From: Desulfocapsa sp.
GTDB taxonomy: Bacteria; Desulfobacterota; Desulfobulbia; Desulfobulbales; Desulfocapsaceae
NCBI GenBank assembly: GCA_022712895.1
Contig: JAFLJS010000039.1
Location: 1-64,000, forward strand
Direction of reading: 5' to 3'
Length of the DNA stretch: 64,000 nucleotides
How positions within the stretch are numbered: position 1 is the stretch's first letter; each line of letters starts with the position of its first letter. The position numbers and the translations under genes were made by a program. Under the pieces are notes generated by a model. It worked only from the letters and a program-made list of their open reading frames with translations, was not told where the DNA came from and searched no databases. Positions 1 to 64,000 of this stretch are shown here, one piece after another.

Positions 1-90
1 GCTGGGTACCGTTCGAGCGATTTGTTCTCGGTGTACGCTTCAGCGTGCCGGGAACTAATCAGGTCGGTCGGTGTACCGCACAGCTCGGCC

Positions 91-121
91 GTTCCAGGAT
101 GCACGCAGTGCATCCTGGAAC
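91..121. terminator. Perfect 14-bp hairpin, possible terminator
   Basis: Bases 91-104 are perfectly complementary to 108-121 with a three-base loop. On the plus strand the stem is followed by TTGTTTATC, a short T-rich tail, so it could end a transcript entering from the left. The palindrome would also fold on the minus strand, where it lies downstream of the small frame at 181-213. Confidence 0.45.
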
Positions 122-180
122 TTGTTTATCACCGTATTACACATTTACTTGTATACTTTTAGCACCAACCACATATAAAA

Positions 181-213
181 CTAAAAAATGAACCTATCAA
201 TACTCCAGGCCAT
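181..213 (-). other. Ten-codon frame with strong SD (leader peptide or gene remnant)
   Basis: On the minus strand an AGGAGGA Shine-Dalgarno sequence (221-227) lies seven bases before ATG (211-213). The frame encodes only MAWSIDRFIF before TAG (181-183). Such a site is unusual without a gene behind it. It could be a leader peptide ahead of the hairpin at 91-121, or the start of a decayed gene. No family can be assigned. Confidence 0.3.
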
Positions 214-410
214 AATTTCTTCCTCCTATGTCAAAACAACATCACACATCCTTACATATTGTAACTACAGGAAAAACAACAAGACAACGACACAGAATCA
301 AACGATAGTGACTTCTTCACGGCACCCAAGGATATCTACAGTCCCGCGATATACGTAGTGTCGATAAAAAGATACTTTACATATCTCAAGATAATTCAAC
401 CAAAAGACAG

Positions 411-438
411 CTGACAACTGACAACTGACAACTGAAAA
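411..438. repeat. Tandem CTGACAA repeat
   Basis: Three exact head-to-tail copies of CTGACAA (411-431) are followed by a fourth variant, CTGAAAA. It is a short intergenic repeat with no nearby gene start that it would obviously control. Confidence 0.7.
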
Positions 439-575
439 CCAGCGAAAAACTTTCTTCAGAGGAGAAGAGCTACTCGACACAACATGAAATTGCAAGCTAT
501 TTTAAACTCTTAGGGCATATCGACAGACTATTAAGCCACCACCCTCGCCCTCCGAAGAAAAGAGTAGTCTATAAT

Positions 576-2123
576 TTAGCGCCCTTGAGACTGTTGCTCC
601 ATCAATTGCTTACCAAGCGCTGTCACCTGTCGCTGTTTAACAATATGTTTGTAAACAATGTAATACTTATAGATATTGCCCACATACTGCACCGTTTCAC
701 GGCCAATACGAAGGGATGCCACCACCTCCACATTATTGAACCACACATCAGGATCTAATCCTTTACTGGCTGCCTCTTTGCGTAACTTGGCAACCCTTGC
801 CGGTCCAGCATTGTAGGCGGCAATAGCGAAAAGATTACTGTTCAGTTCATCCATTGAATTATCTGAAAAATATCTACTCTTAATAAACCGAAGGTATTTG
901 GCACCGGCATGGATATTATTTTCTAGAATTTCTATATGTTCAATGGCTACGTTTTTATCCTGGGCAGTGCTGGGTAAGACCTGCATAATACCTATAGCAC
1001 CTGCTTTACTGCGCTTTTGCTGATCAAGTCCAGACTCCTGAAAGGCTAGGGCTATGAGTAACAGGTGAGGCCAATCATACTGAAGTCCATATTTCTGAAA
1101 CAATTCATAGGCCTGCTGGTACTTGATTCGCGTTACTTCTTCCAAGTTGTTTTTGATGTAGCTGCTATTCACCAGATACTTTGTGAAAAGCATATTGCCT
1201 GCAAGGGTGCCTTTTTTATTTTCTTTTACAAAACCGTTTACAACCTGGAGGAGTTCAGGCGTTTGTTTACGAACGGCCAATGCGATATTGCCACCTACGC
1301 GCAGCTTCAGTTTGCTCTGCAACTTGATATTAGAAAAAATCTTGCCCCAGAATTGTGCCTTATGCGCGTCCATTACAATCATGGGAATCAGCCCTGCATT
1401 CATCATCTCCAGCAGATCTTCATCTTCAAGGTACTCATCTGCAATATGCAGCGTAACTGGCTTTTTATTAAGGGATGTTAAGGTAGCATTCAATTTCTGG
1501 AGGGATTCGTAGTAACTGCTGGATTTTCTCACGTAGATATCCTGACCGGAAAGATCAAAGATATTTCCCAACAGTGGAATATTTGCAGAACTGACAACTA
1601 TCTCTTCCACATTCTCAAGGAGCGGATCACTGAAATCCACCAGTTTCTGCCTCTCCTCTGTTATTGTGAGATTGCCTGCCACGATATCACCATACCCCTG
1701 TTTGAGGTATGGAATCAGATTCTTTCGTGAGGTTGGAATAACAACAACCTTTACCTGCATATGTTTGCTTTTCAGGTGTTTATTCACGTAGCGCTCAAAG
1801 GCCATCATATTGTCATAGGTAAGCCCCCGTTTTTGACCTTTATCCAGAAAGAAGAATGTTTTCCCTGGCGGAATTAATACTCGGATAATTCTGCGGCCAA
1901 CCATTTCTGTATAATCTCCGAGCCAGACTTCATGGCTCCAGATATCATCTGGCAATTCTGATGTTGTTAAATGTTCAGCTATTGTGGATGGAGGAGGGAG
2001 TTTTTGCGTCTGGGATATCTCTGCGGCTTGTTCTTTTTGTACTCGTATTTTGAGAAAAGAGAAAATAAAGATGAGCAACAAGACGGCCAGGGCAACGGCA
2101 ACATATGCTCTATTCTTTTTCAT
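576..2123 (-). CDS. mltF: MltF-like membrane-bound lytic murein transglycosylase
   Basis: The 515-residue product has one N-terminal membrane anchor (about residues 7-25), which would place the rest in the periplasm. Residues ~75-320 form a solute-binding-protein-3 type domain ending with typical motifs (ITEERQKLVDFSDP). Residues ~345-490 form an SLT lysozyme-like domain with the catalytic Glu in AFQESGLDQ, then GAIGIMQVLP and AAYNAGPARV. This domain order is that of MltF, which cleaves the glycan strand of peptidoglycan to anhydro-muropeptides. The gene lies 11 bp behind the yvcK-like gene, so it is probably co-transcribed with it and mdh. The start is a clear ATG. Assignment is secure at family level. 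Confidence 0.9.
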   Translation of the reverse strand: MKKNRAYVAVALAVLLLIFIFSFLKIRVQKEQAAEISQTQKLPPPSTIAEHLTTSELPDDIWSHEVWLGDYTEMVGRRIIRVLIPPGKTFFFLDKGQKRGLTYDNMMAFERYVNKHLKSKHMQVKVVVIPTSRKNLIPYLKQGYGDIVAGNLTITEERQKLVDFSDPLLENVEEIVVSSANIPLLGNIFDLSGQDIYVRKSSSYYESLQKLNATLTSLNKKPVTLHIADEYLEDEDLLEMMNAGLIPMIVMDAHKAQFWGKIFSNIKLQSKLKLRVGGNIALAVRKQTPELLQVVNGFVKENKKGTLAGNMLFTKYLVNSSYIKNNLEEVTRIKYQQAYELFQKYGLQYDWPHLLLIALAFQESGLDQQKRSKAGAIGIMQVLPSTAQDKNVAIEHIEILENNIHAGAKYLRFIKSRYFSDNSMDELNSNLFAIAAYNAGPARVAKLRKEAASKGLDPDVWFNNVEVVASLRIGRETVQYVGNIYKYYIVYKHIVKQRQVTALGKQLMEQQSQGR

Positions 2124-2134
2124 CTTTTATCTAA

Positions 2135-4444
2135 TCAATGGCCAAAGACGACTTCACGGAAAAAATCAGTAAGCTTTTCTCGACGACTTCGCATTCGTAC
2201 CTGTTCAGGGATCAGATCCGAGCGGTCAATCCTGATTACCGCCATTTTATACTCAATGTGTGAGGCAAATCGGTTATCCAGATACCATGCATAAGTCAGT
2301 CCAAAAAGTAGGCCCGGTGGGGTGAAGCCTTCTTTACCATTTACAATTCTAGTGAAATGCTGAGGATCGTCTGGATCTTGAACCATTCGGGAAAGTGCCA
2401 GGAAGAGAGCCAAGTTCTCTTCTGAGAAAAAGCATTTTCGCTCTTCACTGTCTTTTATTTGCAGATGGTAGGCCTTACCCAGAAAAAGCCCGTCGTTTCG
2501 AATATTACGAATTTCTTTACTCTTTGCATAGTTGCCAAGCAGGGATTGACCAAGGGCGACTAAAAAAGCAATCTCCAGATGCGTTTCAGAATCAAATTGG
2601 TCCTGTCTGATCTTCACAAAACCATCATAGGGATCATAAAAAGAGTAGACCCGATCCCAATTCTGGTTCCGTTTCCAATTTTCTGTGGGAATACATTGAA
2701 TACCGTTAACAAGTTGTAGATGGCTAAGAGGTATATCCTTATGGTCCCAGAGGATGCGCTGCAGAATCTTTCGGACATTGATGGGGTGGCGACTTTTCTC
2801 AGCGGTGAGTTGTATTGAAATCCCTGCCAGATATTCATCTATCTTTTTATGCCGCAGGCAGGGAATCATCATACCCGTCAGATGTTTTTCATATTCTGGC
2901 TTTTCCACTGTGCAACAGACCTGAGACATGGAGGTTGCGGGCAGATGACAAAAGCCAGCCCATAGTGTTTGAACAACATGGGAAAATTGTTGTGGATCAT
3001 GGCGAATCACACCAGAATCACGCAGTGCAGACTTTGAATAAATACTGCACTCAAGGGGCACAATTCCGTGTTTTCTGACCTTGTCTCTATCTAAATAAAT
3101 GGGGATCTTCCCTTCAACGGCATAGCTCTGAATGACTGTTGCCGGAACATCTTTAAAAGAGAGGCAAAGTACCTTATTAAAAAGGCCATTGGTTCCTCCG
3201 GGAATATTCTGTTCGTAGGCTTCCAACAGATCAGAAAGATGAAATTTACGATCCGGTTCAGCAAGACTAAGATCTGTCTCCCCTGCCTGCACCCAGAGGT
3301 TGGAGACCAGAATTTTCAGGGCTTTCTGATTCTTTTTCACCGCTTCAGCAATACCCGGGATCTGAAAGATAGGGATCAATGAAGTGTACAAACTACCCGG
3401 CGCCATGATCATAATATCAGCAGATTCGATCAGCGTCTTGATATCAGGAGCAAGGACTGGTTCCTCACAAAAATTCACACACACATGTTCAACAGGACAA
3501 TTGCGGCGCGCTGCTCCAGACTTATGTTCACCCGTTACCTGCACACCATTGGTATAGCGAACACTGAGTTCAGCGGGAACTGTTGAGCAAGGAACGACAG
3601 CCCTTTCATCAGCTCCCAGTATTACACAAAGGGATGCTATTCCCCTGTTGAGATTTTGACGGAGCAGTTCATGTTCCGTAAGCAGATCTTCAGCATTATA
3701 ATGCGGTGGTATCTGTTCATAGACTGAGGATACCAGAATGAGATTCCCGAGACATTGTGGTCTTTCCAATGTTACACGTAAACGAGTATCGTCAAACAGG
3801 TTTTCCACTGCTCTTTTAAGAAGCAGAGTGATGGGACTAGGGAGGACAGTCTGCTTACTGAGCCCACAATCACGAAGCAACTGCTCACTATTTTCAGGTT
3901 TTACAGAAAATCGATAGTTAAAAACATCTGCCAGTACAGCAACACAGGCAGTGGACTGCCCCACGGATAAACCATATAAATCCTGAAGTTTACTCAGCTG
4001 AATGGAAGAGAGTAAAACGTGTCGAATATCACCAAGGGCAATAAGAGGAAGATCTTTTAGCATCTCCCCCGTTGAACCACCATCGTCTGTGATACAAACG
4101 ATGGAACGTGTTTTGGGAAACAGATTTTTGAGCCCTGAAAAAGGATCTTTTATCCAGGAAACGGCACGGCTGTCGCCACCAATGATGGTGGAGAGCCCAG
4201 TACCACCACCAAATACCACTACCTGTAGCTCCGACACGGGTTCCCGGGCCAGAGCATTTTTTATCTGCTGTAGACTGGCTGCTGATTCCGGAGGAATACC
4301 GGATGGCACACCGGAAAGAGCCAGTTCCACAAGCTTTTCCGCCAGGTCTTCATGTGGGAGAAGATCGAGCGGAGATAGGCTTATCCCTTCTATTCGGGAA
4401 AGGCTGGCAGAGACACTAACATCCTTTTCAGGTCTGTTTTGCAA
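2135..4444 (-). CDS. YvcK/CofD-family protein with long C-terminal extension
   Basis: Residues ~70-85 carry the glycine-rich motif GGGTGLSTIIGG of the CofD/YvcK fold. This is followed by VCITDDGGSTGEM, ALGDIRH and MIMAPGSLYTSLIP, all typical of YvcK. YvcK proteins bind UDP-sugars and affect gluconeogenic growth and cell-wall synthesis. At 769 residues this is about twice the usual size; roughly residues 540-769 are an extension I do not recognise. The only in-frame start near mdh is TTG at 4444, seven bases after the mdh stop, with no strong SD, so translation may be coupled to mdh. The following mltF fits a cell-wall connection. The biochemical function is inferred from family only. Confidence 0.75.
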   Translation of the reverse strand: MQNRPEKDVSVSASLSRIEGISLSPLDLLPHEDLAEKLVELALSGVPSGIPPESAASLQQIKNALAREPVSELQVVVFGGGTGLSTIIGGDSRAVSWIKDPFSGLKNLFPKTRSIVCITDDGGSTGEMLKDLPLIALGDIRHVLLSSIQLSKLQDLYGLSVGQSTACVAVLADVFNYRFSVKPENSEQLLRDCGLSKQTVLPSPITLLLKRAVENLFDDTRLRVTLERPQCLGNLILVSSVYEQIPPHYNAEDLLTEHELLRQNLNRGIASLCVILGADERAVVPCSTVPAELSVRYTNGVQVTGEHKSGAARRNCPVEHVCVNFCEEPVLAPDIKTLIESADIMIMAPGSLYTSLIPIFQIPGIAEAVKKNQKALKILVSNLWVQAGETDLSLAEPDRKFHLSDLLEAYEQNIPGGTNGLFNKVLCLSFKDVPATVIQSYAVEGKIPIYLDRDKVRKHGIVPLECSIYSKSALRDSGVIRHDPQQFSHVVQTLWAGFCHLPATSMSQVCCTVEKPEYEKHLTGMMIPCLRHKKIDEYLAGISIQLTAEKSRHPINVRKILQRILWDHKDIPLSHLQLVNGIQCIPTENWKRNQNWDRVYSFYDPYDGFVKIRQDQFDSETHLEIAFLVALGQSLLGNYAKSKEIRNIRNDGLFLGKAYHLQIKDSEERKCFFSEENLALFLALSRMVQDPDDPQHFTRIVNGKEGFTPPGLLFGLTYAWYLDNRFASHIEYKMAVIRIDRSDLIPEQVRMRSRREKLTDFFREVVFGH

Positions 4445-4450
4445 GGTGGC

Positions 4451-5377
4451 TTATAATCCGGTTGCCTGCATCTGTTTTTCAACTGCCTGTACAGAAAGTT
4501 GTAGAGCTTCTTTTTCTTCATCGGTGAGTTCAAACTCAAGGATCTTTTCAACACCCTTCTCACCAAGAACAACAGGCACGCCAAGAAAATATCCGGAAAC
4601 ACCAAATTCACCTTCCAGATATGCCGCACAAGGAAGCACTCGTTTGGAATCGGTAAGTACTGCTTCTGCCATTTCGACAGCAGCAAGGCCCGGTGTATAA
4701 AAAGCTGATCCAGTTTTCAGATGATTTACAATTTCAAGACCACCAGTCTGGGTTCTATGCACAATTGCGTCGATCTCTTCTTTGGAAAGCAGATCTGTGA
4801 TGGGTACACCAGCAACATTGGCAAGACGAACCATGGGCATCATGTTATCGCCATGGATTCCAAGAACAAGTGCGTTCACATCTTTTGGTGCAACACCTAA
4901 AGCATCTGCTAAAAATGTGCGGTATCTTGCTGAATCAAGCACGCCAGCCATGCCAATCACTTTTTCTTTGGGATGTCCGGTTACTTTAAAAGCAGTGTGT
5001 ACCATGGCATCGATGGGGTTGGTCACTACGATAAGAATACAATCGGGAGAATGCTTTACAGCTTCTTCGGCACAAGATTTGACAATGGCAACATTAATAG
5101 CCAGAAGATCATCGCGAGACATACCAGGTTTTCTGGCAAGACCAGCGCAGAGAATCACAACGTCTGAATTAGCAGAATCGTTATAATCATTACTACCCTG
5201 TACTTTGTAATGAAAACCTTCGACGGGTCCTGATTGGGAAAGGTCAAGGGCCTTTCCCTGTGGGATTCCTTCTACAACATCAAGCAGTACGATATTTCCA
5301 AGGTTCTTGGCAGCGGCCCAGTGAGCAGCAGTAGCGCCGACGTTTCCAGCACCTATGATGGTTATTTTTTTCCTCAT
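4451..5377 (-). CDS. mdh: Malate dehydrogenase (LDH-like type)
   Basis: The 308-residue product has the NAD-binding GAGNVGATAAHW loop at the N-terminus. It also has the substrate-specificity loop ARKPGMSRDDLL, VVTNPIDAM, and the catalytic His in GIHGDNMMP. Together these mark the LDH-like malate dehydrogenase that interconverts malate and oxaloacetate with NAD. Length is normal. ATG is preceded by AGGAAAGAG. It is first in the mdh-yvcK-mltF set. Its upstream region, shared with divergent rsmJ, contains one copy of the palindromic repeat family. Confidence 0.95.
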   Translation of the reverse strand: MRKKITIIGAGNVGATAAHWAAAKNLGNIVLLDVVEGIPQGKALDLSQSGPVEGFHYKVQGSNDYNDSANSDVVILCAGLARKPGMSRDDLLAINVAIVKSCAEEAVKHSPDCILIVVTNPIDAMVHTAFKVTGHPKEKVIGMAGVLDSARYRTFLADALGVAPKDVNALVLGIHGDNMMPMVRLANVAGVPITDLLSKEEIDAIVHRTQTGGLEIVNHLKTGSAFYTPGLAAVEMAEAVLTDSKRVLPCAAYLEGEFGVSGYFLGVPVVLGEKGVEKILEFELTDEEKEALQLSVQAVEKQMQATGL

Positions 5378-5405
5378 TGTTCTCTTTCCTGTTTCAAAAT
5401 TTATG

Positions 5406-5554
5406 GACTCGTAAAAACCCAGATTTCAGATGATTAAGTAAAAAACTTCATACCCGAGGCGCAAACATTCTCTATCATTTCGGCGTACTAAGGTAAGTCG
5501 TAATGATAGAAAATATGCAGCAACGAAGGAGATGGAGAGTTTTACAACGCCATC
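5406..5554. repeat. Palindromic repeat family, copy A
   Basis: A ~150 bp imperfect inverted repeat lies between mdh and rsmJ, in reverse orientation to copy B (15032-15186) and nearly identical to it. A central hairpin core (CGGCGTACTAAGG...AGTCG) is enclosed by the complementary pair TCTATCATT / AATGATAGA. Outer arms carry CTTCAT...GAGGCGC on one side and GCAACGAAGGAGATGGAGAG on the other. The extension at 5406-5428 (CTCGTAAAAACCCAGATTT) is shared with copy B but not with copies C and D. Confidence 0.85.
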
Positions 5555-5656
5555 AAAGTTTATTTTTTCGCATGACTCACGATTCACTCTTATGTCTTAC
5601 TGCTTATACCCAACTTTTCAGTTGTTTTCAAGGTATTGCCCTGTTACTCTTCGGCC

Positions 5657-6418
5657 ATGCTTACAGACCTCAATAAACCCTCCCAATCTGCTGCCATCTC
5701 GTTCCAACCAGGCGAAACAAGACTCCAGCAACAGGCTGAAGAGCTTGCTGTAAAGCTGCAACTACCGATCATTCAGCATGCAGAGGATAATTGCCCTAAA
5801 ACCCTCCTCTTCTATAGCAAAAACGGACTTGAGCTTCGGTACCACAATGCAATCCAAGGCAAACTCTACGTTGATTTTCAGGCTGCCAGCCTCCTTTACC
5901 GCAAACGACATGGTGGTGGGACTAAACAGGCTCTGGCCCGTGCAGTTGGCATAAAAGCCAACATAAGGCCCACGATTCTGGACGCCACGGCAGGGCTTGG
6001 TATCGACAGCCACCTACTTGCATGTTTTGGCTGCAAGGTACGTATGATTGAACGATCCCCCTTTTTAGCAGCATTGCTTGAGGATGGTCTGCAACGTATT
6101 CAGGCCAACAATCCACACCTGCTCCACGGAGAAGCTGCGACACTCATTGCAAAACCTGAAAATATCGTCGACACCATATATCTGGATCCCATGTATCCCC
6201 ATCGTAACAAGTCCGCACTCAACAAGCAGGAGATGCGTATTATCCGTGAACTGGTTGGTGATGATAACGATGCCGACAAGGTTTTCCTGGCAGCGATAAA
6301 ACATGCAGAAAAACGAGTAGTTGTAAAACGTCCCAAGGGCGCGCCACTGCTTTGTGACACCCCCCCCAGCCATGTAATCAAAATGAAGAACAGCCGCTTT
6401 GATGTGTATATGATCTGA
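5657..6418 (+). CDS. rsmJ: 16S rRNA m2G1516 methyltransferase RsmJ
   Basis: The product is about 253 residues from the ATG at 5657; a TTG at 5636 would add seven residues. It contains KLYVDFQAASLLYRKRHGGG, the SAM-binding DATAGLGIDSHLLACFG, and YLDPMYPHRNKSAL with the catalytic DPMYP motif. VVVKRP and a C-terminal RFDVYM follow. All are hallmarks of RsmJ, which methylates a guanine near the 3' end of 16S rRNA. The ATG matches usual RsmJ length better, though no strong SD is visible. A run of eight C (6360-6367) near the 3' end is a possible slippage spot, but the frame is intact. Confidence 0.92.
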   Translation: MLTDLNKPSQSAAISFQPGETRLQQQAEELAVKLQLPIIQHAEDNCPKTLLFYSKNGLELRYHNAIQGKLYVDFQAASLLYRKRHGGGTKQALARAVGIKANIRPTILDATAGLGIDSHLLACFGCKVRMIERSPFLAALLEDGLQRIQANNPHLLHGEAATLIAKPENIVDTIYLDPMYPHRNKSALNKQEMRIIRELVGDDNDADKVFLAAIKHAEKRVVVKRPKGAPLLCDTPPSHVIKMKNSRFDVYMI

Positions 6419-6551
6419 CACACAGCATTTCCCCTTAATGGTTTCATCAGCGCTATCATCCAATTATTCTGTTCAATGGCTGCAATCTATGATTGAATTA
6501 CTGCTATAATCAAAACATATTCCAGCCCTGAGCCCGAAGGAGCCAATAAAC

Positions 6552-8003
6552 ATGTTCAAACAGAGAAAAAGACTGGTTACATTTATCACAGTCCTGCTTA
6601 TCAGTGGTTTCTTACTTACCAGCCTTGCCAGTTACTTTGTCTCAATCGCATCCCTCAGGCACCAAGTCACCTATAGTGAACTGCCACTCACCAGTGATAA
6701 TATCTACTCTGAAATCCAACGTGATCTTCTACAGCCACTTTTCATCTCATCGCTCATGGCTTCAGACACATTCCTACGCGATTGGGTCTTAAATGAAGAG
6801 CAAAGCCATGACGCAATCATTCGATATTTAAACGAAATCCAGACAAGATATAACACCGTCACAGCATTTTTCATTTCAGAGCACACACGCAACTACTACC
6901 ACCCTGACGGCCTGGTGAAACAGGTGAGTCCTGATGAAAGCAGTGATGCCTGGTACTTTCGAGTTCGTGACTTGAAGGAAGATTATGAAATAAACGTGGA
7001 CAGTGATAAGGAAAACAACAATGCCCTAACCTTTTTCATTAACTATCGGGTGTATGACTACCAGAATAATTTTATAGGTGCTACCGGTGTTGGTTTAACA
7101 GTCAACTCAGTACAAAAGCTCATCAACCACTATCAGGACAAATACCAGCGAGACATCCTGTTTATTGACAGGAAAGGCAATATCAAACTCAGTAATTACA
7201 CTTCAGCCACAGGAAAAAACTCCCCACAAGCTGCAGAGTTGTACACACTTTTACAAGACCAGGATTTAATAACAAAAATCACCTCAAATAACTCGCTGTC
7301 ACTGCAACATAAATACAACGATCAACAGGTTCTACTCAACAGCAGATTTATAGATGAGTTTGACTGGTATCTGGTTGTATTACAGACTGAGCTGCCAGGA
7401 TCTAATAAACTTGTAAAGGCACTGTTTCTCAATCTGGCGATTTGTGCTGTTATCAGCACAGTCGTACTTGTACTCACTAATCGAACAATATCCTTTTACC
7501 AGAAGGATATTGAAACAATGGCCTCAAAAGACAAGTTAACCGGTCTTTACAACAGGCATGCCCTGGATATGTTATTCAAGCAGGTTCTTCTTGACCTGAA
7601 GCGGCACCCAACGGATCTTTCACTATTATTGCTGGATATAGATCATTTTAAACAGATTAACGACACCTACGGCCACCTGGCTGGAGACGCTATCTTAAAA
7701 CATATTGCAGAACTCATATCACAACGATTACGGGAAGTTGATATCGTCAGCCGCTGGGGTGGAGAAGAATTTCTGATCATTTTAAAGGGATGTGACATTA
7801 AAACTGCCACCAACAAGGCTGAGGAATTACGTCTGGGCATCATGAACAATCCACTCAGCTACGAAAAAAATACTATTGAGTGCACCGCAAGTATAGGCAT
7901 TGCGGTGTATGAAGAGGATGACGGAAGTGATGACATGATAAATAGTGCAGACAGGGCTATGTACAAGGCAAAAGAACAGGGACGAAATCGGGTCTGTTCT
8001 TAA
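6552..8003 (+). CDS. Membrane-bound diguanylate cyclase with periplasmic sensor
   Basis: Two membrane segments (about residues 10-30 and 290-312) enclose a ~260-residue periplasmic domain of dCACHE type, suggested by YYHPDG and AWYFRV followed by IGATGVGL. The cytoplasmic C-terminus is a GGDEF domain starting at KDKLTGLYNRHAL. Its active-site motif is GGEEF (about residues 403-407), and an REVD inhibitory I-site lies five residues before it. Both indicate an active, feedback-inhibited cyclase making cyclic di-GMP. AAGGAG precedes the ATG at good spacing. The signal sensed is unknown. Confidence 0.9.
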   Translation: MFKQRKRLVTFITVLLISGFLLTSLASYFVSIASLRHQVTYSELPLTSDNIYSEIQRDLLQPLFISSLMASDTFLRDWVLNEEQSHDAIIRYLNEIQTRYNTVTAFFISEHTRNYYHPDGLVKQVSPDESSDAWYFRVRDLKEDYEINVDSDKENNNALTFFINYRVYDYQNNFIGATGVGLTVNSVQKLINHYQDKYQRDILFIDRKGNIKLSNYTSATGKNSPQAAELYTLLQDQDLITKITSNNSLSLQHKYNDQQVLLNSRFIDEFDWYLVVLQTELPGSNKLVKALFLNLAICAVISTVVLVLTNRTISFYQKDIETMASKDKLTGLYNRHALDMLFKQVLLDLKRHPTDLSLLLLDIDHFKQINDTYGHLAGDAILKHIAELISQRLREVDIVSRWGGEEFLIILKGCDIKTATNKAEELRLGIMNNPLSYEKNTIECTASIGIAVYEEDDGSDDMINSADRAMYKAKEQGRNRVCS

Positions 8004-8018
8004 CAAACAGGGAAAACA

Positions 8019-9881
8019 ATGACAGCATCATCCTACAAGTCTATCATACCGCAAAGCATACAGTTGAGTGCTAAAAACATCCGGCAGATCTTCACCATCC
8101 ACCTACTCTATTCTGCCATTGCAGCAACCATCTTTGCCCCACTCACTGCTATCGTAGGACAGTTGCTTCTTCAGTTATCGGGAAAGCCAATGCTTTCTGA
8201 TTTTGATATAGCCTGGTTTATTCTATCCCCTGCCGGGATAGCATCCCTGATTTTTTTCGCCTCTCTGATGATCACAATCCTTGTTTTTGAACAAACATCG
8301 CTCATGGTAGTGATCTATGGTCATTTACACAAACAACAATTCACTGCCATTAATGCTCTTAGTTATACAGCAAAACACAGTAAGAAGATTTTTGTTTTTG
8401 CTCTGCAACTTGTACTTCGCCTACTGCTCATCACCCTCCCTTTTGTTTTTCTGTCAGCTGTAATTGCCTGGTTTACCATTACTGATTACGACATCAACTA
8501 TTACCTCACCACGAAACCACCAGTTTTTCTGATAACCGTTGCGATTATAATCATTCTGCTACTCATCATGAGCCAGCTGCTCATACGAAAACTGTTCAAC
8601 TGGTCACTGAGCCTGCCAATCCTCCTCTTTTCAAGCACACCTGCATCCCAACTCTTTTCAGTGAGTTCTGAACAGATTCAAGGATACAAAAAAGATCTAT
8701 TTATAAGCCTTACATTGTGGGCAACCCTGACCTTTGGCGTAGGAGCTGCGATTCTTGGCAGCATACACTTTTTTGGATCACTGCTGGCTCCCCGCTTTTT
8801 AGAATCTACCCCCCAACTCCTCTCTTTTCTGGCCGTATTTGTTACAGTTGCGAGCATTGCAAATTTCCTTATCACAACCTATAGTTCGGGAAGTTTCACA
8901 TCGCTACTCATACTGTTCTACAAGAACAAGTCACACGATATTCCACTATCTTTTGTTACTAAACCAGGAGCACAACAACAAGCTATCAAGCTGCCCTTGC
9001 TTATCACGAGCCTCCTAATCTTTTGTGGTACAGCGTTGTGGGGAAGTTTTCACCTGCTTCAGGATTTCAAAACAGTACAGGATATTCAGATCATCGCCCA
9101 CCGTGGCGCTGCTGGCAAAGCGCCGGAAAACACCCTCACATCCATTCAACAAGCGATAACCGACGGCACGGACTGGGTGGAGATTGATGTACAGGAAACC
9201 AAAGATGGGAAGGTTATTGTTATCCATGACAGTGATTTCATGAAACTTGCTGGAGTAAACAAGAAGGTCTGGGACATCACATATGATGAAACCAGGGCCA
9301 TCGACATCGGCAGCTGGTTTGCCCAGGAATTTTCCGCTGAACGTACACCAACTCTTGCTGAAGTGTTGCAGCTGGCCAAAGGAAATGCCAAAGTCCTCAT
9401 CGAACTCAAATACTATGGGCACACTGACAAACTGGAACAGCGGGTTGCTGCTATCGTGGAACAGGCAGGAATGGCAGACGATGTAGCGATAATGTCGCTA
9501 AAGCTTGACGGTATCCAGAAATTTCACAGTATACAGCCCCAATGGAACACTGGGCTTCTTACCACCAAATCCATAGGTAAACTCTCATCCATGGAGCTTG
9601 ACTTTATGGCAATCAATATGGCAGCAGCAACACCAGCATTTATTCGCAGTATCCATAATGCGAAAAAGGATGTGTATGTGTGGACTGTGAACGAACAAGT
9701 TGCAATGTTTCGCATGATGTCTCTTGGTGTGAATGGTATTATCACTGATGAACCGGAACTTGCTGTGAGCGTGCGTAAAAAGTTTAAAGAACTGACCAGC
9801 GTTGAACGTCTGGCATTTAATGCCATGGTACTGTTCAACAAGGATCTTCCCCAACGGATCTATCGGGATAATTCACCATGA
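8019..9881 (+). CDS. Membrane glycerophosphodiester phosphodiesterase
   Basis: The first ~340 residues contain about seven to eight hydrophobic segments, as in the GDPD membrane-domain family. Residues ~357-605 are a GDPD TIM-barrel with IIAHRGAAGKAPENT, WVEIDVQETKDGKVIVIHD and VYVWTVNE. These include the metal-binding Glu/Asp and the catalytic His pair of the HRG and HD motifs. Such enzymes hydrolyse deacylated phospholipids to glycerol-3-phosphate and an alcohol. The gene follows the cyclase by 15 bp and overlaps the next gene by four bases (ATGA), so it is translationally coupled to the small secreted protein at 9878. Confidence 0.88.
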   Translation: MTASSYKSIIPQSIQLSAKNIRQIFTIHLLYSAIAATIFAPLTAIVGQLLLQLSGKPMLSDFDIAWFILSPAGIASLIFFASLMITILVFEQTSLMVVIYGHLHKQQFTAINALSYTAKHSKKIFVFALQLVLRLLLITLPFVFLSAVIAWFTITDYDINYYLTTKPPVFLITVAIIIILLLIMSQLLIRKLFNWSLSLPILLFSSTPASQLFSVSSEQIQGYKKDLFISLTLWATLTFGVGAAILGSIHFFGSLLAPRFLESTPQLLSFLAVFVTVASIANFLITTYSSGSFTSLLILFYKNKSHDIPLSFVTKPGAQQQAIKLPLLITSLLIFCGTALWGSFHLLQDFKTVQDIQIIAHRGAAGKAPENTLTSIQQAITDGTDWVEIDVQETKDGKVIVIHDSDFMKLAGVNKKVWDITYDETRAIDIGSWFAQEFSAERTPTLAEVLQLAKGNAKVLIELKYYGHTDKLEQRVAAIVEQAGMADDVAIMSLKLDGIQKFHSIQPQWNTGLLTTKSIGKLSSMELDFMAINMAAATPAFIRSIHNAKKDVYVWTVNEQVAMFRMMSLGVNGIITDEPELAVSVRKKFKELTSVERLAFNAMVLFNKDLPQRIYRDNSP

Positions 9882-10453
9882 GTCTTAAAACTTTTTCTCT
9901 TGTATCTTTGTTTTTCCTCTTTCAAATGCTATGGAGCAGTGCACTGCTTGCCGAAGATGTTTCTGGTTTTGAAGAACAAATCAAAAAATTCGAGCTGAAT
10001 CGTCACAGTAAACTACTTGCTCAAATTGCGGTCCCGACTTCTACCCTTGCACCGTTTACGAGTGATGGCTGTAGTGGTGGGCTCTCTGTTGGATGGCAAT
10101 ATATAGCAGGGAAGATAAGTACTTTCGAAAGTATCCACGGCGAACGTCCTCCCTGGGAGGCCTGCTGCATCAGACATGACAAAGTATATCATAGCGGAGC
10201 ATCACAAAAGGATAACAGCAGCATAAGTTTTACCAGGCGAAAAGAAGCGGACATGCAACTAAAAACCTGTGTAATTGAAACCGAAAAAACAAGAAGTGGT
10301 GTTTTGCTGACAGAATATGATGTCACAGCTGAAGAACTGGAAACAATCTATCAAACCATAGGTGAGCTTATGTACAGGGCGGTGCGTATTGGCGGTATGC
10401 CCTGTACAGGACTTCCCTGGCGCTGGGGATTTGGCTGGCCTACATGCCTGTAA
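9878..10453 (+). CDS. Secreted protein with phospholipase A2-like CCxxHD motif
   Basis: The 191-residue product starts with a signal peptide (about residues 1-25, ending ALLAED). It carries DGCSGG around Cys65 and WEACCIRHDKVYHSG with Cys96-Cys97, His100, Asp101 and Tyr104. This resembles the catalytic helix of secreted phospholipase A2 (CCxxHDxCY), preceded by a Gly/Cys-rich segment that could act as the calcium loop. The third cysteine of the canonical helix is Val here, so disulfides differ. Its four-base overlap with a glycerophosphodiesterase gene supports a role in phospholipid turnover. The family match is motif-level only; an unrelated exported protein remains possible. Confidence 0.5.
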   Translation: MSLKTFSLVSLFFLFQMLWSSALLAEDVSGFEEQIKKFELNRHSKLLAQIAVPTSTLAPFTSDGCSGGLSVGWQYIAGKISTFESIHGERPPWEACCIRHDKVYHSGASQKDNSSISFTRRKEADMQLKTCVIETEKTRSGVLLTEYDVTAEELETIYQTIGELMYRAVRIGGMPCTGLPWRWGFGWPTCL

Positions 10454-10602
10454 AGATCGGTAAGCATAATATATAAAATTTGATTATTAAAAATCCCATC
10501 CTGAAAACTGGAACTCGTTATTTTCGACTACACTTTCTGCGGCTTTATTATGAAACTCTATAGAAGAGTCAGTCAAAACTGTTTAAGCTTTTAGTTATAT
10601 TC

Positions 10603-10630
10603 TTGACAGTCCGGTGGCACAGTTTATATT
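10603..10630 (+). promoter_or_regulatory. Sigma70-type promoter for thioredoxin-like/ccdA genes
   Basis: TTGACA (10603-10608) is separated by 16 bp from TATATT (10625-10630). It lies about 70 bp before the ATG of the thioredoxin-fold lipoprotein gene, in a 247-bp gap with no other gene. Confidence 0.6.
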
Positions 10631-10700
10631 GTCAGCTGTATTTATTAAGAAGGCCTTTAGTTTCGACAGATCAACAAAACCACATTTTGGATGAATAACT

Positions 10701-11132
10701 ATGTATAAATATTTTTTATTTCCTGCCTTACTCCTTCTCTTTACAGCCTGTTCAAGTGACGAGCAGCCCAACAAACCTTCCAACTCTGTAATATCTGGCA
10801 CAGAGAGGAGCACTACCATAGCTGCTCCATCCGCAGTTCGCCCATTGGCATCTCATAAAGTGATTTTCTTTTTAGACCCAAATGGAGGCCCTTGCCGTTT
10901 ACAGATTTCCATTCTCAATGACATGGCAGATGAACTTCGAGGTACTGTAGATATCCAATATGTGCAGACTACCGTCCCGGGTGATAGGGACACTTTTTAC
11001 CAGTATGGTATTCGGGCACTTCCCACTTTACTTCTTGCAGATGCCAGCGGTAAAGAGATCAAACGTATGACTCCCGGAGTAAAAGAAGCCGTGGATATCC
11101 GTCGTATGATCCAATCCATTCCTAATTCTTAA
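10701..11132 (+). CDS. Thioredoxin-fold lipoprotein with single active-site Cys
   Basis: The 143-residue product has a lipoprotein signal peptide (LLFTACSS, lipidated Cys about residue 16). The rest is a thioredoxin-like fold: a strand (VIFFLDPN), the active-site turn NGGPC and the cis-proline motif ALPTLLL. In thioredoxins the turn is CGPC; here the first, nucleophilic Cys is replaced by Gly, leaving only one thiol. It lies 10 bp ahead of the ccdA-like gene, so a periplasmic redox role fed by CcdA is likely. With one Cys it could be a monothiol or reductase-independent carrier. The fold is fairly sure, the function not. Confidence 0.7.
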   Translation: MYKYFLFPALLLLFTACSSDEQPNKPSNSVISGTERSTTIAAPSAVRPLASHKVIFFLDPNGGPCRLQISILNDMADELRGTVDIQYVQTTVPGDRDTFYQYGIRALPTLLLADASGKEIKRMTPGVKEAVDIRRMIQSIPNS

Positions 11133-11142
11133 TTACCATATC

Positions 11143-11805
11143 ATGCCTTTAGAAATCAGTATTACAACACTCCTTATGGTTACCTTTGCAGGCCTTGCTT
11201 CCATAGCATCCCCCTGTGTACTTCCCATGGTTCCTATTATCATAACAGGAACCAATGACGACAATAAATATCGACCACTGCTTATAGTCATAGGCCTCAG
11301 CTTCAGCTTTATGCTGATGGGGGTACTTACGTCTCTCTTTGCAGGAGCCGTTGCCGGTGTTATGCCCGTGGTTGAAAAAATGGTTGGTATTGTCGTTATT
11401 ATTTTTGGTCTTTCCATGCTGTTTGGCATAAATGTCTTTAAGAAATTCACTTTTTTCTATAAAGCTCAGCAGTTTCAAAGCAAGGGAAAATGGTCTGGGC
11501 TGATCCTTGGCATGACTCTCGGCATTATCTGGATACCCTGCGTTGGACCAATGCTTTCCGGAGTTCTGGCACTGGTCGCAACACAGGGAGAACTCACCTC
11601 CGGGTTGGTCTTACTGTTTTTTTATTCACTGGGATTTGCCATTCCAATGTTACTCGCAGGCTACGCATCACAATCAATTCGGCACAGGATTCGTGCTGTG
11701 AATAGTCACCCTGTGGCCATACGCCTGGTAAGCGGAGTACTTCTCGTTATTTTTGGCTATTTTATTCTTACTGCCGGTATGTTTGCCATTGGCAACTCTT
11801 TCTAA
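11143..11805 (+). CDS. ccdA: CcdA/DsbD-type membrane thiol-electron transporter
   Basis: The 220-residue protein has about six hydrophobic segments. It carries the two signature cysteines of the family, in IASPCVLPMVP near the N-terminus and WIPCVGPMLSG in the second half, which relay electrons from cytoplasmic thioredoxin across the membrane. Family members support cytochrome c maturation or periplasmic disulfide reduction. It follows the thioredoxin-like lipoprotein by 10 bp. The cytochromes encoded at 55-59 kb would need such a system, but the link is inferred. Confidence 0.87.
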   Translation: MPLEISITTLLMVTFAGLASIASPCVLPMVPIIITGTNDDNKYRPLLIVIGLSFSFMLMGVLTSLFAGAVAGVMPVVEKMVGIVVIIFGLSMLFGINVFKKFTFFYKAQQFQSKGKWSGLILGMTLGIIWIPCVGPMLSGVLALVATQGELTSGLVLLFFYSLGFAIPMLLAGYASQSIRHRIRAVNSHPVAIRLVSGVLLVIFGYFILTAGMFAIGNSF

Positions 11806-11806
11806 A

Positions 11807-11848
11807 TTTTTAAGTCACCATGGAGCATGCTCCATGGTGACTTAAAAA
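11807..11848. repeat. Perfect 42-bp palindrome
   Basis: Bases 11807-11827 are the exact reverse complement of 11828-11848, centred on GCATGC, two bases past the ccdA stop codon. As RNA it would form a long stem, but it has T5 upstream and A5 downstream, the reverse of an intrinsic terminator. It may be a processing or termination structure, or a site of recent duplication-inversion. Confidence 0.85.
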
Positions 11849-11998
11849 GACTCTCTTTTAGTACCCTCTCTCTTTTTTTGTTTATCCTGATATCAAAATC
11901 CGTTTTTTCTGCTGCCAAAATATTGTTTCTTTTTCCACTGTTACTTAATACCACCTGAAACATCTCAACTTCCTTTAATGTTATTGATTTAAAATCAA

Positions 11999-12038
11999 TT
12001 GACTTTTAAGCGCCCCCTCTATAGGGTACCCCCCTATA
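11999..12038 (+). promoter_or_regulatory. Metal-responsive promoter/operator for the csoR-mntP-dmeF operon
   Basis: TTGACT (11999-12004) is followed after 15 bp by TATAGG (12020-12025). Overlapping the -10 is a 19-bp palindrome: TATAGGG (12020-12026), a five-base centre, and CCCTATA (12032-12038). Its centre includes a C6 run. A/T flanks with a G/C tract are typical of operators bound by CsoR/RcnR-family repressors. It is ideally placed for autoregulation by the product of 12063-12341, whose SD (GGAGGAG, 12051-12057) follows. Confidence 0.65.
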
Positions 12039-12062
12039 ACCATATAGTAGGGAGGAGCAGCC

Positions 12063-12341
12063 ATGGGATTGTGCGGAACGGATCAGGACAAAAAACGACT
12101 AGTCACCAGATTGCGTCGCATCGAGGGACAGATGAGAGGGCTTAGTAAAATGATTGACGAAGACCAGGACTGCATGGATGTGCTGCGTCAAGTTACATCA
12201 GCCTCCAGTGCCCTGCGTGGAGTCTGGACACAGATAGTAGGGGATCACATAAGAGGCTGCTTACAAAATGCCAGCCTGGATGTGGATAACCGAGATTTGC
12301 TGATAGAAGAATTAATGGAACATCTAGGGAAAATACGATAA
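12063..12341 (+). CDS. CsoR/RcnR-family metal-sensing repressor
   Basis: The 92-residue all-helical protein has the family N-terminal motif RLRRIEGQMRGL. Metal-ligand positions are Cys37, His62 and Cys66, spaced as in the Cys-His-Cys triad of copper-sensing CsoR and nickel-sensing InrS rather than the His-rich set of RcnR. Such repressors bind a G/C-tract operator and release it on metal binding. ATG follows GGAGGAG at ideal spacing. The stop codon abuts the mntP start (TAAATG). Because the downstream genes are Mn and Co/Ni-type exporters, the inducer is probably Ni, Co or Cu; the sequence cannot decide which. Confidence 0.85.
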   Translation: MGLCGTDQDKKRLVTRLRRIEGQMRGLSKMIDEDQDCMDVLRQVTSASSALRGVWTQIVGDHIRGCLQNASLDVDNRDLLIEELMEHLGKIR

Positions 12342-12899
12342 ATGGATTTTATAGGACTTTTATTCATAGCTGTGGGACTTGCTGCCGACTCCCTTGCGGT
12401 CTCAGTAAGCAGTGGTGCCATTATCCATAAAATGCGTTTGCGGCACGCTCTGCGCATCGCCATCTTTTTCAGCTTTTTCCAGGGCCTTATGCCATGGATT
12501 GGCTGGGAACTAGCAAGTCTTGCCGGTGACTGGCTCCAGGCAATTGATCACTGGATCGCCTTTACACTCCTTGTTCTTATTGGCGGCAAGATGATATACG
12601 ACTCAAGACAGACACGCGAAGAAAATGATCGTGACCCACTCAATATTTATATATTATTTACTCTTGCCATAGCCACCAGTATCGACGCTCTAGCCATTGG
12701 CGTAACCTTCTCTTTTCTAGATATTTCAATCCTTGAGCCTGTCCTAATTATCGGACTCGTAACCTTTATTTTGAGCTTGGCAGGCACCTACATCGGCGCA
12801 TTTTTCGGCCATATATTTGAAGATAAAATTGAACTGGCTGGTGGCCTAATCCTGATAGGAATTGGTGTAAAAATCCTTCTGGAACACCTGCTATTTTAA
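12342..12899 (+). CDS. mntP: Manganese efflux pump MntP
   Basis: The 185-residue protein has six predicted membrane helices. It carries the duplicated MntP motif: ADSLAVSVSSG in helix 1 and TSIDALAIGVTF in the second half, each with a membrane Asp. GWELASLAGDW and GGKMIYDS also fit. MntP exports Mn(II). Its start codon directly follows the repressor's stop codon, so it is coupled to the sensor and not under the usual riboswitch/MntR control seen in enterics. Confidence 0.9.
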   Translation: MDFIGLLFIAVGLAADSLAVSVSSGAIIHKMRLRHALRIAIFFSFFQGLMPWIGWELASLAGDWLQAIDHWIAFTLLVLIGGKMIYDSRQTREENDRDPLNIYILFTLAIATSIDALAIGVTFSFLDISILEPVLIIGLVTFILSLAGTYIGAFFGHIFEDKIELAGGLILIGIGVKILLEHLLF

Positions 12900-12919
12900 T
12901 CACATTTTAAGGAAGAAAT

Positions 12920-13870
12920 ATGCATACTTTGGCTCAACAACAGATCCAGCACACTCATAGCTATGAACAGTGCACAAGAGGCAACGAAAGAAAAACCATA
13001 GTGGTGATCATTATCACCTTTATCACCATGGGTGTGGAAATAAGTGCTGGAATGCTCACCGGCTCCATGGCTCTCTTAGCAGATGGCTACCATATGGGTA
13101 CTCACGCTCTGGCACTTGGCATCACCTGGTTTGCCTATATCATGGCCAGACGCTATTCCGACAATACCAGTTTCAGTTTTGGTACCGGCAAGTTTGGAAT
13201 TCTTGCAGGCTATACTTCGGCGCTATTTCTCGGGGTTACAGCAGTTTACATGATAGTGGAATCCTTTCGTCGCTTTTTCAGTCCGGTAACCATCGGTTTC
13301 AACGACGCCATAATAGTTGCAGTAGTTGGCCTGTTGGTCAATGTAGTCTGTGTCTGGGTGTTGCATGGAGGCGGACACGATCATCACACGCACGATCATG
13401 ACCATCACCACCATGCCCAACCCGACGACCATAACCTAAAAGCAGCCTATCTCCATGTTCTGGCTGACGCCCTCACCTCAGTACTTGCCATTGTAGCTCT
13501 TTTGGCCGGAAAATTTTTGGGACTAGTGGCTCTTGATCCCTTAATGGGAATTGTTGGCGGATTATTGATCGGACGCTGGGCCTGGGGATTGCTTACTTCC
13601 AGTGGTTTTATCCTGCTTGATGGTAGTCAAGAAAAGACTACCAGCAAGGAAATTATAAGTGCTATGGAAGGCGATCTTGACACCAAAGTAGTTGACCTAC
13701 ACCTTTGGCATTTAGGTTCCAATAGTATGGGCTTACTTATCAGCCTGGTAGCAAGAAATCCCAAAACCTCTCAGGAATATCGTAAACGTCTGGCTACAAT
13801 TCCGAAGCTGGATCATATTACCATCGAAATTCATTCCTGCAAAGACGATGCATGTGCCTGCCACGCATAA
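12920..13870 (+). CDS. dmeF: DmeF-like cation diffusion facilitator
   Basis: The 316-residue CDF exporter has six membrane segments. It has DGYHMGTHA in helix 2 and HVLADALTS (HxxxD) in helix 5, the intramembrane metal site. A histidine-rich cytoplasmic loop between helices 4 and 5 (HDHHTHDHDHHHHAQ) is followed by a C-terminal metal-binding domain. Starting with MHT and bearing THALALGITWFAY, it resembles DmeF, a Co/Ni exporter, more than zinc-type CzcD. An AAGGAAG SD precedes the ATG, and the gene lies 20 bp after mntP. In other proteobacteria dmeF is paired with a CsoR/RcnR regulator, as here. Confidence 0.85.
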   Translation: MHTLAQQQIQHTHSYEQCTRGNERKTIVVIIITFITMGVEISAGMLTGSMALLADGYHMGTHALALGITWFAYIMARRYSDNTSFSFGTGKFGILAGYTSALFLGVTAVYMIVESFRRFFSPVTIGFNDAIIVAVVGLLVNVVCVWVLHGGGHDHHTHDHDHHHHAQPDDHNLKAAYLHVLADALTSVLAIVALLAGKFLGLVALDPLMGIVGGLLIGRWAWGLLTSSGFILLDGSQEKTTSKEIISAMEGDLDTKVVDLHLWHLGSNSMGLLISLVARNPKTSQEYRKRLATIPKLDHITIEIHSCKDDACACHA

Positions 13871-13881
13871 AAGGCTCTCAC

Positions 13882-13900
13882 AAAAGTAAGGCACACCTAA
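13882..13900 (+). promoter_or_regulatory. DtxR/IdeR-like box 1
   Basis: AAAAGTAAGGCACACCTAA ends just upstream of a -35 element. It matches the DtxR/IdeR consensus (TTAGGTTAGSCTAACCTAA) at 13 of 19 positions by eye and is repeated almost exactly at 13955-13973. Confidence 0.5.
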
Positions 13901-13909
13901 CAAAACCAA

Positions 13910-13938
13910 TTGACAAGCCCATCTGCACCTTGTATATA
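13910..13938 (+). promoter_or_regulatory. Consensus sigma70 promoter for iron-type binding protein
   Basis: TTGACA (13910-13915) and TATATA (13933-13938) are separated by exactly 17 bp. The promoter is flanked by the two DtxR-like boxes, one ending nine bases before the -35 and one covering the expected start of transcription, an arrangement suited to repression. Confidence 0.75.
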
Positions 13939-13954
13939 GAAGCCGTCTTGCGCC

Positions 13955-13973
13955 AAAAGTAAGGCCAACCTAA
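13955..13973 (+). promoter_or_regulatory. DtxR/IdeR-like box 2
   Basis: AAAAGTAAGGCCAACCTAA is the second copy of the box at 13882, with 14 of 19 matches to the DtxR/IdeR consensus by eye. It lies 16 bases downstream of the -10 element, where bound repressor would block initiation. Confidence 0.5.
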
Positions 13974-14016
13974 TTAAGTACAGATACACAAACTACACAT
14001 TTCCATGGAGGAAATA

Positions 14017-15027
14017 ATGTTTTTAAAAAGAATCAGCACTCTGTTCCTGACAGTTGCCCTGCTTGTAAGCATCGGCCAGGAATTTGTTATGGCAGACGAA
14101 ATCGTCGTCTATTCAGCCAGAAAAGAACATCTTATAAAACCACTTTTTGAGGCTTACACCAAAGAAACCGGAGAAAAAATAATTTATGTGACGGACAAAG
14201 CCGGTCCACTGATGCAACGTCTAAAAGCGGAAGGGAAAAATAGTCGCGCCGACCTGTTGCTCACCGTAGATGCCGGTAATCTCTGGCATGCTGCCAACGA
14301 AGGGCTTCTTGCCACCATACAGTCACCGATTCTGGACAAGAACATCCCTTCCCACCTGAAAGATCCAAAGAATCGCTGGTTTGGTCTGTCTCTGCGGGCA
14401 CGCACCATTGTTTATGCTACAGATCGGGTTACTCCTGAACAACTCACGACTTACGAGGCACTTGGAGATACAAAATGGAAAGGCAAGCTACTGCTGCGTA
14501 CCTCCAAAAAAGTATACAACCAGTCCCTGGTAGCGATGTTGATTGCCGAACATGGGGAAGAGAAGACCGAGGCCATTGTAAAATCCTGGGTCGATAATCT
14601 GGCCACCGCGCCATTCTCCAATGATACCAAAACAATGAAAGCTATTCTTGCCGGCCAGGGTGATGTGGGCATTGTTAATACCTACTACTTCGGTCGACTG
14701 CTGAAGAAAGATCCAAACCTTAAACTTGCACTCTTCTGGCCCAACCAGGGAGGGAGCGGGGTTCACGTAAATGTTTCCGGAGGTGGTGTCACCGCCCATG
14801 CCAGAAATCCACAGGGAGCTACCAGACTCTTGGAATGGCTCTCTTCTCCCAAAGCGCAAAATCTCTTTGCCGGGGCTAATATGGAATACCCGGTCAATCC
14901 AGATGTTCAGGCAGATGCCACCGTGGCCGCATGGGGATCATTTCAGGAAAATAAGCTGAACATAGCAAAAGCTGGTGAGTTGCAGGCTGCTGCCATCCGT
15001 CTTATGGACCGTGCAGGATACCGTTAA
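14017..15027 (+). CDS. Fe(III)-type ABC transporter substrate-binding protein
   Basis: The start is ATG 14017, because GGAGGA lies just before it; the in-frame ATG at 14005 overlaps that SD. The 336-residue product has a signal peptide ending FVMADE. It then has EIVVYSARKEHLIKPLFEAY, SRADLLLTVDAGNLW, WFGLSLRARTIVYA and DVGIVNTYYFGRL. These are typical of FbpA/FutA-type ferric iron-binding proteins. The Tyr pair in NTYYFGR corresponds to the iron-coordinating tyrosines of that family. No permease or ATPase gene is adjacent, so it is an orphan that must use partners elsewhere. Confidence 0.87.
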   Translation: MFLKRISTLFLTVALLVSIGQEFVMADEIVVYSARKEHLIKPLFEAYTKETGEKIIYVTDKAGPLMQRLKAEGKNSRADLLLTVDAGNLWHAANEGLLATIQSPILDKNIPSHLKDPKNRWFGLSLRARTIVYATDRVTPEQLTTYEALGDTKWKGKLLLRTSKKVYNQSLVAMLIAEHGEEKTEAIVKSWVDNLATAPFSNDTKTMKAILAGQGDVGIVNTYYFGRLLKKDPNLKLALFWPNQGGSGVHVNVSGGGVTAHARNPQGATRLLEWLSSPKAQNLFAGANMEYPVNPDVQADATVAAWGSFQENKLNIAKAGELQAAAIRLMDRAGYR

Positions 15028-15031
15028 GGTT

Positions 15032-15186
15032 GATGGCGTCGTAAAAAACTCTCCATCTCCTTCGTTGCTGCACATTTTCTATCATTACGACGTACCTTAG
15101 TACGCCGAAATAATAGAAAATATTTGCGCCTCGGATATGAAGTTTTTTACTTAACCATCTAAATTCTGGGTTTTTACGAGTTTATC
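15032..15186. repeat. Palindromic repeat family, copy B
   Basis: The element occupies almost the whole gap between the iron-binding protein and the DUF4388 gene. The core palindrome runs from GATGG (15032) to CCATC (15155-15159). Inside are TTTCTATCATT paired with AATAATAGAAA, and the core ACGACGTACC...GTACGCCG. A trailing ~27-bp extension is shared with copy A, which lies in the opposite orientation. Confidence 0.85.
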
Positions 15187-15209
15187 ATATTTCACATTCA
15201 GAGACATAT

Positions 15210-15779
15210 ATGAAACTTAAATTCAAACAAAAAAATGCTATTGCCTTACAAGGTGATCTTTCCGTTGTAACAATTGAGAACCTCATGCAACTCCTAGGTC
15301 ACGCTGGCTTACACGGTGAGTTACAGATCAAAACAACCAACAATTCTGCTGTCCTTTTCGTTCATAAAGGAACTCTGATATATAGTTATCTTAAAAAAAA
15401 CCCAATGAAAATTGGTCAGCGATTAATACAGGGAAATTATATAAGCAATGAACAGCTACGAGATTGCCTTTCTCCATTTTGGAGTAAATCATCTCGACCT
15501 AGAATTGGAAAAATATTGGTTGAAAAAGGGTACATACAACAAAAAGACCTGGAAAAAGTGCATAAAGAACAGAGTAAAGCTATTTTTTTTAAAATTCTTT
15601 CATGGAAAAAAGGTTCATTTGCTTTCCTTGTTAAAAGAATTCCCAAAAATGAAGATATTTTCCTCCAGGAGAGAATTGATCACCTCACTCTTGAGGGTAT
15701 TTTCCGTGTTGATGAACTTGCGAGTCCAAGTGATGAAGCAGAACTTGAATCAACGTTAAATGTAAAATCGGCAGTGTGA
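15210..15779 (+). CDS. DUF4388 (PATAN-like) protein
   Basis: The 189-residue cytoplasmic protein begins with the DUF4388 pattern: ALQGDLSVVTIENLMQLLGH, then GELQIKT and AVLFVHKGTLIYS. A repeat of GQRLIQGNYISNEQL / GKILVEKGYIQQKDL follows, as in proteins with two short helical repeats. Such domains occur in regulatory and motility-linked proteins of Desulfobacterota and relatives, often in two-component contexts. No receiver or kinase domain is present and the neighbours give no clue. The function is unknown. Confidence 0.7.
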   Translation: MKLKFKQKNAIALQGDLSVVTIENLMQLLGHAGLHGELQIKTTNNSAVLFVHKGTLIYSYLKKNPMKIGQRLIQGNYISNEQLRDCLSPFWSKSSRPRIGKILVEKGYIQQKDLEKVHKEQSKAIFFKILSWKKGSFAFLVKRIPKNEDIFLQERIDHLTLEGIFRVDELASPSDEAELESTLNVKSAV

Positions 15780-15844
15780 TACGAGACATATGCGTACCAC
15801 TTTTACGGCATTTATTCTTAACGAAGTGAACTGACGACTATTTT

Positions 15845-17254
15845 TTAACGCTGCCCCCCTGACTTTTTCGGCACCGCCTGTAGCAACTCTTCCGGGGGTG
15901 CTTCACAGGATAGCGCTTCTCCGATATATTCTTCTATATCCATCAGATAAAACGAGCTTTCCTCATCGGCAAAACTTACTGATATTCCTGTTTTCCCAGC
16001 TCTTCCTGTACGGCCGATACGATGCACATAGTCTTCCGGCTCATAGGGCAAGGTATAATTCACCACATGGCTGATCCCCTCAATATGGATTCCCCTTCCC
16101 GCAACATCTGTTGCGATCATCACCTGTACCTTACCACTACGAAACATTTCAAGGCGTCTTGTTCGTTTCTGCTGGGGCACATCTCCTGACAACACAGTGC
16201 AATCCACGCCATCACCGCGCAAACGTTTATAGAGGCTGTTTACATCACGTTTCATGTTCACGAAAACCATGATCCGTTCACCTTTCTGTTGTTTAATCAG
16301 GTTGTAAAGCACGATGTATTTTTCTGCCCGGGTAGTCATATAGACGATCTGTGTCACCGTTGCCGTTGCCACCTCTTCAGTCTCTGTCTCTACAGAAATG
16401 GGTGCTGTACACCACTGGGATGCCAGACGCTTTACATCTTCTGTAAATGTTGCGGAAAACATCAGGGTTTGCCGTTTATCACGATTTGGAATCTGGTGAA
16501 TAATGGAGCGTACATCGGGGATAAAGCCCATATCCAGCATACGATCGGCCTCATCAATAACCATGATGGCAGCCTCACGCAAATTCACCACGCGTTTTCT
16601 TGAGAAATCGAGGAGTCGTCCGGGAGTAGCAACAAGAATATCGACAGGCCCGCCCTGCAATTGCTTCATCTGGCGCTGATAATCGGTTCCACCATAGGCT
16701 TCTCCCACACAGAGGGGCAGGTATTTACCAATGTCTCTCGCATCTTTAGCTATCTGGATCACAAGTTCACGGGTGGGAGCAATAATTAATGCCCGTGGTG
16801 TTCCATTTTTTCGTTTTTGATTATTTTGACGAATAAGTTGCTGAAAAATACCGGTTAAAAATGCCGCGCTTTTCCCTGTTCCTGTGGCTGCTCTTCCCAG
16901 AATATCTTTACCTGCAATAACGCCCGGCAAAGCCTCTTTCTGAATGGGGGTGCAATACTTAAAATCCAGATCGGCAATCCCGTGCATAAGACCCGGTGAA
17001 AGTTTGAAATCATGAAAGCGGGTTTTGCCCTCCTGGGGTTCTACTTTGAATGCTGATTGACTCCATTTGGGCTTTTTCTGTCGCTGTGGTCGTGTGGGCT
17101 TTTCCACGGGAGGAGCTATAGCTTCCTGAACAGGAACAGCTGCAATTTCCTGCTTGATCCAGAAGCTCGTCGAAATTACGCCTGTTTTCTTACGTTGCTG
17201 TATTCTTCGGGCAATGACTTTATTTCGTATTTGTTTGTTTTTCATAGTGCTCAT
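15845..17254 (-). CDS. rhlB: DEAD-box RNA helicase (RhlB/RhlE type)
   Basis: The 469-residue protein shows all core motifs in order: GRAATGTGKSAAF (Walker A), APTRELVIQI, VATPGRLLDF, VIDEADRMLDMGF (DEAD), FSATF, ATDVAGRGIHIEGISHV and HRIGRTGRAG. A ~90-residue basic, Pro-rich N-terminal extension precedes the Q-motif region FHDFKL...CTPIQ. The end (SSFYLMDIEEYIG) resembles RhlB, which unwinds RNA in degradation, but RhlE-like paralogues cannot be excluded. Starts at 17254 or 17245 are both possible; neither has a clear SD. Confidence 0.88.
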   Translation of the reverse strand: MSTMKNKQIRNKVIARRIQQRKKTGVISTSFWIKQEIAAVPVQEAIAPPVEKPTRPQRQKKPKWSQSAFKVEPQEGKTRFHDFKLSPGLMHGIADLDFKYCTPIQKEALPGVIAGKDILGRAATGTGKSAAFLTGIFQQLIRQNNQKRKNGTPRALIIAPTRELVIQIAKDARDIGKYLPLCVGEAYGGTDYQRQMKQLQGGPVDILVATPGRLLDFSRKRVVNLREAAIMVIDEADRMLDMGFIPDVRSIIHQIPNRDKRQTLMFSATFTEDVKRLASQWCTAPISVETETEEVATATVTQIVYMTTRAEKYIVLYNLIKQQKGERIMVFVNMKRDVNSLYKRLRGDGVDCTVLSGDVPQQKRTRRLEMFRSGKVQVMIATDVAGRGIHIEGISHVVNYTLPYEPEDYVHRIGRTGRAGKTGISVSFADEESSFYLMDIEEYIGEALSCEAPPEELLQAVPKKSGGQR

Positions 17255-17304
17255 TTGTCAGTTAATAGAACGATGTCATTTTCTGCTCAGGGCTTCACAA
17301 AGGA

Positions 17305-17820
17305 TCAGATATCCCGTCCACTCTCAGATACAACTCGTCTCAGTATATCAATACCATCAGGCGTAAATTCTTCCTTTTCACTCAAGGCAAAAATAGAATC
17401 AACATCCGTAAAAAAACCATCCGCCACTTCTTCCTTCTGTAAAACGAAAGGACCATTATGAACACAGGAAAAGATTCTCCCCCACACCCTGTTTTCATCC
17501 TTCTCAAAGTACTGATCAAACAGATGCGTAAAATTGCTTGCACTGGCCCCCAGTTCTTCCAAAAGTTCCCGCTCAGCAGACAGCTCGTAGGATTCACCGG
17601 CCAGCACAACACCACCGGCGGCAATATCCCAGCAGGATGGATAGAGATCTTTGGTATCTGTGCGTTTTTGTAGAAACAGCTTTCCCTGATCATTAAAAAC
17701 CAGAATATAGCAGGCACGATGGATAAGACCCTGCCGCCGCATAATATTTCTGGAAACAGCTTCAATCTCGTTGTTGTCCAGATCAACTATCTGTACAATC
17801 TCTTCTCCGGGATTATACAT
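17305..17820 (-). CDS. Nudix hydrolase, YfcD-like
   Basis: I place the start at ATG 17820, giving 171 residues like E. coli YfcD. A longer frame upstream only overlaps the preceding gene. The Nudix box is perfect: GGVVLAGESYELSAERELLE then ELG, i.e. Gx5Ex7REUxEExG. The surroundings RACYILVFNDQGKLFLQKR, YPSCWDIAAGG and VWGRIFSCVHNGPF match the YfcD/IDI-like subgroup. Substrates are nucleoside diphosphate-linked compounds, not further predictable. It overlaps the YkgJ gene by eight bases and is last in a four-gene operon. Confidence 0.88.
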   Translation of the reverse strand: MYNPGEEIVQIVDLDNNEIEAVSRNIMRRQGLIHRACYILVFNDQGKLFLQKRTDTKDLYPSCWDIAAGGVVLAGESYELSAERELLEELGASASNFTHLFDQYFEKDENRVWGRIFSCVHNGPFVLQKEEVADGFFTDVDSIFALSEKEEFTPDGIDILRRVVSESGRDI

Positions 17821-18460
17821 TAGTTTTGATACCGGGACGCTCACAATGGGACACGGCTGTTGCCGGAGGACCTTGGATAAGCATCTGCGCAATGGTGAGT
17901 TTTACCCGGGGCAACAAATGAATCATCTCACCCATCAGTTCCCGTTCCACTGCCACCAGTCGTTGCAAGAGCGGGGTACGTTCCATTTGTGGTGCTTCAG
18001 AGTCGTGGACATACTTCTTTTTAACGATCTCCTGGCAACGAAAACAACCTGGGAAATTTAACATCTGACCATCAGGACGACGCATGGCGGCTGGTACACC
18101 GTGGGTTCTGCATACCATCAATCTGTGTTTATACAGGATGCAGCGCCCCTCCTCGTTCAAAGGACACATCACTTGTGGACGTTCATCTTTTGCTTCTGCT
18201 ACTGTACAGTCGAGAATGTAGCGTCTGGATCGCTCTATAATCTCCTGTTGTTTTACTTCGCTCTGTTCACGAAATCCCTGAAAAAGATAGGCCCATTCAC
18301 TGTAAGTATGATGCTGAAAATAGGAATCACAGCAGTTATCCGGGCAACCGTCACAACTGAATTTGATTGCCTTGGCCACTGTATCGTAATCAGCTTCCAT
18401 TGCAGCATAGATACTGGCAACTTCAGCAGTCAACGCTTCACTGAGTAATACTTCCTTCAT
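17813..18460 (-). CDS. YkgJ-family cysteine-cluster protein
   Basis: The 215-residue protein carries a conserved cysteine cluster: CDGCPDNCCD near residues 34-43, CPLNEEGRCILY, MVCRTHGVP and FPGCFRCQ. This is the zinc/iron-chelating pattern of the YkgJ (UPF0153) family, whose function is unknown. It starts at ATG overlapping the stop of the AMMECR1 gene (ATGA), so it is translationally coupled. Confidence 0.8.
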   Translation of the reverse strand: MKEVLLSEALTAEVASIYAAMEADYDTVAKAIKFSCDGCPDNCCDSYFQHHTYSEWAYLFQGFREQSEVKQQEIIERSRRYILDCTVAEAKDERPQVMCPLNEEGRCILYKHRLMVCRTHGVPAAMRRPDGQMLNFPGCFRCQEIVKKKYVHDSEAPQMERTPLLQRLVAVERELMGEMIHLLPRVKLTIAQMLIQGPPATAVSHCERPGIKTNV

Positions 18461-19026
18461 ACTTCTTCCTCTTCAAAACATTGTACCTGATAGGTTTCTA
18501 TTTGGGGATGGGAACTCTTCCAGGCACTTTCAACCAGTCCTGCTTTACGACATAGGTGACCTAAAAATTGCTCCACAGTGGGCAGTTGATCCCAAACCTG
18601 AGGTAGAAATGTTGCTCGTGCAGTACCCACCGTTACTATCACTCCGTCAATGCCCGGTCGCAGTTTAGCTATAAGATCCTGAGCATTGTCATAGTCCAAA
18701 ACCTGTGCCCGACTCAGAACTGAAATATCGATCTCAATTTCCTCCAGTTCATCTACTGTGAGGGCTGAAAAACGACTGTCATGAAAAGCAGCACTAATGG
18801 CATTGCGCTTAACACCTTCCGTTACAGATTCCGAAGCCTGTAAATTACCTATACAGCCTCGTAACTGACCTTTGTTTTTAAGGGTTACAAAAGTTCCATA
18901 CTGAATATCAGGTAAAGCTACCTGGGCATTTTCACTCAGAACAGTGATACCCAATCTATCGGCAATAGTCTGCCGTGCAATCTGCAGTAAAGCCTTTCCC
19001 TGTTTATCACTCAGTACTTTTTCCAT
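18457..19026 (-). CDS. AMMECR1-domain protein
   Basis: From ATG 19026 the product has 189 residues; a GTG six bases earlier is possible. It has the AMMECR1 core: GTFVTLKNKGQLRGCIGN with the invariant LRGCIG, AAFHDSRF, and LEEIEIDISVLS. The family is widespread; in bacteria it is often part of the AmmeMemoRadiSam gene set, but no MEMO or radical SAM gene is next to it here. Function is unknown. The start overlaps the previous stop by one base (TGATG). Confidence 0.85.
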   Translation of the reverse strand: MEKVLSDKQGKALLQIARQTIADRLGITVLSENAQVALPDIQYGTFVTLKNKGQLRGCIGNLQASESVTEGVKRNAISAAFHDSRFSALTVDELEEIEIDISVLSRAQVLDYDNAQDLIAKLRPGIDGVIVTVGTARATFLPQVWDQLPTVEQFLGHLCRKAGLVESAWKSSHPQIETYQVQCFEEEEV

Positions 19027-20060
19027 CACCACTCAACCCCCAGCATCAAGCAGTTAATTCCGCTGCCAATACCTAGTATTGCCCCTTTCTGGCCCTGTTT
19101 AAATTGTCCCTGTTCCATGGCCATGGCCATGGTGATGGGTGCCGAAACAGAACCCACATTACCAAGGATTGGCAGGGTTTCAAAATTTTTCTTCTGATCC
19201 AACCCCAAACTTTCAAAGAGCAGTCTGGCATGGGCAGTACCTACCTGGTGGCAGAAAAAACGATCCACATCTGCTGCACTCCAGCCCGGATTTCCGGAAA
19301 ACTCCTGCCAAGTTGCATGGGCCGTTTCAACTCCGCGAACAAGCAACTCTTCAGAGTTTGTGTTCATCAGCGTTGTCGCATTGCCACTGGCAGCCCCCTG
19401 GCACAGATCAGAATGTTTGGTGTTGGCCTTCCACGCTCCACGTATGAGGCGTGGTTTGTCTTTGCCCTGCTGCTCGTTACACATATAGAGGGCAACAGAT
19501 CCAGAACCAATGGTGAGGGAAGCAAAAGCCGGTTTTATTTTTTTACGAGTTAAGGTCTCATCGGTAAGCAATGCCTGAATGGTCGATTCCACGAGTTCTT
19601 CCGCCGTTTCTCCTGCGACTATCAGACCATTTTGCACCTGACCAAGCTCTATCATATTAGCCAGCATGACCATGCCATCAAGAAACCCAAGACATGCGTT
19701 TGAAATATCGAAAATAAGACAATCAGCAGAAAGACCAAGTTTGTCATGCACAAAAGAAGCTGTTGCCGGCTCCATCATATCGCGGGAAACAGAGGTGAAA
19801 ATCAGACACTCGATGGATTTGGGGTTCAGATTTTCTTTTGCAAACACTGCTCGTCCAGCAAGAGTTGCACCGTTGCTTGGCCTGGTGCCAGGCTCCCAGA
19901 AACGTCGCTCTCGAATGCCACTCATCAGCTCAAGCCTGCCGGCAGGCAGTTTCAGGCGCTCATACAGTGGTGCAAGCCTTTCCTCAATATCCTCTGAGGT
20001 CAGGATTCGTGGTGGTAATTCGTAAGCAAATGTGTGAAGACAAACTTTTGAGTAGTGCAT
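19026..20060 (-). CDS. KAS III-like (FabH/OleA-related) beta-ketoacyl synthase
   Basis: The 344-residue thiolase-fold enzyme has the catalytic Cys in ISNACLGFLDG, His in FFCHQVGTAHA and Asn in LGNVGSVSAP. This is the Cys-His-Asn triad of FabH-type condensing enzymes. The N-terminus (AYELPPRILTSEDIEERLAPLYERL, GIRERRFW) is that of a distinct subfamily near OleA, which condenses acyl chains head to head, rather than housekeeping FabH. No olefin genes (oleBCD) follow; instead come AMMECR1, YkgJ and Nudix genes. It probably makes a specialised acyl product, unknown from sequence. Confidence 0.8.
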   Translation of the reverse strand: MHYSKVCLHTFAYELPPRILTSEDIEERLAPLYERLKLPAGRLELMSGIRERRFWEPGTRPSNGATLAGRAVFAKENLNPKSIECLIFTSVSRDMMEPATASFVHDKLGLSADCLIFDISNACLGFLDGMVMLANMIELGQVQNGLIVAGETAEELVESTIQALLTDETLTRKKIKPAFASLTIGSGSVALYMCNEQQGKDKPRLIRGAWKANTKHSDLCQGAASGNATTLMNTNSEELLVRGVETAHATWQEFSGNPGWSAADVDRFFCHQVGTAHARLLFESLGLDQKKNFETLPILGNVGSVSAPITMAMAMEQGQFKQGQKGAILGIGSGINCLMLGVEW

Positions 20061-20274
20061 TTTTTCGTATGGTACAGATATTTGGGAAATTTATGAAACA
20101 AATGATTCGGCCAGAATGTAGCAGGTATAAGCTTGGAATACAACAACCATAAAGACTCCATCCTCTTGTAGGAATGCTTTTCCTGTCACATTTGGGCTTG
20201 TAATTTACCTGCTCTTGCATTAATTCTCATGGCACTATTCGCTTTTCAAGCGTGACAACTATTTAAATGGTCAA
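20061..20274. other. Divergent intergenic region
   Basis: This 214-bp gap separates the divergent KAS III-like operon and the amino-acid ABC operon, so it should hold promoters for both. I see no consensus promoter, box or hairpin that I can assign with confidence. Confidence 0.4.
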
Positions 20275-21048
20275 ATGGCAAACATTCCCATACTTAATAT
20301 TCGTAACATTCACAAGAGATTCGGCGATCTTGAAGTATTGCATGGAATCTCACTCACCGCCAATCAGGGCGATGTAATTTCACTGATTGGTTCATCCGGT
20401 TCAGGAAAATCAACCTTTCTCCGTTGCATTAACTTGCTAGAAACTCCCGATCAAGGAGATATTGAGCTGGACGGACAGGCTATTGAGTTCAGCATCAACC
20501 GTGCAGGCAAACGTGTTGCCAGTGATGCCAAACAGATACAAACATTACGCAGCCGCATAGCCATGGTCTTTCAGCAATTTAACCTCTGGTCACATATGAC
20601 CGTGCTGGAAAATGTTACCGAAGCACCTATCTGTGTTCAGGGATTGCCACGGGCCGAGGCAAAAGAAATCGGCATGGCATTTCTTGAAAAAGTTGGTATT
20701 GCAGATAAAGCAAATTTATATCCTGCTTTTATGTCTGGTGGCCAGCAGCAACGTGCTGCAATTGCTAGAGCACTTGCCATGCGACCTGAAGCAATCCTCT
20801 TTGACGAACCTACTTCAGCCCTTGATCCTGAACTTGTTGGCGAAGTACTGGCCGTGATGCGACAGCTCGCAGAAGAAGGAACCACCATGATAGTAGTAAC
20901 CCATGAAATGACTTTTGCAAGGGATGTGTCCAACAAGACCCTTTTCCTACACGATGGTATTATTGAAGAACAGGGTGATCCAGACACATTATTCAGTTCA
21001 CCGGAATCAAATCGATTACAGCAATTTTTATCCAGCGCAATGGACTAG
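20275..21048 (+). CDS. Polar amino-acid ABC transporter ATPase (HisP/GlnQ family)
   Basis: The 257-residue ATPase has Walker A GSSGSGKST, the Q-loop in AMVFQQFNLW, signature MSGGQQQRAAIARAL, Walker B AILFDEPTSALDPE and the switch His in VVTHEMTFARDV. HisP-like length and a ~20-residue insert before the Q-loop suggest the basic amino acid (His/Arg/Lys/Orn) or octopine-type subgroup. It heads an ABC operon with binding protein and two permeases. Confidence 0.92.
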   Translation: MANIPILNIRNIHKRFGDLEVLHGISLTANQGDVISLIGSSGSGKSTFLRCINLLETPDQGDIELDGQAIEFSINRAGKRVASDAKQIQTLRSRIAMVFQQFNLWSHMTVLENVTEAPICVQGLPRAEAKEIGMAFLEKVGIADKANLYPAFMSGGQQQRAAIARALAMRPEAILFDEPTSALDPELVGEVLAVMRQLAEEGTTMIVVTHEMTFARDVSNKTLFLHDGIIEEQGDPDTLFSSPESNRLQQFLSSAMD

Positions 21049-21205
21049 TACTTTATAACTTCTTTTCATATTTTTTGAAAAGAGTTTGGTGAAGGTATTC
21101 TCACCCCACAGGGGGGACTATACTAAGTACTGGCTTACCGTGCCTCACCGGTGTCGGCCTCACCATTGTGTTAACACTCATTTTAAGAGGCACAGGAGAA
21201 TCGTC

Positions 21206-21955
21206 ATGAAGAAACTGATTTTATCTCTCACTCTGGCAGCATCGGTTGTTGCCAGCCCTGCATTATCCCAGACTGTTCGCATTGGTACTGAAGGCGCATA
21301 TGCACCTTATAATTATGTCAATGACAACGGCGAACTTGCCGGCTACGAAATTGATCTGGGTAACGCAATGTGTGCTGAAGCCAAATTAACATGCGAATTT
21401 GTAACAAATGAGTGGGATTCTATTATCCCAAATCTTATCGCTGGCAACTATGACATGATCATGGCCGGAATGTCTATTACTGAAGACCGTAAAAAAACCA
21501 TTGCTTTCAGTGACGAATACTACCCTGCCGAGCCTTCACGGTTCATGGCTACAGCTGGTGCTAAGTTTGATTTTACTGCACTCAAAGGATTAAAAATTGG
21601 GGTTCAGGGAGCAACCATGCACGCAGCGTATGCCGAGGAAAACCTTGCTGCTGGAAACACCATCCTCTCTTTTGAAACATTTGACCAAGCTGTTGCAGAT
21701 CTTGCTGCTGGAAATATAGACCTGTTCCTCGCCGATGGTGATCCTTTAAATAACGTTGCTGAGGCATCCAAAGGTGCCATGGTTGCTGTTGGTGAAGGAA
21801 TACGTATTGGTGACGGTATGGCTGTAGGCCTTCGTCAAAAAGATACTGATCTTGCAGCCACCTTGAATAAGGCTCTTACAAGCCTTAAGAAAAAAGGTGT
21901 TGTTGATAAACTGATCAAAGTATATTTCAAAGATGGGCCTTTTTACTCCAATTAA
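21206..21955 (+). CDS. Polar amino-acid ABC transporter substrate-binding protein
   Basis: The true start is ATG 21206, with AGGAG (21194-21198) before it. Upstream in-frame sequence to 21086 lacks an SD and is not signal-like. The 249-residue product has a signal peptide ending PALSQ. It then has VRIGTEGAYAPYNYVNDNGELAGYEIDLG, the diagnostic start of family-3 binding proteins, MIMAGMSITEDRKKTIAFSD and a ligand-binding Asp in LADGDPL. It delivers a polar amino acid to the permeases encoded downstream. The 157-bp leader contains GTGCCTC/GAGGCAC arms that could hide the SD. Confidence 0.92.
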   Translation: MKKLILSLTLAASVVASPALSQTVRIGTEGAYAPYNYVNDNGELAGYEIDLGNAMCAEAKLTCEFVTNEWDSIIPNLIAGNYDMIMAGMSITEDRKKTIAFSDEYYPAEPSRFMATAGAKFDFTALKGLKIGVQGATMHAAYAEENLAAGNTILSFETFDQAVADLAAGNIDLFLADGDPLNNVAEASKGAMVAVGEGIRIGDGMAVGLRQKDTDLAATLNKALTSLKKKGVVDKLIKVYFKDGPFYSN

Positions 21956-21984
21956 CCGTTGATGGATTTGTAAAGGTGAATGGA

Positions 21985-22015
21985 GCACGAAGAACACCCC
22001 AGCTGTTCTTCGTGC
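21985..22015 (+). promoter_or_regulatory. Intercistronic hairpin between binding protein and permease genes
   Basis: GCACGAAGAACA (21985-21996) pairs perfectly with TGTTCTTCGTGC (22004-22015) around a seven-base loop, between the binding-protein stop and the permease start. No U-run follows. Such hairpins usually stabilise the upstream mRNA so that binding protein outnumbers permease. The sequence before it (GATGGATTTGTAAA, 21961) resembles the end of the palindromic repeat family. Confidence 0.65.
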
Positions 22016-22043
22016 TTGAATCTTCCGTGTCACAACACGTCTT

Positions 22044-22898
22044 ATGCTTGAATCATTGATCACCTGGGTTAACGCATGGCTCGGCGAAGATGTGGGTGCA
22101 AAACTTGCCTATATCACCAACGGTAAACATTTGCTCTGGTATGCCAGTGTACGGTTTACCCTGATAGCAGCATTTGGCAGCGCTGCCTTCGCCGTTTTTT
22201 TCGGCTTGATTGGTGCTGCCCTTAAACAAGCCACTTTTACCCCTTTCAGGTGGATTGGAAACTTCTATACCACCATAGTTCGTGGCGTACCCGATCTTCT
22301 CTTTATCCTGTTTTTCCCTCTGGCTTTTGAACAGACCGTTGAATATTTTATCGCTCGCGTCAAATGTGGTGCAGATGTTGTCGCCGCTGCCACCACCTGG
22401 CCACCATGTCCAGAAGCTCAATGGCTACTCAGTACCGGTGATTACCTCTTTATGGCCTGTCTTTCCTTAGGGATTGTCTACGGTGCCTTTGCCGCCAATG
22501 TTATCCATGGTGCCATGCAGGCAGTTTCCAAGGGACAGTTGGAAGCAGCGTCAGCCTACGGATTTTCTCGGAGACAAGTTTTCTGGCAATTCAAGGTGCG
22601 TCAAATGTGGGTATATGCCCTGCCCGGTTTGTCCAATGTATGGATACTGTTAATCAAGGCTACTTCCTTTTTATCACTCCTGCAAATTGCTGATATTGTG
22701 ACCTGGGCCGGACGCCTTGGCGGAGCCAACTACTTCCCGCGAATGGGGCTGATACACCCGGACTGGCGCTGGAAATACTATCTGGTCTTATTTATATTTT
22801 TTATCCTGCTCACCATGATCTCAGAGCGTTTTTTCGAAGTACTGCAAACGCGTGCAAGCCGCGGCATGTCTCTTGCGGGGGTGAAAAGCGATGTTTGA
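22044..22898 (+). CDS. Polar amino-acid ABC transporter permease (HisQ-like)
   Basis: The 284-residue membrane protein has about five helices. The permease signature is GAMQAVSKGQLEAASAYGFSRRQVF (the EAA loop that contacts the ATPase), and the family start FTLIAAFGSAAFAVFFGL precedes FYTTIVRGVPDLLFILF. A 30-residue soluble insert with two Cys (KCGADV...WPPCPEA) lies between helices. It overlaps the next permease gene by eight bases. Confidence 0.9.
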   Translation: MLESLITWVNAWLGEDVGAKLAYITNGKHLLWYASVRFTLIAAFGSAAFAVFFGLIGAALKQATFTPFRWIGNFYTTIVRGVPDLLFILFFPLAFEQTVEYFIARVKCGADVVAAATTWPPCPEAQWLLSTGDYLFMACLSLGIVYGAFAANVIHGAMQAVSKGQLEAASAYGFSRRQVFWQFKVRQMWVYALPGLSNVWILLIKATSFLSLLQIADIVTWAGRLGGANYFPRMGLIHPDWRWKYYLVLFIFFILLTMISERFFEVLQTRASRGMSLAGVKSDV

Positions 22899-23655
22899 TT
22901 CCCTCATGCAGACAGCCTTTATGCAGGATGTTGTGATTCTAGCAAAACCTGCCTTATTTAATCTGTACTTTGCCCTTGTCTCCATTCCTGTTGGTTTTCC
23001 GCTAGCGATACTGTTTGCCGTCGGCAAGGGAAGCGGGAACAAACTTATCTCAATATTTTCACGTGGTTTTATTTATGCATTTCGTGGATCGCCCCTGTTT
23101 ATCCAGTTTTTCATGTTTTATTCCATAATGCTGGCACTGAACAAACCCCTATGGAAACCTTTGGGAGTTGACGATTTTATTCTGCACCCGTTATTTTTAG
23201 GACCGCTTGTGCTGGTTTTAAACACCTGTGCCTACAGTGCTGAAATTTTTTATGGTGCTCTCAAATCAACACCTAAAGGAGAAGTTGAAGCAGCACAAGC
23301 CATGGGCATGAGCCCCTTTAATGTATTTCGTAAAGTGACTTGGCCCAATATGCTGCGTCTGGCATGGCCTGCATATACCAACGAAATGGTCTTTCTGTTT
23401 CACGCCACAGCCATTGTCTATTTCACCCTGCCCGTTATCAACGAACAGAAAGATTTGATGAACAAGGCAGGAGAATTGTTCGAAAAAGATTACAACCTGT
23501 TCCTGCATTTCACAGTGGCAGGCCTCTACTTCTTAACAATCTCCATGGTTCTGTTCTGGCTGGCCGGACTCGTGCAAAAACGTCTGAACAGACATATCAC
23601 TGGAGCAAAGCCCCTCTCGTTCAGGCTCTTCCCCAGATCACGCAGTAGTCAGTGA
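22891..23655 (+). CDS. Polar amino-acid ABC transporter permease (HisM-like)
   Basis: The 254-residue partner permease has FIYAFRGSPLFIQFFMFY and the EAA loop GALKSTPKGEVEAAQAMGMSPFNVF. Together with the HisQ-like protein it forms the heteromeric channel. The start ATG lies inside the end of the previous gene. Its TGA stop overlaps the GTG start of the amidohydrolase (GTGA). Confidence 0.9.
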   Translation: MFDSLMQTAFMQDVVILAKPALFNLYFALVSIPVGFPLAILFAVGKGSGNKLISIFSRGFIYAFRGSPLFIQFFMFYSIMLALNKPLWKPLGVDDFILHPLFLGPLVLVLNTCAYSAEIFYGALKSTPKGEVEAAQAMGMSPFNVFRKVTWPNMLRLAWPAYTNEMVFLFHATAIVYFTLPVINEQKDLMNKAGELFEKDYNLFLHFTVAGLYFLTISMVLFWLAGLVQKRLNRHITGAKPLSFRLFPRSRSSQ

Positions 23656-24434
23656 TTATAGATTTCCACACCCACGCCTTTCCGGATGCAGTGGCCGCAA
23701 AAGCTATTCCCACCCTGGAAAAAGTTGGCAATATCACTGCGCACACTACGGGTACTGTTGATGCTCTGCTCAAATCCATGGACAGCGCCGGCATAGAAAA
23801 AAGTGTTATCTGCTCCATCGCCACACGCCCGGAACAATTTACAGCAATCCTCAAATGGTCACACGAGGTTAAATCATCCCGTATTATTCCTCTTCCATCC
23901 ATCCACCCCAATGATCCAGACTGTGTACAACATGTTTACCGTGTGAAAGAAGAAGGGTTTATCGGCATTAAAATGCACCCTTATTACCAGAATTATTTTC
24001 TGGCCGATGAGCAACTGACTCCTTTTTACGAGGCTGTGAGTGAGAGTGAACTCCTGCTGGTGGCGCATTGTGGTTTTGATATTGGCTTTCCCCGCACCCG
24101 TTGTGCTGATCCAGCTCAAATTCTACAACTTATAACTCATTTTCCCAAACTGCGATTTGTAGCCACGCATTTTGGCGGCTGGAAACTCTGGGATGAGGTG
24201 GAGGAGATACTTATCGGCAGGGAAATTTTTATGGAAATCTCCTTTGCACTCAAGTATCTTTCGACGGAGCAGATATGCAGAATGCTCAAGCGTCATCCTC
24301 CGGAATACCTGCTCTTTGGTAGTGACTCTCCCTGGGATGACCAGAGCGTTTGTTTACAGGCCCTCGCTGACTTATCGCTGGATACAGAACTTTTTAATGG
24401 AATAACAGGAAATAACGCACAAGCACTCTTATGA
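23652..24434 (+). CDS. Amidohydrolase-family metal hydrolase
   Basis: This 260-residue TIM-barrel enzyme starts at GTG and overlaps the permease stop by four bases. Metal and active-site motifs are in order: DFHTHAFPD (HxH), KMHPYYQN, LVAHCGFDIG, ATHFGGWKLWD and FGSDSPWDD. It belongs to the amidohydrolase-2/TatD-like group of hydrolases or decarboxylases. Its coupling to an amino-acid importer hints that it processes an imported or related amide compound, but this is inference only. Confidence 0.82.
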   Translation: MIIDFHTHAFPDAVAAKAIPTLEKVGNITAHTTGTVDALLKSMDSAGIEKSVICSIATRPEQFTAILKWSHEVKSSRIIPLPSIHPNDPDCVQHVYRVKEEGFIGIKMHPYYQNYFLADEQLTPFYEAVSESELLLVAHCGFDIGFPRTRCADPAQILQLITHFPKLRFVATHFGGWKLWDEVEEILIGREIFMEISFALKYLSTEQICRMLKRHPPEYLLFGSDSPWDDQSVCLQALADLSLDTELFNGITGNNAQALL

Positions 24435-24805
24435 ATGATATCCCCAATATAGGTAAACGCATCTGTGATTCGTGTGGCAAGGAATTGCCGGATGGTGAAC
24501 TTTTTTATCACTGCCGTACTGAACTTGTGGCCGCAAAAGACGCTACTATCCCTGATTTAAAACATCCCGACAGACTCATCGCCCAGGCCTTATCGGAAAT
24601 CGCCGGAAAAGAAGAGAGTGAGCTGCTTGATGATATTTACCAGGAACTTATTCTGCAACTTTGTCCAGATTGCAGGATGGAATTTCTCAAACTGATCCAT
24701 GCCCTGCTTAACAAAGGATGTAAAAACTGCCCAAATTGTGGCCCCACTCCCATCAAGAAAAAGGGGAAATTACTCCAATTCCCTCCCAAAGATGACAACA
24801 AATAA
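24431..24805 (+). CDS. Small CxxC (zinc-ribbon-like) protein
   Basis: The 124-residue protein overlaps the amidohydrolase gene by four bases (ATGA). It has CDSCGKELPDG near the start, CPDC in the middle, and CKNCPNCGP near the end. This gives about three CxxC knuckles able to bind zinc or iron-sulfur, separated by a helical segment. No family is recognised. It lies last in the ABC-amidohydrolase operon. Confidence 0.6.
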   Translation: MNDIPNIGKRICDSCGKELPDGELFYHCRTELVAAKDATIPDLKHPDRLIAQALSEIAGKEESELLDDIYQELILQLCPDCRMEFLKLIHALLNKGCKNCPNCGPTPIKKKGKLLQFPPKDDNK

Positions 24806-24944
24806 AAATCTTATTATTGGTAATCCTAAAATCTTATCAGCAACTGTGACATTTCATTTAAATTTCATAGCTCTCTGAATTGTATATTATGGTTACCCTT
24901 TGTAATCTGCCCAAGCAGAACAATCCCAGGAAAATTGTGGCCTT

Positions 24945-25409
24945 ATGATAAATAACGATGTTTTACGCCGTATCCGCTATGTCTTTGATTTCAATGATAC
25001 CAAAATGGCATCCATTTTTGCCTTAGCGGATTATGAGGTGACCAGAGAGCAGGTCTGTAATTTTTTGAAAACAGATGAAGATCCCTCCTTCCAGGAGTGC
25101 AGCGATACTCAGCTGGCACTGTTTCTAAATGGTTTGATTGTTGATAAACGGGGTAAAAAGGAAGGGTCACAGCCTGAACCTGAGAAACGATTAACCAATA
25201 ACATCATATTGGTTAAATTAAAAATTGCCCTAAACTTGAAATCCGACGACATATTGGAAATTTTGCTTCTGGCTCAGCTGTACATCAGCAAACATGAGTT
25301 AAGTTCATTTTTTCGTAAGCCGGGTCATAAACATTACCGTGTCTGTAAAGACCAGATTTTACGTAATTTTCTACAAGGTATGCAGCTTAAATATCGTGAT
25401 CAAAAATGA
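24945..25409 (+). CDS. DUF1456 (YehS) family protein
   Basis: The 154-residue cytoplasmic protein has two similar halves, each starting with a pattern like NNDVLRRIRYVFDFND / NNIILVKLKIALNLKSDDI. SIFALADYEVTREQVCNFLK and HELSSFFRKPGHKHYRVC continue the same repeat. This tandem is the DUF1456/YehS family, of unknown function. Its TGA stop overlaps the start of a truncated repeat-family element. Confidence 0.85.
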   Translation: MINNDVLRRIRYVFDFNDTKMASIFALADYEVTREQVCNFLKTDEDPSFQECSDTQLALFLNGLIVDKRGKKEGSQPEPEKRLTNNIILVKLKIALNLKSDDILEILLLAQLYISKHELSSFFRKPGHKHYRVCKDQILRNFLQGMQLKYRDQK

Positions 25410-25456
25410 TGGAACCGTAGATTCCATCTGGCAAATTAGGTTTTTACGAGACCATC
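25408..25456. repeat. Deletion derivative of the palindromic repeat family
   Basis: GATGGAA (25408-25414) and TTCCATC (25422-25428) form a mini-hairpin. They are followed by ...AATTAGGTTTTTACGAG, matching the trailing extension of copies A and B. The large internal part of the palindrome is missing, so this looks like a collapsed copy between two convergent genes. Confidence 0.65.
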
Positions 25457-25489
25457 AAAATAAAATAATCTGTCCTGGCCCGGCATATT

Positions 25490-25846
25490 CTACAGTAATC
25501 CCACAAACTCATCGGCCAGCATAGCCAGCGCCAAAGCATCCATTACCTCAACCCTTGATAGAACAGCCTCACCTTTCAGGATAAGGGTAGTTCGTGGATA
25601 ACCATGTCCACCAAGTGCATCGGTAAGTACCTCGTGGGCATCCGACAGAAAAATCAGTCGTTCTTCCTGCACCACACATTGATACACGACCATTCCTGCC
25701 TTTTCTATTTTTTCGACAAATGGCGGGAAATTGGGTTGCTGCCTCTCTGTACAATCAGGGCACCAAGAGCCCACCAGATTCAAAACAAAGGTCTCGTTAC
25801 GTTCTATTCGTGCCTGTAATTCTTCGGGACTTTGTTCTATTATCAT
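25490..25846 (-). CDS. Thioredoxin-like protein (WCPDC active site)
   Basis: The 118-residue cytoplasmic protein has the thioredoxin fold with active site SWCPDCTERQ and the cis-proline region GHGYPRTTLILKG. The CPDC motif is typical of small thioredoxins and glutaredoxin-like proteins that reduce disulfides. It overlaps rlmKL by one base (TAATG) and is translated behind it. The specific partner is unknown. Confidence 0.82.
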   Translation of the reverse strand: MIIEQSPEELQARIERNETFVLNLVGSWCPDCTERQQPNFPPFVEKIEKAGMVVYQCVVQEERLIFLSDAHEVLTDALGGHGYPRTTLILKGEAVLSRVEVMDALALAMLADEFVGLL

Positions 25847-27996
25847 TATATTTTACGGATCTCCCAACACTGATGTATTTTTTTATTCCTCGAAAAATCG
25901 AAAGGAATGGAGGCATTACTGATATTTTTAGTGACGTAATATTTTGTTATGGATTCATCCAGCTGAAACTGTTTGTAGTTTGTTGAAAAAATCAGCAGTC
26001 CATCTTCGGTCAGGCGATTCATGGCAAGTTCGATGAGACGTTTATGATCCTCCTGCACATCAAAAACCCTCCGGGTTTTTTTGGTGTTGGAGAATGTGGG
26101 TGGATCAACAAAAATCAGATCATACTCCCCTTTTTCCTCCTGCAGCCATTGCATACAGTCAGCCTTTACCGTCTTGTGGGCAAGGCCGCCAAAACCATTA
26201 AGGCCAAGGTTCATTCGTACCCAGTTGATATAGTTTGTGGAAAGATCCACTGTTATTGTGGTGGCTGCTCCTCCTACCGCTGCATGGATTGTGGCGGTAC
26301 CAGTGTAAGCAAAGAGGTTTAAGAAACGCTTACCTTTAGCCTCCTTAGCGATACGCATTCGAATATTTCTATGGTCAAGAAAAATTCCAGTATCCAGATA
26401 ATCGGTAAAATTCACCAGTAGCGAACAATCACCTTCCCGAACAACATGCATCTTTTTCTTACTACCCTGCTTCTGATACTGCGCTTTGCCCTTCTGTTTT
26501 CTTCTGGTCTTGATAAAGACCCTGTCCCGGCGTACTCCAAAAAGGTGGCGTACCTGTGCCAGTATCTGCTGGAAACGCTCTTTGGCAACCTTTTCGTCCA
26601 CGCTTGCAGGGGCCGCATACTCCATGACCTGTATCCACTTTTCATAGATATCAACAGAGACGTTGTACTCTTGTAAATCCCGGTCATAGACGCGGTAGCA
26701 GCTGACCTGTTCGCGCTTTGCCCACTTCATCACTTTTTTGACGTTTTTGCGCAGACGATTTGCAAATTCGATGCCTTCATCCGGCCCCTTATCATGGCAG
26801 ATATGCCACTCAAAACCTGTGTCCACATCAGATTTGGCAGTTCCGCAAAAGAGTCGGCAGTTTATGGGGCCATTGTAGAGACGGTGGGTCTGATCCCACT
26901 TAATGCCCATGCGATCGCCAAACTCAGGGTTGGAGGTAAAAATTCCAAGCTGCCAGCCATCCAGCTCTCTTTTACAAACAATGCCAAGAGCTCTGTGCAG
27001 CTGCTCAGCCTCTTCTTTTTCAAAGAGCCTCTCGCCGTAAGGAGGATTAGTTACAAGCAAACCGTTAGCCGCTGGGCGTCGCAAGTGAGCAAATTGCCCC
27101 TGCCTCACAACTATATGTTCATCAAGACCAGCTTTTTCTATGTTTTTTCTGGCCAGCGCCACCGCTCGAGGATCTGCATCATAGCCAAGTATCACTGGCC
27201 ATTCCCCTTCCATACCAGCATCTTCGCGCCCAATGGCCTCTTCAACCAGAGATTTCCAGAGCTGCTCATCATGTTCCTTCCATCCGGAAAAACCAAAATA
27301 GGAACGGGAAAGTCCGGGTGCCACATCGCCATGGATTAAGGCTGCTTCAATAAGGAGGGTGCCAGAACCGCACATGGGGTCAAGGAGCATGTGACCTTTA
27401 CTTTCCGGTGAATTCCATCCGGCAAGGGTGACAATGGCAGCAGCAAGGCTTTCTTTGAGCGGTGCCACTCCACCACCTTCCGAGCGATAGCCGCGCATAT
27501 GCAGACTTTCACCGGAGAGATCCAAAGAAAGGGTTGCCTGATTTTTGTAAATATAGAGACGAACTCGAAGGTCAGGGCGAGAGACACTTACGCTAGGGCG
27601 ATCATCGTACTTGTCACGAAACTGATCTACCAGCGCATCTTTGACCCGCAGGGCCGCAAAACGACTGTGATTGATATTTGAACTGTTGAGACTGCAATCC
27701 ACTGAAAAAGTGTCCTGTAACCCCATATGGGCTTCCCAATCCACTGCAAGAGCACCTTCATACAAGGCGTCTTCATCAAGGGCTTCAAACTGAGCGATGG
27801 TTAGAAAAATACGGGAGGCATAGCGTGACCAGAGACAGGTTCGATAGGCTGCTTCCAAGTTTCCACGCCAAGTCACAAGTCCCCTGGCACTTTCAATCTC
27901 TATACCACCACAGGTCTCAATTTCACGAGCAACCAGATTTTCTAGGCCGGCCGCACAACTGGCAGTTAGGTTAAATAACGACGAATTATCACTCAT
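25846..27996 (-). CDS. rlmL: Bifunctional 23S rRNA methyltransferase RlmKL
   Basis: The 716-residue protein has an N-terminal THUMP region, then the RlmL-type methylase with LLDPMCGSGTLLIEAA and LLVTNPPYGERL (N2-methylation of G2445). The C-terminal RlmK methylase has FLNLFAYTGTATIHAA and LIFVDPPTFSN (N7-methylation of G2069). This fused layout equals E. coli RlmKL. It sits downstream of the RND operon, separated by 160 bp. Confidence 0.94.
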   Translation of the reverse strand: MSDNSSLFNLTASCAAGLENLVAREIETCGGIEIESARGLVTWRGNLEAAYRTCLWSRYASRIFLTIAQFEALDEDALYEGALAVDWEAHMGLQDTFSVDCSLNSSNINHSRFAALRVKDALVDQFRDKYDDRPSVSVSRPDLRVRLYIYKNQATLSLDLSGESLHMRGYRSEGGGVAPLKESLAAAIVTLAGWNSPESKGHMLLDPMCGSGTLLIEAALIHGDVAPGLSRSYFGFSGWKEHDEQLWKSLVEEAIGREDAGMEGEWPVILGYDADPRAVALARKNIEKAGLDEHIVVRQGQFAHLRRPAANGLLVTNPPYGERLFEKEEAEQLHRALGIVCKRELDGWQLGIFTSNPEFGDRMGIKWDQTHRLYNGPINCRLFCGTAKSDVDTGFEWHICHDKGPDEGIEFANRLRKNVKKVMKWAKREQVSCYRVYDRDLQEYNVSVDIYEKWIQVMEYAAPASVDEKVAKERFQQILAQVRHLFGVRRDRVFIKTRRKQKGKAQYQKQGSKKKMHVVREGDCSLLVNFTDYLDTGIFLDHRNIRMRIAKEAKGKRFLNLFAYTGTATIHAAVGGAATTITVDLSTNYINWVRMNLGLNGFGGLAHKTVKADCMQWLQEEKGEYDLIFVDPPTFSNTKKTRRVFDVQEDHKRLIELAMNRLTEDGLLIFSTNYKQFQLDESITKYYVTKNISNASIPFDFSRNKKIHQCWEIRKI

Positions 27997-28156
27997 AGTA
28001 AGTCTACTTAGGGAAGGGAAAAGGATTTATGGGTTACTTTCATGGCGCAACTTTTATGGTTTTCTAATTTTGTACATATGCAAAATCGGGAAATTTACTG
28101 TTAAAGCGGCAGAAAGTCACCCTTAAATCCGTACTCAAAATCCTCCTCTTTACAAA

Positions 28157-31100
28157 TCAAGCCAAAGATTCCAGTTTTTTATTCTTATGATTCTTCAGCA
28201 TAAAATACAATACAGGAACAGCCATACGACTCACAAGTAGAGATGCTATTTCACCAAACATCAAGGAAATTGCCAGGCCCTGAAAAATAGGATCTGCAAG
28301 AATAACAGAAGCACCGACCATAACGGCCAAAGCGGTGAGCAGCATAGGTCGAAAACGTACAGCACCTGCCTCTACTACTGCTTCGGCAAGGGGTAACCCA
28401 TGACTAATACGCAGTTCTATAAAATCCACCAGGATAATGGAGTTTCGGACAACAATGCCGGCGCCAGCCATAAAACCGATCATGGAAGTTGCCGTGAAAA
28501 ATGCTCCAAACGCCCAGTGGGCTGGCAGTACACCAATCAAAGAGAAAGGGATGGCAGCCATCACCACAAGGGGGGTCATATAGTCCTTAAACCAGCCCAC
28601 CATCAACATATAGATAAGTACCATTACCACACAGAACGCAAGTCCCAGATCTCTAAATACTTCCAGGGTGATATGCCACTCGCCGTCCCACTTCATGGAC
28701 GGTTCTGCATTGGTGAAGGGTTGGTTGAGGTTATAGATTTCAATATTATCCTCTATTCCTCCAAAGTCGGCAGGATCAAGCTCAGCCAAACGCTCATTCA
28801 TGGCAAAAATTGCATAGGCAGGACTTGCTACCTCACCAGCCACGTCACCGGTAACATAAATCACAGGTTTCAGATTTTTACGATAAATGGGCTGATCAAC
28901 TGGAATTTTCTCCACACGTACCAGTTCACGAATCGGAACAAGAGGAGCCTCAGGATTCATGTCTGACCGCATGCCTATGTTGAGCACCCCTTCAAGGGAT
29001 GCACGCATGGCTTGCGGTAACTCAAGAACTATATTGATCTCTTCTTTATCTCGTGGCTGATGGAACAGATCGATGGACAAACCTTGCATACCTATCTGCA
29101 CCGCTCGGGTGATTTCAGCTTCGGAGATATTATTTAATGCGGCTTTTTCTTTATCCACCGTAATAAGCAGGCGTTTGCGATCTGTTTCACGGTACCAGTC
29201 AACATCCACAACACCTTCGGTGCTTTCAAAAATATCTTTCACTGTAGCCGCCAGTTTTACCCGGCTCTCATCACTGGGTCCATAAATCTCAGCCACCAGT
29301 GTTTGCAATACGGGAGGACCGGGAGGAACTTCAGCAACAGCGACAGCCGCCCCATATTTTGCTGCAATTTGAGCAATTGCTGGGCGAACCCGCACCGCGA
29401 TATCGTGACTCTGTAAACTGCGTTCCTCCTTGGGAAGGAGATTCACCTGGATATCGGCAACAGTTGGGCCTTCACGCATAAAATAGTGTCGCACCAGTCC
29501 GTTGAAATTGTAAGGGGAGGCAACACCCGCATACACCTGATAGTCAACAACCGTTGGATCTTGCTTGATCACCTCAGCCATCTCCAGAGCCACTCTGCTG
29601 GTTTGTTCAAGAGTAGAACCCTCAGGCATATCAAGGATCACCTGAAACTCACTTTTATTGTCAAAGGGCAGCATCTTCACCTTTACCATGCCAAAATAGA
29701 CCATGGAACAGGCGGCAAGCAGCGTGCTGATAATAACAGTGAAAAAGACAAAACGGGCAAAGCCGGAATTTATGAGTGGATCCATAATCCGGTGATAGAG
29801 CCGGGTGAAAGCATCATCGGGCGCATGATCTTCGTCGATTTCATCATCACCCTCAGCAGACTCTTTCTGTTTCAAAATTCTCACAGAGGCCCAGGGAGTC
29901 ACACTAAAGGCGATAATCACTGAGAAGACCATGGCCGCAGATGCTCCAATTGGAATTGGCCGCATATAGGGCCCCATAAGTCCACCAACAAAAGCCATGG
30001 GCAGAATGGCAGCAATTACTGCCCAGGTGGCAAGGAGTGTTGGATTTCCAACCTCGATTACCGCCTCTATGGCTATGGTCATCATGGATTTTTCACGCGA
30101 TCCGGGCAAACGCATATGGCGGACAATATTTTCCACCACCACAATGGCATCATCCACCAGAATTCCGATGGAAAATATCAAGGCAAAAAGAGTAATTCGG
30201 TTCAGGGTGTAACCGTACAGATAAAAGACCATCAGGGTGAGGGCCAGGGTGGACGGAATAGCCAGCATAACCACGGTGGATTCACGCCAGCCAAGGAAAA
30301 ACAGAATGAGCAGAGCAACACCAAAGACTGCAATACCCATATGCAGCAGCAATTCATTGGACTTTTCAGCAGCCGTATCCCCGTAATTACGAGTCACCGT
30401 TACTGTCACATCCGACGGAATCAGTGTACCTTTCAGGGTTTCTACCTTTTCAAGCACTTCATGGACAACACTCACAGCATTGGAGCCGGGACGTTTAGCG
30501 ATGGAAAGTGTTACTGCCGGATCTTCACTGTGCCCTTCTTTTGCTCCAAACAGGACATAATTATTGGGTTCCGCAGGACCATCAAGGATAGTGGCCACTT
30601 CATCCAGATAGACAGGACTGCCACCATAAACACCCACCACCACACGACCAACCTCTTTTTTGTCACGCAAAAAGGTACCGCTTTGCAGGAGAATTTCCTC
30701 ATTCATCACCTGCACCTTGCCACTGAAACTCTGGCGATTGGCTTGCTGTAAGGCCGGGATAAGCTGGGACACCGTGAGGTTACGGGAAGCAAGTAACAGA
30801 GGATCAAACTGAATACGAATCTGACGCCGGGTTCCACCGATAAGGGTGGTTTCAGCAACATTATGAATACTTTTTATCGCATCATCAAGCTCTGCGGCCA
30901 ACCTGCGCAGAGTAAAGTGATCATATATTTTTGAATGCAGGGTGAGCGCCAGGATGGGAACATCATCTATAATATGCGGTTTAACCAAGGGAGGAGAAAC
31001 ACCATGAGGTATGCGATCAAAATTCGTTTCTAGTTTCTGGTTGAGTCTGACAATGGAACTTTCAAGATTCTCTCCCACATAAAAGCGAACAACCAGTAAA

Positions 31101-31405
31101 CTCTGCCCGGCCATTGAAGTGGAATAGATATACTCCACCCCTGGAAGTTCATAGAGCAGTTTTTCCATGGGGATAGAGACCTGTGTTTCTATCTCCTTAG
31201 GCGTTGCGCCCTGCATGCTCACCATGACATCAATCATGGGCACTTTAATCTGAGGCTCTTCCTCACGGGGCAGCATGACAATGGCCATAATTCCAAGCAA
31301 CATGGAAGCTAAGATTCCAACCGCTGTTAATTTGGAATCAATAAAGGCGATTGCCATTTTTCCGGCAAAACCCGGATTTTTAAATTCGTGTTTTTGATCT
31401 TTCAT
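28157..31405 (-). CDS. RND efflux pump inner-membrane transporter
   Basis: The 1082-residue pump has twelve membrane helices in two halves, each followed by a large periplasmic loop. Motifs include the N-terminal [18 protein letters not shown], and helix 4 [21 protein letters not shown] with the paired Asp of the proton relay. It belongs to the AcrB/hydrophobe-amphiphile group rather than the CusA metal group, because the Met ligand motif is not evident. It uses the proton gradient to expel substrates through the TolC-like channel. The gene follows its adaptor by six bases. Confidence 0.9.
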
Positions 31406-31411
31406 AATTAT

Positions 31412-32452
31412 CTATTGAATAGCAAGAGGTTGTCCATCACGTAAACGCTCCACACTGGAGACAACAACCTGTTCACCGGGTTCAAGTCCTGCAAGAATTT
31501 CCACCTGGCCACCGTGTACAGCACCCGCTCTTACAAGACGCATATGCGCTTTTTTAGTCGGAACATCATAGACAAAAACAATATCCATCTGTCCCTTGGA
31601 AAGCAGAGCAGAGCTTGTCAGCATCATGGTTTTTTCATCATTTCCACTGAGACCAATCCGGGCAAATTGTCCTACCCGTAAATTGGGACTTGAAGGAATA
31701 TTGATTTTTACAGGAGCTGTGCGAGACAAGGGGTTGGCAGCTGGTGCCACTTCCGCCACAACCCCCTCGAGGGTTAATGAAGCGGCAGGAATAGTCACTG
31801 GTATGATATCTCCCTGTTGCACTGTAAGCAGGAGTGATTCCGGTACCTGGGCAAGCACCTGCAGTGCGTCACCATTTTCTATCATAAGTAGGATCATACC
31901 GGGTGAAGCAAGGTCTCCGGTATTGGCTATTTTTTTTGTCACAGTACCGGAAAAAGGAGCAGAAATAGTAGTGTAATCAAGCATTGTTCTGGCTTCCTTA
32001 AAGGCAGCTTCTGCAATACGAGTTGCATCAAGCAGCGATTTTACAGTCTCCTCGGTGGAGGCTCCCTGCTTTTGCAGTTTACTTTCCCTGGCCAGATTGC
32101 GACGTGCCTGAGAAAGCTGCGCCTCTGCCTGTAACACCTTGGCAGAAATCTCACCGGCACTGATCTTCACCAGCAGATCTCCCTGCTTCACCTTGGAACC
32201 TAAAACCACAGGTAATTCAACAATCTGCCCTGATATCCTTGCGGAGATAGAGGCACGCTCAATGGCCTCAAGGGTTCCAACTACTTCTAAACGGGAGGGA
32301 GCTGTGAGCTCTTTTATTTCCTCCACCCTCACACTCACCGTGGGCAATGGTGGTGCTTCAACTTTTTTTTCTGCTTCCTGATTGCTACAGGCAGAGAAAA
32401 GTGTCAAAATCCCAAAAAGCAGACAACCGGTCAACAACAATTGTTTATACAT
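31412..32452 (-). CDS. RND periplasmic adaptor (membrane fusion) lipoprotein
   Basis: The 346-residue protein has a lipoprotein signal (LTLFSACSNQ) anchoring it to the inner membrane. A lipoyl half-motif (ISARISGQIVELPVVLGSKVKQGDLLVKI) is followed by an alpha-hairpin (residues ~105-155) and a beta-barrel (YTTISAPFSGTVTKK, NTGDLASPG). This is the adaptor joining the RND pump to the outer membrane channel. It lies between the pump gene and tolC-like gene, separated from the latter by repeat copy C. Confidence 0.9.
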   Translation of the reverse strand: MYKQLLLTGCLLFGILTLFSACSNQEAEKKVEAPPLPTVSVRVEEIKELTAPSRLEVVGTLEAIERASISARISGQIVELPVVLGSKVKQGDLLVKISAGEISAKVLQAEAQLSQARRNLARESKLQKQGASTEETVKSLLDATRIAEAAFKEARTMLDYTTISAPFSGTVTKKIANTGDLASPGMILLMIENGDALQVLAQVPESLLLTVQQGDIIPVTIPAASLTLEGVVAEVAPAANPLSRTAPVKINIPSSPNLRVGQFARIGLSGNDEKTMMLTSSALLSKGQMDIVFVYDVPTKKAHMRLVRAGAVHGGQVEILAGLEPGEQVVVSSVERLRDGQPLAIQ

Positions 32453-32489
32453 TCCAGATTCCTAGTATTATTATAAAAAACTATTTCAG

Positions 32490-32612
32490 GTGGGTTTGTA
32501 AAAAGCTTCATATGCGAGGCGCGTACTTTTTCTATTATCTCGGCATACGAAAGTGCGTCATGATAGTAGAACAAGTGCAGTAACGAAGCAGATGAAGAGT
32601 TTTTACGAATCT
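32490..32612. repeat. Palindromic repeat family, copy C
   Basis: The ~123 bp element fills the gap between the tolC-like and adaptor genes of one operon. Arms GTAAAAAGCTTCATATGCGAGG and GAAGCAGATGAAGAGTTTTTAC are imperfectly complementary. The inner pair TTCTATTATC / GATAGTAGAA and core CGGCATACG...GTGCGTC follow the family layout, but with bases different from copies A and B. Confidence 0.8.
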
Positions 32613-32617
32613 ATTCT

Positions 32618-33943
32618 TCAATCAAATTGCGCAAGCCCCATAGCTCTTCGCAAATCAGCCATGGCTATCCTGATGGTTGCCTTTGCCACACTCTGTCTCA
32701 CCAGAGCATCACTAAGACGCGTTTCCACATCAATCAGGTCCGAGGCCAGGATGACCCCCTCCTGAAACCGGGTCCTGGAGAGACGGGCACTTTCCTCTGC
32801 CTGCTCAACCATTTTTTCGGTGACCTGTAAACGTTCTACAGCCTGACGATGGTTGAGATCAGCTCGTTTCACCTCAAGATCCATGCCCAGTTCTACCTTA
32901 TCTCGCTGGGCACGAATGGTAGCCAGTAACGCTTTTGCTTTAGCAACATCAGCAGATGTTTTGTGGCCCTCGAAAAGGCGGTAATTCACCTTCACTCCGG
33001 CAATCCAGGAATTGCCATCACCATCCATAACATAGCCCTTATCGTACTGATACGAGGCAAAACCATCGATTGTTGGCAGTTTGCCCGACTGTGCCATTCG
33101 TAACTGTGCTTCAGCCGCTTCTTCAGCGTGTATTAAACTCTGCAACTCACTTCGCGCTGCATAGGATCTGCCTTGAGGAAGCGTCTGCTCATTGCCGGAT
33201 TGGGAGTCAATCGCTACAACACCTTCTCGTAAGCCAAGAAGATTGAGGAATATTTTTTGGGAAAGTTCCAGACCATGTCCGGCAAGGATGAGATTTTCTT
33301 TGACACGGGACTGCTGCACCTCAAGATTCAGAAGATCAGCCTTTAACAAGTCTCCAGCATCGTAACGGGCTCTAGCCACAGTGAGGGAGGAATCGATTGC
33401 CGCAAGGGAAATTTTTCTCGCTGTCAGCATTTCCTGGGCCTGGATAATGGATTGAAAACTTCTCAAAACCTCAAAGGCCAGCCTTGCATGCACAGACTGT
33501 AAATCCACCTCTGATCCGGCAAGAGCCGCTTCAGCAGCTTCTACTCCTGCCTTATCCCTACCTCCATTGTAAAAACGGTATTCCACGCCTGCACGAACAT
33601 TGATATTATCGGTACGACCCGGATCGTTAAAATCGATGGAAGGTGAAAAGACTCCCTGATTCAGTATATTACCGAAGGAGTACATGGGATTGTTGGTCTG
33701 CCCATATCCGGCAGAGATATCGACATGAGGGTAATAGGCTACTCTCGCTTGAGCCACCGCAGCATTTGCCATTTCCATGCGCTGTAGAGCCACACGGCTA
33801 TCTGGTGAATTCGCCAGAGAAAAAGCAACACTGTTTTGGGCTGTCCATAATGCCGGAATCTCTGTTGCCGATTTCGCACCATAGGTAGTTACAGGAAATA
33901 ATAGAAGAATGAGCCCGAAAAATCCACCGGTAAACGTGTTCAT
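32618..33943 (-). CDS. TolC-family outer-membrane efflux protein
   Basis: The 441-residue protein has a signal peptide (to about TYGAKS) and two similar helical halves typical of OEP proteins. The first contains NSPDSRVALQRMEMANAAVAQARVAYYPHVD, the second RSELQSLIHAEEAAEAQLRMAQSGKLPTID. Long coiled-coil helices span the periplasm and a beta-barrel crosses the outer membrane. It is first in the tolC-adaptor-pump operon. Copy C of the repeat begins six bases after its stop. Confidence 0.88.
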   Translation of the reverse strand: MNTFTGGFFGLILLLFPVTTYGAKSATEIPALWTAQNSVAFSLANSPDSRVALQRMEMANAAVAQARVAYYPHVDISAGYGQTNNPMYSFGNILNQGVFSPSIDFNDPGRTDNINVRAGVEYRFYNGGRDKAGVEAAEAALAGSEVDLQSVHARLAFEVLRSFQSIIQAQEMLTARKISLAAIDSSLTVARARYDAGDLLKADLLNLEVQQSRVKENLILAGHGLELSQKIFLNLLGLREGVVAIDSQSGNEQTLPQGRSYAARSELQSLIHAEEAAEAQLRMAQSGKLPTIDGFASYQYDKGYVMDGDGNSWIAGVKVNYRLFEGHKTSADVAKAKALLATIRAQRDKVELGMDLEVKRADLNHRQAVERLQVTEKMVEQAEESARLSRTRFQEGVILASDLIDVETRLSDALVRQSVAKATIRIAMADLRRAMGLAQFD

Positions 33944-34517
33944 AGCTGCACTTTTTTTAAAGTAAATGATTAATTATACGTAGATTTATAACACAAAATC
34001 TACTTAAGGGAACCCTTTACCATACAAACTATCTCTCCTCTTCACAAGGGGTAAATGGAAGAGACTTTATCGATATACCCATGGTACCGGAAAAATGATA
34101 AAAAATGAAGAGAAACTACCTGAAGAACGGTTCTGATGGAAATACCCCCCCCCCAATGCATCCCTGTACTGTTTTTCAATGTGGCAATATACCGTCGGTT
34201 CATCGTAAACGATAGCTTCAAGCTCTTTTTTTCAAAGCTCTCAAAAAGAACTTCGCATCAACATAGCCCACAAACTCAGTTCGTTCCACATGCCTTTATT
34301 CCTGAAAATTAGGGGTGGTATGACCTACAAATATCTCCCCCTATTATTTCAATTAAAAATTCGATGCCACATCCCCCCACCTGTTGCAAGCAAAATATTC
34401 TCAAGTGGTGAAACAAGCGAAAATTTCTTGACCTCTTTTCCAATACGACTACAATGCAACCCAATGGTGATACAAACTATTTTCCACCCCTAATAGCCCA
34501 CAAATTGAGGTTCCTTT
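33944..34517. other. Long divergent intergenic region with inverted and direct repeats
   Basis: This 574-bp gap separates tolC and pal. It holds a run of ten C (34145-34154) and an 11-bp inverted repeat ATTAGGGGTGG (34308-34318) / CCACCCCTAAT (34484-34494). Direct repeats AGCCCACAAA occur at 34265 and 34495. No gene is supported. The nested inverted and direct repeats could be a decayed miniature mobile element. The pal start codon lies 23 bp beyond the second inverted repeat. Confidence 0.5.
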
Positions 34518-35144
34518 ATGAATCCTGTGCTCAAAACTACTTTCCTTGCAACCGCCCTTCTCTCCAGCCTTGTGTTACTGGGATCTGGATGTAGTAAAAA
34601 AACTGTCGTCCCTCCTGACGGAACCTCTGCAACAGGATCAGAAATGAGTGGTGGAACGAATATCAACTACCCCTCTGCCGACGGTTCCTACTCTGAAGAT
34701 GGTCTGGCTGCCCCGGAATCCATGGATGCTAATGGAGATGCATATGGTAACCTCTCGGTGAATAACGAGCAAAACCAGACGGAAGAATACAAACGTGAAC
34801 ATGGCCGCTCTTCAATCATCTTCAGCCCTGTTTATTTTGATTTTGATCAGGCAGGAGTCAACGCTGAAATGCGTCCGTTAGTGACATCCAATGCCAACTA
34901 CATGAAAGACAACCTTGAAACAGTGATTGTAATTGAAGGAAACAGCGATGAACGCGGAACAAACGAATACAACCTGGCCCTTGGCGAACGCCGGGCTATA
35001 AATGTAAAAGAGTATATGGTTAACCTTGGGGTAGACCCCATGCGTATTCGAACAGTGAGTTACGGGGAAGAACGTTCTTTATTTACCGGACAGAATGAAC
35101 TTGACTGGTCTCAGAATCGTCGTGCTGATTTTATAGTGGAGTAA
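34518..35144 (+). CDS. pal: OmpA-family peptidoglycan-associated lipoprotein (Pal)
   Basis: The 208-residue product has a lipoprotein signal with lipobox LLGSGCSKK. An ~85-residue Ser/Gly/Asn-rich linker is followed by an OmpA domain with VYFDFDQAGVN, VIEGNSDERGTNEYNLALGERRA and SYGEERSL. These bind diaminopimelate of peptidoglycan. Pal normally works with TolB/TolQRA, none of which is adjacent here. Family assignment is clear, partner genes unknown. Confidence 0.9.
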   Translation: MNPVLKTTFLATALLSSLVLLGSGCSKKTVVPPDGTSATGSEMSGGTNINYPSADGSYSEDGLAAPESMDANGDAYGNLSVNNEQNQTEEYKREHGRSSIIFSPVYFDFDQAGVNAEMRPLVTSNANYMKDNLETVIVIEGNSDERGTNEYNLALGERRAINVKEYMVNLGVDPMRIRTVSYGEERSLFTGQNELDWSQNRRADFIVE

Positions 35145-35161
35145 TTCATCGGCAACAGACA

Positions 35162-35206
35162 GGCTGGAGGTGTTATGAATATTGATATACTATAACACTT
35201 TCAGCC
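35162..35206. terminator. Stem-loop between convergent pal and cmk
   Basis: GGCTG...TGTTAT (35162-35176) pairs with ATAACA...CAGCC (35192-35206). This imperfect hairpin lies in the short gap between two convergent genes, where a bidirectional terminator is expected. T-runs are short. Confidence 0.4.
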
Positions 35207-35216
35207 AGGACTTCTT

Positions 35217-35897
35217 TTACACCTCAATACTGCTATGCATCACCTGCACCACTTCATCAATACTTAAACGACTGGTATCAATTATCACCGCATCACTTGC
35301 CTTACAGAGTGGTGCAATAGTACGGTTCTGATCATCATGGTCACGTTTGATAATCATCTGTAGCAATTCGTCCTCATCCACCTCTTCCCCTGCTAAACGA
35401 AGTTGAGCTGCTCGTCGGCGCATACGTTCTTCCGGGTCAGCATCCAGATAAAATTTCCAGGAAGCTCCAGGAAAAACGACTGTTCCTGTGTCACGGCCCT
35501 CTGCCACAATACACCCTTTCTCGCCTATCTCCTGTTGCATACGAGTGAGTTTTTCTCGTACTGCCGGGATGGCTGAGACCTTTGAGGCCATCATGGACAT
35601 TTGCGGACTGCGGATGGCAAGGCTGATATCATGGTCATCAAGAATAACGCTCACCTCATCATTTTCCGTGGCAGCGGGTAAAAGTTGTAAGGCGATCGTG
35701 TCCAGACATTGCTGCACAGCAGATTCGTCACCTAAATCAACATCATTTTTCTGCAGTTTATAGCCTACTGCACGATACATGGCACCGGTATCGAGATAGG
35801 TGAAGGATAAGTTCGCAGCCACTCGTCTGCTGATAGTGGATTTACCAACTCCGGACGGGCCATCAATGGTGACTATTTTCTGTATGTTGTTTTTCAT
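35217..35897 (-). CDS. cmk: Cytidylate kinase
   Basis: The 226-residue kinase has the P-loop TIDGPSGVGKSTISRR, YLDTGAMYRAVGY, and the CMP-binding segment VAEGRDTGTVVFP, followed by RDHDDQNR. It phosphorylates CMP and dCMP to the diphosphates. Length fits the bacterial enzyme. It starts one base after the hisC stop and ends the long gene set running from 41.8 kb. Confidence 0.95.
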   Translation of the reverse strand: MKNNIQKIVTIDGPSGVGKSTISRRVAANLSFTYLDTGAMYRAVGYKLQKNDVDLGDESAVQQCLDTIALQLLPAATENDEVSVILDDHDISLAIRSPQMSMMASKVSAIPAVREKLTRMQQEIGEKGCIVAEGRDTGTVVFPGASWKFYLDADPEERMRRRAAQLRLAGEEVDEDELLQMIIKRDHDDQNRTIAPLCKASDAVIIDTSRLSIDEVVQVMHSSIEV

Positions 35898-35898
35898 T

Positions 35899-37014
35899 CT
35901 ATGCGTTATAGGAAAGATCTGCCAAACACTCTGTTAGAGAAATCACCAGGCGCTGATTCTCCTCCACGGTACCGACGGTGATACGAATCACGTTAGCGTA
36001 GCCGTAGGCTTTCATGGAACGAATAATTACTCCTTTGTACAGCATAGCTTCATAAAGGGCTGTCGCATCCCCGCCAACATCCACCAGAAAGAAGTTTGTC
36101 TGGGACGGATAACAGGTGCAGCCCAACAGAGTTATCTTTTTCTGTAGCCACTCCATGCCTTCTTTGGTTCCTTTTAGGGTTTTTTCGTAAAACTCCGTAT
36201 CTCCAAGGGCGGCAACAGCAGCCACCTGAGCCAACTTATTTACGTTAAAAGGAGAGCGTACCCGATGTAAATATCCGGCAACTTCAGCACTCATCAAACC
36301 AAACCCTACACGGATTCCAGCAAGCCCATAAGCCTTTGAAAATGTGCGTAAAGAGACTACACCACATCGTCCTTTTGAATTTTTTATCAAGGAATACACG
36401 TCAATCTGCATATCGTAGTCCATAAAATCAACATACGCTTCATCAAGGACCACAACTACATGTTCGGGAACCTTACTCAAGAATTCGTACAGTGCCACAG
36501 GTTTGATAACTGTTGCTGTTGGGTTGTTAGGGTTATCAAGAAAAATGAGACGGGTACGATCTGTGATATTTGTAAAAATTGCTTCAAGATCGTGTCTCAT
36601 ATTTTTCAGGGGAAGTACCGTATTGACGCCTCCTCTCACCTGCACAACCTTCTGGTACATGAGAAAAGAAGGATGACTGGTAATGACTTCATCTCCATTT
36701 TGAACAAATGCTTTCACCAGAAATTCTATTATTTCATCGGAACCATTTCCAATAATCACCTCATCTGGTGAAAATCCAAGCTTATCAGCAATGGCCTGAA
36801 CAAGATAAAAGTTAGAGCCGTCTGGATAGCGATGCAAATCGCACAGAGTGTCACGTATGGCCTCGATAGCCTTCGGGGAAGATCCCCAGGCGTTTTCGTT
36901 GGAAGCCAGTTTTATCGCATTTGTGACACCATACTCCCGCTCCAACTCATCCATGGGTTTCCCGGGCGGATAAGGAACGATGGATTTTATATTTTCTGGA
37001 ACCTGTGTTTTCAC
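35899..37014 (-). CDS. hisC: Histidinol-phosphate aminotransferase
   Basis: The 371-residue PLP enzyme has KLASNENAWGSSPKAIEAI, FLDNPNNPTAT, VVLDEAYVDF and the PLP lysine in RTFSKAYGLAGIRVGFG. It converts histidinol phosphate and 2-oxoglutarate in histidine synthesis, and may also act on aromatic amino acids. It starts with GTG preceded by AGGAGA. No other his genes are nearby. Confidence 0.93.
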   Translation of the reverse strand: MKTQVPENIKSIVPYPPGKPMDELEREYGVTNAIKLASNENAWGSSPKAIEAIRDTLCDLHRYPDGSNFYLVQAIADKLGFSPDEVIIGNGSDEIIEFLVKAFVQNGDEVITSHPSFLMYQKVVQVRGGVNTVLPLKNMRHDLEAIFTNITDRTRLIFLDNPNNPTATVIKPVALYEFLSKVPEHVVVVLDEAYVDFMDYDMQIDVYSLIKNSKGRCGVVSLRTFSKAYGLAGIRVGFGLMSAEVAGYLHRVRSPFNVNKLAQVAAVAALGDTEFYEKTLKGTKEGMEWLQKKITLLGCTCYPSQTNFFLVDVGGDATALYEAMLYKGVIIRSMKAYGYANVIRITVGTVEENQRLVISLTECLADLSYNA

Positions 37015-37041
37015 CTTTTTCTCCTAGAACACTGTGCTCAT

Positions 37042-38499
37042 CTACAATTCAGGACACTTATTAGCCAGTCCTGTCCCACACTCCAGATTATATGCAGCTT
37101 TAAACAAGATATCTTCACGAAAGTGAGAACTCTGCAATTGAATGCCAATAGGGAGGCCATCACTGCTGAAGCCTCCGGGTACTGAAATACCGGGAATGCC
37201 TGCAAGGTTTGCTGAAAGAGTCAAAATATCAGACAAATACAGTGATAGCGGATCATCGGCATATGTACCTTTTTTCCAGGCAGGAGTGGGTGTTACCGGT
37301 GAAATTATCAGATCACAGGACTCATACGCTTTCTGGAAATCCTGTAAGATCAGTGTTCTTACCTGCGATGCTTTTTTGTAATAGGCATCATAATAGCCGG
37401 AAGAAAGTGCATAGGTGCCTATCAGAATTCGTCGTTTTACTTCATCCCCAAAAGCTTCAGATCGGGTTCTTCTATACATATCGGATAAAGATTCCGGATT
37501 TTCGGCACGATACCCATAAACAACCCCATCGTAACGAGCCAAGTTGGAACTGGCCTCAGCTGGTGCAATCAGGTAATAGACAGCCACACAATAGTCGGTG
37601 TGAGGCAGTGTTACATCAACGATCTCTGCTCCTGCATCTTTGAAAATCTGGATACCTTTTTCCACCACTTTTGCCACATCAGCATCCATCCCTTCAACAA
37701 AATACTCAGCAGGAACACCCACCTTCATGCCTTTCATCCCTTCGCTGAGAGATGCCGTAAAATCCGGAACTTCTTCTTTAACAGAAGTTGAATCGCGTGG
37801 ATCATACCCGGATATAGCATTCATCATCATTGCAGCATCAGTAACATCACGACTCAAAGGGCCAACCTGATCAAGGGAGGAGGCAAATGCCACTAGTCCA
37901 TAACGGGATACACGTCCATAGGTTGGCTTTATACCAACGATTCCGCAAAGGGATGCGGGTTGTCTGATTGATCCACCAGTATCAGAACCAAGAGATCCCA
38001 GGCATTCCATAGCAGAAACAGAGGATGCAGAACCACCTGAAGATCCGCCGGCAACGTAATCCGCTTTCCAGGGGTTTTCTGGTACAGCAAAAGCAGAATT
38101 TTCAGAAGTGGAACCCATGGCAAACTCATCCATACTTGCCTTACCAAGAAGAACAGCACCTTCTTTTTTCAACTTTTCAATAACTGTAGCATCGTAGGGC
38201 GGCACAAAATTTTCAAGGATTTTTGAGCCACAGGTTGTAGGTATTCCTTTGGTACAGAGAAGATCTTTTATGGCCAGAGGAATTCCACACAGGGGTGCAA
38301 CACTTCCCTTGGCAATTGCCTTATCGGCGGAGTCTGCCTGCTGTAAAGCCTCTTTTGCGGTGACAAGGTAAAAAGATTTTATCTTATCATCAACAGCTTG
38401 TATGCGCTCAAGACAGCTTGTTGTCAGTTCACGGGATGACAGGGTACCATTGTCCAGCTCCTTACGTGCCTGGGCAATGCTTAATTCATAGGGATTCAT
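37042..38499 (-). CDS. gatA: Glu-tRNA(Gln)/Asp-tRNA(Asn) amidotransferase subunit A
   Basis: The 485-residue amidase-signature protein has the catalytic Lys in LAIKDLLCTKG and the Ser-cisSer pair in GGSSGGSASSVSAMECLGSLG then SDTGGSIRQPASLCG. It releases ammonia from glutamine for transamidation of Glu-tRNA(Gln). gatC lies upstream, separated by repeat copy D. gatB is not in this window, so it must be elsewhere in the genome. Confidence 0.95.
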   Translation of the reverse strand: MNPYELSIAQARKELDNGTLSSRELTTSCLERIQAVDDKIKSFYLVTAKEALQQADSADKAIAKGSVAPLCGIPLAIKDLLCTKGIPTTCGSKILENFVPPYDATVIEKLKKEGAVLLGKASMDEFAMGSTSENSAFAVPENPWKADYVAGGSSGGSASSVSAMECLGSLGSDTGGSIRQPASLCGIVGIKPTYGRVSRYGLVAFASSLDQVGPLSRDVTDAAMMMNAISGYDPRDSTSVKEEVPDFTASLSEGMKGMKVGVPAEYFVEGMDADVAKVVEKGIQIFKDAGAEIVDVTLPHTDYCVAVYYLIAPAEASSNLARYDGVVYGYRAENPESLSDMYRRTRSEAFGDEVKRRILIGTYALSSGYYDAYYKKASQVRTLILQDFQKAYESCDLIISPVTPTPAWKKGTYADDPLSLYLSDILTLSANLAGIPGISVPGGFSSDGLPIGIQLQSSHFREDILFKAAYNLECGTGLANKCPEL

Positions 38500-38550
38500 T
38501 ATAGTACAACAACCTCATTTGTTAAAAAATATGTATACAGTACGTACTCT

Positions 38551-38676
38551 AATGGAATCGAAGTAAACTTCATATGCGAGGCGCGTCAATTTTTTTTTAT
38601 TTCGGCGTACTAAAGTACGTCGTAATTAAAAAAATTGGCAGCAACGAAGTAGATGAAGAATTTTTTCGGTTCCATT
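38551..38676. repeat. Palindromic repeat family, copy D
   Basis: The 126-bp element lies between gatC and gatA of one operon. Outermost arms AATGGAATCGAA / TTCGGTTCCATT and inner arms CAATTTTTTTTTATT / AATTAAAAAAATTG are complementary within this copy but differ from those of copies A-C. The core CGGCGTACTAAAGTACGTCG, the CTTCATATGCGAGGCGC arm and the GCAACGAAGTAGATGAAG arm are shared. Confidence 0.85.
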
Positions 38677-38681
38677 CGGTG

Positions 38682-38966
38682 TTAAATAATTTTTGGTACT
38701 ACAAACGCTTCGCCATTCTCACTGGGTCCGTTAGCCAGCGCCTCATGGCGCTTCAGGGACTCCTTCATTACATCTTCACGAAAAGCGTTCTTGTTTGAAA
38801 AAGCGTGGGTAGTGGGAGCAACACCTTCCGTATCCAGCTCATCCAGCTTTGCAGCGTAGCCAAGAATACTGGCCAGCTGCCCGGGAAATGTGGCCAACTC
38901 TTCCTCGCTCAAATTCAAATTGGCAAGTTTTGCCACATGCTCTACTTCCTTGACTGTAATATTCAT
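38682..38966 (-). CDS. gatC: Amidotransferase subunit C
   Basis: The 94-residue protein starts with ITVKEVEHVAKLANLNLSEEEL and contains ILGYAAKLDELDTEGVAPTTH and FREDV, the complete GatC pattern. GatC stabilises GatA and GatB. It abuts the response regulator gene directly (TAG then ATG). The palindromic repeat follows its stop by five bases. Confidence 0.93.
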   Translation of the reverse strand: MNITVKEVEHVAKLANLNLSEEELATFPGQLASILGYAAKLDELDTEGVAPTTHAFSNKNAFREDVMKESLKRHEALANGPSENGEAFVVPKII

Positions 38967-40085
38967 CTATTTTTCTTTATTCTCCTGCTCAATTGTAAAA
39001 TTATCCAGGTAATCTTGTGAAAAAGCATCGCTGGTTGCATCAAAGTTAAGCAGTGCCTTGCGAAAAGCATCCACACACTGGCGATCGAACTGAGATCCCG
39101 CACATGAACCAAGTTCAGCAACAGCCTCTTCCATGCTCATATTGCGACGATAATTTCTCTTGGAAGTCATAGCATCATAACTATCCACAACAATTAAAAT
39201 TTTGGTGAGAAGGTCAAGCTCATCACTGCCCAGACCATCAGGATACCCTTTTCCGTCCATCCGTTCGTGATGGTGGCGAATAATAAAATACTCCCTTTCC
39301 ATAAAACCAAGAGGTTTTATTATATTTGCCCCCACTGCGGGATGTTTTCTGATAAGCCCCCATTCTTCCTCGGTAAGTTTCCCGGGCTTTTGGATACAAG
39401 AAAGGTCAATTACCAACTTGCCAATATCATGAAACTGGGCAGCACGACGCAAGATCACCAGGTCTGCCTCTGGAATTTCAAGGGCAAGCCCTAACAACAC
39501 AGCATACTCTGTTACCCGCATGGTATGCCCAGCTGTATAAAAATCCTTCTCCTCCATGGCATTCTGAAGGCTGGTCATCAGTTGAACAGTGGCATTCTCA
39601 AGGCTGTGACTGTATTTGAGAAGAAGTACGTTTGTTTTCTCAAGCTCAGCAGCTTTCAAACGAATATCTTTTTCCAGTTCCTTCTTGTAATGACGCTCAC
39701 GGCGGATAAACATCCGCTTTTCAATTGCCCGGCGAATCTTCACATTAAAAAGATCAAGATCTTCAATGGGTTTTGTCAAAAAATCATAGGCTCCAAGATT
39801 GATTGCCTTAACGGCATAATCCATAGAACCTGCACCTGTTAGGAAAATAACCGGGATATCCAGTTCAAGCTTAGCCATGGCAGCAATAGTTTCAAAACCA
39901 TCCATGCCCGGCATGTTTATATCCAGAAGGACCACGTCATAAGAGTCATCCAAAACCTCACAAACATACTCTCCGTCAGTTACGGATGTGACTGTGTGGC
40001 CAAACATTTCGAGTATTTTCGATACAGTTGTGCGCACCAAGTCATCATCATCAGCGACCAGTATTTTTGCCAGCTCTCCGTTCAA
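38967..40085 (-). CDS. Response regulator with HD-GYP domain
   Basis: The 372-residue protein has an N-terminal receiver with ILVADDDDLVRT, phospho-acceptor Asp in VVLLDINMPGMDG, and PVIFLTG. A ~50-residue coiled linker and a C-terminal HD-GYP domain follow, with HTMRVTEYA, FHDIGKLVI, RKHPAVGANII and HHHERMDGKGYPDGL. HD-GYP proteins hydrolyse cyclic di-GMP. It starts at TTG after AGAGAGG. No kinase is adjacent. With the cyclase at 6.5 kb it forms part of the cell's c-di-GMP network. Its place ahead of gatC is unusual for a signalling gene. Confidence 0.9.
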   Translation of the reverse strand: MNGELAKILVADDDDLVRTTVSKILEMFGHTVTSVTDGEYVCEVLDDSYDVVLLDINMPGMDGFETIAAMAKLELDIPVIFLTGAGSMDYAVKAINLGAYDFLTKPIEDLDLFNVKIRRAIEKRMFIRRERHYKKELEKDIRLKAAELEKTNVLLLKYSHSLENATVQLMTSLQNAMEEKDFYTAGHTMRVTEYAVLLGLALEIPEADLVILRRAAQFHDIGKLVIDLSCIQKPGKLTEEEWGLIRKHPAVGANIIKPLGFMEREYFIIRHHHERMDGKGYPDGLGSDELDLLTKILIVVDSYDAMTSKRNYRRNMSMEEAVAELGSCAGSQFDRQCVDAFRKALLNFDATSDAFSQDYLDNFTIEQENKEK

Positions 40086-40162
40086 AAAATACCTCTCTTA
40101 CAAAAGAATCAGTTCACCATCAGGTGTTTCATACAAAAATCCATATTGAAGCCTGGAAAACT

Positions 40163-41227
40163 TTACAATTTCCAGGCCCTTTTGGCAACACTCATAGCCT
40201 GTTCGATGGCAGGATGTTGTACTGTTGCCCGACCCAACTCAACAGCATACTCATCACCAAGATTAACCACATGTCCGGTATCAAGGGGTTGTCCACAAAG
40301 TTCCGATAAAACAGCCATTGTCCCATCTCGTTGACCGTTTAGATTGTATCCACCTTCCAGGGTTACCAGTAACTTTCCATTACAAACTTCCTCGGCAAGG
40401 TTCACCATACACCTGGTGAGGTACGCAAAACCAGGGGCTGTCACTTGCATCAAACCCAACGGGTCACCACCATAAATATCAAATCCACAGGATACCAGTA
40501 TCAACTCCGGTTTATACTCTCTCCCAACGGGAAGGACAATATCATTAAAGATAGACGCATAGTCAGTATCCCCTTGATACCCTGGAAGTGGGATATTTAC
40601 CGTGTACCCGTCTCCTTCATCCTTACCAGTTTCCTCTACATCTCCAGTTCCCGGATAATAAGGGAATTGATGGGTAGAAAGGTACAAGACCTTATCTGTT
40701 TCATAGAAAGCGTTTTGTGTTCCATTACCATGGTGCAGATCCCAGTCCACAATCATCACTCTTTTCGTTCCGTATTTGCTAATGGCGTGGTGGGCTGCCA
40801 CAGCAATATTGTTGAAAAGACAAAACCCCATGGACTGATTTTTTTCTGCATGGTGACCCGGGGGACGGACGAGTGCAAAACCGTTGTCTATTTCACCACT
40901 TTCAAGAAGATCAATTCCAGTGGTAAGTGCTCCCACCGCAAGGGTGGCAGCAGCATAAGAATTTGGAGATGTATTGGTGTCAGGATCAAGAGCAGTAAAA
41001 AATTTCCCTGCAGTCTCAGCCACGCGGTTCATGAGCTCAGTACTGTGATTAATACCTATGGTTTTGTGTGTTGCCGGAAAAAACTCAGGGAACATAAAAC
41101 AGCGCTTCACCTGCTCCAGGGCAAGTGCCTCATTGATCACTTTCAGTCGATCCGGAGATTCTGGATGATCAAATCCGGGATCATGCTCTACAAATAAAGG
41201 GTCATTGAATATCGCAGTTTTTCGCAT
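40163..41227 (-). CDS. HDAC-family deacetylase
   Basis: I choose ATG 41227 (354 residues); TTG 41248 would add seven. The sequence shows the zinc-dependent deacetylase pattern: VRPPGHHAEKNQSMGFCLFNN, VMIVDWDLHHGNGTQNAF with the metal-binding Asp and His, STHQFPYYPGTG, and LVTLEGGYN. Bacterial members deacetylate polyamines or acetyl-lysine, or act as acetoin-utilisation AcuC-like proteins; substrate cannot be told. It follows the cyclo-ligase by 23 bp. Confidence 0.88.
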   Translation of the reverse strand: MRKTAIFNDPLFVEHDPGFDHPESPDRLKVINEALALEQVKRCFMFPEFFPATHKTIGINHSTELMNRVAETAGKFFTALDPDTNTSPNSYAAATLAVGALTTGIDLLESGEIDNGFALVRPPGHHAEKNQSMGFCLFNNIAVAAHHAISKYGTKRVMIVDWDLHHGNGTQNAFYETDKVLYLSTHQFPYYPGTGDVEETGKDEGDGYTVNIPLPGYQGDTDYASIFNDIVLPVGREYKPELILVSCGFDIYGGDPLGLMQVTAPGFAYLTRCMVNLAEEVCNGKLLVTLEGGYNLNGQRDGTMAVLSELCGQPLDTGHVVNLGDEYAVELGRATVQHPAIEQAMSVAKRAWKL

Positions 41228-41250
41228 CACTTTTCTTTTACCTGTCAAAC

Positions 41251-41838
41251 TCAGCGCAACGCCTTAATAATCCGCTTTTCTGTTACTATCATATCCATAC
41301 GCTCATCATGGTCTTGCAAAGGGGCCTTCGTGACCAGCTGTAACTCATAACAGATCCCTATCCGATGTGCCTGGGGCGCCTTTTGAGATACAAAACGATC
41401 ATAAAAACCTCCGCCGTACCCCATGCGTCCACCACATTCGTCAAAAACAGATCCGGGCAGAATAATAATATCTATCGATTCCGGTGAAACACAATTGGTA
41501 TCGCGAATCGCTTCAACCGGCTCTAAGATAGACGCATATCCCGGAGAAAGATCATCCTTCAGGCTAGTAATCTGGACTGGTAAAAGATCTCTTTCCCGAA
41601 GAAGGGTCACAGGTACAATCACTTTTATTCCGAGACCTTGCATCTGCTGAATTAAGCTTCGGGTTTTCACTTCTGAACGAAAATCAACATAGACAAAAAC
41701 GGTTGCAGCCTGTAGCAGCAGATCCATTTGCAAAAGCTGCTCGGTAATACTACAACTGTACTGCTGCTGTAGTTCTACACATAACGCATCACGCAAACGT
41801 AATTTTTCTTTTTTTAATTTTTTAGCGTTTTCGACCAT
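41251..41838 (-). CDS. 5-formyltetrahydrofolate cyclo-ligase
   Basis: The 195-residue protein has the family ATP-binding start (KLKKEKLRLRDAL) and VFVYVDFRSEVKTRSLI. The hallmark LPGSVFDECGGRMGYGGGFYDRF is also present. It converts 5-formyl-THF to 5,10-methenyl-THF using ATP. It heads the run of minus-strand genes to cmk. In many bacteria 6S RNA precedes this gene, but here the upstream 176 bp hold the yedE terminator and no 6S-like fold is evident to me. Confidence 0.9.
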   Translation of the reverse strand: MVENAKKLKKEKLRLRDALCVELQQQYSCSITEQLLQMDLLLQAATVFVYVDFRSEVKTRSLIQQMQGLGIKVIVPVTLLRERDLLPVQITSLKDDLSPGYASILEPVEAIRDTNCVSPESIDIIILPGSVFDECGGRMGYGGGFYDRFVSQKAPQAHRIGICYELQLVTKAPLQDHDERMDMIVTEKRIIKALR

Positions 41839-41943
41839 CTACAACTCTGTAACCGGAAAATATCACACTTGGAGTGAAGCATACCAGTTGAGAACATATT
41901 TTCCAAATTTCTCTTCGATTTTTCTTGTTCCAACTTTTTTAAG

Positions 41944-41986
41944 AAAAAAAAATCGCAGCCTCTGATTAGTCAGAAACTGCGATTTT
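41944..41986 (-). terminator. Intrinsic terminator after yedE
   Basis: On the minus strand AAAATCGCAG (41986-41977) pairs with CTGCGATTTT, with an inner TCTGA/TCAGA pair and a TTAG loop. An A7 run on the plus strand (T-tract on minus) follows. The polarity ends the yedE transcript at 42015. Confidence 0.85.
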
Positions 41987-42014
41987 AATACTCTAACCTG
42001 TTTGCAGCTTTACA

Positions 42015-43274
42015 TCACATCGGTACAATCAGTTTATTGGTATCCTCGTTCCAGGTAACAACCAGGTACCAGACCATCATAACAGCAGCTATGAAGGCCA
42101 GTGTTCCGCCGTATCCCATGACATCTGGAAGGTATACGTAAGACCCTAGAGCACCTGATTTTTCAAGGTTTATTTCGTCTGGTCCAAAGTTCTTAAACCA
42201 AGTGGTCATAAGAGAGTTAGCAATACCAAAAAATGGTACCACCATGATCAACTTAACCTGACCCTCACCTACACGCCACAATGTTCCAGATCCGCAACCA
42301 CCAGCAAGCATGGCGCCAAGTCCAAAGATAAATCCACCAACAATAGATCCCCAACCAAAAGTTCCACGAACATAGTTAATTGGATGAAGTACAGACTCGC
42401 CACCATGGGCAATGGGAACTGCATATTTCAAAACTGCACCACCAATAGCAAGAAGCAGGATAGAAAGTGCAACAGATTTAGCAAGGGTACAGTCACCAGT
42501 CATGTGTGGCTCACGAAAACCCTGAACCATACACCAGCGGCCACGCTGCATGGTGTAACCAAGAGCAGCTGCAATCATAAGGATTCCGGAAAGAGAAGCG
42601 AGATAATCACTGTCTTCATTTCCTGCATATGTGTAAGCACCCCAGACAAGAACACCAATGGCAGCAACAGCCAGAATATTCTGTACAGCTGCTGGAATAT
42701 TAATGGTACCTGATCCGCCATCACCCCAGGAAATATATTCCATTTCCATATAGAGCAGTTTCAGTCCCAGTAAAACACCAGCAACAAGACCAATCCACAT
42801 GGTAAAACCGTTTGCTGCTAGGTTTCCTATGGCATTATACATTCCACCAACGTTACAACCACCTGCAAGAGCGGAACCAATACCCATCAGGATACCAGCG
42901 AGAACTGCTTTTACCATTTCACGATAGGGTGGAATACGGAAAGCAAAATCTTTACCAAGACAGGCTGAAATAAAGGCACCGGCAATAAAACCAAGGCCAA
43001 TTACAGAACCGGAACCGGAAAAGATTCCTCTTGGTGCTTCGTCATAAAATCCAAGAATTCCATTTTCAGCACCAATAACGGTATTGAGACCATAAATGAT
43101 CCAGTCACCCCAGTTACGAATGGCTCCAACCGCTCCCCACGGACGCCACCACGCCATAATCAAAAGAGAAAGGAAAGCAACAATTGCACCAACTATTGTT
43201 GGATTCCACTCTGATTTACAACACGTCTTGTAAAGATCTTTCACTTTACTTGCCATCACACTTTCTTCGCTCAT
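42015..43274 (-). CDS. yedE: YeeE/YedE-family sulfur-compound transporter
   Basis: The 419-residue membrane protein has about ten helices in two related halves. Conserved Cys-containing loops GGCNVGGMYNAIGN and LAGGCGSGTLWRVGEG match those that conduct thiosulfate in YeeE/TsuA-type proteins. It starts with ATG after an AGGAGGAG SD and is divergent from tusA. It is the Y of the YTD cluster and probably moves a sulfur or thiosulfate species across the inner membrane, handing it to TusA/DsrE. Confidence 0.88.
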   Translation of the reverse strand: MSEESVMASKVKDLYKTCCKSEWNPTIVGAIVAFLSLLIMAWWRPWGAVGAIRNWGDWIIYGLNTVIGAENGILGFYDEAPRGIFSGSGSVIGLGFIAGAFISACLGKDFAFRIPPYREMVKAVLAGILMGIGSALAGGCNVGGMYNAIGNLAANGFTMWIGLVAGVLLGLKLLYMEMEYISWGDGGSGTINIPAAVQNILAVAAIGVLVWGAYTYAGNEDSDYLASLSGILMIAAALGYTMQRGRWCMVQGFREPHMTGDCTLAKSVALSILLLAIGGAVLKYAVPIAHGGESVLHPINYVRGTFGWGSIVGGFIFGLGAMLAGGCGSGTLWRVGEGQVKLIMVVPFFGIANSLMTTWFKNFGPDEINLEKSGALGSYVYLPDVMGYGGTLAFIAAVMMVWYLVVTWNEDTNKLIVPM

Positions 43275-43337
43275 ACTTCTCCTCCTTGAAGTCCAAATAA
43301 TTCAAATAGCGATTTTAATGTTTCATTAAATGTAACT

Positions 43338-43366
43338 TCTTTACCCTTGCCAACAACATTTGTCAA
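43338..43366 (-). promoter_or_regulatory. Likely yedE promoter
   Basis: On the minus strand TTGACA (43366-43361) is followed by 17 bp and TAAAGA (43343-43338), about 60 bp before the yedE start. The -35 is perfect, the -10 weak. Confidence 0.45.
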
Positions 43367-43477
43367 GTATCTATGGACTTTTTTGAGCTTTTTAAAACAA
43401 TAATAAAGTCAAAAATGAATCCACATAACAGCAACTTACAAGTCAAGCAAACACTTGAATAGTCATTCATTTTCAAC

Positions 43478-43506
43478 TTGACATAATGTACTCGCTAAAG
43501 TATAGC
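43478..43506 (+). promoter_or_regulatory. Likely tusA-dsrE operon promoter
   Basis: TTGACA (43478-43483) and TATAGC (43501-43506) are separated by 17 bp, upstream of tusA. Together with the yedE promoter it makes the 347-bp gap (43275-43621) a divergent control region. No palindromic operator is obvious. Confidence 0.55.
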
Positions 43507-43621
43507 TTTGACTGTTATTTGATAAGTGTGTGTGGTTAACGCACTTTAGAGAAGTCCTTTTTAGACAGAAAACAATTATGTTTGTGGTCTACCGAAAAAA
43601 TATTTCCAGGAGGAAAATAAA

Positions 43622-43879
43622 ATGAGTGATCTTAAAGTTGCTGAAGAAGGCATAGAAGTGGCAAGTACACTTGATGCAAAAGGTTTAAGTTGTCCAATGC
43701 CTCTTCTTCGCACCAAGAAAGAAATTGGTAAAATCGCTTCCGGCGAAGTTCTCCAGATTGATGGTACCGACCCAGGTTCCAGAAATGATCTTCCTGGATG
43801 GTGTGCCCGCGCAGGACATGAGTACCTCGGAGAAAAAGAAGGATCTGGTTTCATCAGCTTTTACGTAAAAAAAGGTTGA
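43622..43879 (+). CDS. tusA: TusA-family sulfur carrier
   Basis: The 85-residue protein has the TusA signature LDAKGLSCPMPLLRTKKEIGK with the single sulfur-carrying Cys of the CPMP motif, and DPGSRNDLPGWCARAGHEYLG. TusA proteins carry persulfide sulfur between enzymes. It has a textbook AGGAGGA SD. It starts the tusA-dsrE-two small gene operon opposite yedE. Confidence 0.93.
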   Translation: MSDLKVAEEGIEVASTLDAKGLSCPMPLLRTKKEIGKIASGEVLQIDGTDPGSRNDLPGWCARAGHEYLGEKEGSGFISFYVKKG

Positions 43880-43950
43880 TTACCAACCCAGTTCTTTTCT
43901 TTATTTATCCGTAATAGTAAAAACATTAAAAGAATTTCCCGGAGAACATC

Positions 43951-44268
43951 ATGTCCAAAAGTCTCGGAATATTTGTTACCAACCCTGACCAGTTCAAACA
44001 TGTCATGGGTATTACCAAGGCTGCCAAAGCCAAAGGTTCAAGTGTAAAAGTTTTTTTCAGTTGGGATGCAACCCACAATGCTAAAAAAGAAGCTGGTTTT
44101 TCTGAGCTTTGTGAATTAGCAGACGATGTATCTATTTGTGTCGATAGTTATAAGAACATGGGATACGACATTGATGATATTCCGAAGGGTCTTGAAGCCA
44201 ATAAAATGGCTACCCAGGCTCAGCATGGAATCATTATTGAAGATTACGATTGTTACTTAAGTTTATAG
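43951..44268 (+). CDS. DsrE-family sulfur-relay protein
   Basis: The 105-residue protein has the DsrE-like fold pattern LGIFVTNPDQFKHVMGITKAAKAKG and VKVFFSWDATHN. Cys residues lie at FSELCELADDVSIC, with a C-terminal YDCYLSL. DsrE/TusD-like proteins accept persulfide from TusA. It lies 71 bp after tusA and 9 bp before the next gene. Confidence 0.8.
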   Translation: MSKSLGIFVTNPDQFKHVMGITKAAKAKGSSVKVFFSWDATHNAKKEAGFSELCELADDVSICVDSYKNMGYDIDDIPKGLEANKMATQAQHGIIIEDYDCYLSL

Positions 44269-44277
44269 GAGAATCCC

Positions 44278-44589
44278 ATGGAATATAATAAAGTGTGCCT
44301 GATGTACCGTAATCAGGATTGTACTGTTGATGGTATCCGCTCAGCTCTTGGGCTGGCTGTTGAGAATATGTATGCTTATGGCTGTGTAATGGATGAACCT
44401 AAGATGGAGAAATTCAACGAGCTTCAGACCGAATCTCTTGAAATGCTTCGTGATATGGAAGGTGACGTTTTTTCAACAACAAAAGAGAATTCTGAACTCA
44501 ATGATCTTGAACCCATCTCTATTGAAGAGCTTGGTGAAAAATTGCGTGAAATGACCCATATTATCCCTTTCGGCGTTATTAAAGCTTAG
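44278..44589 (+). CDS. YTD-cluster small protein, DsrE/DsrF-like
   Basis: The 103-residue acidic protein begins KVCLMYRNQDCTVDGIRSALGLAVENMYAYGCVMDEP, with cysteines near residues 6, 14 and 35. Its N-terminal beta-alpha layout and length resemble DsrE-superfamily subunits, but I see no diagnostic motif. AGGAG precedes the ATG. Its position after dsrE matches one of the small uncharacterised genes of YTD clusters. Confidence 0.6.
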   Translation: MEYNKVCLMYRNQDCTVDGIRSALGLAVENMYAYGCVMDEPKMEKFNELQTESLEMLRDMEGDVFSTTKENSELNDLEPISIEELGEKLREMTHIIPFGVIKA

Positions 44590-44598
44590 GAGTCAATT

Positions 44599-44772
44599 AT
44601 GAAAATTCTTAATATATATCGTTCAGCACCTGATGATACTACTAAAAAACTTGCTGAAATAGTAGGAAGAGATCGTGAAGTGGAAAACTTTGACTTAGCT
44701 GTTGATGCTCCAGATTATGATGCTCTCGTGGATCAAATTTTTGCTGCTGATCAAACCATCTGCTGGTGGTAA
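44599..44772 (+). CDS. 57-residue YTD-cluster protein ending in CWW
   Basis: ATG 44599, with TAGGAG (44587-44592) seven bases before it, opens a 57-codon frame. It starts MKILNIYRSAPDDTTKKLAE and ends DQTICWW, then TAA. Codon use and SD match its neighbours, and it lies 9 bp after the previous gene and just before the operon terminator. The beta-alpha start resembles the first strand-helix of a DsrH/TusB-like fold, with one C-terminal Cys. The family is not recognised, but the context supports a sulfur-relay accessory. Confidence 0.65.
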   Translation: MKILNIYRSAPDDTTKKLAEIVGRDREVENFDLAVDAPDYDALVDQIFAADQTICWW

Positions 44773-44798
44773 TCTGTTAGTATAAATTTTCCCGCTTT

Positions 44799-44843
44799 AA
44801 AAAAAGGGTATCAGATAGAGATTCTATCTGATACCCTTTTTTT
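44799..44843. terminator. Bidirectional intrinsic terminator
   Basis: A perfect 14-bp stem GGGTATCAGATAGA (44806-44819) / TCTATCTGATACCC (44823-44836) has a three-base loop and is flanked by A7 and T7. It would terminate the sulfur operon on the plus strand and the convergent serine hydrolase gene on the minus strand, whose stop codon overlaps its end. Confidence 0.95.
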
Positions 44844-45978
44844 ATCTTTTATCACTCCTGAGACTTGGGGAAACTTCCTGAATACCCATTAATTCTTTCA
44901 TCAATAAATCATGAAAAACTGGTCTAAATTCCTTAATTTTCCAATTTTCTCTCGTGGGATGAACTCTGTTTGAAAGCAGAACAATAATACATTCACGTAC
45001 CGGATCTATCCAGAAGGATGTTCCTGTAAAACCTAAATGTCCCACACTGGTTTTAGAAAAATAGCTTCCACTGCTTGATTCTGACTCTGAAACTATATCA
45101 AACCCCATTGTCCACCCTGAATTTCCAACAGGCTCTAAAATACGCTGTAACAGTTCTTTTGAATATGCAGGGTGCTCACCCCTTCCTTTCCATTGATCAA
45201 GAAATTGTTCGCACATAGAAAGGACTCCATGCAAGGTCCCAAACAAACCTGCATGGCCAGCAACTCCTCCCATGGCCCTACAGTTGTCATCGTGGACTTC
45301 TCCATTTAGCATTACCTTTTTCCACAAACATTTCTCGGTACTTACATATTTCAGGTTTTCTTTCGATTTAAACGGTGGATAAAACAGATCATCAGCAAGC
45401 CCTAGGGGAGTGTACAATGAATTATTAGCCAGTTTTGCAAGACTTGTCCCTGTAACTTCTTCAATTATACAACCAAGGAACATAAAACCAAGGTCACTAT
45501 AAATACATTTTTCACCCGGAACAGCTACAAGAACTTCTTTAAAGATTGTCGTAAGAAATTGTTTTTTTCTCTTTTTATTAGGTAGTTTTACAAGGTCTAT
45601 ATAATATTCTTTATGGGCTGGTAATCCTGAACTATGTGACAGAAGTTGTCCGATGGTTATTTGGGCTTTATCTGAAGGAATGGAAGGATAAATATCCTGT
45701 AGTTCAGTTTTAATATTGATTTTATAATCCTTCAAAAGGATCAGCAATAATGGAACTGTAGTTAATGCTTTTGTGAGGGAGGCAAGATCAAAAACTGAAT
45801 TTATTCTCAACTCTTTTTTGTCAGGTTCTAACTGGGCATATCCATAGCAACTAGTTTCACGTTTATAGGCCCCTTTCTCCCACTTTGAAAAGGCAAAAGA
45901 AGCTCCTGGAAATACACCACTATTTAAAGCAGTTATAAACAACTTATTAATTTTTTTTGCCTTGTTAGTTTCCTTCAT
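44842..45978 (-). CDS. Beta-lactamase-fold serine hydrolase
   Basis: I start at ATG 45978, which has AGAAGGG before it; an in-frame TTG 18 bases earlier is weaker. The 378-residue protein shows the class C/DD-peptidase motifs: SLTK (SxxK nucleophile), YSD (YxN-like) and HLGFTG (KTG-like). No signal peptide is evident, so it is probably cytoplasmic, as are many family members acting as esterases or on D-amino acid peptides. It is AT-rich compared with genes to its left and ends at the shared terminator. Confidence 0.82.
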   Translation of the reverse strand: MKETNKAKKINKLFITALNSGVFPGASFAFSKWEKGAYKRETSCYGYAQLEPDKKELRINSVFDLASLTKALTTVPLLLILLKDYKINIKTELQDIYPSIPSDKAQITIGQLLSHSSGLPAHKEYYIDLVKLPNKKRKKQFLTTIFKEVLVAVPGEKCIYSDLGFMFLGCIIEEVTGTSLAKLANNSLYTPLGLADDLFYPPFKSKENLKYVSTEKCLWKKVMLNGEVHDDNCRAMGGVAGHAGLFGTLHGVLSMCEQFLDQWKGRGEHPAYSKELLQRILEPVGNSGWTMGFDIVSESESSSGSYFSKTSVGHLGFTGTSFWIDPVRECIIVLLSNRVHPTRENWKIKEFRPVFHDLLMKELMGIQEVSPSLRSDKR

Positions 45979-46334
45979 AATAACCCTTCTTTTCAACAGT
46001 TTTGATAAACTATTTTATTGCTAATAAATCTTGTGTTTTTAGCCGCTTTGCACTACAATCTATTAAATCTTAAACGTTGAGAATATCGTTATTTTTTTAT
46101 AATATATTTTATAAAAATTTCACTTTTCAACACTCTTTGAACAGGCCTTGTTAATACATTTTTAATAACTTGGTTAATAAGCTGTTCAAAACTGGAAATA
46201 AACAAATTTTTCAGTTTTTCCAACAACACATTGTTTATAAAATGTTATATAAAATTAATATGTTATGTTATTTGTAAACATATTAACACCCTTAATAACA
46301 ATAATAAAAAGATTATTTAATAAAGGGATTCCCC
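45979..46334. other. AT-rich region upstream of dnaN
   Basis: This gap is very AT-rich, with many short TTAATA/TTTATAA repeats and no gene. It must hold promoters for dnaN and the divergent serine hydrolase. I looked for TTATCCACA-type DnaA boxes, because dnaN and gyrB often lie near oriC, and saw none close to consensus. A strand-skew plot would be needed to judge an origin. Confidence 0.4.
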
Positions 46335-47465
46335 ATGGCACTAAACTGCAGCGTATTACAAAGTAATTTTATTGACGGTCTGAACAGACTGCAAAACATT
46401 ACAAACAAACGGGTTACTCTGGCAATATTATCAAATGTCCTCATAGAAACCACAAACAACTCTCTTATCCTCACGGGTACAGATCTCGAAGTAGGATTGC
46501 GAGTTGAGATTCCAGCTGAAATCCACGACCAGGGATCATTAACTCTTCCCTGTAAAAAGGTTTTTGAAATTGTTCGTGAGTCTGGATCAGATACCATCAC
46601 TATACAAGAAACAGAAAACAGCTGGGTTATTATTTCTGCGGGACACAGTACCTACAATCTTGCTGGTTTACCCAGTGATGAATATCCAGAGTTTCCAGAA
46701 TACGAAGAAGATACTTTTGTTTCTTTTGAAGCGGGAATTTTCATTGATATTATTGAAAAGGTGATTTTTTCTGTGGCTAATGAAGAAGAAAATGCCTACG
46801 CCCTTACCAACGTTCTTTTTGAAACTGAAAAACGGGAGGACAGATCATATGTCCGTATGATCTCTTCAGATGGACATCGTTTATCCATTATGGAAAAAGA
46901 TGTTGCTACAGATATCGATTTATTGAATCTCAATTCTGGTATCCTTATTCCAAAAAAAGGTATTCAGGAACTGAAAAAATTCTGTGAAAATAAAGAAAAT
47001 GTCGATATTTCCTTTGAAGACAAACAACTGGTTGCCAGAACTAGCGATGCTACTATGGTTATTCGTTTGAAAAAAGGTGAGTTTCCACAGTACCGTGCCA
47101 TTGTTAATTCCATAGAGCTTGAAAATAAAATTCAAATTGAAAGGGTTCCTTTTCTTGATTCCCTAAAACGAATTAATATTTTTACAGAAGATATTTTTCA
47201 CACCATTCAACTGGAAGTTGAAAATGGAAAAATGATTCTTACTTCGCAAAATGTGGATCTTGGAAATGCAAAAGATATACAGGATGTGCAGTATGGTGGT
47301 GATCCACTTATTTTAGGATTTAACTGTCGCTATTTTATAGACGCACTTCAGGTTATGGAATGTGATACTGTAGATGCTTTTATAAATTCAAATAATTCTC
47401 CATGTTTACTTACATCAGATGTTGATGAAGGCTTTTTAGGCATAATAATGCCAATGCAATTATAA
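46335..47465 (+). CDS. dnaN: DNA polymerase III beta sliding clamp
   Basis: The 376-residue clamp starts with FIDGLNRLQNITNKRVTLAILSNVLIET and has the three-domain beta-clamp pattern. Clear blocks are LTLPCKKVFEIVRE, DGHRLSIMEKD and the end LLTSDVDEGFLGIIMPMQL. It tethers polymerase III to DNA. It opens a replication cluster with gyrB and gyrA; dnaA and recF, frequent neighbours, are absent here. Confidence 0.96.
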   Translation: MALNCSVLQSNFIDGLNRLQNITNKRVTLAILSNVLIETTNNSLILTGTDLEVGLRVEIPAEIHDQGSLTLPCKKVFEIVRESGSDTITIQETENSWVIISAGHSTYNLAGLPSDEYPEFPEYEEDTFVSFEAGIFIDIIEKVIFSVANEEENAYALTNVLFETEKREDRSYVRMISSDGHRLSIMEKDVATDIDLLNLNSGILIPKKGIQELKKFCENKENVDISFEDKQLVARTSDATMVIRLKKGEFPQYRAIVNSIELENKIQIERVPFLDSLKRINIFTEDIFHTIQLEVENGKMILTSQNVDLGNAKDIQDVQYGGDPLILGFNCRYFIDALQVMECDTVDAFINSNNSPCLLTSDVDEGFLGIIMPMQL

Positions 47466-47586
47466 AAACTAGAAATATCCCGTTTATATTCAGAAATACA
47501 GTCTCATATAATATCCACTATGATGTATCTGCATCTCTAAATATATTCGAAGTACTGTTCTTGTTTTTTAGAAAATTTCAATATAG

Positions 47587-50043
<2,457 letters not shown>

Positions 50044-50072
50044 ATTATCTACTTGATATAATTGGAAAAAAT

Positions 50073-52574
50073 ATGACCACAGAAGAACATGAAGCACAAA
50101 CCACAATATCCATTGAACAGGAACTGAAAAAATCCTACCTGGATTACGCAATGAGCGTAATCGTTGGCAGGGCCCTGCCTGATGTGCGTGATGGCCTGAA
50201 ACCGGTTCATCGTCGCTCGCTTTTTGCCATGCGTGAACTTGGGGTACATTTTAACCGACCCTATGTAAAATCAGCCCGTATTGTCGGTGATGTAATTGGT
50301 AAGTATCATCCCCATGGAGATACCGCAGCTTATGATACCATCGTTCGTATGGCACAGAATTTTTCCATGCGTTATCCGCTGGTTGATGGTCAGGGTAACT
50401 TCGGATCCATGGATGGTGATTCTCCAGCCGCCATGCGTTATACCGAAGCACGAATGACCAGAATTGATCGTGAAATTATTGCAGATCTTGAAAAAGATAC
50501 CGTAGATTTTATTCCTACCTACGATAATTCCATGACAGAACCAACTGTTATGCCGTCTAAAACTCCAAATCTTTTGATTAATGGATCTTCCGGTATTGCT
50601 GTTGGCATGGCGACAAATATTCCTCCTCATAATCTTACCGAGGTTATGGATGGGCTTATTGCCATGGTTGATAATGTTAATGTTACCGTTTCTGAACTCA
50701 TCACCATTATCACGGGGCCTGATTTTCCCACTGGTGCTTTTATTTGCGGTCGAGCTGGAATTAGAGAAGCTTATGAAACCGGACGTGGCAGTGTTCTTAT
50801 GCGTTCCCGTACTCACTTTGAGGATATAAAGGGCAGTACCCACCGCGAAGCAATTATTGTCACGGAAATCCCTTATCAGCAGAATAAAGCTACCCTTGTT
50901 ATAAAAATTGCTCAGCTTGTTAAAGATAAACGTATTCAGGGTATATCTGAAGTGCGTGATGAGTCAGACAGACAAGGACTGCGTATTGTAATTGAGCTTA
51001 AAAAGGATGAAATTCCAGATGTTATCCTCAATCAGCTCTATAAAATGACACCTCTGCAACGTTCTTTTGGTATTATTTTTCTGGCAATTGTAAATAACAA
51101 GCCGGAAGTATTAAATATAAAACAGATCCTTGAGCATTTTATATTACACCGTAAGGTAGTTATTTATCGACGTACTGCATTTGAACTGCGGAAAGCTGAA
51201 GAAAAAGCACACCTCTTGGAAGGTTTAAAAATAGCCATTTCCAACCTTGATGCTGTTGTTGAGCTTATTCGGGCATCAAAAAATCCAGCAGAAGCAAAAG
51301 CAGAGCTTATTTCCCGTTTTGATCTTTCAGAAATTCAGGCTCAATCCATTCTGGATATGCGTTTGCAACGTTTGACAGGTTTAGAGCGTGAAAAAATCAT
51401 CAAGGATTATGAAGAGATCATGGCAGTTATTACCAAACTGAAAGAGATCCTTGGTGATGAAAAACTGGTTATGAAGATCATTCGTGAAGAGTTTGTTGAA
51501 ATAAAAGAAACTTATGGTGACGAGCGACGTACTGAAATAATTGATGCTGTAGATGAGATCCTTCCTGAAGATATGATTACCCAGGAAGATATGGCGGTAA
51601 CGGTAACCCATACCGGCTATATTAAAAGAAATCCGGTATCTATTTATCGTTCCCAGCGTCGTGGTGGCAAAGGAGTGGTTGGTGTGAAAAACATCGAGGA
51701 AGATTTTGTTTCAAACCTCTTTGTGGCTTCCACTCATGATACATTTCTCTTCTTTACAAACCTGGGTAAGGTTTTCTGGCGTAAGGTGTATCAGTTGCCT
51801 CTTGCTGGACGAACTGCTCGTGGTAAGGCTATAGTTAATCTTCTTGAACTTGCTGACGGTGAAAAAGTAGCTGCAATCCTTCCAGTTGTTGATCTTGGTA
51901 AAGAAGAAAACAACAATACTATTCTCATGGTTACAAAACTTGGTCGCGTGAAGAAGACCAGCCTTCAGGAATTTGTGAAACCATTGAAACGTGGGAAGAA
52001 GGCATTAACCATCAATGAAGATGATGAGATTATATCAGCCCACATTTTAAAGGGAGACGATACTGTTTTCCTTCTTTCTAAAAATGGTTCCTCCATTCAT
52101 TTTCATGAGGATGATGTTCGTTGTATGGGACGTACAGCAGCTGGTGTTCGTGGTATTCGCCTTAAAGAAGGGGATGCAGTTGTAGGTTCCATTGTTATTG
52201 ATTCTGACTCTTCTATTCTCACTGTAACTGAAAATGGATATGGGAAACGAAGCCCTGTGGAAGAGTATCGTGTGCAGAGACGTGGTGGCCTCGGGATCAT
52301 GGCTATTAAGGCCAGTGAACGAAACGGAAAAGTAGTGGGTGGTATGCAGGTTGATGATGATTCTGAAGTTATGCTTATTGCTAATTCCGGTAAGATGATT
52401 CGTATGCCCATGGGCAATGTCCGGGTGATTGGTCGAACCACACAGGGTGTGGGACTTATAAGACTAGCGGATAACGAAAAGGTTGTAGCCATGGATATTG
52501 TGGCTCCTGACGATGAATCAGAAGATGAAATTGGTGAAGAAGTAGGAGAAGAAGAACAGACAACAGATGAGTAG
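50073..52574 (+). CDS. gyrA: DNA gyrase subunit A
   Basis: The 833-residue protein has the DNA-cleavage domain with the active-site Tyr in MRYTEARM. The quinolone-determining region reads [13 protein letters not shown], with Thr at the E. coli Ser83 position and Asp at 87. The GyrA-box QRRGGKG in the C-terminal beta-pinwheel marks it as gyrase rather than ParC. The acidic C-terminal tail is Glu-rich. It overlaps gpsA by eight bases. Confidence 0.97.
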
Positions 52575-53604
52575 GCAAGATACAAAACAGGCTCCGGTGA
52601 AGAAGGTTGCAGTTATAGGAGCCGGTTCCTGGGGAACTGCCATTGCCATGGTACTCTCTGGCAAAGGTGTTCCCACTGTGCTTTGGGGGCATAACGAAGA
52701 GCACCAGGCAGTCCTTGCAAAGGATCGGGAAAATAAAAGGTATTTACCTGGGTTTTCCTTTCCTCCTGCACTCGAAATAACACCTTATCTTCAGAAAGCA
52801 GTTACTGATAGTGAAGTTCTTTGTATGGTGGTGCCCTCTCATGGATATCGCGCCGTTTTTAAAGAGCTGCAACCATATCTTGCAGATACCGTAAGTATTA
52901 TTTCCGCTGTTAAGGGTATTGAAAACAAAACGCTCATGACCATGACCCAGGTTATGGAGGACGTTTTAGATACTACTCAGAATAAGAAGCATGTGACACT
53001 CTCTGTTCTCTCAGGACCCTCTTTTGCCAAAGAAGTTGCTCAGGGATTGCCAACCTTGGTAACTGTTGGTTGTTCCAAAATAGAAGATGCCAAGAATTTA
53101 CAAACTATTTTTGGTACTCGGCTATTCCGGGTTTATGCTGCTCAGGATATGATAGGCCTTGAAATAAGTGCTGCTTTAAAAAACATAGTAGCCATTGCGG
53201 CAGGAATCAGTGATGGCCTTGGGTATGGTTTAAATAGTAGAGCAGCTCTTATCACCAGGGGACTTGCCGAAATAACCCGTATGGGAGTGGCCATGGGAGC
53301 TGATCCTGTAACTTTTTCCGGTCTTTCCGGTCTTGGTGATCTTGTCCTTACCTGTACCGGAGATCTAAGTAGAAACCGCAGTGTGGGTTTAAAACTCGGT
53401 GCTGGAAAAAAACTGTCACAGGTACTTGAAGAGATGCAAATGGTGGCAGAAGGAGTAAAAACTACAAAATCAGTCCATGGTCTTATGCAGAAAATGGGCG
53501 TGGATATGCCAATTCTTGAGCAGGTATATCAGGTTTTATATAAAAACAAAGATTGTTCAACAGCTGTTACTGATCTGTTAACAAGAGAATTTAAAGTGGA
53601 ATAA
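52567..53604 (+). CDS. gpsA: NAD(P)-dependent glycerol-3-phosphate dehydrogenase
   Basis: The 345-residue enzyme has the Rossmann motif [35 protein letters not shown], the catalytic Lys in [13 protein letters not shown], and [14 protein letters not shown]. It makes sn-glycerol-3-phosphate from DHAP for phospholipids. The start codon lies in the end of gyrA, so the genes are translationally coupled. Confidence 0.95.
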
Positions 53605-53606
53605 AA

Positions 53607-54716
53607 ATGAATAATAAGGCTGATGATGGTGTTCGGTTTCTCTCTTATCTAACCCTGTTTCTGCTTGCTGCTTCCCTCTATATTTTTTCATCTTACCTGC
53701 ATTATATCCTGGTCGCAGCAGTCCTCTCTCTCTGTACAAGCCATGGATATATGGCCCTTGTTGCTTTCTTTAAAAATCCTAAGCTACCTTCTTTTATCCG
53801 CAAGAGGAGTTCTTTGCTTAGTGCTTCCCTCCTCACGCTATTTTTTCTCTGTCTACTCTTTGGCCCTCTTGTCTATTTTGTGTCGGAAACCTACAACCAG
53901 ATGTCTGCAGTAGATATAGATCATATAAAAAATGTGACCATGCAACTAATTGATAAAATAGTGGCTTTTACAGACTCCATTCCAGTTCTTCATAATTTTC
54001 TTAATTCTCTAAAAACTGAAGGATTTTCGGCTCTCAAAGAGGTTTCCATTGAGGCACTTTATAAAACAGTTAATGGGGTTGCATCCGGTGCTGGTGGCTT
54101 GGTTATCCAAATAGGCTGGATAATGATTTTTTATTTTCTGTTTAACCTGAATGGTCGGACTATTCTCGCTTTTACAGCACGCGTAATGCCTACTTCTTTT
54201 GAACATGAACAGTATCTCTACCGGGAATGTACCGGTACTGTAGCAGTGGTCTTCTATGGAACTCTTTTTAATATGCTGGCGCAGGGATTAACTTTTGGTG
54301 TGTTGATGCTGTTTGTTGGGGGTTATGATTCTTTTTATCTCGGTGTACTATCGGGGTTTTGTTCTGTTATTCCAATCGTTGGAGCAGCACTAGTTTATAT
54401 TCCTGTAATCGCCCTTGAACTGGTTGCTGGAAACTATAGCAATGTGATTATTATCCTGATTGTTGCCTGGGGAGTTATGGGCTTTTTTATAGATAATATC
54501 TTACGAATAATTTTTATCAGTTATCTGAAGAAAATATTTGGTTTTGAATACACCATGAACGAGGTGTTAATTTTACTCTCAATCCTGGCTGGTATAGCAA
54601 GCTTTGGCTTCTGGGGATTGATCATTGGTCCTTCAGTCATAGCCTTGAGTCTCGCTGCTGCCAACTTGTATAGTTCTCAAATCCATCACAGTGGTTTTCC
54701 TGATGAGATCCCCTAG
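53607..54716 (+). CDS. AI-2E family membrane permease
   Basis: The 369-residue protein has about eight hydrophobic segments, and an amphipathic central stretch (residues ~95-160). GVLSGFCSVIPIVGAALVYIPV is the conserved core of the AI-2E/PerM family, followed by GLIIGPSVIAL. Members export AI-2 or act as Na+/H+ antiporters; the substrate is not predictable. It follows gpsA by two bases. Confidence 0.88.
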   Translation: MNNKADDGVRFLSYLTLFLLAASLYIFSSYLHYILVAAVLSLCTSHGYMALVAFFKNPKLPSFIRKRSSLLSASLLTLFFLCLLFGPLVYFVSETYNQMSAVDIDHIKNVTMQLIDKIVAFTDSIPVLHNFLNSLKTEGFSALKEVSIEALYKTVNGVASGAGGLVIQIGWIMIFYFLFNLNGRTILAFTARVMPTSFEHEQYLYRECTGTVAVVFYGTLFNMLAQGLTFGVLMLFVGGYDSFYLGVLSGFCSVIPIVGAALVYIPVIALELVAGNYSNVIIILIVAWGVMGFFIDNILRIIFISYLKKIFGFEYTMNEVLILLSILAGIASFGFWGLIIGPSVIALSLAAANLYSSQIHHSGFPDEIP

Positions 54717-54819
54717 GTAATAGTAGCAGTGCAAAATAACTTGCTGTAATTGTTAAATATTGGTATATACATTCTTTAATAAATTCCTGTTTCTGTTGAA
54801 AAAAAGAGTGGTATACCCG

Positions 54820-55125
54820 ATGAGAAAAAATCCCCTTGGAACTGTCACGGAAATTCTTGAGTCTGTTGATTTGGCGGTGTCACACGCCTACGATGATCTG
54901 GTTTTCCTTGAAGAACCTGACTTTCTTTTGCAGTTTACTGAAAACGATGAAGAGATTCTGGTGCATGTGAACGAAACTACAGAAGAGAAAACTATGGATA
55001 CTCCTCTGTCTGTACTCCAGAAAAGAGCAGAAGAGTATACCATGCGTTTTATTCGTGGTGGTTATTTTCGTGTGAGTCAGACAGACAAGGAACATTTGCA
55101 TGTTGAGTTTCTTACCATCCAGTAG
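54820..55125 (+). CDS. Small protein of unknown function
   Basis: I choose ATG 54820 (101 residues), because the upstream in-frame TTG at 54760 adds a hydrophobic stretch with no SD. The sequence MRKNPLGTVTEILESVDLAVSHAYDDLVFLEEPDFLLQF is acidic and predicted soluble, with an alpha/beta look and no known motif. It is last in the dnaN-to-unknown run and may be co-transcribed with the AI-2E gene. Confidence 0.55.
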   Translation: MRKNPLGTVTEILESVDLAVSHAYDDLVFLEEPDFLLQFTENDEEILVHVNETTEEKTMDTPLSVLQKRAEEYTMRFIRGGYFRVSQTDKEHLHVEFLTIQ

Positions 55126-55186
55126 TTCCCCAAAAGACCATAATTGATCGGCCCATTACTCCTTACTGCTATAAAGCAGTAGTGCT

Positions 55187-57484
55187 CTAGTTTTTATTAC
55201 TGGTGTTTGTGTTAATAAATTTAAGTAACTGCTGCCCAAATGGACTGGCAGGGTTGATGTTGATAATTTGTTCAGCAATGGTTTTTGCCTGATCTAACCT
55301 CTTTCTTTTTATGTAAAAACTTGCCATTGCTTGCAGATAATGCATGTTGTGTGGTTCAAGTTCAATAGTTTTTCTTAGGGCTATTTCTGCTGCTTTATAT
55401 CGGCGAAGAAAATCGAGAAGTTGTCCAAGGTTGTAGTGTACCCTGCTGTTGTGAGTCATCCCGGTTGCAGCTTTTTGCAGATGTTCAACTGCTTCGTTGT
55501 ATTTCTTCTGTTCTGCGAGCAAAAGGCCTAAGGAGTAGTGGACATCAGTGAGATCTGGATTGGTCTCCAGTGCCCTGCGTAGTTGCTTTTCTGCGAGAGT
55601 ATTTTTTCCCTGCCTGCTGTACAATACTGCTAGGTTTGTACGAGCTGCATAAAAATCACGGTCAATGTCTGTAGCTTTTTTAAATTGTTTTTCAGCCATA
55701 CTAAACTCACCTTTAAAGCTATACAGCGTACCAAGGTTGAGCCTGGAGGCTGCAAAGTCTGAAGAGTAGAGGGCTGTCTGCTCAAATTCTGTAACCGTTT
55801 TATCAAATGCTTTACGCCACCTTGAATCCAGTTGATCTGGAGGGATGCTTGTCAATGCCCTGGCGGCCTCAATTCGAACGGCTTTTATAGGATCATTGAG
55901 TAATGGTGCGAGCATTTTGGCTCGCTGGTCGTTGAGATAAGCAGGAAAGTAGGAGGTAGCGCTTCGTCTTAGAAGGGATTCATTACTGTTAAGTGCCTGC
56001 TGAAATGCTCTAGTGACTGCAATCCCCTGATATCTGCCTAAAAGAGAAAGGGCTGTGGCCCGAACAAGTATCGAAGCCAGGTTATCATCTGTTATCTGGA
56101 GTAAATTTAGAAGGGCGTTCGGATCTCCGTTGCGGGCGTCTGTAAAGGTCGTACCGAAGTGGAATTTTTGTTTGCTGCCATACCACTTTCGGGTGTGCTC
56201 TGTAGACCATGCATTATTTTTATCTGTGTGGCAACGGTTGCAGGCGTTTGGCGTTCCAAGGTTTTCACTGAGATCAGGACGTGGAATACGGATAGAGTGA
56301 TCCGGACGATAATCATTTCCCATGTAAATACGGCCCGGCATATGGCAACCCACACATTCAGCTCCGCTTCCGACTTGGAAAAGGATCTTTCCCTCAGGAG
56401 TTTTTATGGGATCACCAGTTTCACCTGTCTGCTTATGGAAGTGATGTTCTTTGCTATCATAAACAACCGCCTGATGACACTGTAAACAGAGAGTGTTACC
56501 TTCCTGATGCAGCTTGATTGTGTGTACATTATGACAATCTGTACAGCGCACATTGTTGGCATACATTTTTGACTGCACAAAGGAGCCGTAGACATACACC
56601 TCATCACGAATCTGACCATCAGCATAGTATAGCCCTTCCTCAAGTAAGCGCGGTATTTCTGTCTCCAACAAGTCCTGTTGCTGATGGCTATAATCTCCCA
56701 ACATGGAACGTCTGGAGTGACACGGAGCACAGATCTCTACCTGTTGCTGATTATTAATTTCGGAGGTTTTTACCAGTAATCCATCATCTTTTGTTGTTCG
56801 GGCCATTTCTGGAAGTTCACCCCAAAGCAGATGTTTTGATCCTGCACCGTGGCAGGCCTCGCAGCCCACATTTATTTCAGCCCAGCTAGTATCGTAATTA
56901 TCTGTCTCTGGATCATAATTTTTCTGTAGTTCTGTGGAGTGGCAGTCTGCACACATGGAGTTCCAGTTCTGTCCCTGGTTAGTCCAGTAGATCCACTCCT
57001 CCGGGTCGAGTTCCAGGTCGGGATAGAGGTGAAACCATTTTTTCTTGATTACATCCCAGGCAATGGGTAGACACTGCATGCGGCCATTGGGAAAAGGAAT
57101 AAGGTATTGCTGCAAGGGGGTGTAACCAAAGGTGTGGCTGATTTTGTAATCTGCCATTTCTCCTTTCGGTCCGCTAGTGTGTACAAAAAAAGCGCCATTT
57201 TTTCTATAAAAACGTGACGTAACTCCATTTTTTGTGAAAGCTGTGTTGTTAAAATCCCCTAACACCGTTTTTTCTGTGGCGACTGCCATGGCTTTGGCAT
57301 GGTGTGACTGCTGCCATTCCTCATACTCTCGTTTATGGCATTTGGCACAGGATTCACTACCGGTAAAAGCTGGCTGTACGTCTAAGGAGATTTTTTTCTG
57401 ACTTTTTTGTTTGAGCACATAGAGTGGCAGGGACAGGACAATTATCATGGTGGCAATGATGCCAATAATTTTCCATCTTTGCAT
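55187..57484 (-). CDS. Octaheme c-type cytochrome with TPR domain
   Basis: From ATG 57484 the product has 765 residues (a TTG 12 bases upstream is weaker). An N-terminal membrane anchor (residues ~8-24) precedes eight CXXCH motifs within about the first 420 residues: CAKCH, CADCH, CEACH, CAPCH, CTDCH, CLQCH, CVGCH, CNRCH. A HEAT-like helical stretch follows, then from ~560 to the end at least five TPR repeats such as AEKQFKKATDIDRDFYAARTNL. It is probably a periplasmic electron acceptor of the quinol-oxidising Rieske/cytochrome b pair encoded just upstream. The electron acceptor beyond it is unknown. Confidence 0.9.
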   Translation of the reverse strand: MQRWKIIGIIATMIIVLSLPLYVLKQKSQKKISLDVQPAFTGSESCAKCHKREYEEWQQSHHAKAMAVATEKTVLGDFNNTAFTKNGVTSRFYRKNGAFFVHTSGPKGEMADYKISHTFGYTPLQQYLIPFPNGRMQCLPIAWDVIKKKWFHLYPDLELDPEEWIYWTNQGQNWNSMCADCHSTELQKNYDPETDNYDTSWAEINVGCEACHGAGSKHLLWGELPEMARTTKDDGLLVKTSEINNQQQVEICAPCHSRRSMLGDYSHQQQDLLETEIPRLLEEGLYYADGQIRDEVYVYGSFVQSKMYANNVRCTDCHNVHTIKLHQEGNTLCLQCHQAVVYDSKEHHFHKQTGETGDPIKTPEGKILFQVGSGAECVGCHMPGRIYMGNDYRPDHSIRIPRPDLSENLGTPNACNRCHTDKNNAWSTEHTRKWYGSKQKFHFGTTFTDARNGDPNALLNLLQITDDNLASILVRATALSLLGRYQGIAVTRAFQQALNSNESLLRRSATSYFPAYLNDQRAKMLAPLLNDPIKAVRIEAARALTSIPPDQLDSRWRKAFDKTVTEFEQTALYSSDFAASRLNLGTLYSFKGEFSMAEKQFKKATDIDRDFYAARTNLAVLYSRQGKNTLAEKQLRRALETNPDLTDVHYSLGLLLAEQKKYNEAVEHLQKAATGMTHNSRVHYNLGQLLDFLRRYKAAEIALRKTIELEPHNMHYLQAMASFYIKRKRLDQAKTIAEQIININPASPFGQQLLKFINTNTSNKN

Positions 57485-57488
57485 GATT

Positions 57489-58010
57489 TCAGCCAAGCTC
57501 CTGTGGATAAAACAGTTGTTCAGCTACATAAACAGATCGTTTGACAGTCTTACTGGTATCAATCATAATTCTGTTATGGGTCAGCGTAATGAGGTAGATG
57601 TCAAGAGCGCGTGGTGCTGGAGACTGTATGACATTGCCGGTAGAATCAAAGATAGAGGCGTGGCATGGGCATTCAAACCGACCACGTTCCACCACCCAGG
57701 GTACAGCACAGCCAAGGTGGGTGCATTTTCTGGAAATGGCGAGCAGACCACCGTCATCCAGCCGACTCAGGTAGCAGTTTGCTTCGTGAATTAAGGTCAC
57801 AGTTCCCGGGCCAAAGTCAGATAGTTGCCCCGCATCAACAAATAGCCTTTGGGGTGTATTCATATCTCGGTTTCGTCCTGAAAAGAAGAATGAAATCCCT
57901 CCAATCATCAATTCGATAAAGGCAATAAACCCTAAAACTATCCATATGTTAGAGAGGAAGTTTCTTCGTTCAGGACGAGATGGTGATCTGTCTTGTTTTT
58001 GTATTGTCAT
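57489..58010 (-). CDS. Rieske iron-sulfur protein
   Basis: The 173-residue protein has one N-terminal membrane helix (residues ~20-45). The Rieske site is CTHLGC...CPCHASIFD, in which two Cys and two His bind the [2Fe-2S] cluster, followed by SPAPRALD. It transfers electrons from quinol to a c-type cytochrome. It starts at ATG a few bases after the cytochrome b stop and ends close to the octaheme gene, so the three are co-translated. Confidence 0.94.
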   Translation of the reverse strand: MTIQKQDRSPSRPERRNFLSNIWIVLGFIAFIELMIGGISFFFSGRNRDMNTPQRLFVDAGQLSDFGPGTVTLIHEANCYLSRLDDGGLLAISRKCTHLGCAVPWVVERGRFECPCHASIFDSTGNVIQSPAPRALDIYLITLTHNRIMIDTSKTVKRSVYVAEQLFYPQELG

Positions 58011-58015
58011 CTTTT

Positions 58016-59059
58016 TTACCAGGGCAGCAGCAGCTTCATCCCCGCACCTCTAAACCAGACACCTGTAATTGTTAACGTGATAATAACCAGAAAAAAACTG
58101 ATAAAAATCACTTGCACAAAAAGAGAAGGCTTTTCTCTTTTTTGACTCAGAAAAGGAAGAAGCAGCAGAAAAATGCTAAAAGCTAGAGGCAGTAAACAGA
58201 GAGCAAGGACAGGCTGCATATGCAGGAGCAATTCTTGAAGCCAGAGAAAGTACCAGGGAGCCTTTACTGTTTCTGGTGTGAGGCTGGGGTTGGCCATACC
58301 TGTGAGTGGTGCATCAAAAAACATGGCAAAGAGCAGGAGAAAACAGCTCACCACTGCCGCAAATGCCAGTTCTCTAACCAGTAATTCCGGGACAACAGGC
58401 AGCATATTCTGTCTATCGGCACCATCGACTTTTACTCCGCCAGCCTTTCTGATACACCAGAAATGGTAGGACATGAAGAAGAGAAAAGCCAAAGGCAGTA
58501 AAGTGGTATGAAAAGAATGAAAGATGTGCAGTGTTGCGCCGTTTACCTCGGTTCCGCCAAGTATCAAATTTTGAAGCAGATCACCGACAACCGGGATATA
58601 GGCTAGCATGGAGGATGCGATAGTGATAGCCCAGAAGGCCAGTTGATCCCATGGCAGGAGATAGCCGGTAAAGTTAGCAGTCAGGACCAGGAGCAGGAGC
58701 ACAAGCCCACTGTACCAGGTGCCCCGCCGGGGGGTAACATATGCCCCACTGAAAAAGACACGTAACAGGTGCAGACAGGCAACGACAAGGAGAAAGTGCC
58801 CGGTCCAGTGGTGTAGGTTGCGAATCAGCCGCCCTAAAAACAGTTCTGTTTGAATATGTTGCACTGAGAGATAGCTGTGAACAGGAAAAGGTTCATAGGC
58901 AAAATTCAGGAGCAGACCAGTCAGTAACTGTAGAACGACCATCAGGGTGGCAGCACCGCCAAGTCCCCAGGTTAAAGTAAAACGCACGGCCCTGGCAGGA
59001 ACCTTCCTCGGGCGAAGATGAAAAAAGAAATTCTTATACAAGTGTGACCTTTTCCCCAA
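58016..59059 (-). CDS. Cytochrome b of a bc-type quinol:cytochrome c complex
   Basis: The 347-residue protein has about seven membrane helices. The b-heme ligands lie in IRNLHHWTGHFLLVVACLH and LHIFHSFHTTLLPLAFLFFMSYHFW. The quinol-site helix TANFTGYLLPWDQLAFWAITI carries the PWDQ form in place of PWG, and PWYFLWLQELL occurs in the C-terminal part. Length suggests cytochrome b6 plus a shortened subunit IV in one chain. The only visible start is TTG 59059, lacking a clear SD. It oxidises menaquinol with the Rieske protein. Confidence 0.92.
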   Translation of the reverse strand: MGKRSHLYKNFFFHLRPRKVPARAVRFTLTWGLGGAATLMVVLQLLTGLLLNFAYEPFPVHSYLSVQHIQTELFLGRLIRNLHHWTGHFLLVVACLHLLRVFFSGAYVTPRRGTWYSGLVLLLLVLTANFTGYLLPWDQLAFWAITIASSMLAYIPVVGDLLQNLILGGTEVNGATLHIFHSFHTTLLPLAFLFFMSYHFWCIRKAGGVKVDGADRQNMLPVVPELLVRELAFAAVVSCFLLLFAMFFDAPLTGMANPSLTPETVKAPWYFLWLQELLLHMQPVLALCLLPLAFSIFLLLLPFLSQKREKPSLFVQVIFISFFLVIITLTITGVWFRGAGMKLLLPW

Positions 59060-59073
59060 ACAGTAGCAAGAAA

Positions 59074-59376
59074 CTATTTTGCAATGTCTTTACCAGTATC
59101 CTTAAGTCTTGAGGTTACTTTTTTGGTAGCTACACCAACTGCTGCACCAGTTGCCGCACCAATACCTACTTTTTTAACCAATTTTTTCTTGACCTTGTTC
59201 TTACTCTTTTCTTCACCTTTCTGGCCATCTCGGTTGAGCAAACTGTTCTCCGTGGAATCCTTGATGTCGAGTTTTTTTCCGCCGCGTTTAGACCACGCCG
59301 GTGTGGCAAACAAAAAGGTTACCACCATACCTAGGCTTATTATTGTAGAAGTTAAAAATATCTTTTTTTTATTCAT
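59074..59376 (-). CDS. Small exported protein with glycine zipper
   Basis: The 100-residue protein has an N-terminal signal or anchor (residues ~6-29, ending PAWSKR). A Lys-rich, highly charged middle is followed by GIGAATGAAVGVATKKV, a glycine-zipper segment that can insert in membranes. It lies 14 bp before cytochrome b and may belong to the same operon. No family is recognised; the role in the bc complex is only suggested by position. Confidence 0.55.
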   Translation of the reverse strand: MNKKKIFLTSTIISLGMVVTFLFATPAWSKRGGKKLDIKDSTENSLLNRDGQKGEEKSKNKVKKKLVKKVGIGAATGAAVGVATKKVTSRLKDTGKDIAK

Positions 59377-59867
59377 TGTTTTTTTGTACCTCGCTTTACT
59401 ATTCAGATTCTTTCCACAGCCAAGTCATGTTCATCCCATGAATTCGTAACTGAAGGTGACACTCCTATATTTACACAACTTTTTGAATATGACTAGAATA
59501 TTTATATATAATGTTTTGAAAACACGACTAGTTTCCCAGCCGATGGCATCACCACCGCTGACAATCTCAAAGAGTACTTTTAGATAATCACACTGAAATA
59601 AAAAGCTTTATCGCGAGTTGCTGTTCGAGGGATGCGAGGGCTCAACTTAGGGCTGGTTGCGAAATGTTGAGATCTCAGGCAGCTTTGGCAGAATTACCAC
59701 GTTTGGCAATAATTTGGATATGTTGAAGGCGGCGAAATGTAATATCCATAACAAAAAGGTATCAAATTATAAGATAATTGTATTAGACAGAATTCACAAA
59801 AATGAATATGTTGCAAGGAACAGGAGTGATTCTCGTTCACTTTTGCAAATTAAAATTGGAGGTTTCG
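59377..59867. other. 491-bp divergent gap
   Basis: The region is AT-rich and separates the bc operon from the sulfatase operon. The in-frame extension from 59802 lacks an SD, while GGAGG (59858-59862) sits before the real sulfatase ATG at 59868. I see no RNA gene, known riboswitch or clear promoter. Confidence 0.4.
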
Positions 59868-61421
59868 ATGAAGCTGAAGAAAAAAATTCTTGCCGGACTG
59901 GCGGTATCCGTAGTGATTACACTCACCACAGGATCTTTATACGCGGCAACAGGCAAAAAACCAAACATCTTGGTTATCTGGGGTGATGATATTGGCCAGT
60001 CCAATATCAGTCGTTATACCCAGGGGTTGATGGGCTACCGTACCCCAAACATTGACCGCATCGCTGAAGAAGGTATGACCTTTACCGATTATTACGGTGA
60101 GCAGAGTTGTACTGCTGGTCGCTCCTCTTTTATTATGGGACAATCCGTTTTCCGTACCGGCCTTTCCAAGGTTGGGCTACCCGGTGCCAATGAAGGTATG
60201 CAGGTGGAAGATCCAACCATTGCCGGCCTCCTCAAGGCCCAGGGGTATGCCACCGGTCAGTTTGGTAAAAATCACCTGGGTGATCGGGATGAAATGCTGC
60301 CCACCAACCATGGTTTTGACGAATTTTTCGGAAACCTCTATCATCTCAACGCCGAAGAAGAGCCTGAAAACGAGGATTACCCAAAGAATCCTGAATTTCG
60401 TAAAAAGTTTGGCCCTCGTGGGGTGATCAAGTCCTTTGCAGACGGCACGATTGAGGATACCGGGCCGCTCACAAAAAAACGAATGGAGACTGTGGATGAT
60501 GAAACCTCAGATGCTGCCATTGACTTCATTAAGCGTCAGGCCAAAGCGGGTAAGTCCTTTTTCTGTTGGTGGAGTGGTACCCGCATGCATTTCCGTACCC
60601 ATGTGAAAGAAGAACTGCGCGGCATCTCTGGTCAGGATGAATATTCCGATGGTATGGTAGAGCATGATATGCATATTGGAAAATTTTTGACCACACTGGA
60701 TGAGCTCGGTATCGCCGATAACACTATCGTATTCTACTCAACCGACAATGGGCCCCACATGAATACCTGGCCGGATGCGGCCATGACCCCCTTCCGTGGT
60801 GAAAAGAATACCAATTGGGAAGGCGGTTGGCGAGTACCCGCCATGGTGCGCTGGCCCGGAAAGATTAAAGCTGGTGTCTGGTCCAACGAGATCATGCACC
60901 ATATGGACTGGCTACCCACTTTCCTGGCTGCAGCGGGTGAACCAGATATCAAGGATAAACTTAGAACTGGCGGTGTTTCTGCCATCGATCGTACCTACAA
61001 GGTTCACCTGGACGGCTATAATTTTCTACCCTATCTTACAGGACAGGAGGAAAAAGGTCCCCGACATGAAATTTTGTATTTCTCAGATGATGGTGATTTA
61101 ACCGCATTGCGCTATGATGACTGGAAGGTAGTTTTTATGGAACAAAGGGCTACAGGAACTTTTTTACTGTGGTCAAACCCCTTTACCTTGTTACGGGTAC
61201 CGTTGATTTTCAACCTGAGGCGCGATCCTTACGAACGTGCCCAGCTGACCTCCAACACTTACTATGACTGGATGCTGGATCGTGTGTACCTGTTACTTCC
61301 TGCCCAGACTTATGTTGGAGATTTTCTACAGACCTTTGAAGAATTCCCACCGCGCCAGAAGGCTGCCAGTTTCAACCTGGATCAGGTGATGAAAAAGATG
61401 ACTGATGCTGGAGCGCATTAA
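59868..61421 (+). CDS. Cys-type periplasmic sulfatase
   Basis: ATG 59868 after GGAGG gives 517 residues with a signal peptide ending GSLYAAT. Metal-binding NILVIWGDDIG is followed by the sulfatase signature EQSCTAGRSSFIMGQ, whose Cys81 (CxAxR) is modified to formylglycine. GQFGKNHLGD and FYSTDNGPHMNTW complete the active site. It should hydrolyse sulfate esters in the periplasm. A maturase (formylglycine-generating enzyme or radical SAM anSME) must act on it, and none is complete in this window. The substrate is not predictable. Confidence 0.92.
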   Translation: MKLKKKILAGLAVSVVITLTTGSLYAATGKKPNILVIWGDDIGQSNISRYTQGLMGYRTPNIDRIAEEGMTFTDYYGEQSCTAGRSSFIMGQSVFRTGLSKVGLPGANEGMQVEDPTIAGLLKAQGYATGQFGKNHLGDRDEMLPTNHGFDEFFGNLYHLNAEEEPENEDYPKNPEFRKKFGPRGVIKSFADGTIEDTGPLTKKRMETVDDETSDAAIDFIKRQAKAGKSFFCWWSGTRMHFRTHVKEELRGISGQDEYSDGMVEHDMHIGKFLTTLDELGIADNTIVFYSTDNGPHMNTWPDAAMTPFRGEKNTNWEGGWRVPAMVRWPGKIKAGVWSNEIMHHMDWLPTFLAAAGEPDIKDKLRTGGVSAIDRTYKVHLDGYNFLPYLTGQEEKGPRHEILYFSDDGDLTALRYDDWKVVFMEQRATGTFLLWSNPFTLLRVPLIFNLRRDPYERAQLTSNTYYDWMLDRVYLLLPAQTYVGDFLQTFEEFPPRQKAASFNLDQVMKKMTDAGAH

Positions 61422-61449
61422 TCCCTTTATCGTGTAACCTTGTTTTACC

Positions 61450-61490
61450 ACCACGCCCGGTTGTTACCATACCGGGTGTGGTAGTTTTTT
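61450..61490 (+). terminator. Intrinsic terminator after sulfatase gene
   Basis: ACCACGCCCGG (61450-61460) pairs with CCGGGTGTGGT (61472-61482, one G-U pair) around an 11-base loop and is followed by T6 (61485-61490). It lies 29 bp after the sulfatase stop and before the next gene, so transcripts partly end here. Confidence 0.85.
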
Positions 61491-61514
61491 AGCATATATA
61501 GGACAACGCAGACT

Positions 61515-61934
61515 ATGAACACTTCTCGACGAATCGTATATCTCCTGCTACTTTTCACCACCATTTTCCTCACAATTCTCCAGCCAATTCATGCAGAGGA
61601 AAAGTCATCACCTGTGACAGAGCTTGATTATGGCATTATCACTGGTGAATGGCAGCGCACGGATGGCAGCTATCGCATCAGGATCAGCGGTGTTCAGGTA
61701 AACGGCCAGGTAACAGTCGAGTATTTCAACCCTAGTCCTATCCACGTTGAGCATGCTGTCATCACAACACGAAAAGGGTTAATAAAACTTTTTATTCAAC
61801 TTCAGGATACAGGATATGAAGGCTCAACGTATACCCTGTATTATTATAAGGAAAAAAATGCTCTGGCTGGCTTCTACTATCAAGCTGTCATGGACACAAG
61901 CTATGAAGTGATTTTCTTGAGAAAGAATGGTTAG
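61515..61934 (+). CDS. Small exported protein of unknown function
   Basis: The 139-residue protein has a signal peptide ending PIHAEE. The mature part, beta-rich with GEWQRTDGSYRIRISGVQVNGQVTVEYFNPSPIHVE and LYYYKEKNALAGFYYQA, looks like a small beta-barrel or lipocalin-like domain. No family is recognised. It lies between a sulfatase and an exported phosphatase, and probably belongs with them. Confidence 0.65.
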   Translation: MNTSRRIVYLLLLFTTIFLTILQPIHAEEKSSPVTELDYGIITGEWQRTDGSYRIRISGVQVNGQVTVEYFNPSPIHVEHAVITTRKGLIKLFIQLQDTGYEGSTYTLYYYKEKNALAGFYYQAVMDTSYEVIFLRKNG

Positions 61935-62002
61935 GAGCAATACTTCGGACTGTTGTTTATCGTTATGGCGGAATTGAAAAATAGAAGGACTAAGAAATCA
62001 AT

Positions 62003-62995
62003 ATGAAACAAATCAAAAACGTTACTCTCCCCCTGTTGTTATTTCTGCTCTGCTCTGTGATACCTCCGGTTTGGGCCCAAAAACAACCTTTGCCTTCCTG
62101 GAACAATGGGCCGAGCAAAAACGCTATCACCACTTTTATCACGGCTGTGACCGACAAATCCAGTCCTGACTATGTTCAGCCCAGTGAGCGTATTGCAGTC
62201 TTTGATAACGATGGTACTCTCTGGTCAGAGCAACCTGTCTACTTTCAACTGTTTTTTGCCATGGACAGGGTAAAAAAACTGGCCGTGGATCATCCAGAAT
62301 GGAATACTCAGCAACCTTTTCAGGCAGTGCTTGAGGGAGATATGGAGACTCTTGCTGCCTCGGGAGAAAAGGGACTGCTTGAACTAGTGATGGCTACTCA
62401 CGCAGGTATGACTAGCGATGAGTTCACAGAAATTGTCAAACAGTGGCTACAGACTGCTGAACATCCCACTTTGAAAAAGGCGTATACCAAGCTGGTTTAC
62501 AAGCCCATGCTTGAGCTCCTGGATTATTTGCGGGCCAATGAGTTTAAAACTTTTATTGTCTCCGGCGGTGGGATTGAGTTTATGCGTCCATGGACAGAAG
62601 AGGTTTACGGAATTCCGCCAGAGCAGGTGGTGGGCAGTTCCATTGTGAGTAAATTTGTGATGAAAGATGGAAAACCGGTATTAGTTCGTGAAGCAAAGCT
62701 TAACTTCATTGATGATAAGGAAGGAAAACCGGTGGGGATCAACCAGCACATAGGTCGTCGTCCGATTTTTGCTTTTGGTAATTCAGATGGTGATTTACAA
62801 ATGTTACAATATACTACCCTTGGCACCACGGGAAAACGTTTTGCAGGAATTGTTCACCACACCGACGGGGAGCGTGAATTTGCCTATGATCGTGATTCTC
62901 ACGTGGGGCGTCTGGATAGAGCTCTGACTGAGGCGAAAGCAAACGGTTGGACTGTGGTGGATATGAAAAAAGAGTGGAAGGTGGTGTATCCTTGA
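62003..62995 (+). CDS. Periplasmic HAD-family phosphatase
   Basis: The 330-residue protein has a signal peptide ending PVWAQK. It carries HAD motif I IAVFDNDGTLWSEQP with the nucleophilic Asp, motif II FIVSGGG, and motif IV GNSDGDLQML. It resembles serine-phosphatase-like HAD hydrolases but is exported, suggesting dephosphorylation of an external substrate alongside the sulfatase. Start ATG is clear. Confidence 0.85.
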   Translation: MKQIKNVTLPLLLFLLCSVIPPVWAQKQPLPSWNNGPSKNAITTFITAVTDKSSPDYVQPSERIAVFDNDGTLWSEQPVYFQLFFAMDRVKKLAVDHPEWNTQQPFQAVLEGDMETLAASGEKGLLELVMATHAGMTSDEFTEIVKQWLQTAEHPTLKKAYTKLVYKPMLELLDYLRANEFKTFIVSGGGIEFMRPWTEEVYGIPPEQVVGSSIVSKFVMKDGKPVLVREAKLNFIDDKEGKPVGINQHIGRRPIFAFGNSDGDLQMLQYTTLGTTGKRFAGIVHHTDGEREFAYDRDSHVGRLDRALTEAKANGWTVVDMKKEWKVVYP

Positions 62996-63038
62996 AGGAA
63001 CGCAGGGAGGCTAGCGGAAGAAAAATGAGTTGGCAGTT

Positions 63039-63887
63039 ATGATATCCAATGAGTTACTCACACAACTTTGTAAAAATAAAGTTTGTGGCGTTCTGGCCAC
63101 TGTGGTTTCCTGTGATGGTTTGGGGCCAGCGCAAAAGGGTGACTGGCTGTTTTGGGCCGAGGGTACACTTATTGCCGGCACCGTTGGCGGCGGGGCAAAT
63201 GAACAGCAGGTTTTGCAAGCCTGTGTAGAGCTTGATGAAAAGCAGAAAGTGCTGGAGGTAAACTCTTCCCTGCTGTCCGGTTTTCTTTCTTCCTGTGGCG
63301 GTACCTTACGGGTTCGTCTTGATCGTCTCGATCTGGGCGATCAAGACGATGTAACTTTTTTACAAAAACAGCAACAAACCGCGCCTTGGAGCCGACTTGT
63401 TCTCTTTGGTGCAGGGCATGTTGTCCAAGAGCTTGCCTGGCTTGCAGATCGGAACAGTTTTCGCTGTCTTGTTGTTGATCCCCGCCAGGAGTTGTTGATT
63501 GCTGATAATTTTCCAGGCACGGTGAGTCTTGTCTGTCGTCCAGCTAAGGATTGGTTGCGAGAAGAAGGTGATGTTACAATGGAAGATTTTATTATCATTG
63601 CCGGCCCTGATCATGCGACAGATCTTTGTGTTCTTGAACAGGTGGCCAAGACGCGTGCACACTATGTTGGAGTGATGGGTAGTAAAAGAAAAATCGGATC
63701 ATTTACTGAAATTTTACAGAAAAAATCCCTGTATCAGGCTCTTGAGGGAAGGCTGTTTGCACCAATCGGTATCAATATTTCTTCGAAAAGACCTTCGGAG
63801 GTTGCTGTTTCCATTGTGGCTGAGTTGATATCTATCCGCGCCAACTCTAAGGTACTAAAAAACAATAGGGGTCTTTGTTTAACGTGA
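63039..63887 (+). CDS. XdhC/CoxI-family molybdoenzyme maturation protein
   Basis: I start at ATG 63039 (282 residues); the frame also has a TTG at 63030. A five-codon mini-frame MSWQL (63025-63042) ends over the ATG and may couple its translation. Motifs are AGTVGGGANEQQV, the Rossmann LVLFGAGHVVQELAWLA, and ARTHYVGVMGS-like AHYVGVMGSKRKIGSF. XdhC proteins load sulfurated molybdenum cofactor into xanthine dehydrogenase-family enzymes. Its target enzyme is not in the window. Its 3' end overlaps the convergent radical SAM gene by 41 bp. Confidence 0.87.
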   Translation: MISNELLTQLCKNKVCGVLATVVSCDGLGPAQKGDWLFWAEGTLIAGTVGGGANEQQVLQACVELDEKQKVLEVNSSLLSGFLSSCGGTLRVRLDRLDLGDQDDVTFLQKQQQTAPWSRLVLFGAGHVVQELAWLADRNSFRCLVVDPRQELLIADNFPGTVSLVCRPAKDWLREEGDVTMEDFIIIAGPDHATDLCVLEQVAKTRAHYVGVMGSKRKIGSFTEILQKKSLYQALEGRLFAPIGINISSKRPSEVAVSIVAELISIRANSKVLKNNRGLCLT

Positions 63888-64000
63888 TGTCTAAGCCGCT
63901 GGACTGAATCACTGCCTGACACCCACCACAAACGGGCCGTATTTTGCATCCTCGGCACTCTTCAGGGCCTAAGCGGTATGTTTCGGCGATATCGGAGTTG
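63847..64000 (-). CDS. Radical SAM/SPASM protein, C-terminal part (partial)
   Basis: On the minus strand an open frame runs from the window edge to TAG (63847-63849), covering 50 residues. It shows CRGCKIRPVCGGCQAVIQSS and KDPYCF. The spacing Cx2Cx5Cx2C and the final Cys in DPYC fit the SPASM/twitch auxiliary iron-sulfur domain at the end of many radical SAM enzymes, for example those of heme or peptide modification. The rest of the gene is off the window, so the subfamily is unknown. The last 41 bases overlap the XdhC gene. Confidence 0.7.
   Translation of the reverse strand, partial: NSDIAETYRLGPEECRGCKIRPVCGGCQAVIQSSGLDITLNKDPYCFLVP

Follow-up and report, generated by a model that had tools for sequence, protein, structure and literature searches.

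A tusA-dsrEFH type II locus of Desulfocapsa sp. shares a palindrome with dsrAB and energy operons

The yedE/tusA-dsrEFH locus of Desulfocapsa sp. probably encodes a relay that delivers sulfane sulfur to the Dsr machinery and that is apparently controlled jointly with core Dsr and energy genes. The locus is a known module of sulfate reducers and sulfur disproportionators, and the news is a palindrome, TGAAT-N4-ATTCA, that it shares with dsrAB and the operons of energy conservation. The YTD gene cluster, to which the locus belongs, reportedly goes back to Umezawa et al. in 2020. It is treated in PMC13293266, PMC12998232, PMC9751629, and PMC8780430, which, like PMC545781 below, are cited here from excerpts of the text. 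The cluster of those accounts has the same five genes in divergent arrangement, and the content here is identical. Unlike the present analysis, the excerpted accounts do not mention an operator shared with dsrAB.

Results

The window analyzed (the whole stretch of DNA, 64,000 nucleotides) had been read once before from sequence alone. A re-check of the open reading frames confirmed the five genes of that first-pass annotation, at their positions and strands, between 42015 and 44772. On the minus strand, yedE (42015–43274) encodes a YedE-like sulfur-compound transporter of 419 residues (Sulf_transp, Pfam PF04143, 145.9 bits). The plus strand carries tusA (43622–43879), encoding a sulfur carrier of 85 residues (PF01206, 79 bits), followed by dsrE type II (43951–44268), whose 105-residue product was assigned from an alignment in which Cys63 is invariant and from a Pfam DsrE score of 21.4 bits, slightly below the cut-off of 22.7. 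The two small genes that follow are dsrF type II (44278–44589, plus strand, 103 residues), assigned from its model fold, synteny, and PMC13293266, and dsrH type II (44599–44772, plus strand, 57 residues), assigned from its full length in relatives, a weak fold match, synteny, and the same paper. Neither small protein matched a Pfam or NCBIfam family above cut-off, and no RNA families were found in the window. Terminator-like hairpins number 7 in the region versus 2.4 in shuffles, and one closes each of the two units (44799–44843, plus strand, for tusA-dsrEFH; 41949–41986, minus strand, for yedE).

All five genes are present in 70 of the 80 relatives fetched. Of the 66 fetched loci with five complete genes, all but L060 preserve the divergent layout (65 loci). 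Among 79 complete copies of the last gene, the one of this genome included, 74 encode 57 residues and 5 encode 58. Because of this retention, near-constant length, and conserved layout, the five open reading frames are real genes and not chance ones; that the 57-residue frame is a broken gene is likewise ruled out by a length of 57 or 58 residues in 79/79 complete copies. A MAG titled Desulfocapsa sulfexigens carries the locus at 79–89% protein identity, and both small genes are full length there and in Desulfofustis glycolicus, matching those of YTD loci; the mismatch of these two genes that the first-pass annotation had named as counter-evidence is thus not seen. The earlier naming of the locus as a YTD cluster therefore holds: a yedE-related gene, tusA, a dsrE-related gene, and two conserved hypothetical genes stand together. 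The cluster is followed by the same serine-hydrolase gene in 45 of the 72 loci with a 3′ flank of at least 1 kb (27 are without it), and where this flank reaches 3 kb or more, it includes dnaN in 38 of 66 loci. On the yedE side, fcl is found in 18 of the 66 loci whose flank there is at least 1 kb long. This conserved neighborhood extends to distant families (L079, L100, and L101), and such shared neighbors rule out a mobile, recently acquired cluster.

The first-pass annotation considered the biochemistry of the cluster not established, a statement since superseded by work of 2026 that assigns the dsrE-like gene and the two small ones to DsrEFH type II, a sulfurtransferase that receives its sulfur from TusA in vitro (PMC13293266). 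For the cable-bacterium homologues, the excerpts describe in vitro transfer from TusA to DsrE-Cys67 and from DsrEFH to DsrC. The present locus has the layout of that type, with three syntenic dsrEFH genes accompanied by tusA and yeeE/yedE, and it resembles the cable-bacterium system in the position of dsrEFH after tusA by yeeE/yedE, in the invariant active cysteine, and in reductive dsrAB. DsrE Cys63 is invariant in 53 of 53 sequences and aligns with residue 67 of L100 and L101 (the active cysteine of Electronema DsrE being Cys67); DsrE has 105 residues here and 110 in L100. Apart from Cys67, the L100 proteins contain six cysteines, of which two belong to DsrF, a count that fits the published Electronema complex, and we infer that L100 probably represents that complex.

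When the three small proteins were searched by profile among the sequences of solved structures, nothing usable emerged, so fold comparison was needed. The 103-residue protein is predicted to adopt a DsrE/F fold (pLDDT 93.7), with a best VIA match to 3mc3 (Z 10.3, 3.2 Å, 96 aligned residues) and further matches to 2hy5_A (Z 8.2) and 2d1p_B (Z 7.6), the next unrelated fold being at Z 6.6. The fold is thus common to canonical DsrEFH (type I, 2HY5) and TusBCD (2D1P), whereas no sequence match to these systems above cut-off was obtained here, and DsrH has 57 residues compared with 101 in 2hy5_C. For the 57-residue protein (model pLDDT 95.4), the VIA match to the DsrH chain 2hy5_C (Z 4.6, 2.4 Å, 55 aligned residues) is weak and level with unrelated folds, and no DsrE/F/H chain was found among the best 50 Foldseek rows. 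The fold weakly suggests DsrH.

Promoter-like elements precede both units. The one for yedE, TTGACA-N17-TAAAGA (43338–43366, minus strand), was assigned from its sequence and from its conservation within the genus group, and the one for tusA-dsrEFH, TTGACA-N17-TATAGC (43478–43506, plus strand), is invariant in nine aligned regions save around the last bases. Because a generic sigma-70 scan did no better than shuffles (7 found versus 7.6 expected, the tusA promoter not being picked), these promoters rest on conservation. The palindrome TGAATAGTCATTCA (43456–43469, no strand assigned) sits 22 nt upstream of the tusA −35 box, and its conservation and recurrence mark it as a putative operator common to dsrAB and energy operons. 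Among 69 YTD loci, it stands 22 nt before the TTGAC of tusA exactly in 26 and with at least 9 of 10 bases in 36; at eight other offsets it was found in 0–2 loci. The link is not universal, as 33 of the 69 have no palindrome of at least 9/10 bases at −22, and many loci from the part of the order around Desulfopila, Desulforhopalus, and Desulfofustis are without it at tusA.

Within the 3.68-Mb genome, TTGAATARYCATTCA occurs twice, at tusA and ∼200 nt before dsrA, and its reversed control 0 times. The pattern TGAAT-N4-ATTCA was counted 14, 13, 15, and 22 times in four genomes, versus 0, 0, 2, and 0 for the reversed pattern. In this genome it also stands upstream of dsrMKJOP, of a SulP permease gene, of nuo, and of both ATP-synthase operons, and it precedes tusA, dsrAB, nuoA/lysR, atpI, and atpF in 4/4 genomes. 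At dsrA its position is 36 nt downstream of the TTGAC start in 16 of 17 loci of the genus and in 24 of 30 order-wide loci, and a fixed geometry before dsrAB was seen in 26 of 30 promoters sampled across the order. The palindrome was not found before dnaN (0/45), gyrB (0/38), or the serine-hydrolase gene. Five of the 14 palindromes in this genome have no such promoter assigned to them; some of the five sit inside coding sequence and are shared with congeners. Placement differs among promoters: at tusA-dsrEFH and nuoA the palindrome precedes the −35 box, at about −50, and at dsrAB it overlaps the start region, at about +8. Given the occurrence of the palindrome at Dsr and energy promoters, the relay appears to be part of a core Dsr/energy regulon, with the relay operon controlled together with dsrAB, dsrMKJOP, SulP, nuo, and the ATP-synthase operons.

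Discussion

The scheme that we favor begins with YedE, which would import a reduced sulfur compound. By analogy with the cable-bacterium homologues, TusA would be the cytoplasmic acceptor of sulfane sulfur. DsrEFH type II would then receive this sulfur on Cys63 of DsrE and pass it on to DsrC, which carries the substrate of reductive-type DsrAB. The relay operon and the Dsr and energy operons would be regulated through TGAAT-N4-ATTCA. Such a relay may serve sulfur oxidation or, where an organism carries it out, the oxidative arm of S0 disproportionation.

Could the same proteins form a biosynthetic relay instead, in which TusA and a TusBCD-like complex serve tRNA or cofactor thiolation and YedE imports thiosulfate for assimilation? 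The DsrF model matches TusBCD as well as DsrEFH, and YedE has weak similarity to NCBIfam TsuA (93.1 bits, far below the cut-off of 400). Reductive dsrAB co-occurs in 73.9% of carriers, however, and the homologous proteins are not loaded by thiosulfate (both PMC13293266, excerpts); together with the palindrome common to dsrAB and energy operons, these observations make this role very improbable. Selenium metabolism of the YedE/YedF type is hardly credible: the weak similarity of YedE (81.6 bits) and TusA (26.5 bits) to selenium models is far below the respective cut-offs of 350 and 110, and the context is that of DsrEFH. A different doubt concerns the palindrome, which could be real and have another meaning, as the site of two regulators or as a general promoter element, with tusA-dsrEFH and dsrAB not co-regulated. 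The differing placement at tusA and dsrAB and the many loci that have no site at tusA favor this view; the rarity of the same 14-bp sequence in the genome, its concentration before sulfur and energy genes, and its absence before dnaN, gyrB, and the serine-hydrolase gene argue against it, and we consider it unlikely.

The first-pass annotation took the cluster as a marker predicting disproportionation of S0 or thiosulfate, and a stronger form of that idea would have it dedicated to and diagnostic of disproportionation, activating S0 or thiosulfate for that pathway only. In the excerpts of PMC12998232, every S0 disproportionator has the cluster, and the Desulfocapsa strains listed there are disproportionators; in those of PMC9751629, all five proteins increase during thiosulfate disproportionation by Desulfolithobacter. 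As a marker, however, the cluster fails. With phenotypes taken from papers and gene presence computed here, its DsrF is found across the order in 186 of 218 genomes, in 132 of the 148 more complete ones, and in 60 of 67 genera, so the cluster follows taxonomy. Carriers unable to disproportionate, which the same annotation had named as evidence against its reading, are on record in two papers of 2026: PMC12998232 lists strains negative for every form and holds the cluster unusable as a marker on its own, and PMC13293266 reports it in sulfate reducers unable to disproportionate and in 25 of 63 cultured disproportionators, 38 being without it. Desulfofustis glycolicus, positive for S0 and negative for sulfite and thiosulfate (PMC12998232), has all five genes, so thiosulfate disproportionation is not predicted by the cluster. 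Since the cable-bacterium homologue moreover transfers sulfur to DsrC, a disproportionation-only cluster is quite unlikely. What survives of the earlier interpretation is the YTD name, and not the predictive use; the Desulfolithobacter proteome and the disproportionating Desulfocapsa strains speak in favor of that interpretation. That proteome fits a role in disproportionation equally well.

The relay alone does not show disproportionation, and disproportionation by the source organism is plausible because its genus does it. The same genome has dsrA above cut-off, DsrM with its operon, and sat. Neither aprA, aprB, nor the aprA flank was found in the assembly, which leaves the sulfite-to-sulfate step incomplete on paper. 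AprB truncation was dropped as an independent marker, as no aprB above cut-off is present in the assembly and PMC12998232, in the excerpts, rejects that marker.

Which protein might own the palindrome? The E. coli ARG box resembles it. ArgR was rejected, with PF01316 in 0/4 genomes and controls positive in 9/14. HcpR was also rejected, as half-site and spacing differ from TTGTGAnnnnnnTCACAA or atTTGAccnnggTCAAat. The HcpR regulon of sulfate reducers is similar in placing one regulator over sulfate-reduction and energy genes, but its recognition sequence is another one (atTTGAccnnggTCAAat in Desulfotalea), and dsrAB is outside the Desulfovibrio HcpR regulon (PMC545781, excerpts). No known regulator or motif for dsrAB in the order was found among the open-access papers listed by literature searches. 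A YeiE-like LysR and a FadR-like TetR protein are candidates. One can speculate, while thinking it unlikely, that a single order-wide regulator acts with opposite sign, activator-like at tusA-dsrEFH and nuoA and repressor-like at dsrAB, and senses a sulfur intermediate to switch the cell from reducing sulfite to oxidizing or disproportionating sulfur and back. In at least one congener, its reach would include a MOLY-like operon.

Overall, disproportionation should not be predicted from YTD alone. Independently of the in vitro work, the shared palindrome links the TusA-DsrEFH type II relay with dsrAB, dsrMKJOP, and energy conservation, and so it bears on whether Dsr operates in the reverse direction in these bacteria. 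The palindrome further suggests a putative dsrAB regulator across the whole order. If the opposite-sign proposal is true, one protein would set the direction of the Dsr pathway, and if that protein is the YeiE-like LysR, the sensed intermediate would be sulfite.

The YTD cluster and its products

The first-pass annotation had read five adjoining genes here, and its coordinates are borne out exactly: yedE (42015–43274) lies on the minus strand, and divergent from it, with no intervening gene, run tusA (43622–43879), dsrE (43951–44268), dsrF (44278–44589), and dsrH (44599–44772) on the plus strand. Both transcription units, yedE and tusA-dsrEFH, close with terminator-like hairpins. The family name proposed then also stands; this is a YTD cluster, and the locus is of an already known kind. 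No curated family matched the small genes dsrF and dsrH over its cut-off. Among relatives' loci collected with the 103-aa DsrF as query (the best 80 of 91 passing candidates), the complete five-gene set was seen in 70 of 80, and all 79 complete copies of the last gene, our own counted, encode either 57 aa (74 copies) or 58 aa (5 copies). Because the set recurs and this length is kept, the small genes are real. The closest relatives are Desulfocapsa MAGs, with DsrF identity up to 91%. Two contigs of one MAG, NORP205 (loci L006 and L007), share 99.8% identity across 5.66 kb starting at dsrE and differ at tusA, reflecting either a duplication or a mixed bin; genomes G002, G004, and G007 also have two DsrF matches each.

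The top ten structural matches of the DsrF model (pLDDT 93.7) span Z 10.3 to 7.6, the next falling to 6.6, and include DsrE/F-like proteins, YchN, DsrEFH, and TusBCD, along with chains without a named function and one designed cage. By Foldseek alone, the first three rows are DsrE/F-like chains, none at E ≤ 0.001. The 57-aa protein is modeled confidently (pLDDT 95.4) as a small β-α-β-α-β fold, and its match to DsrH chain 2hy5_C reaches only Z 4.6 amid unrelated folds; the name DsrH therefore comes mainly from synteny and the available text of PMC13293266. Cys63, the sole invariant cysteine of DsrE (53 of 53 homologues), aligns with a cysteine numbered residue 67 in loci L100 and L101. The DsrE cysteine and DsrF fold tests agree with the DsrEFH type II identity described in that text. 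Besides Cys67, L100, whose source we infer to be a cable bacterium, has six cysteines across its three proteins, two of these in DsrF, the count and placement that PMC13293266 gives for Electronema aureum.

Genome setting

The assembly (3.68 Mb, 75 contigs, reported completeness 100%) contains sat, a dsrA over its family cut-off (566 bits) with dsrB adjoining, and a DsrM (501.7 bits versus a cut-off of 300) within a dsrMKJOP-like operon; taxonomy suggests that dsrAB is of the reductive type. Neither aprA nor aprB had a real match in the assembly, nor did a DNA stretch spanning aprA and its flanks, in a search run without a positive control. Elsewhere, aprA scored over its cut-off in 18 of 26 genomes, and in congeners G001 and G013 only its first 114 residues were found. 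Because the G001 copy is cut at a contig end, 17 nt away, the missing aprA and aprB likely reflect an assembly gap. Cumulative GC skew is lowest at 44–46 kb of the window, beside dnaN and gyrB, and the cluster is therefore probably located at the replication origin; no grouping of DnaA boxes was seen at 44000–46300.

The cluster as a marker of disproportionation

The earlier prediction that YTD presence signals disproportionation proved too strong, given the spread of the cluster across the Desulfobulbales and published carriers that test negative. Across the order, a DsrF profile matched 186 of 218 genomes, 60 of 67 genera, and 132 of 148 genomes with ≥90% completeness and ≤5% contamination. 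Two published observations favor the marker view: the available text of PMC12998232 places the full cluster in every S0 disproportionator, yet also in negative-tested strains, and in the Desulfolithobacter proteome all five proteins were higher during thiosulfate disproportionation, according to the portion of PMC9751629 available. As excerpted, PMC13293266 reports the cluster in 25 of 63 cultured disproportionators, plus sulfate reducers unable to disproportionate. The cluster by itself is thus no marker. The organism may well disproportionate, since the Desulfocapsa strains listed in PMC12998232 do.

A palindromic site shared with dsrAB and energy operons

When nine genus-group yedE–tusA regions were aligned, an inverted repeat appeared ahead of a conserved promoter. 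The 3.68-Mb genome contains two copies of the word TTGAATARYCATTCA, one at tusA (43455–43469) and one ~200 nt before dsrA; its reversed control occurs 0 times. The relaxed pattern TGAAT-N4-ATTCA has 14, 13, 15, and 22 sites in this genome, G009, G010, and G002, and its reverse has 0, 0, 2, and 0. Nine of our 14 sites lie upstream of sulfur or energy genes: tusA-dsrEFH (one), dsrAB (two), rsbRD-dsrMKJOP (one), between SulP and iorA (one), between lysR and nuoAB (one), atpI-atpB (one), and atpF (two), with the iorA, atpI, and rsbRD neighbors named partly by eye. At least two of the remaining five, which are unassigned, fall inside coding sequence or at its end, at the same place in congeners. 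The site precedes tusA, dsrAB, nuoA/lysR, atpI, and atpF in 4/4 genomes, SulP in 3/4, and rsbRD-dsrM, a cytochrome c3 gene, and a FadR-like TetR gene in 2/4 each. In G002, the palindrome also lies upstream of a further DsrE-family gene (L176 1577–1936; PF02635, 58.4 bits). In G010, it precedes genes for a TorD-like chaperone, a molybdopterin oxidoreductase, and a 4Fe-4S protein (L215 6433–10215, contig C76; palindrome at L160 1506–1519), a MOLY-like set matching the composition that the available text of PMC12998232 gives for the MOLY cluster.

With one end base free, the site is found in 30 of 69 yedE–tusA regions (the window, one congener, and those fetched loci in which the two divergent genes are both complete). 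Simulation gave a mean of 0.4 and a maximum of 3 over 200 rounds, and seven control patterns gave 0–1. The site starts 22 (±2) nt ahead of TTGAC, with all 10 bases in 26/69 and at least 9 in 36/69; eight other offsets gave 0–2. At dsrA, the site is upstream in 17/17 genus loci (of 18, one lacking dsrA) and in 26/30 order-wide loci (best 30 of 57 genomes over the cut-off); one of the four exceptions has just 57 nt of upstream sequence. Seven control patterns gave 0–1 here as well. Here the site begins 36 (±2) nt past the TTGAC start (16/17 genus; 24 of the best 30 of 57), and a second copy sits at −43 (14/17; 4 of the same 30). In the same loci, it is absent before dnaN (0/45), gyrB (0/38), a serine hydrolase gene (0/48), dsrE (0/84), and dsrF (0/82), with one case at dsrH (1/73). 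Common ancestry makes such counts too high; descent alone is no explanation for the same site at tusA and dsrA, since these are separate promoters. The yedE–tusA regions of L018, L021, L022, L025–L027, L030, L034, and L035 have no palindrome at −22 and instead carry a CTAAAGTATAGGTCA-like block around the −10 box, which may mean that these genes are regulated differently there.

Possible action and candidate regulators

If transcription starts 6–7 nt past the −10 box, as we assumed, the putative tusA site would be centered near −50, activator-like, and the putative dsrAB sites near +8 (proximal, repressor-like) and −71 (distal). Neither ArgR nor HcpR fits as the regulator: the former is absent from 4/4 genomes, and the latter has a different motif, as given in the text of PMC545781 available. 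Two candidates are a FadR-like TetR protein (172.5 bits versus a cut-off of 200), with the site at its own promoter in 2/4 genomes, and a LysR protein closest to YeiE (270.6 bits, under the cut-off of 480), with the site at its own promoter in 4/4; the gene for the latter and nuoAB diverge from either side of the palindrome (L136 510–2680, contig C16 of our genome, and L152). Because enterobacterial YeiE binds sulfite, according to the available text of PMC12880088, a sulfite-binding YeiE-like regulator would, as a guess by analogy, suit a Dsr regulon. No description of the shared site was found in the open-access papers searched, and it is the part of this work worth following up.
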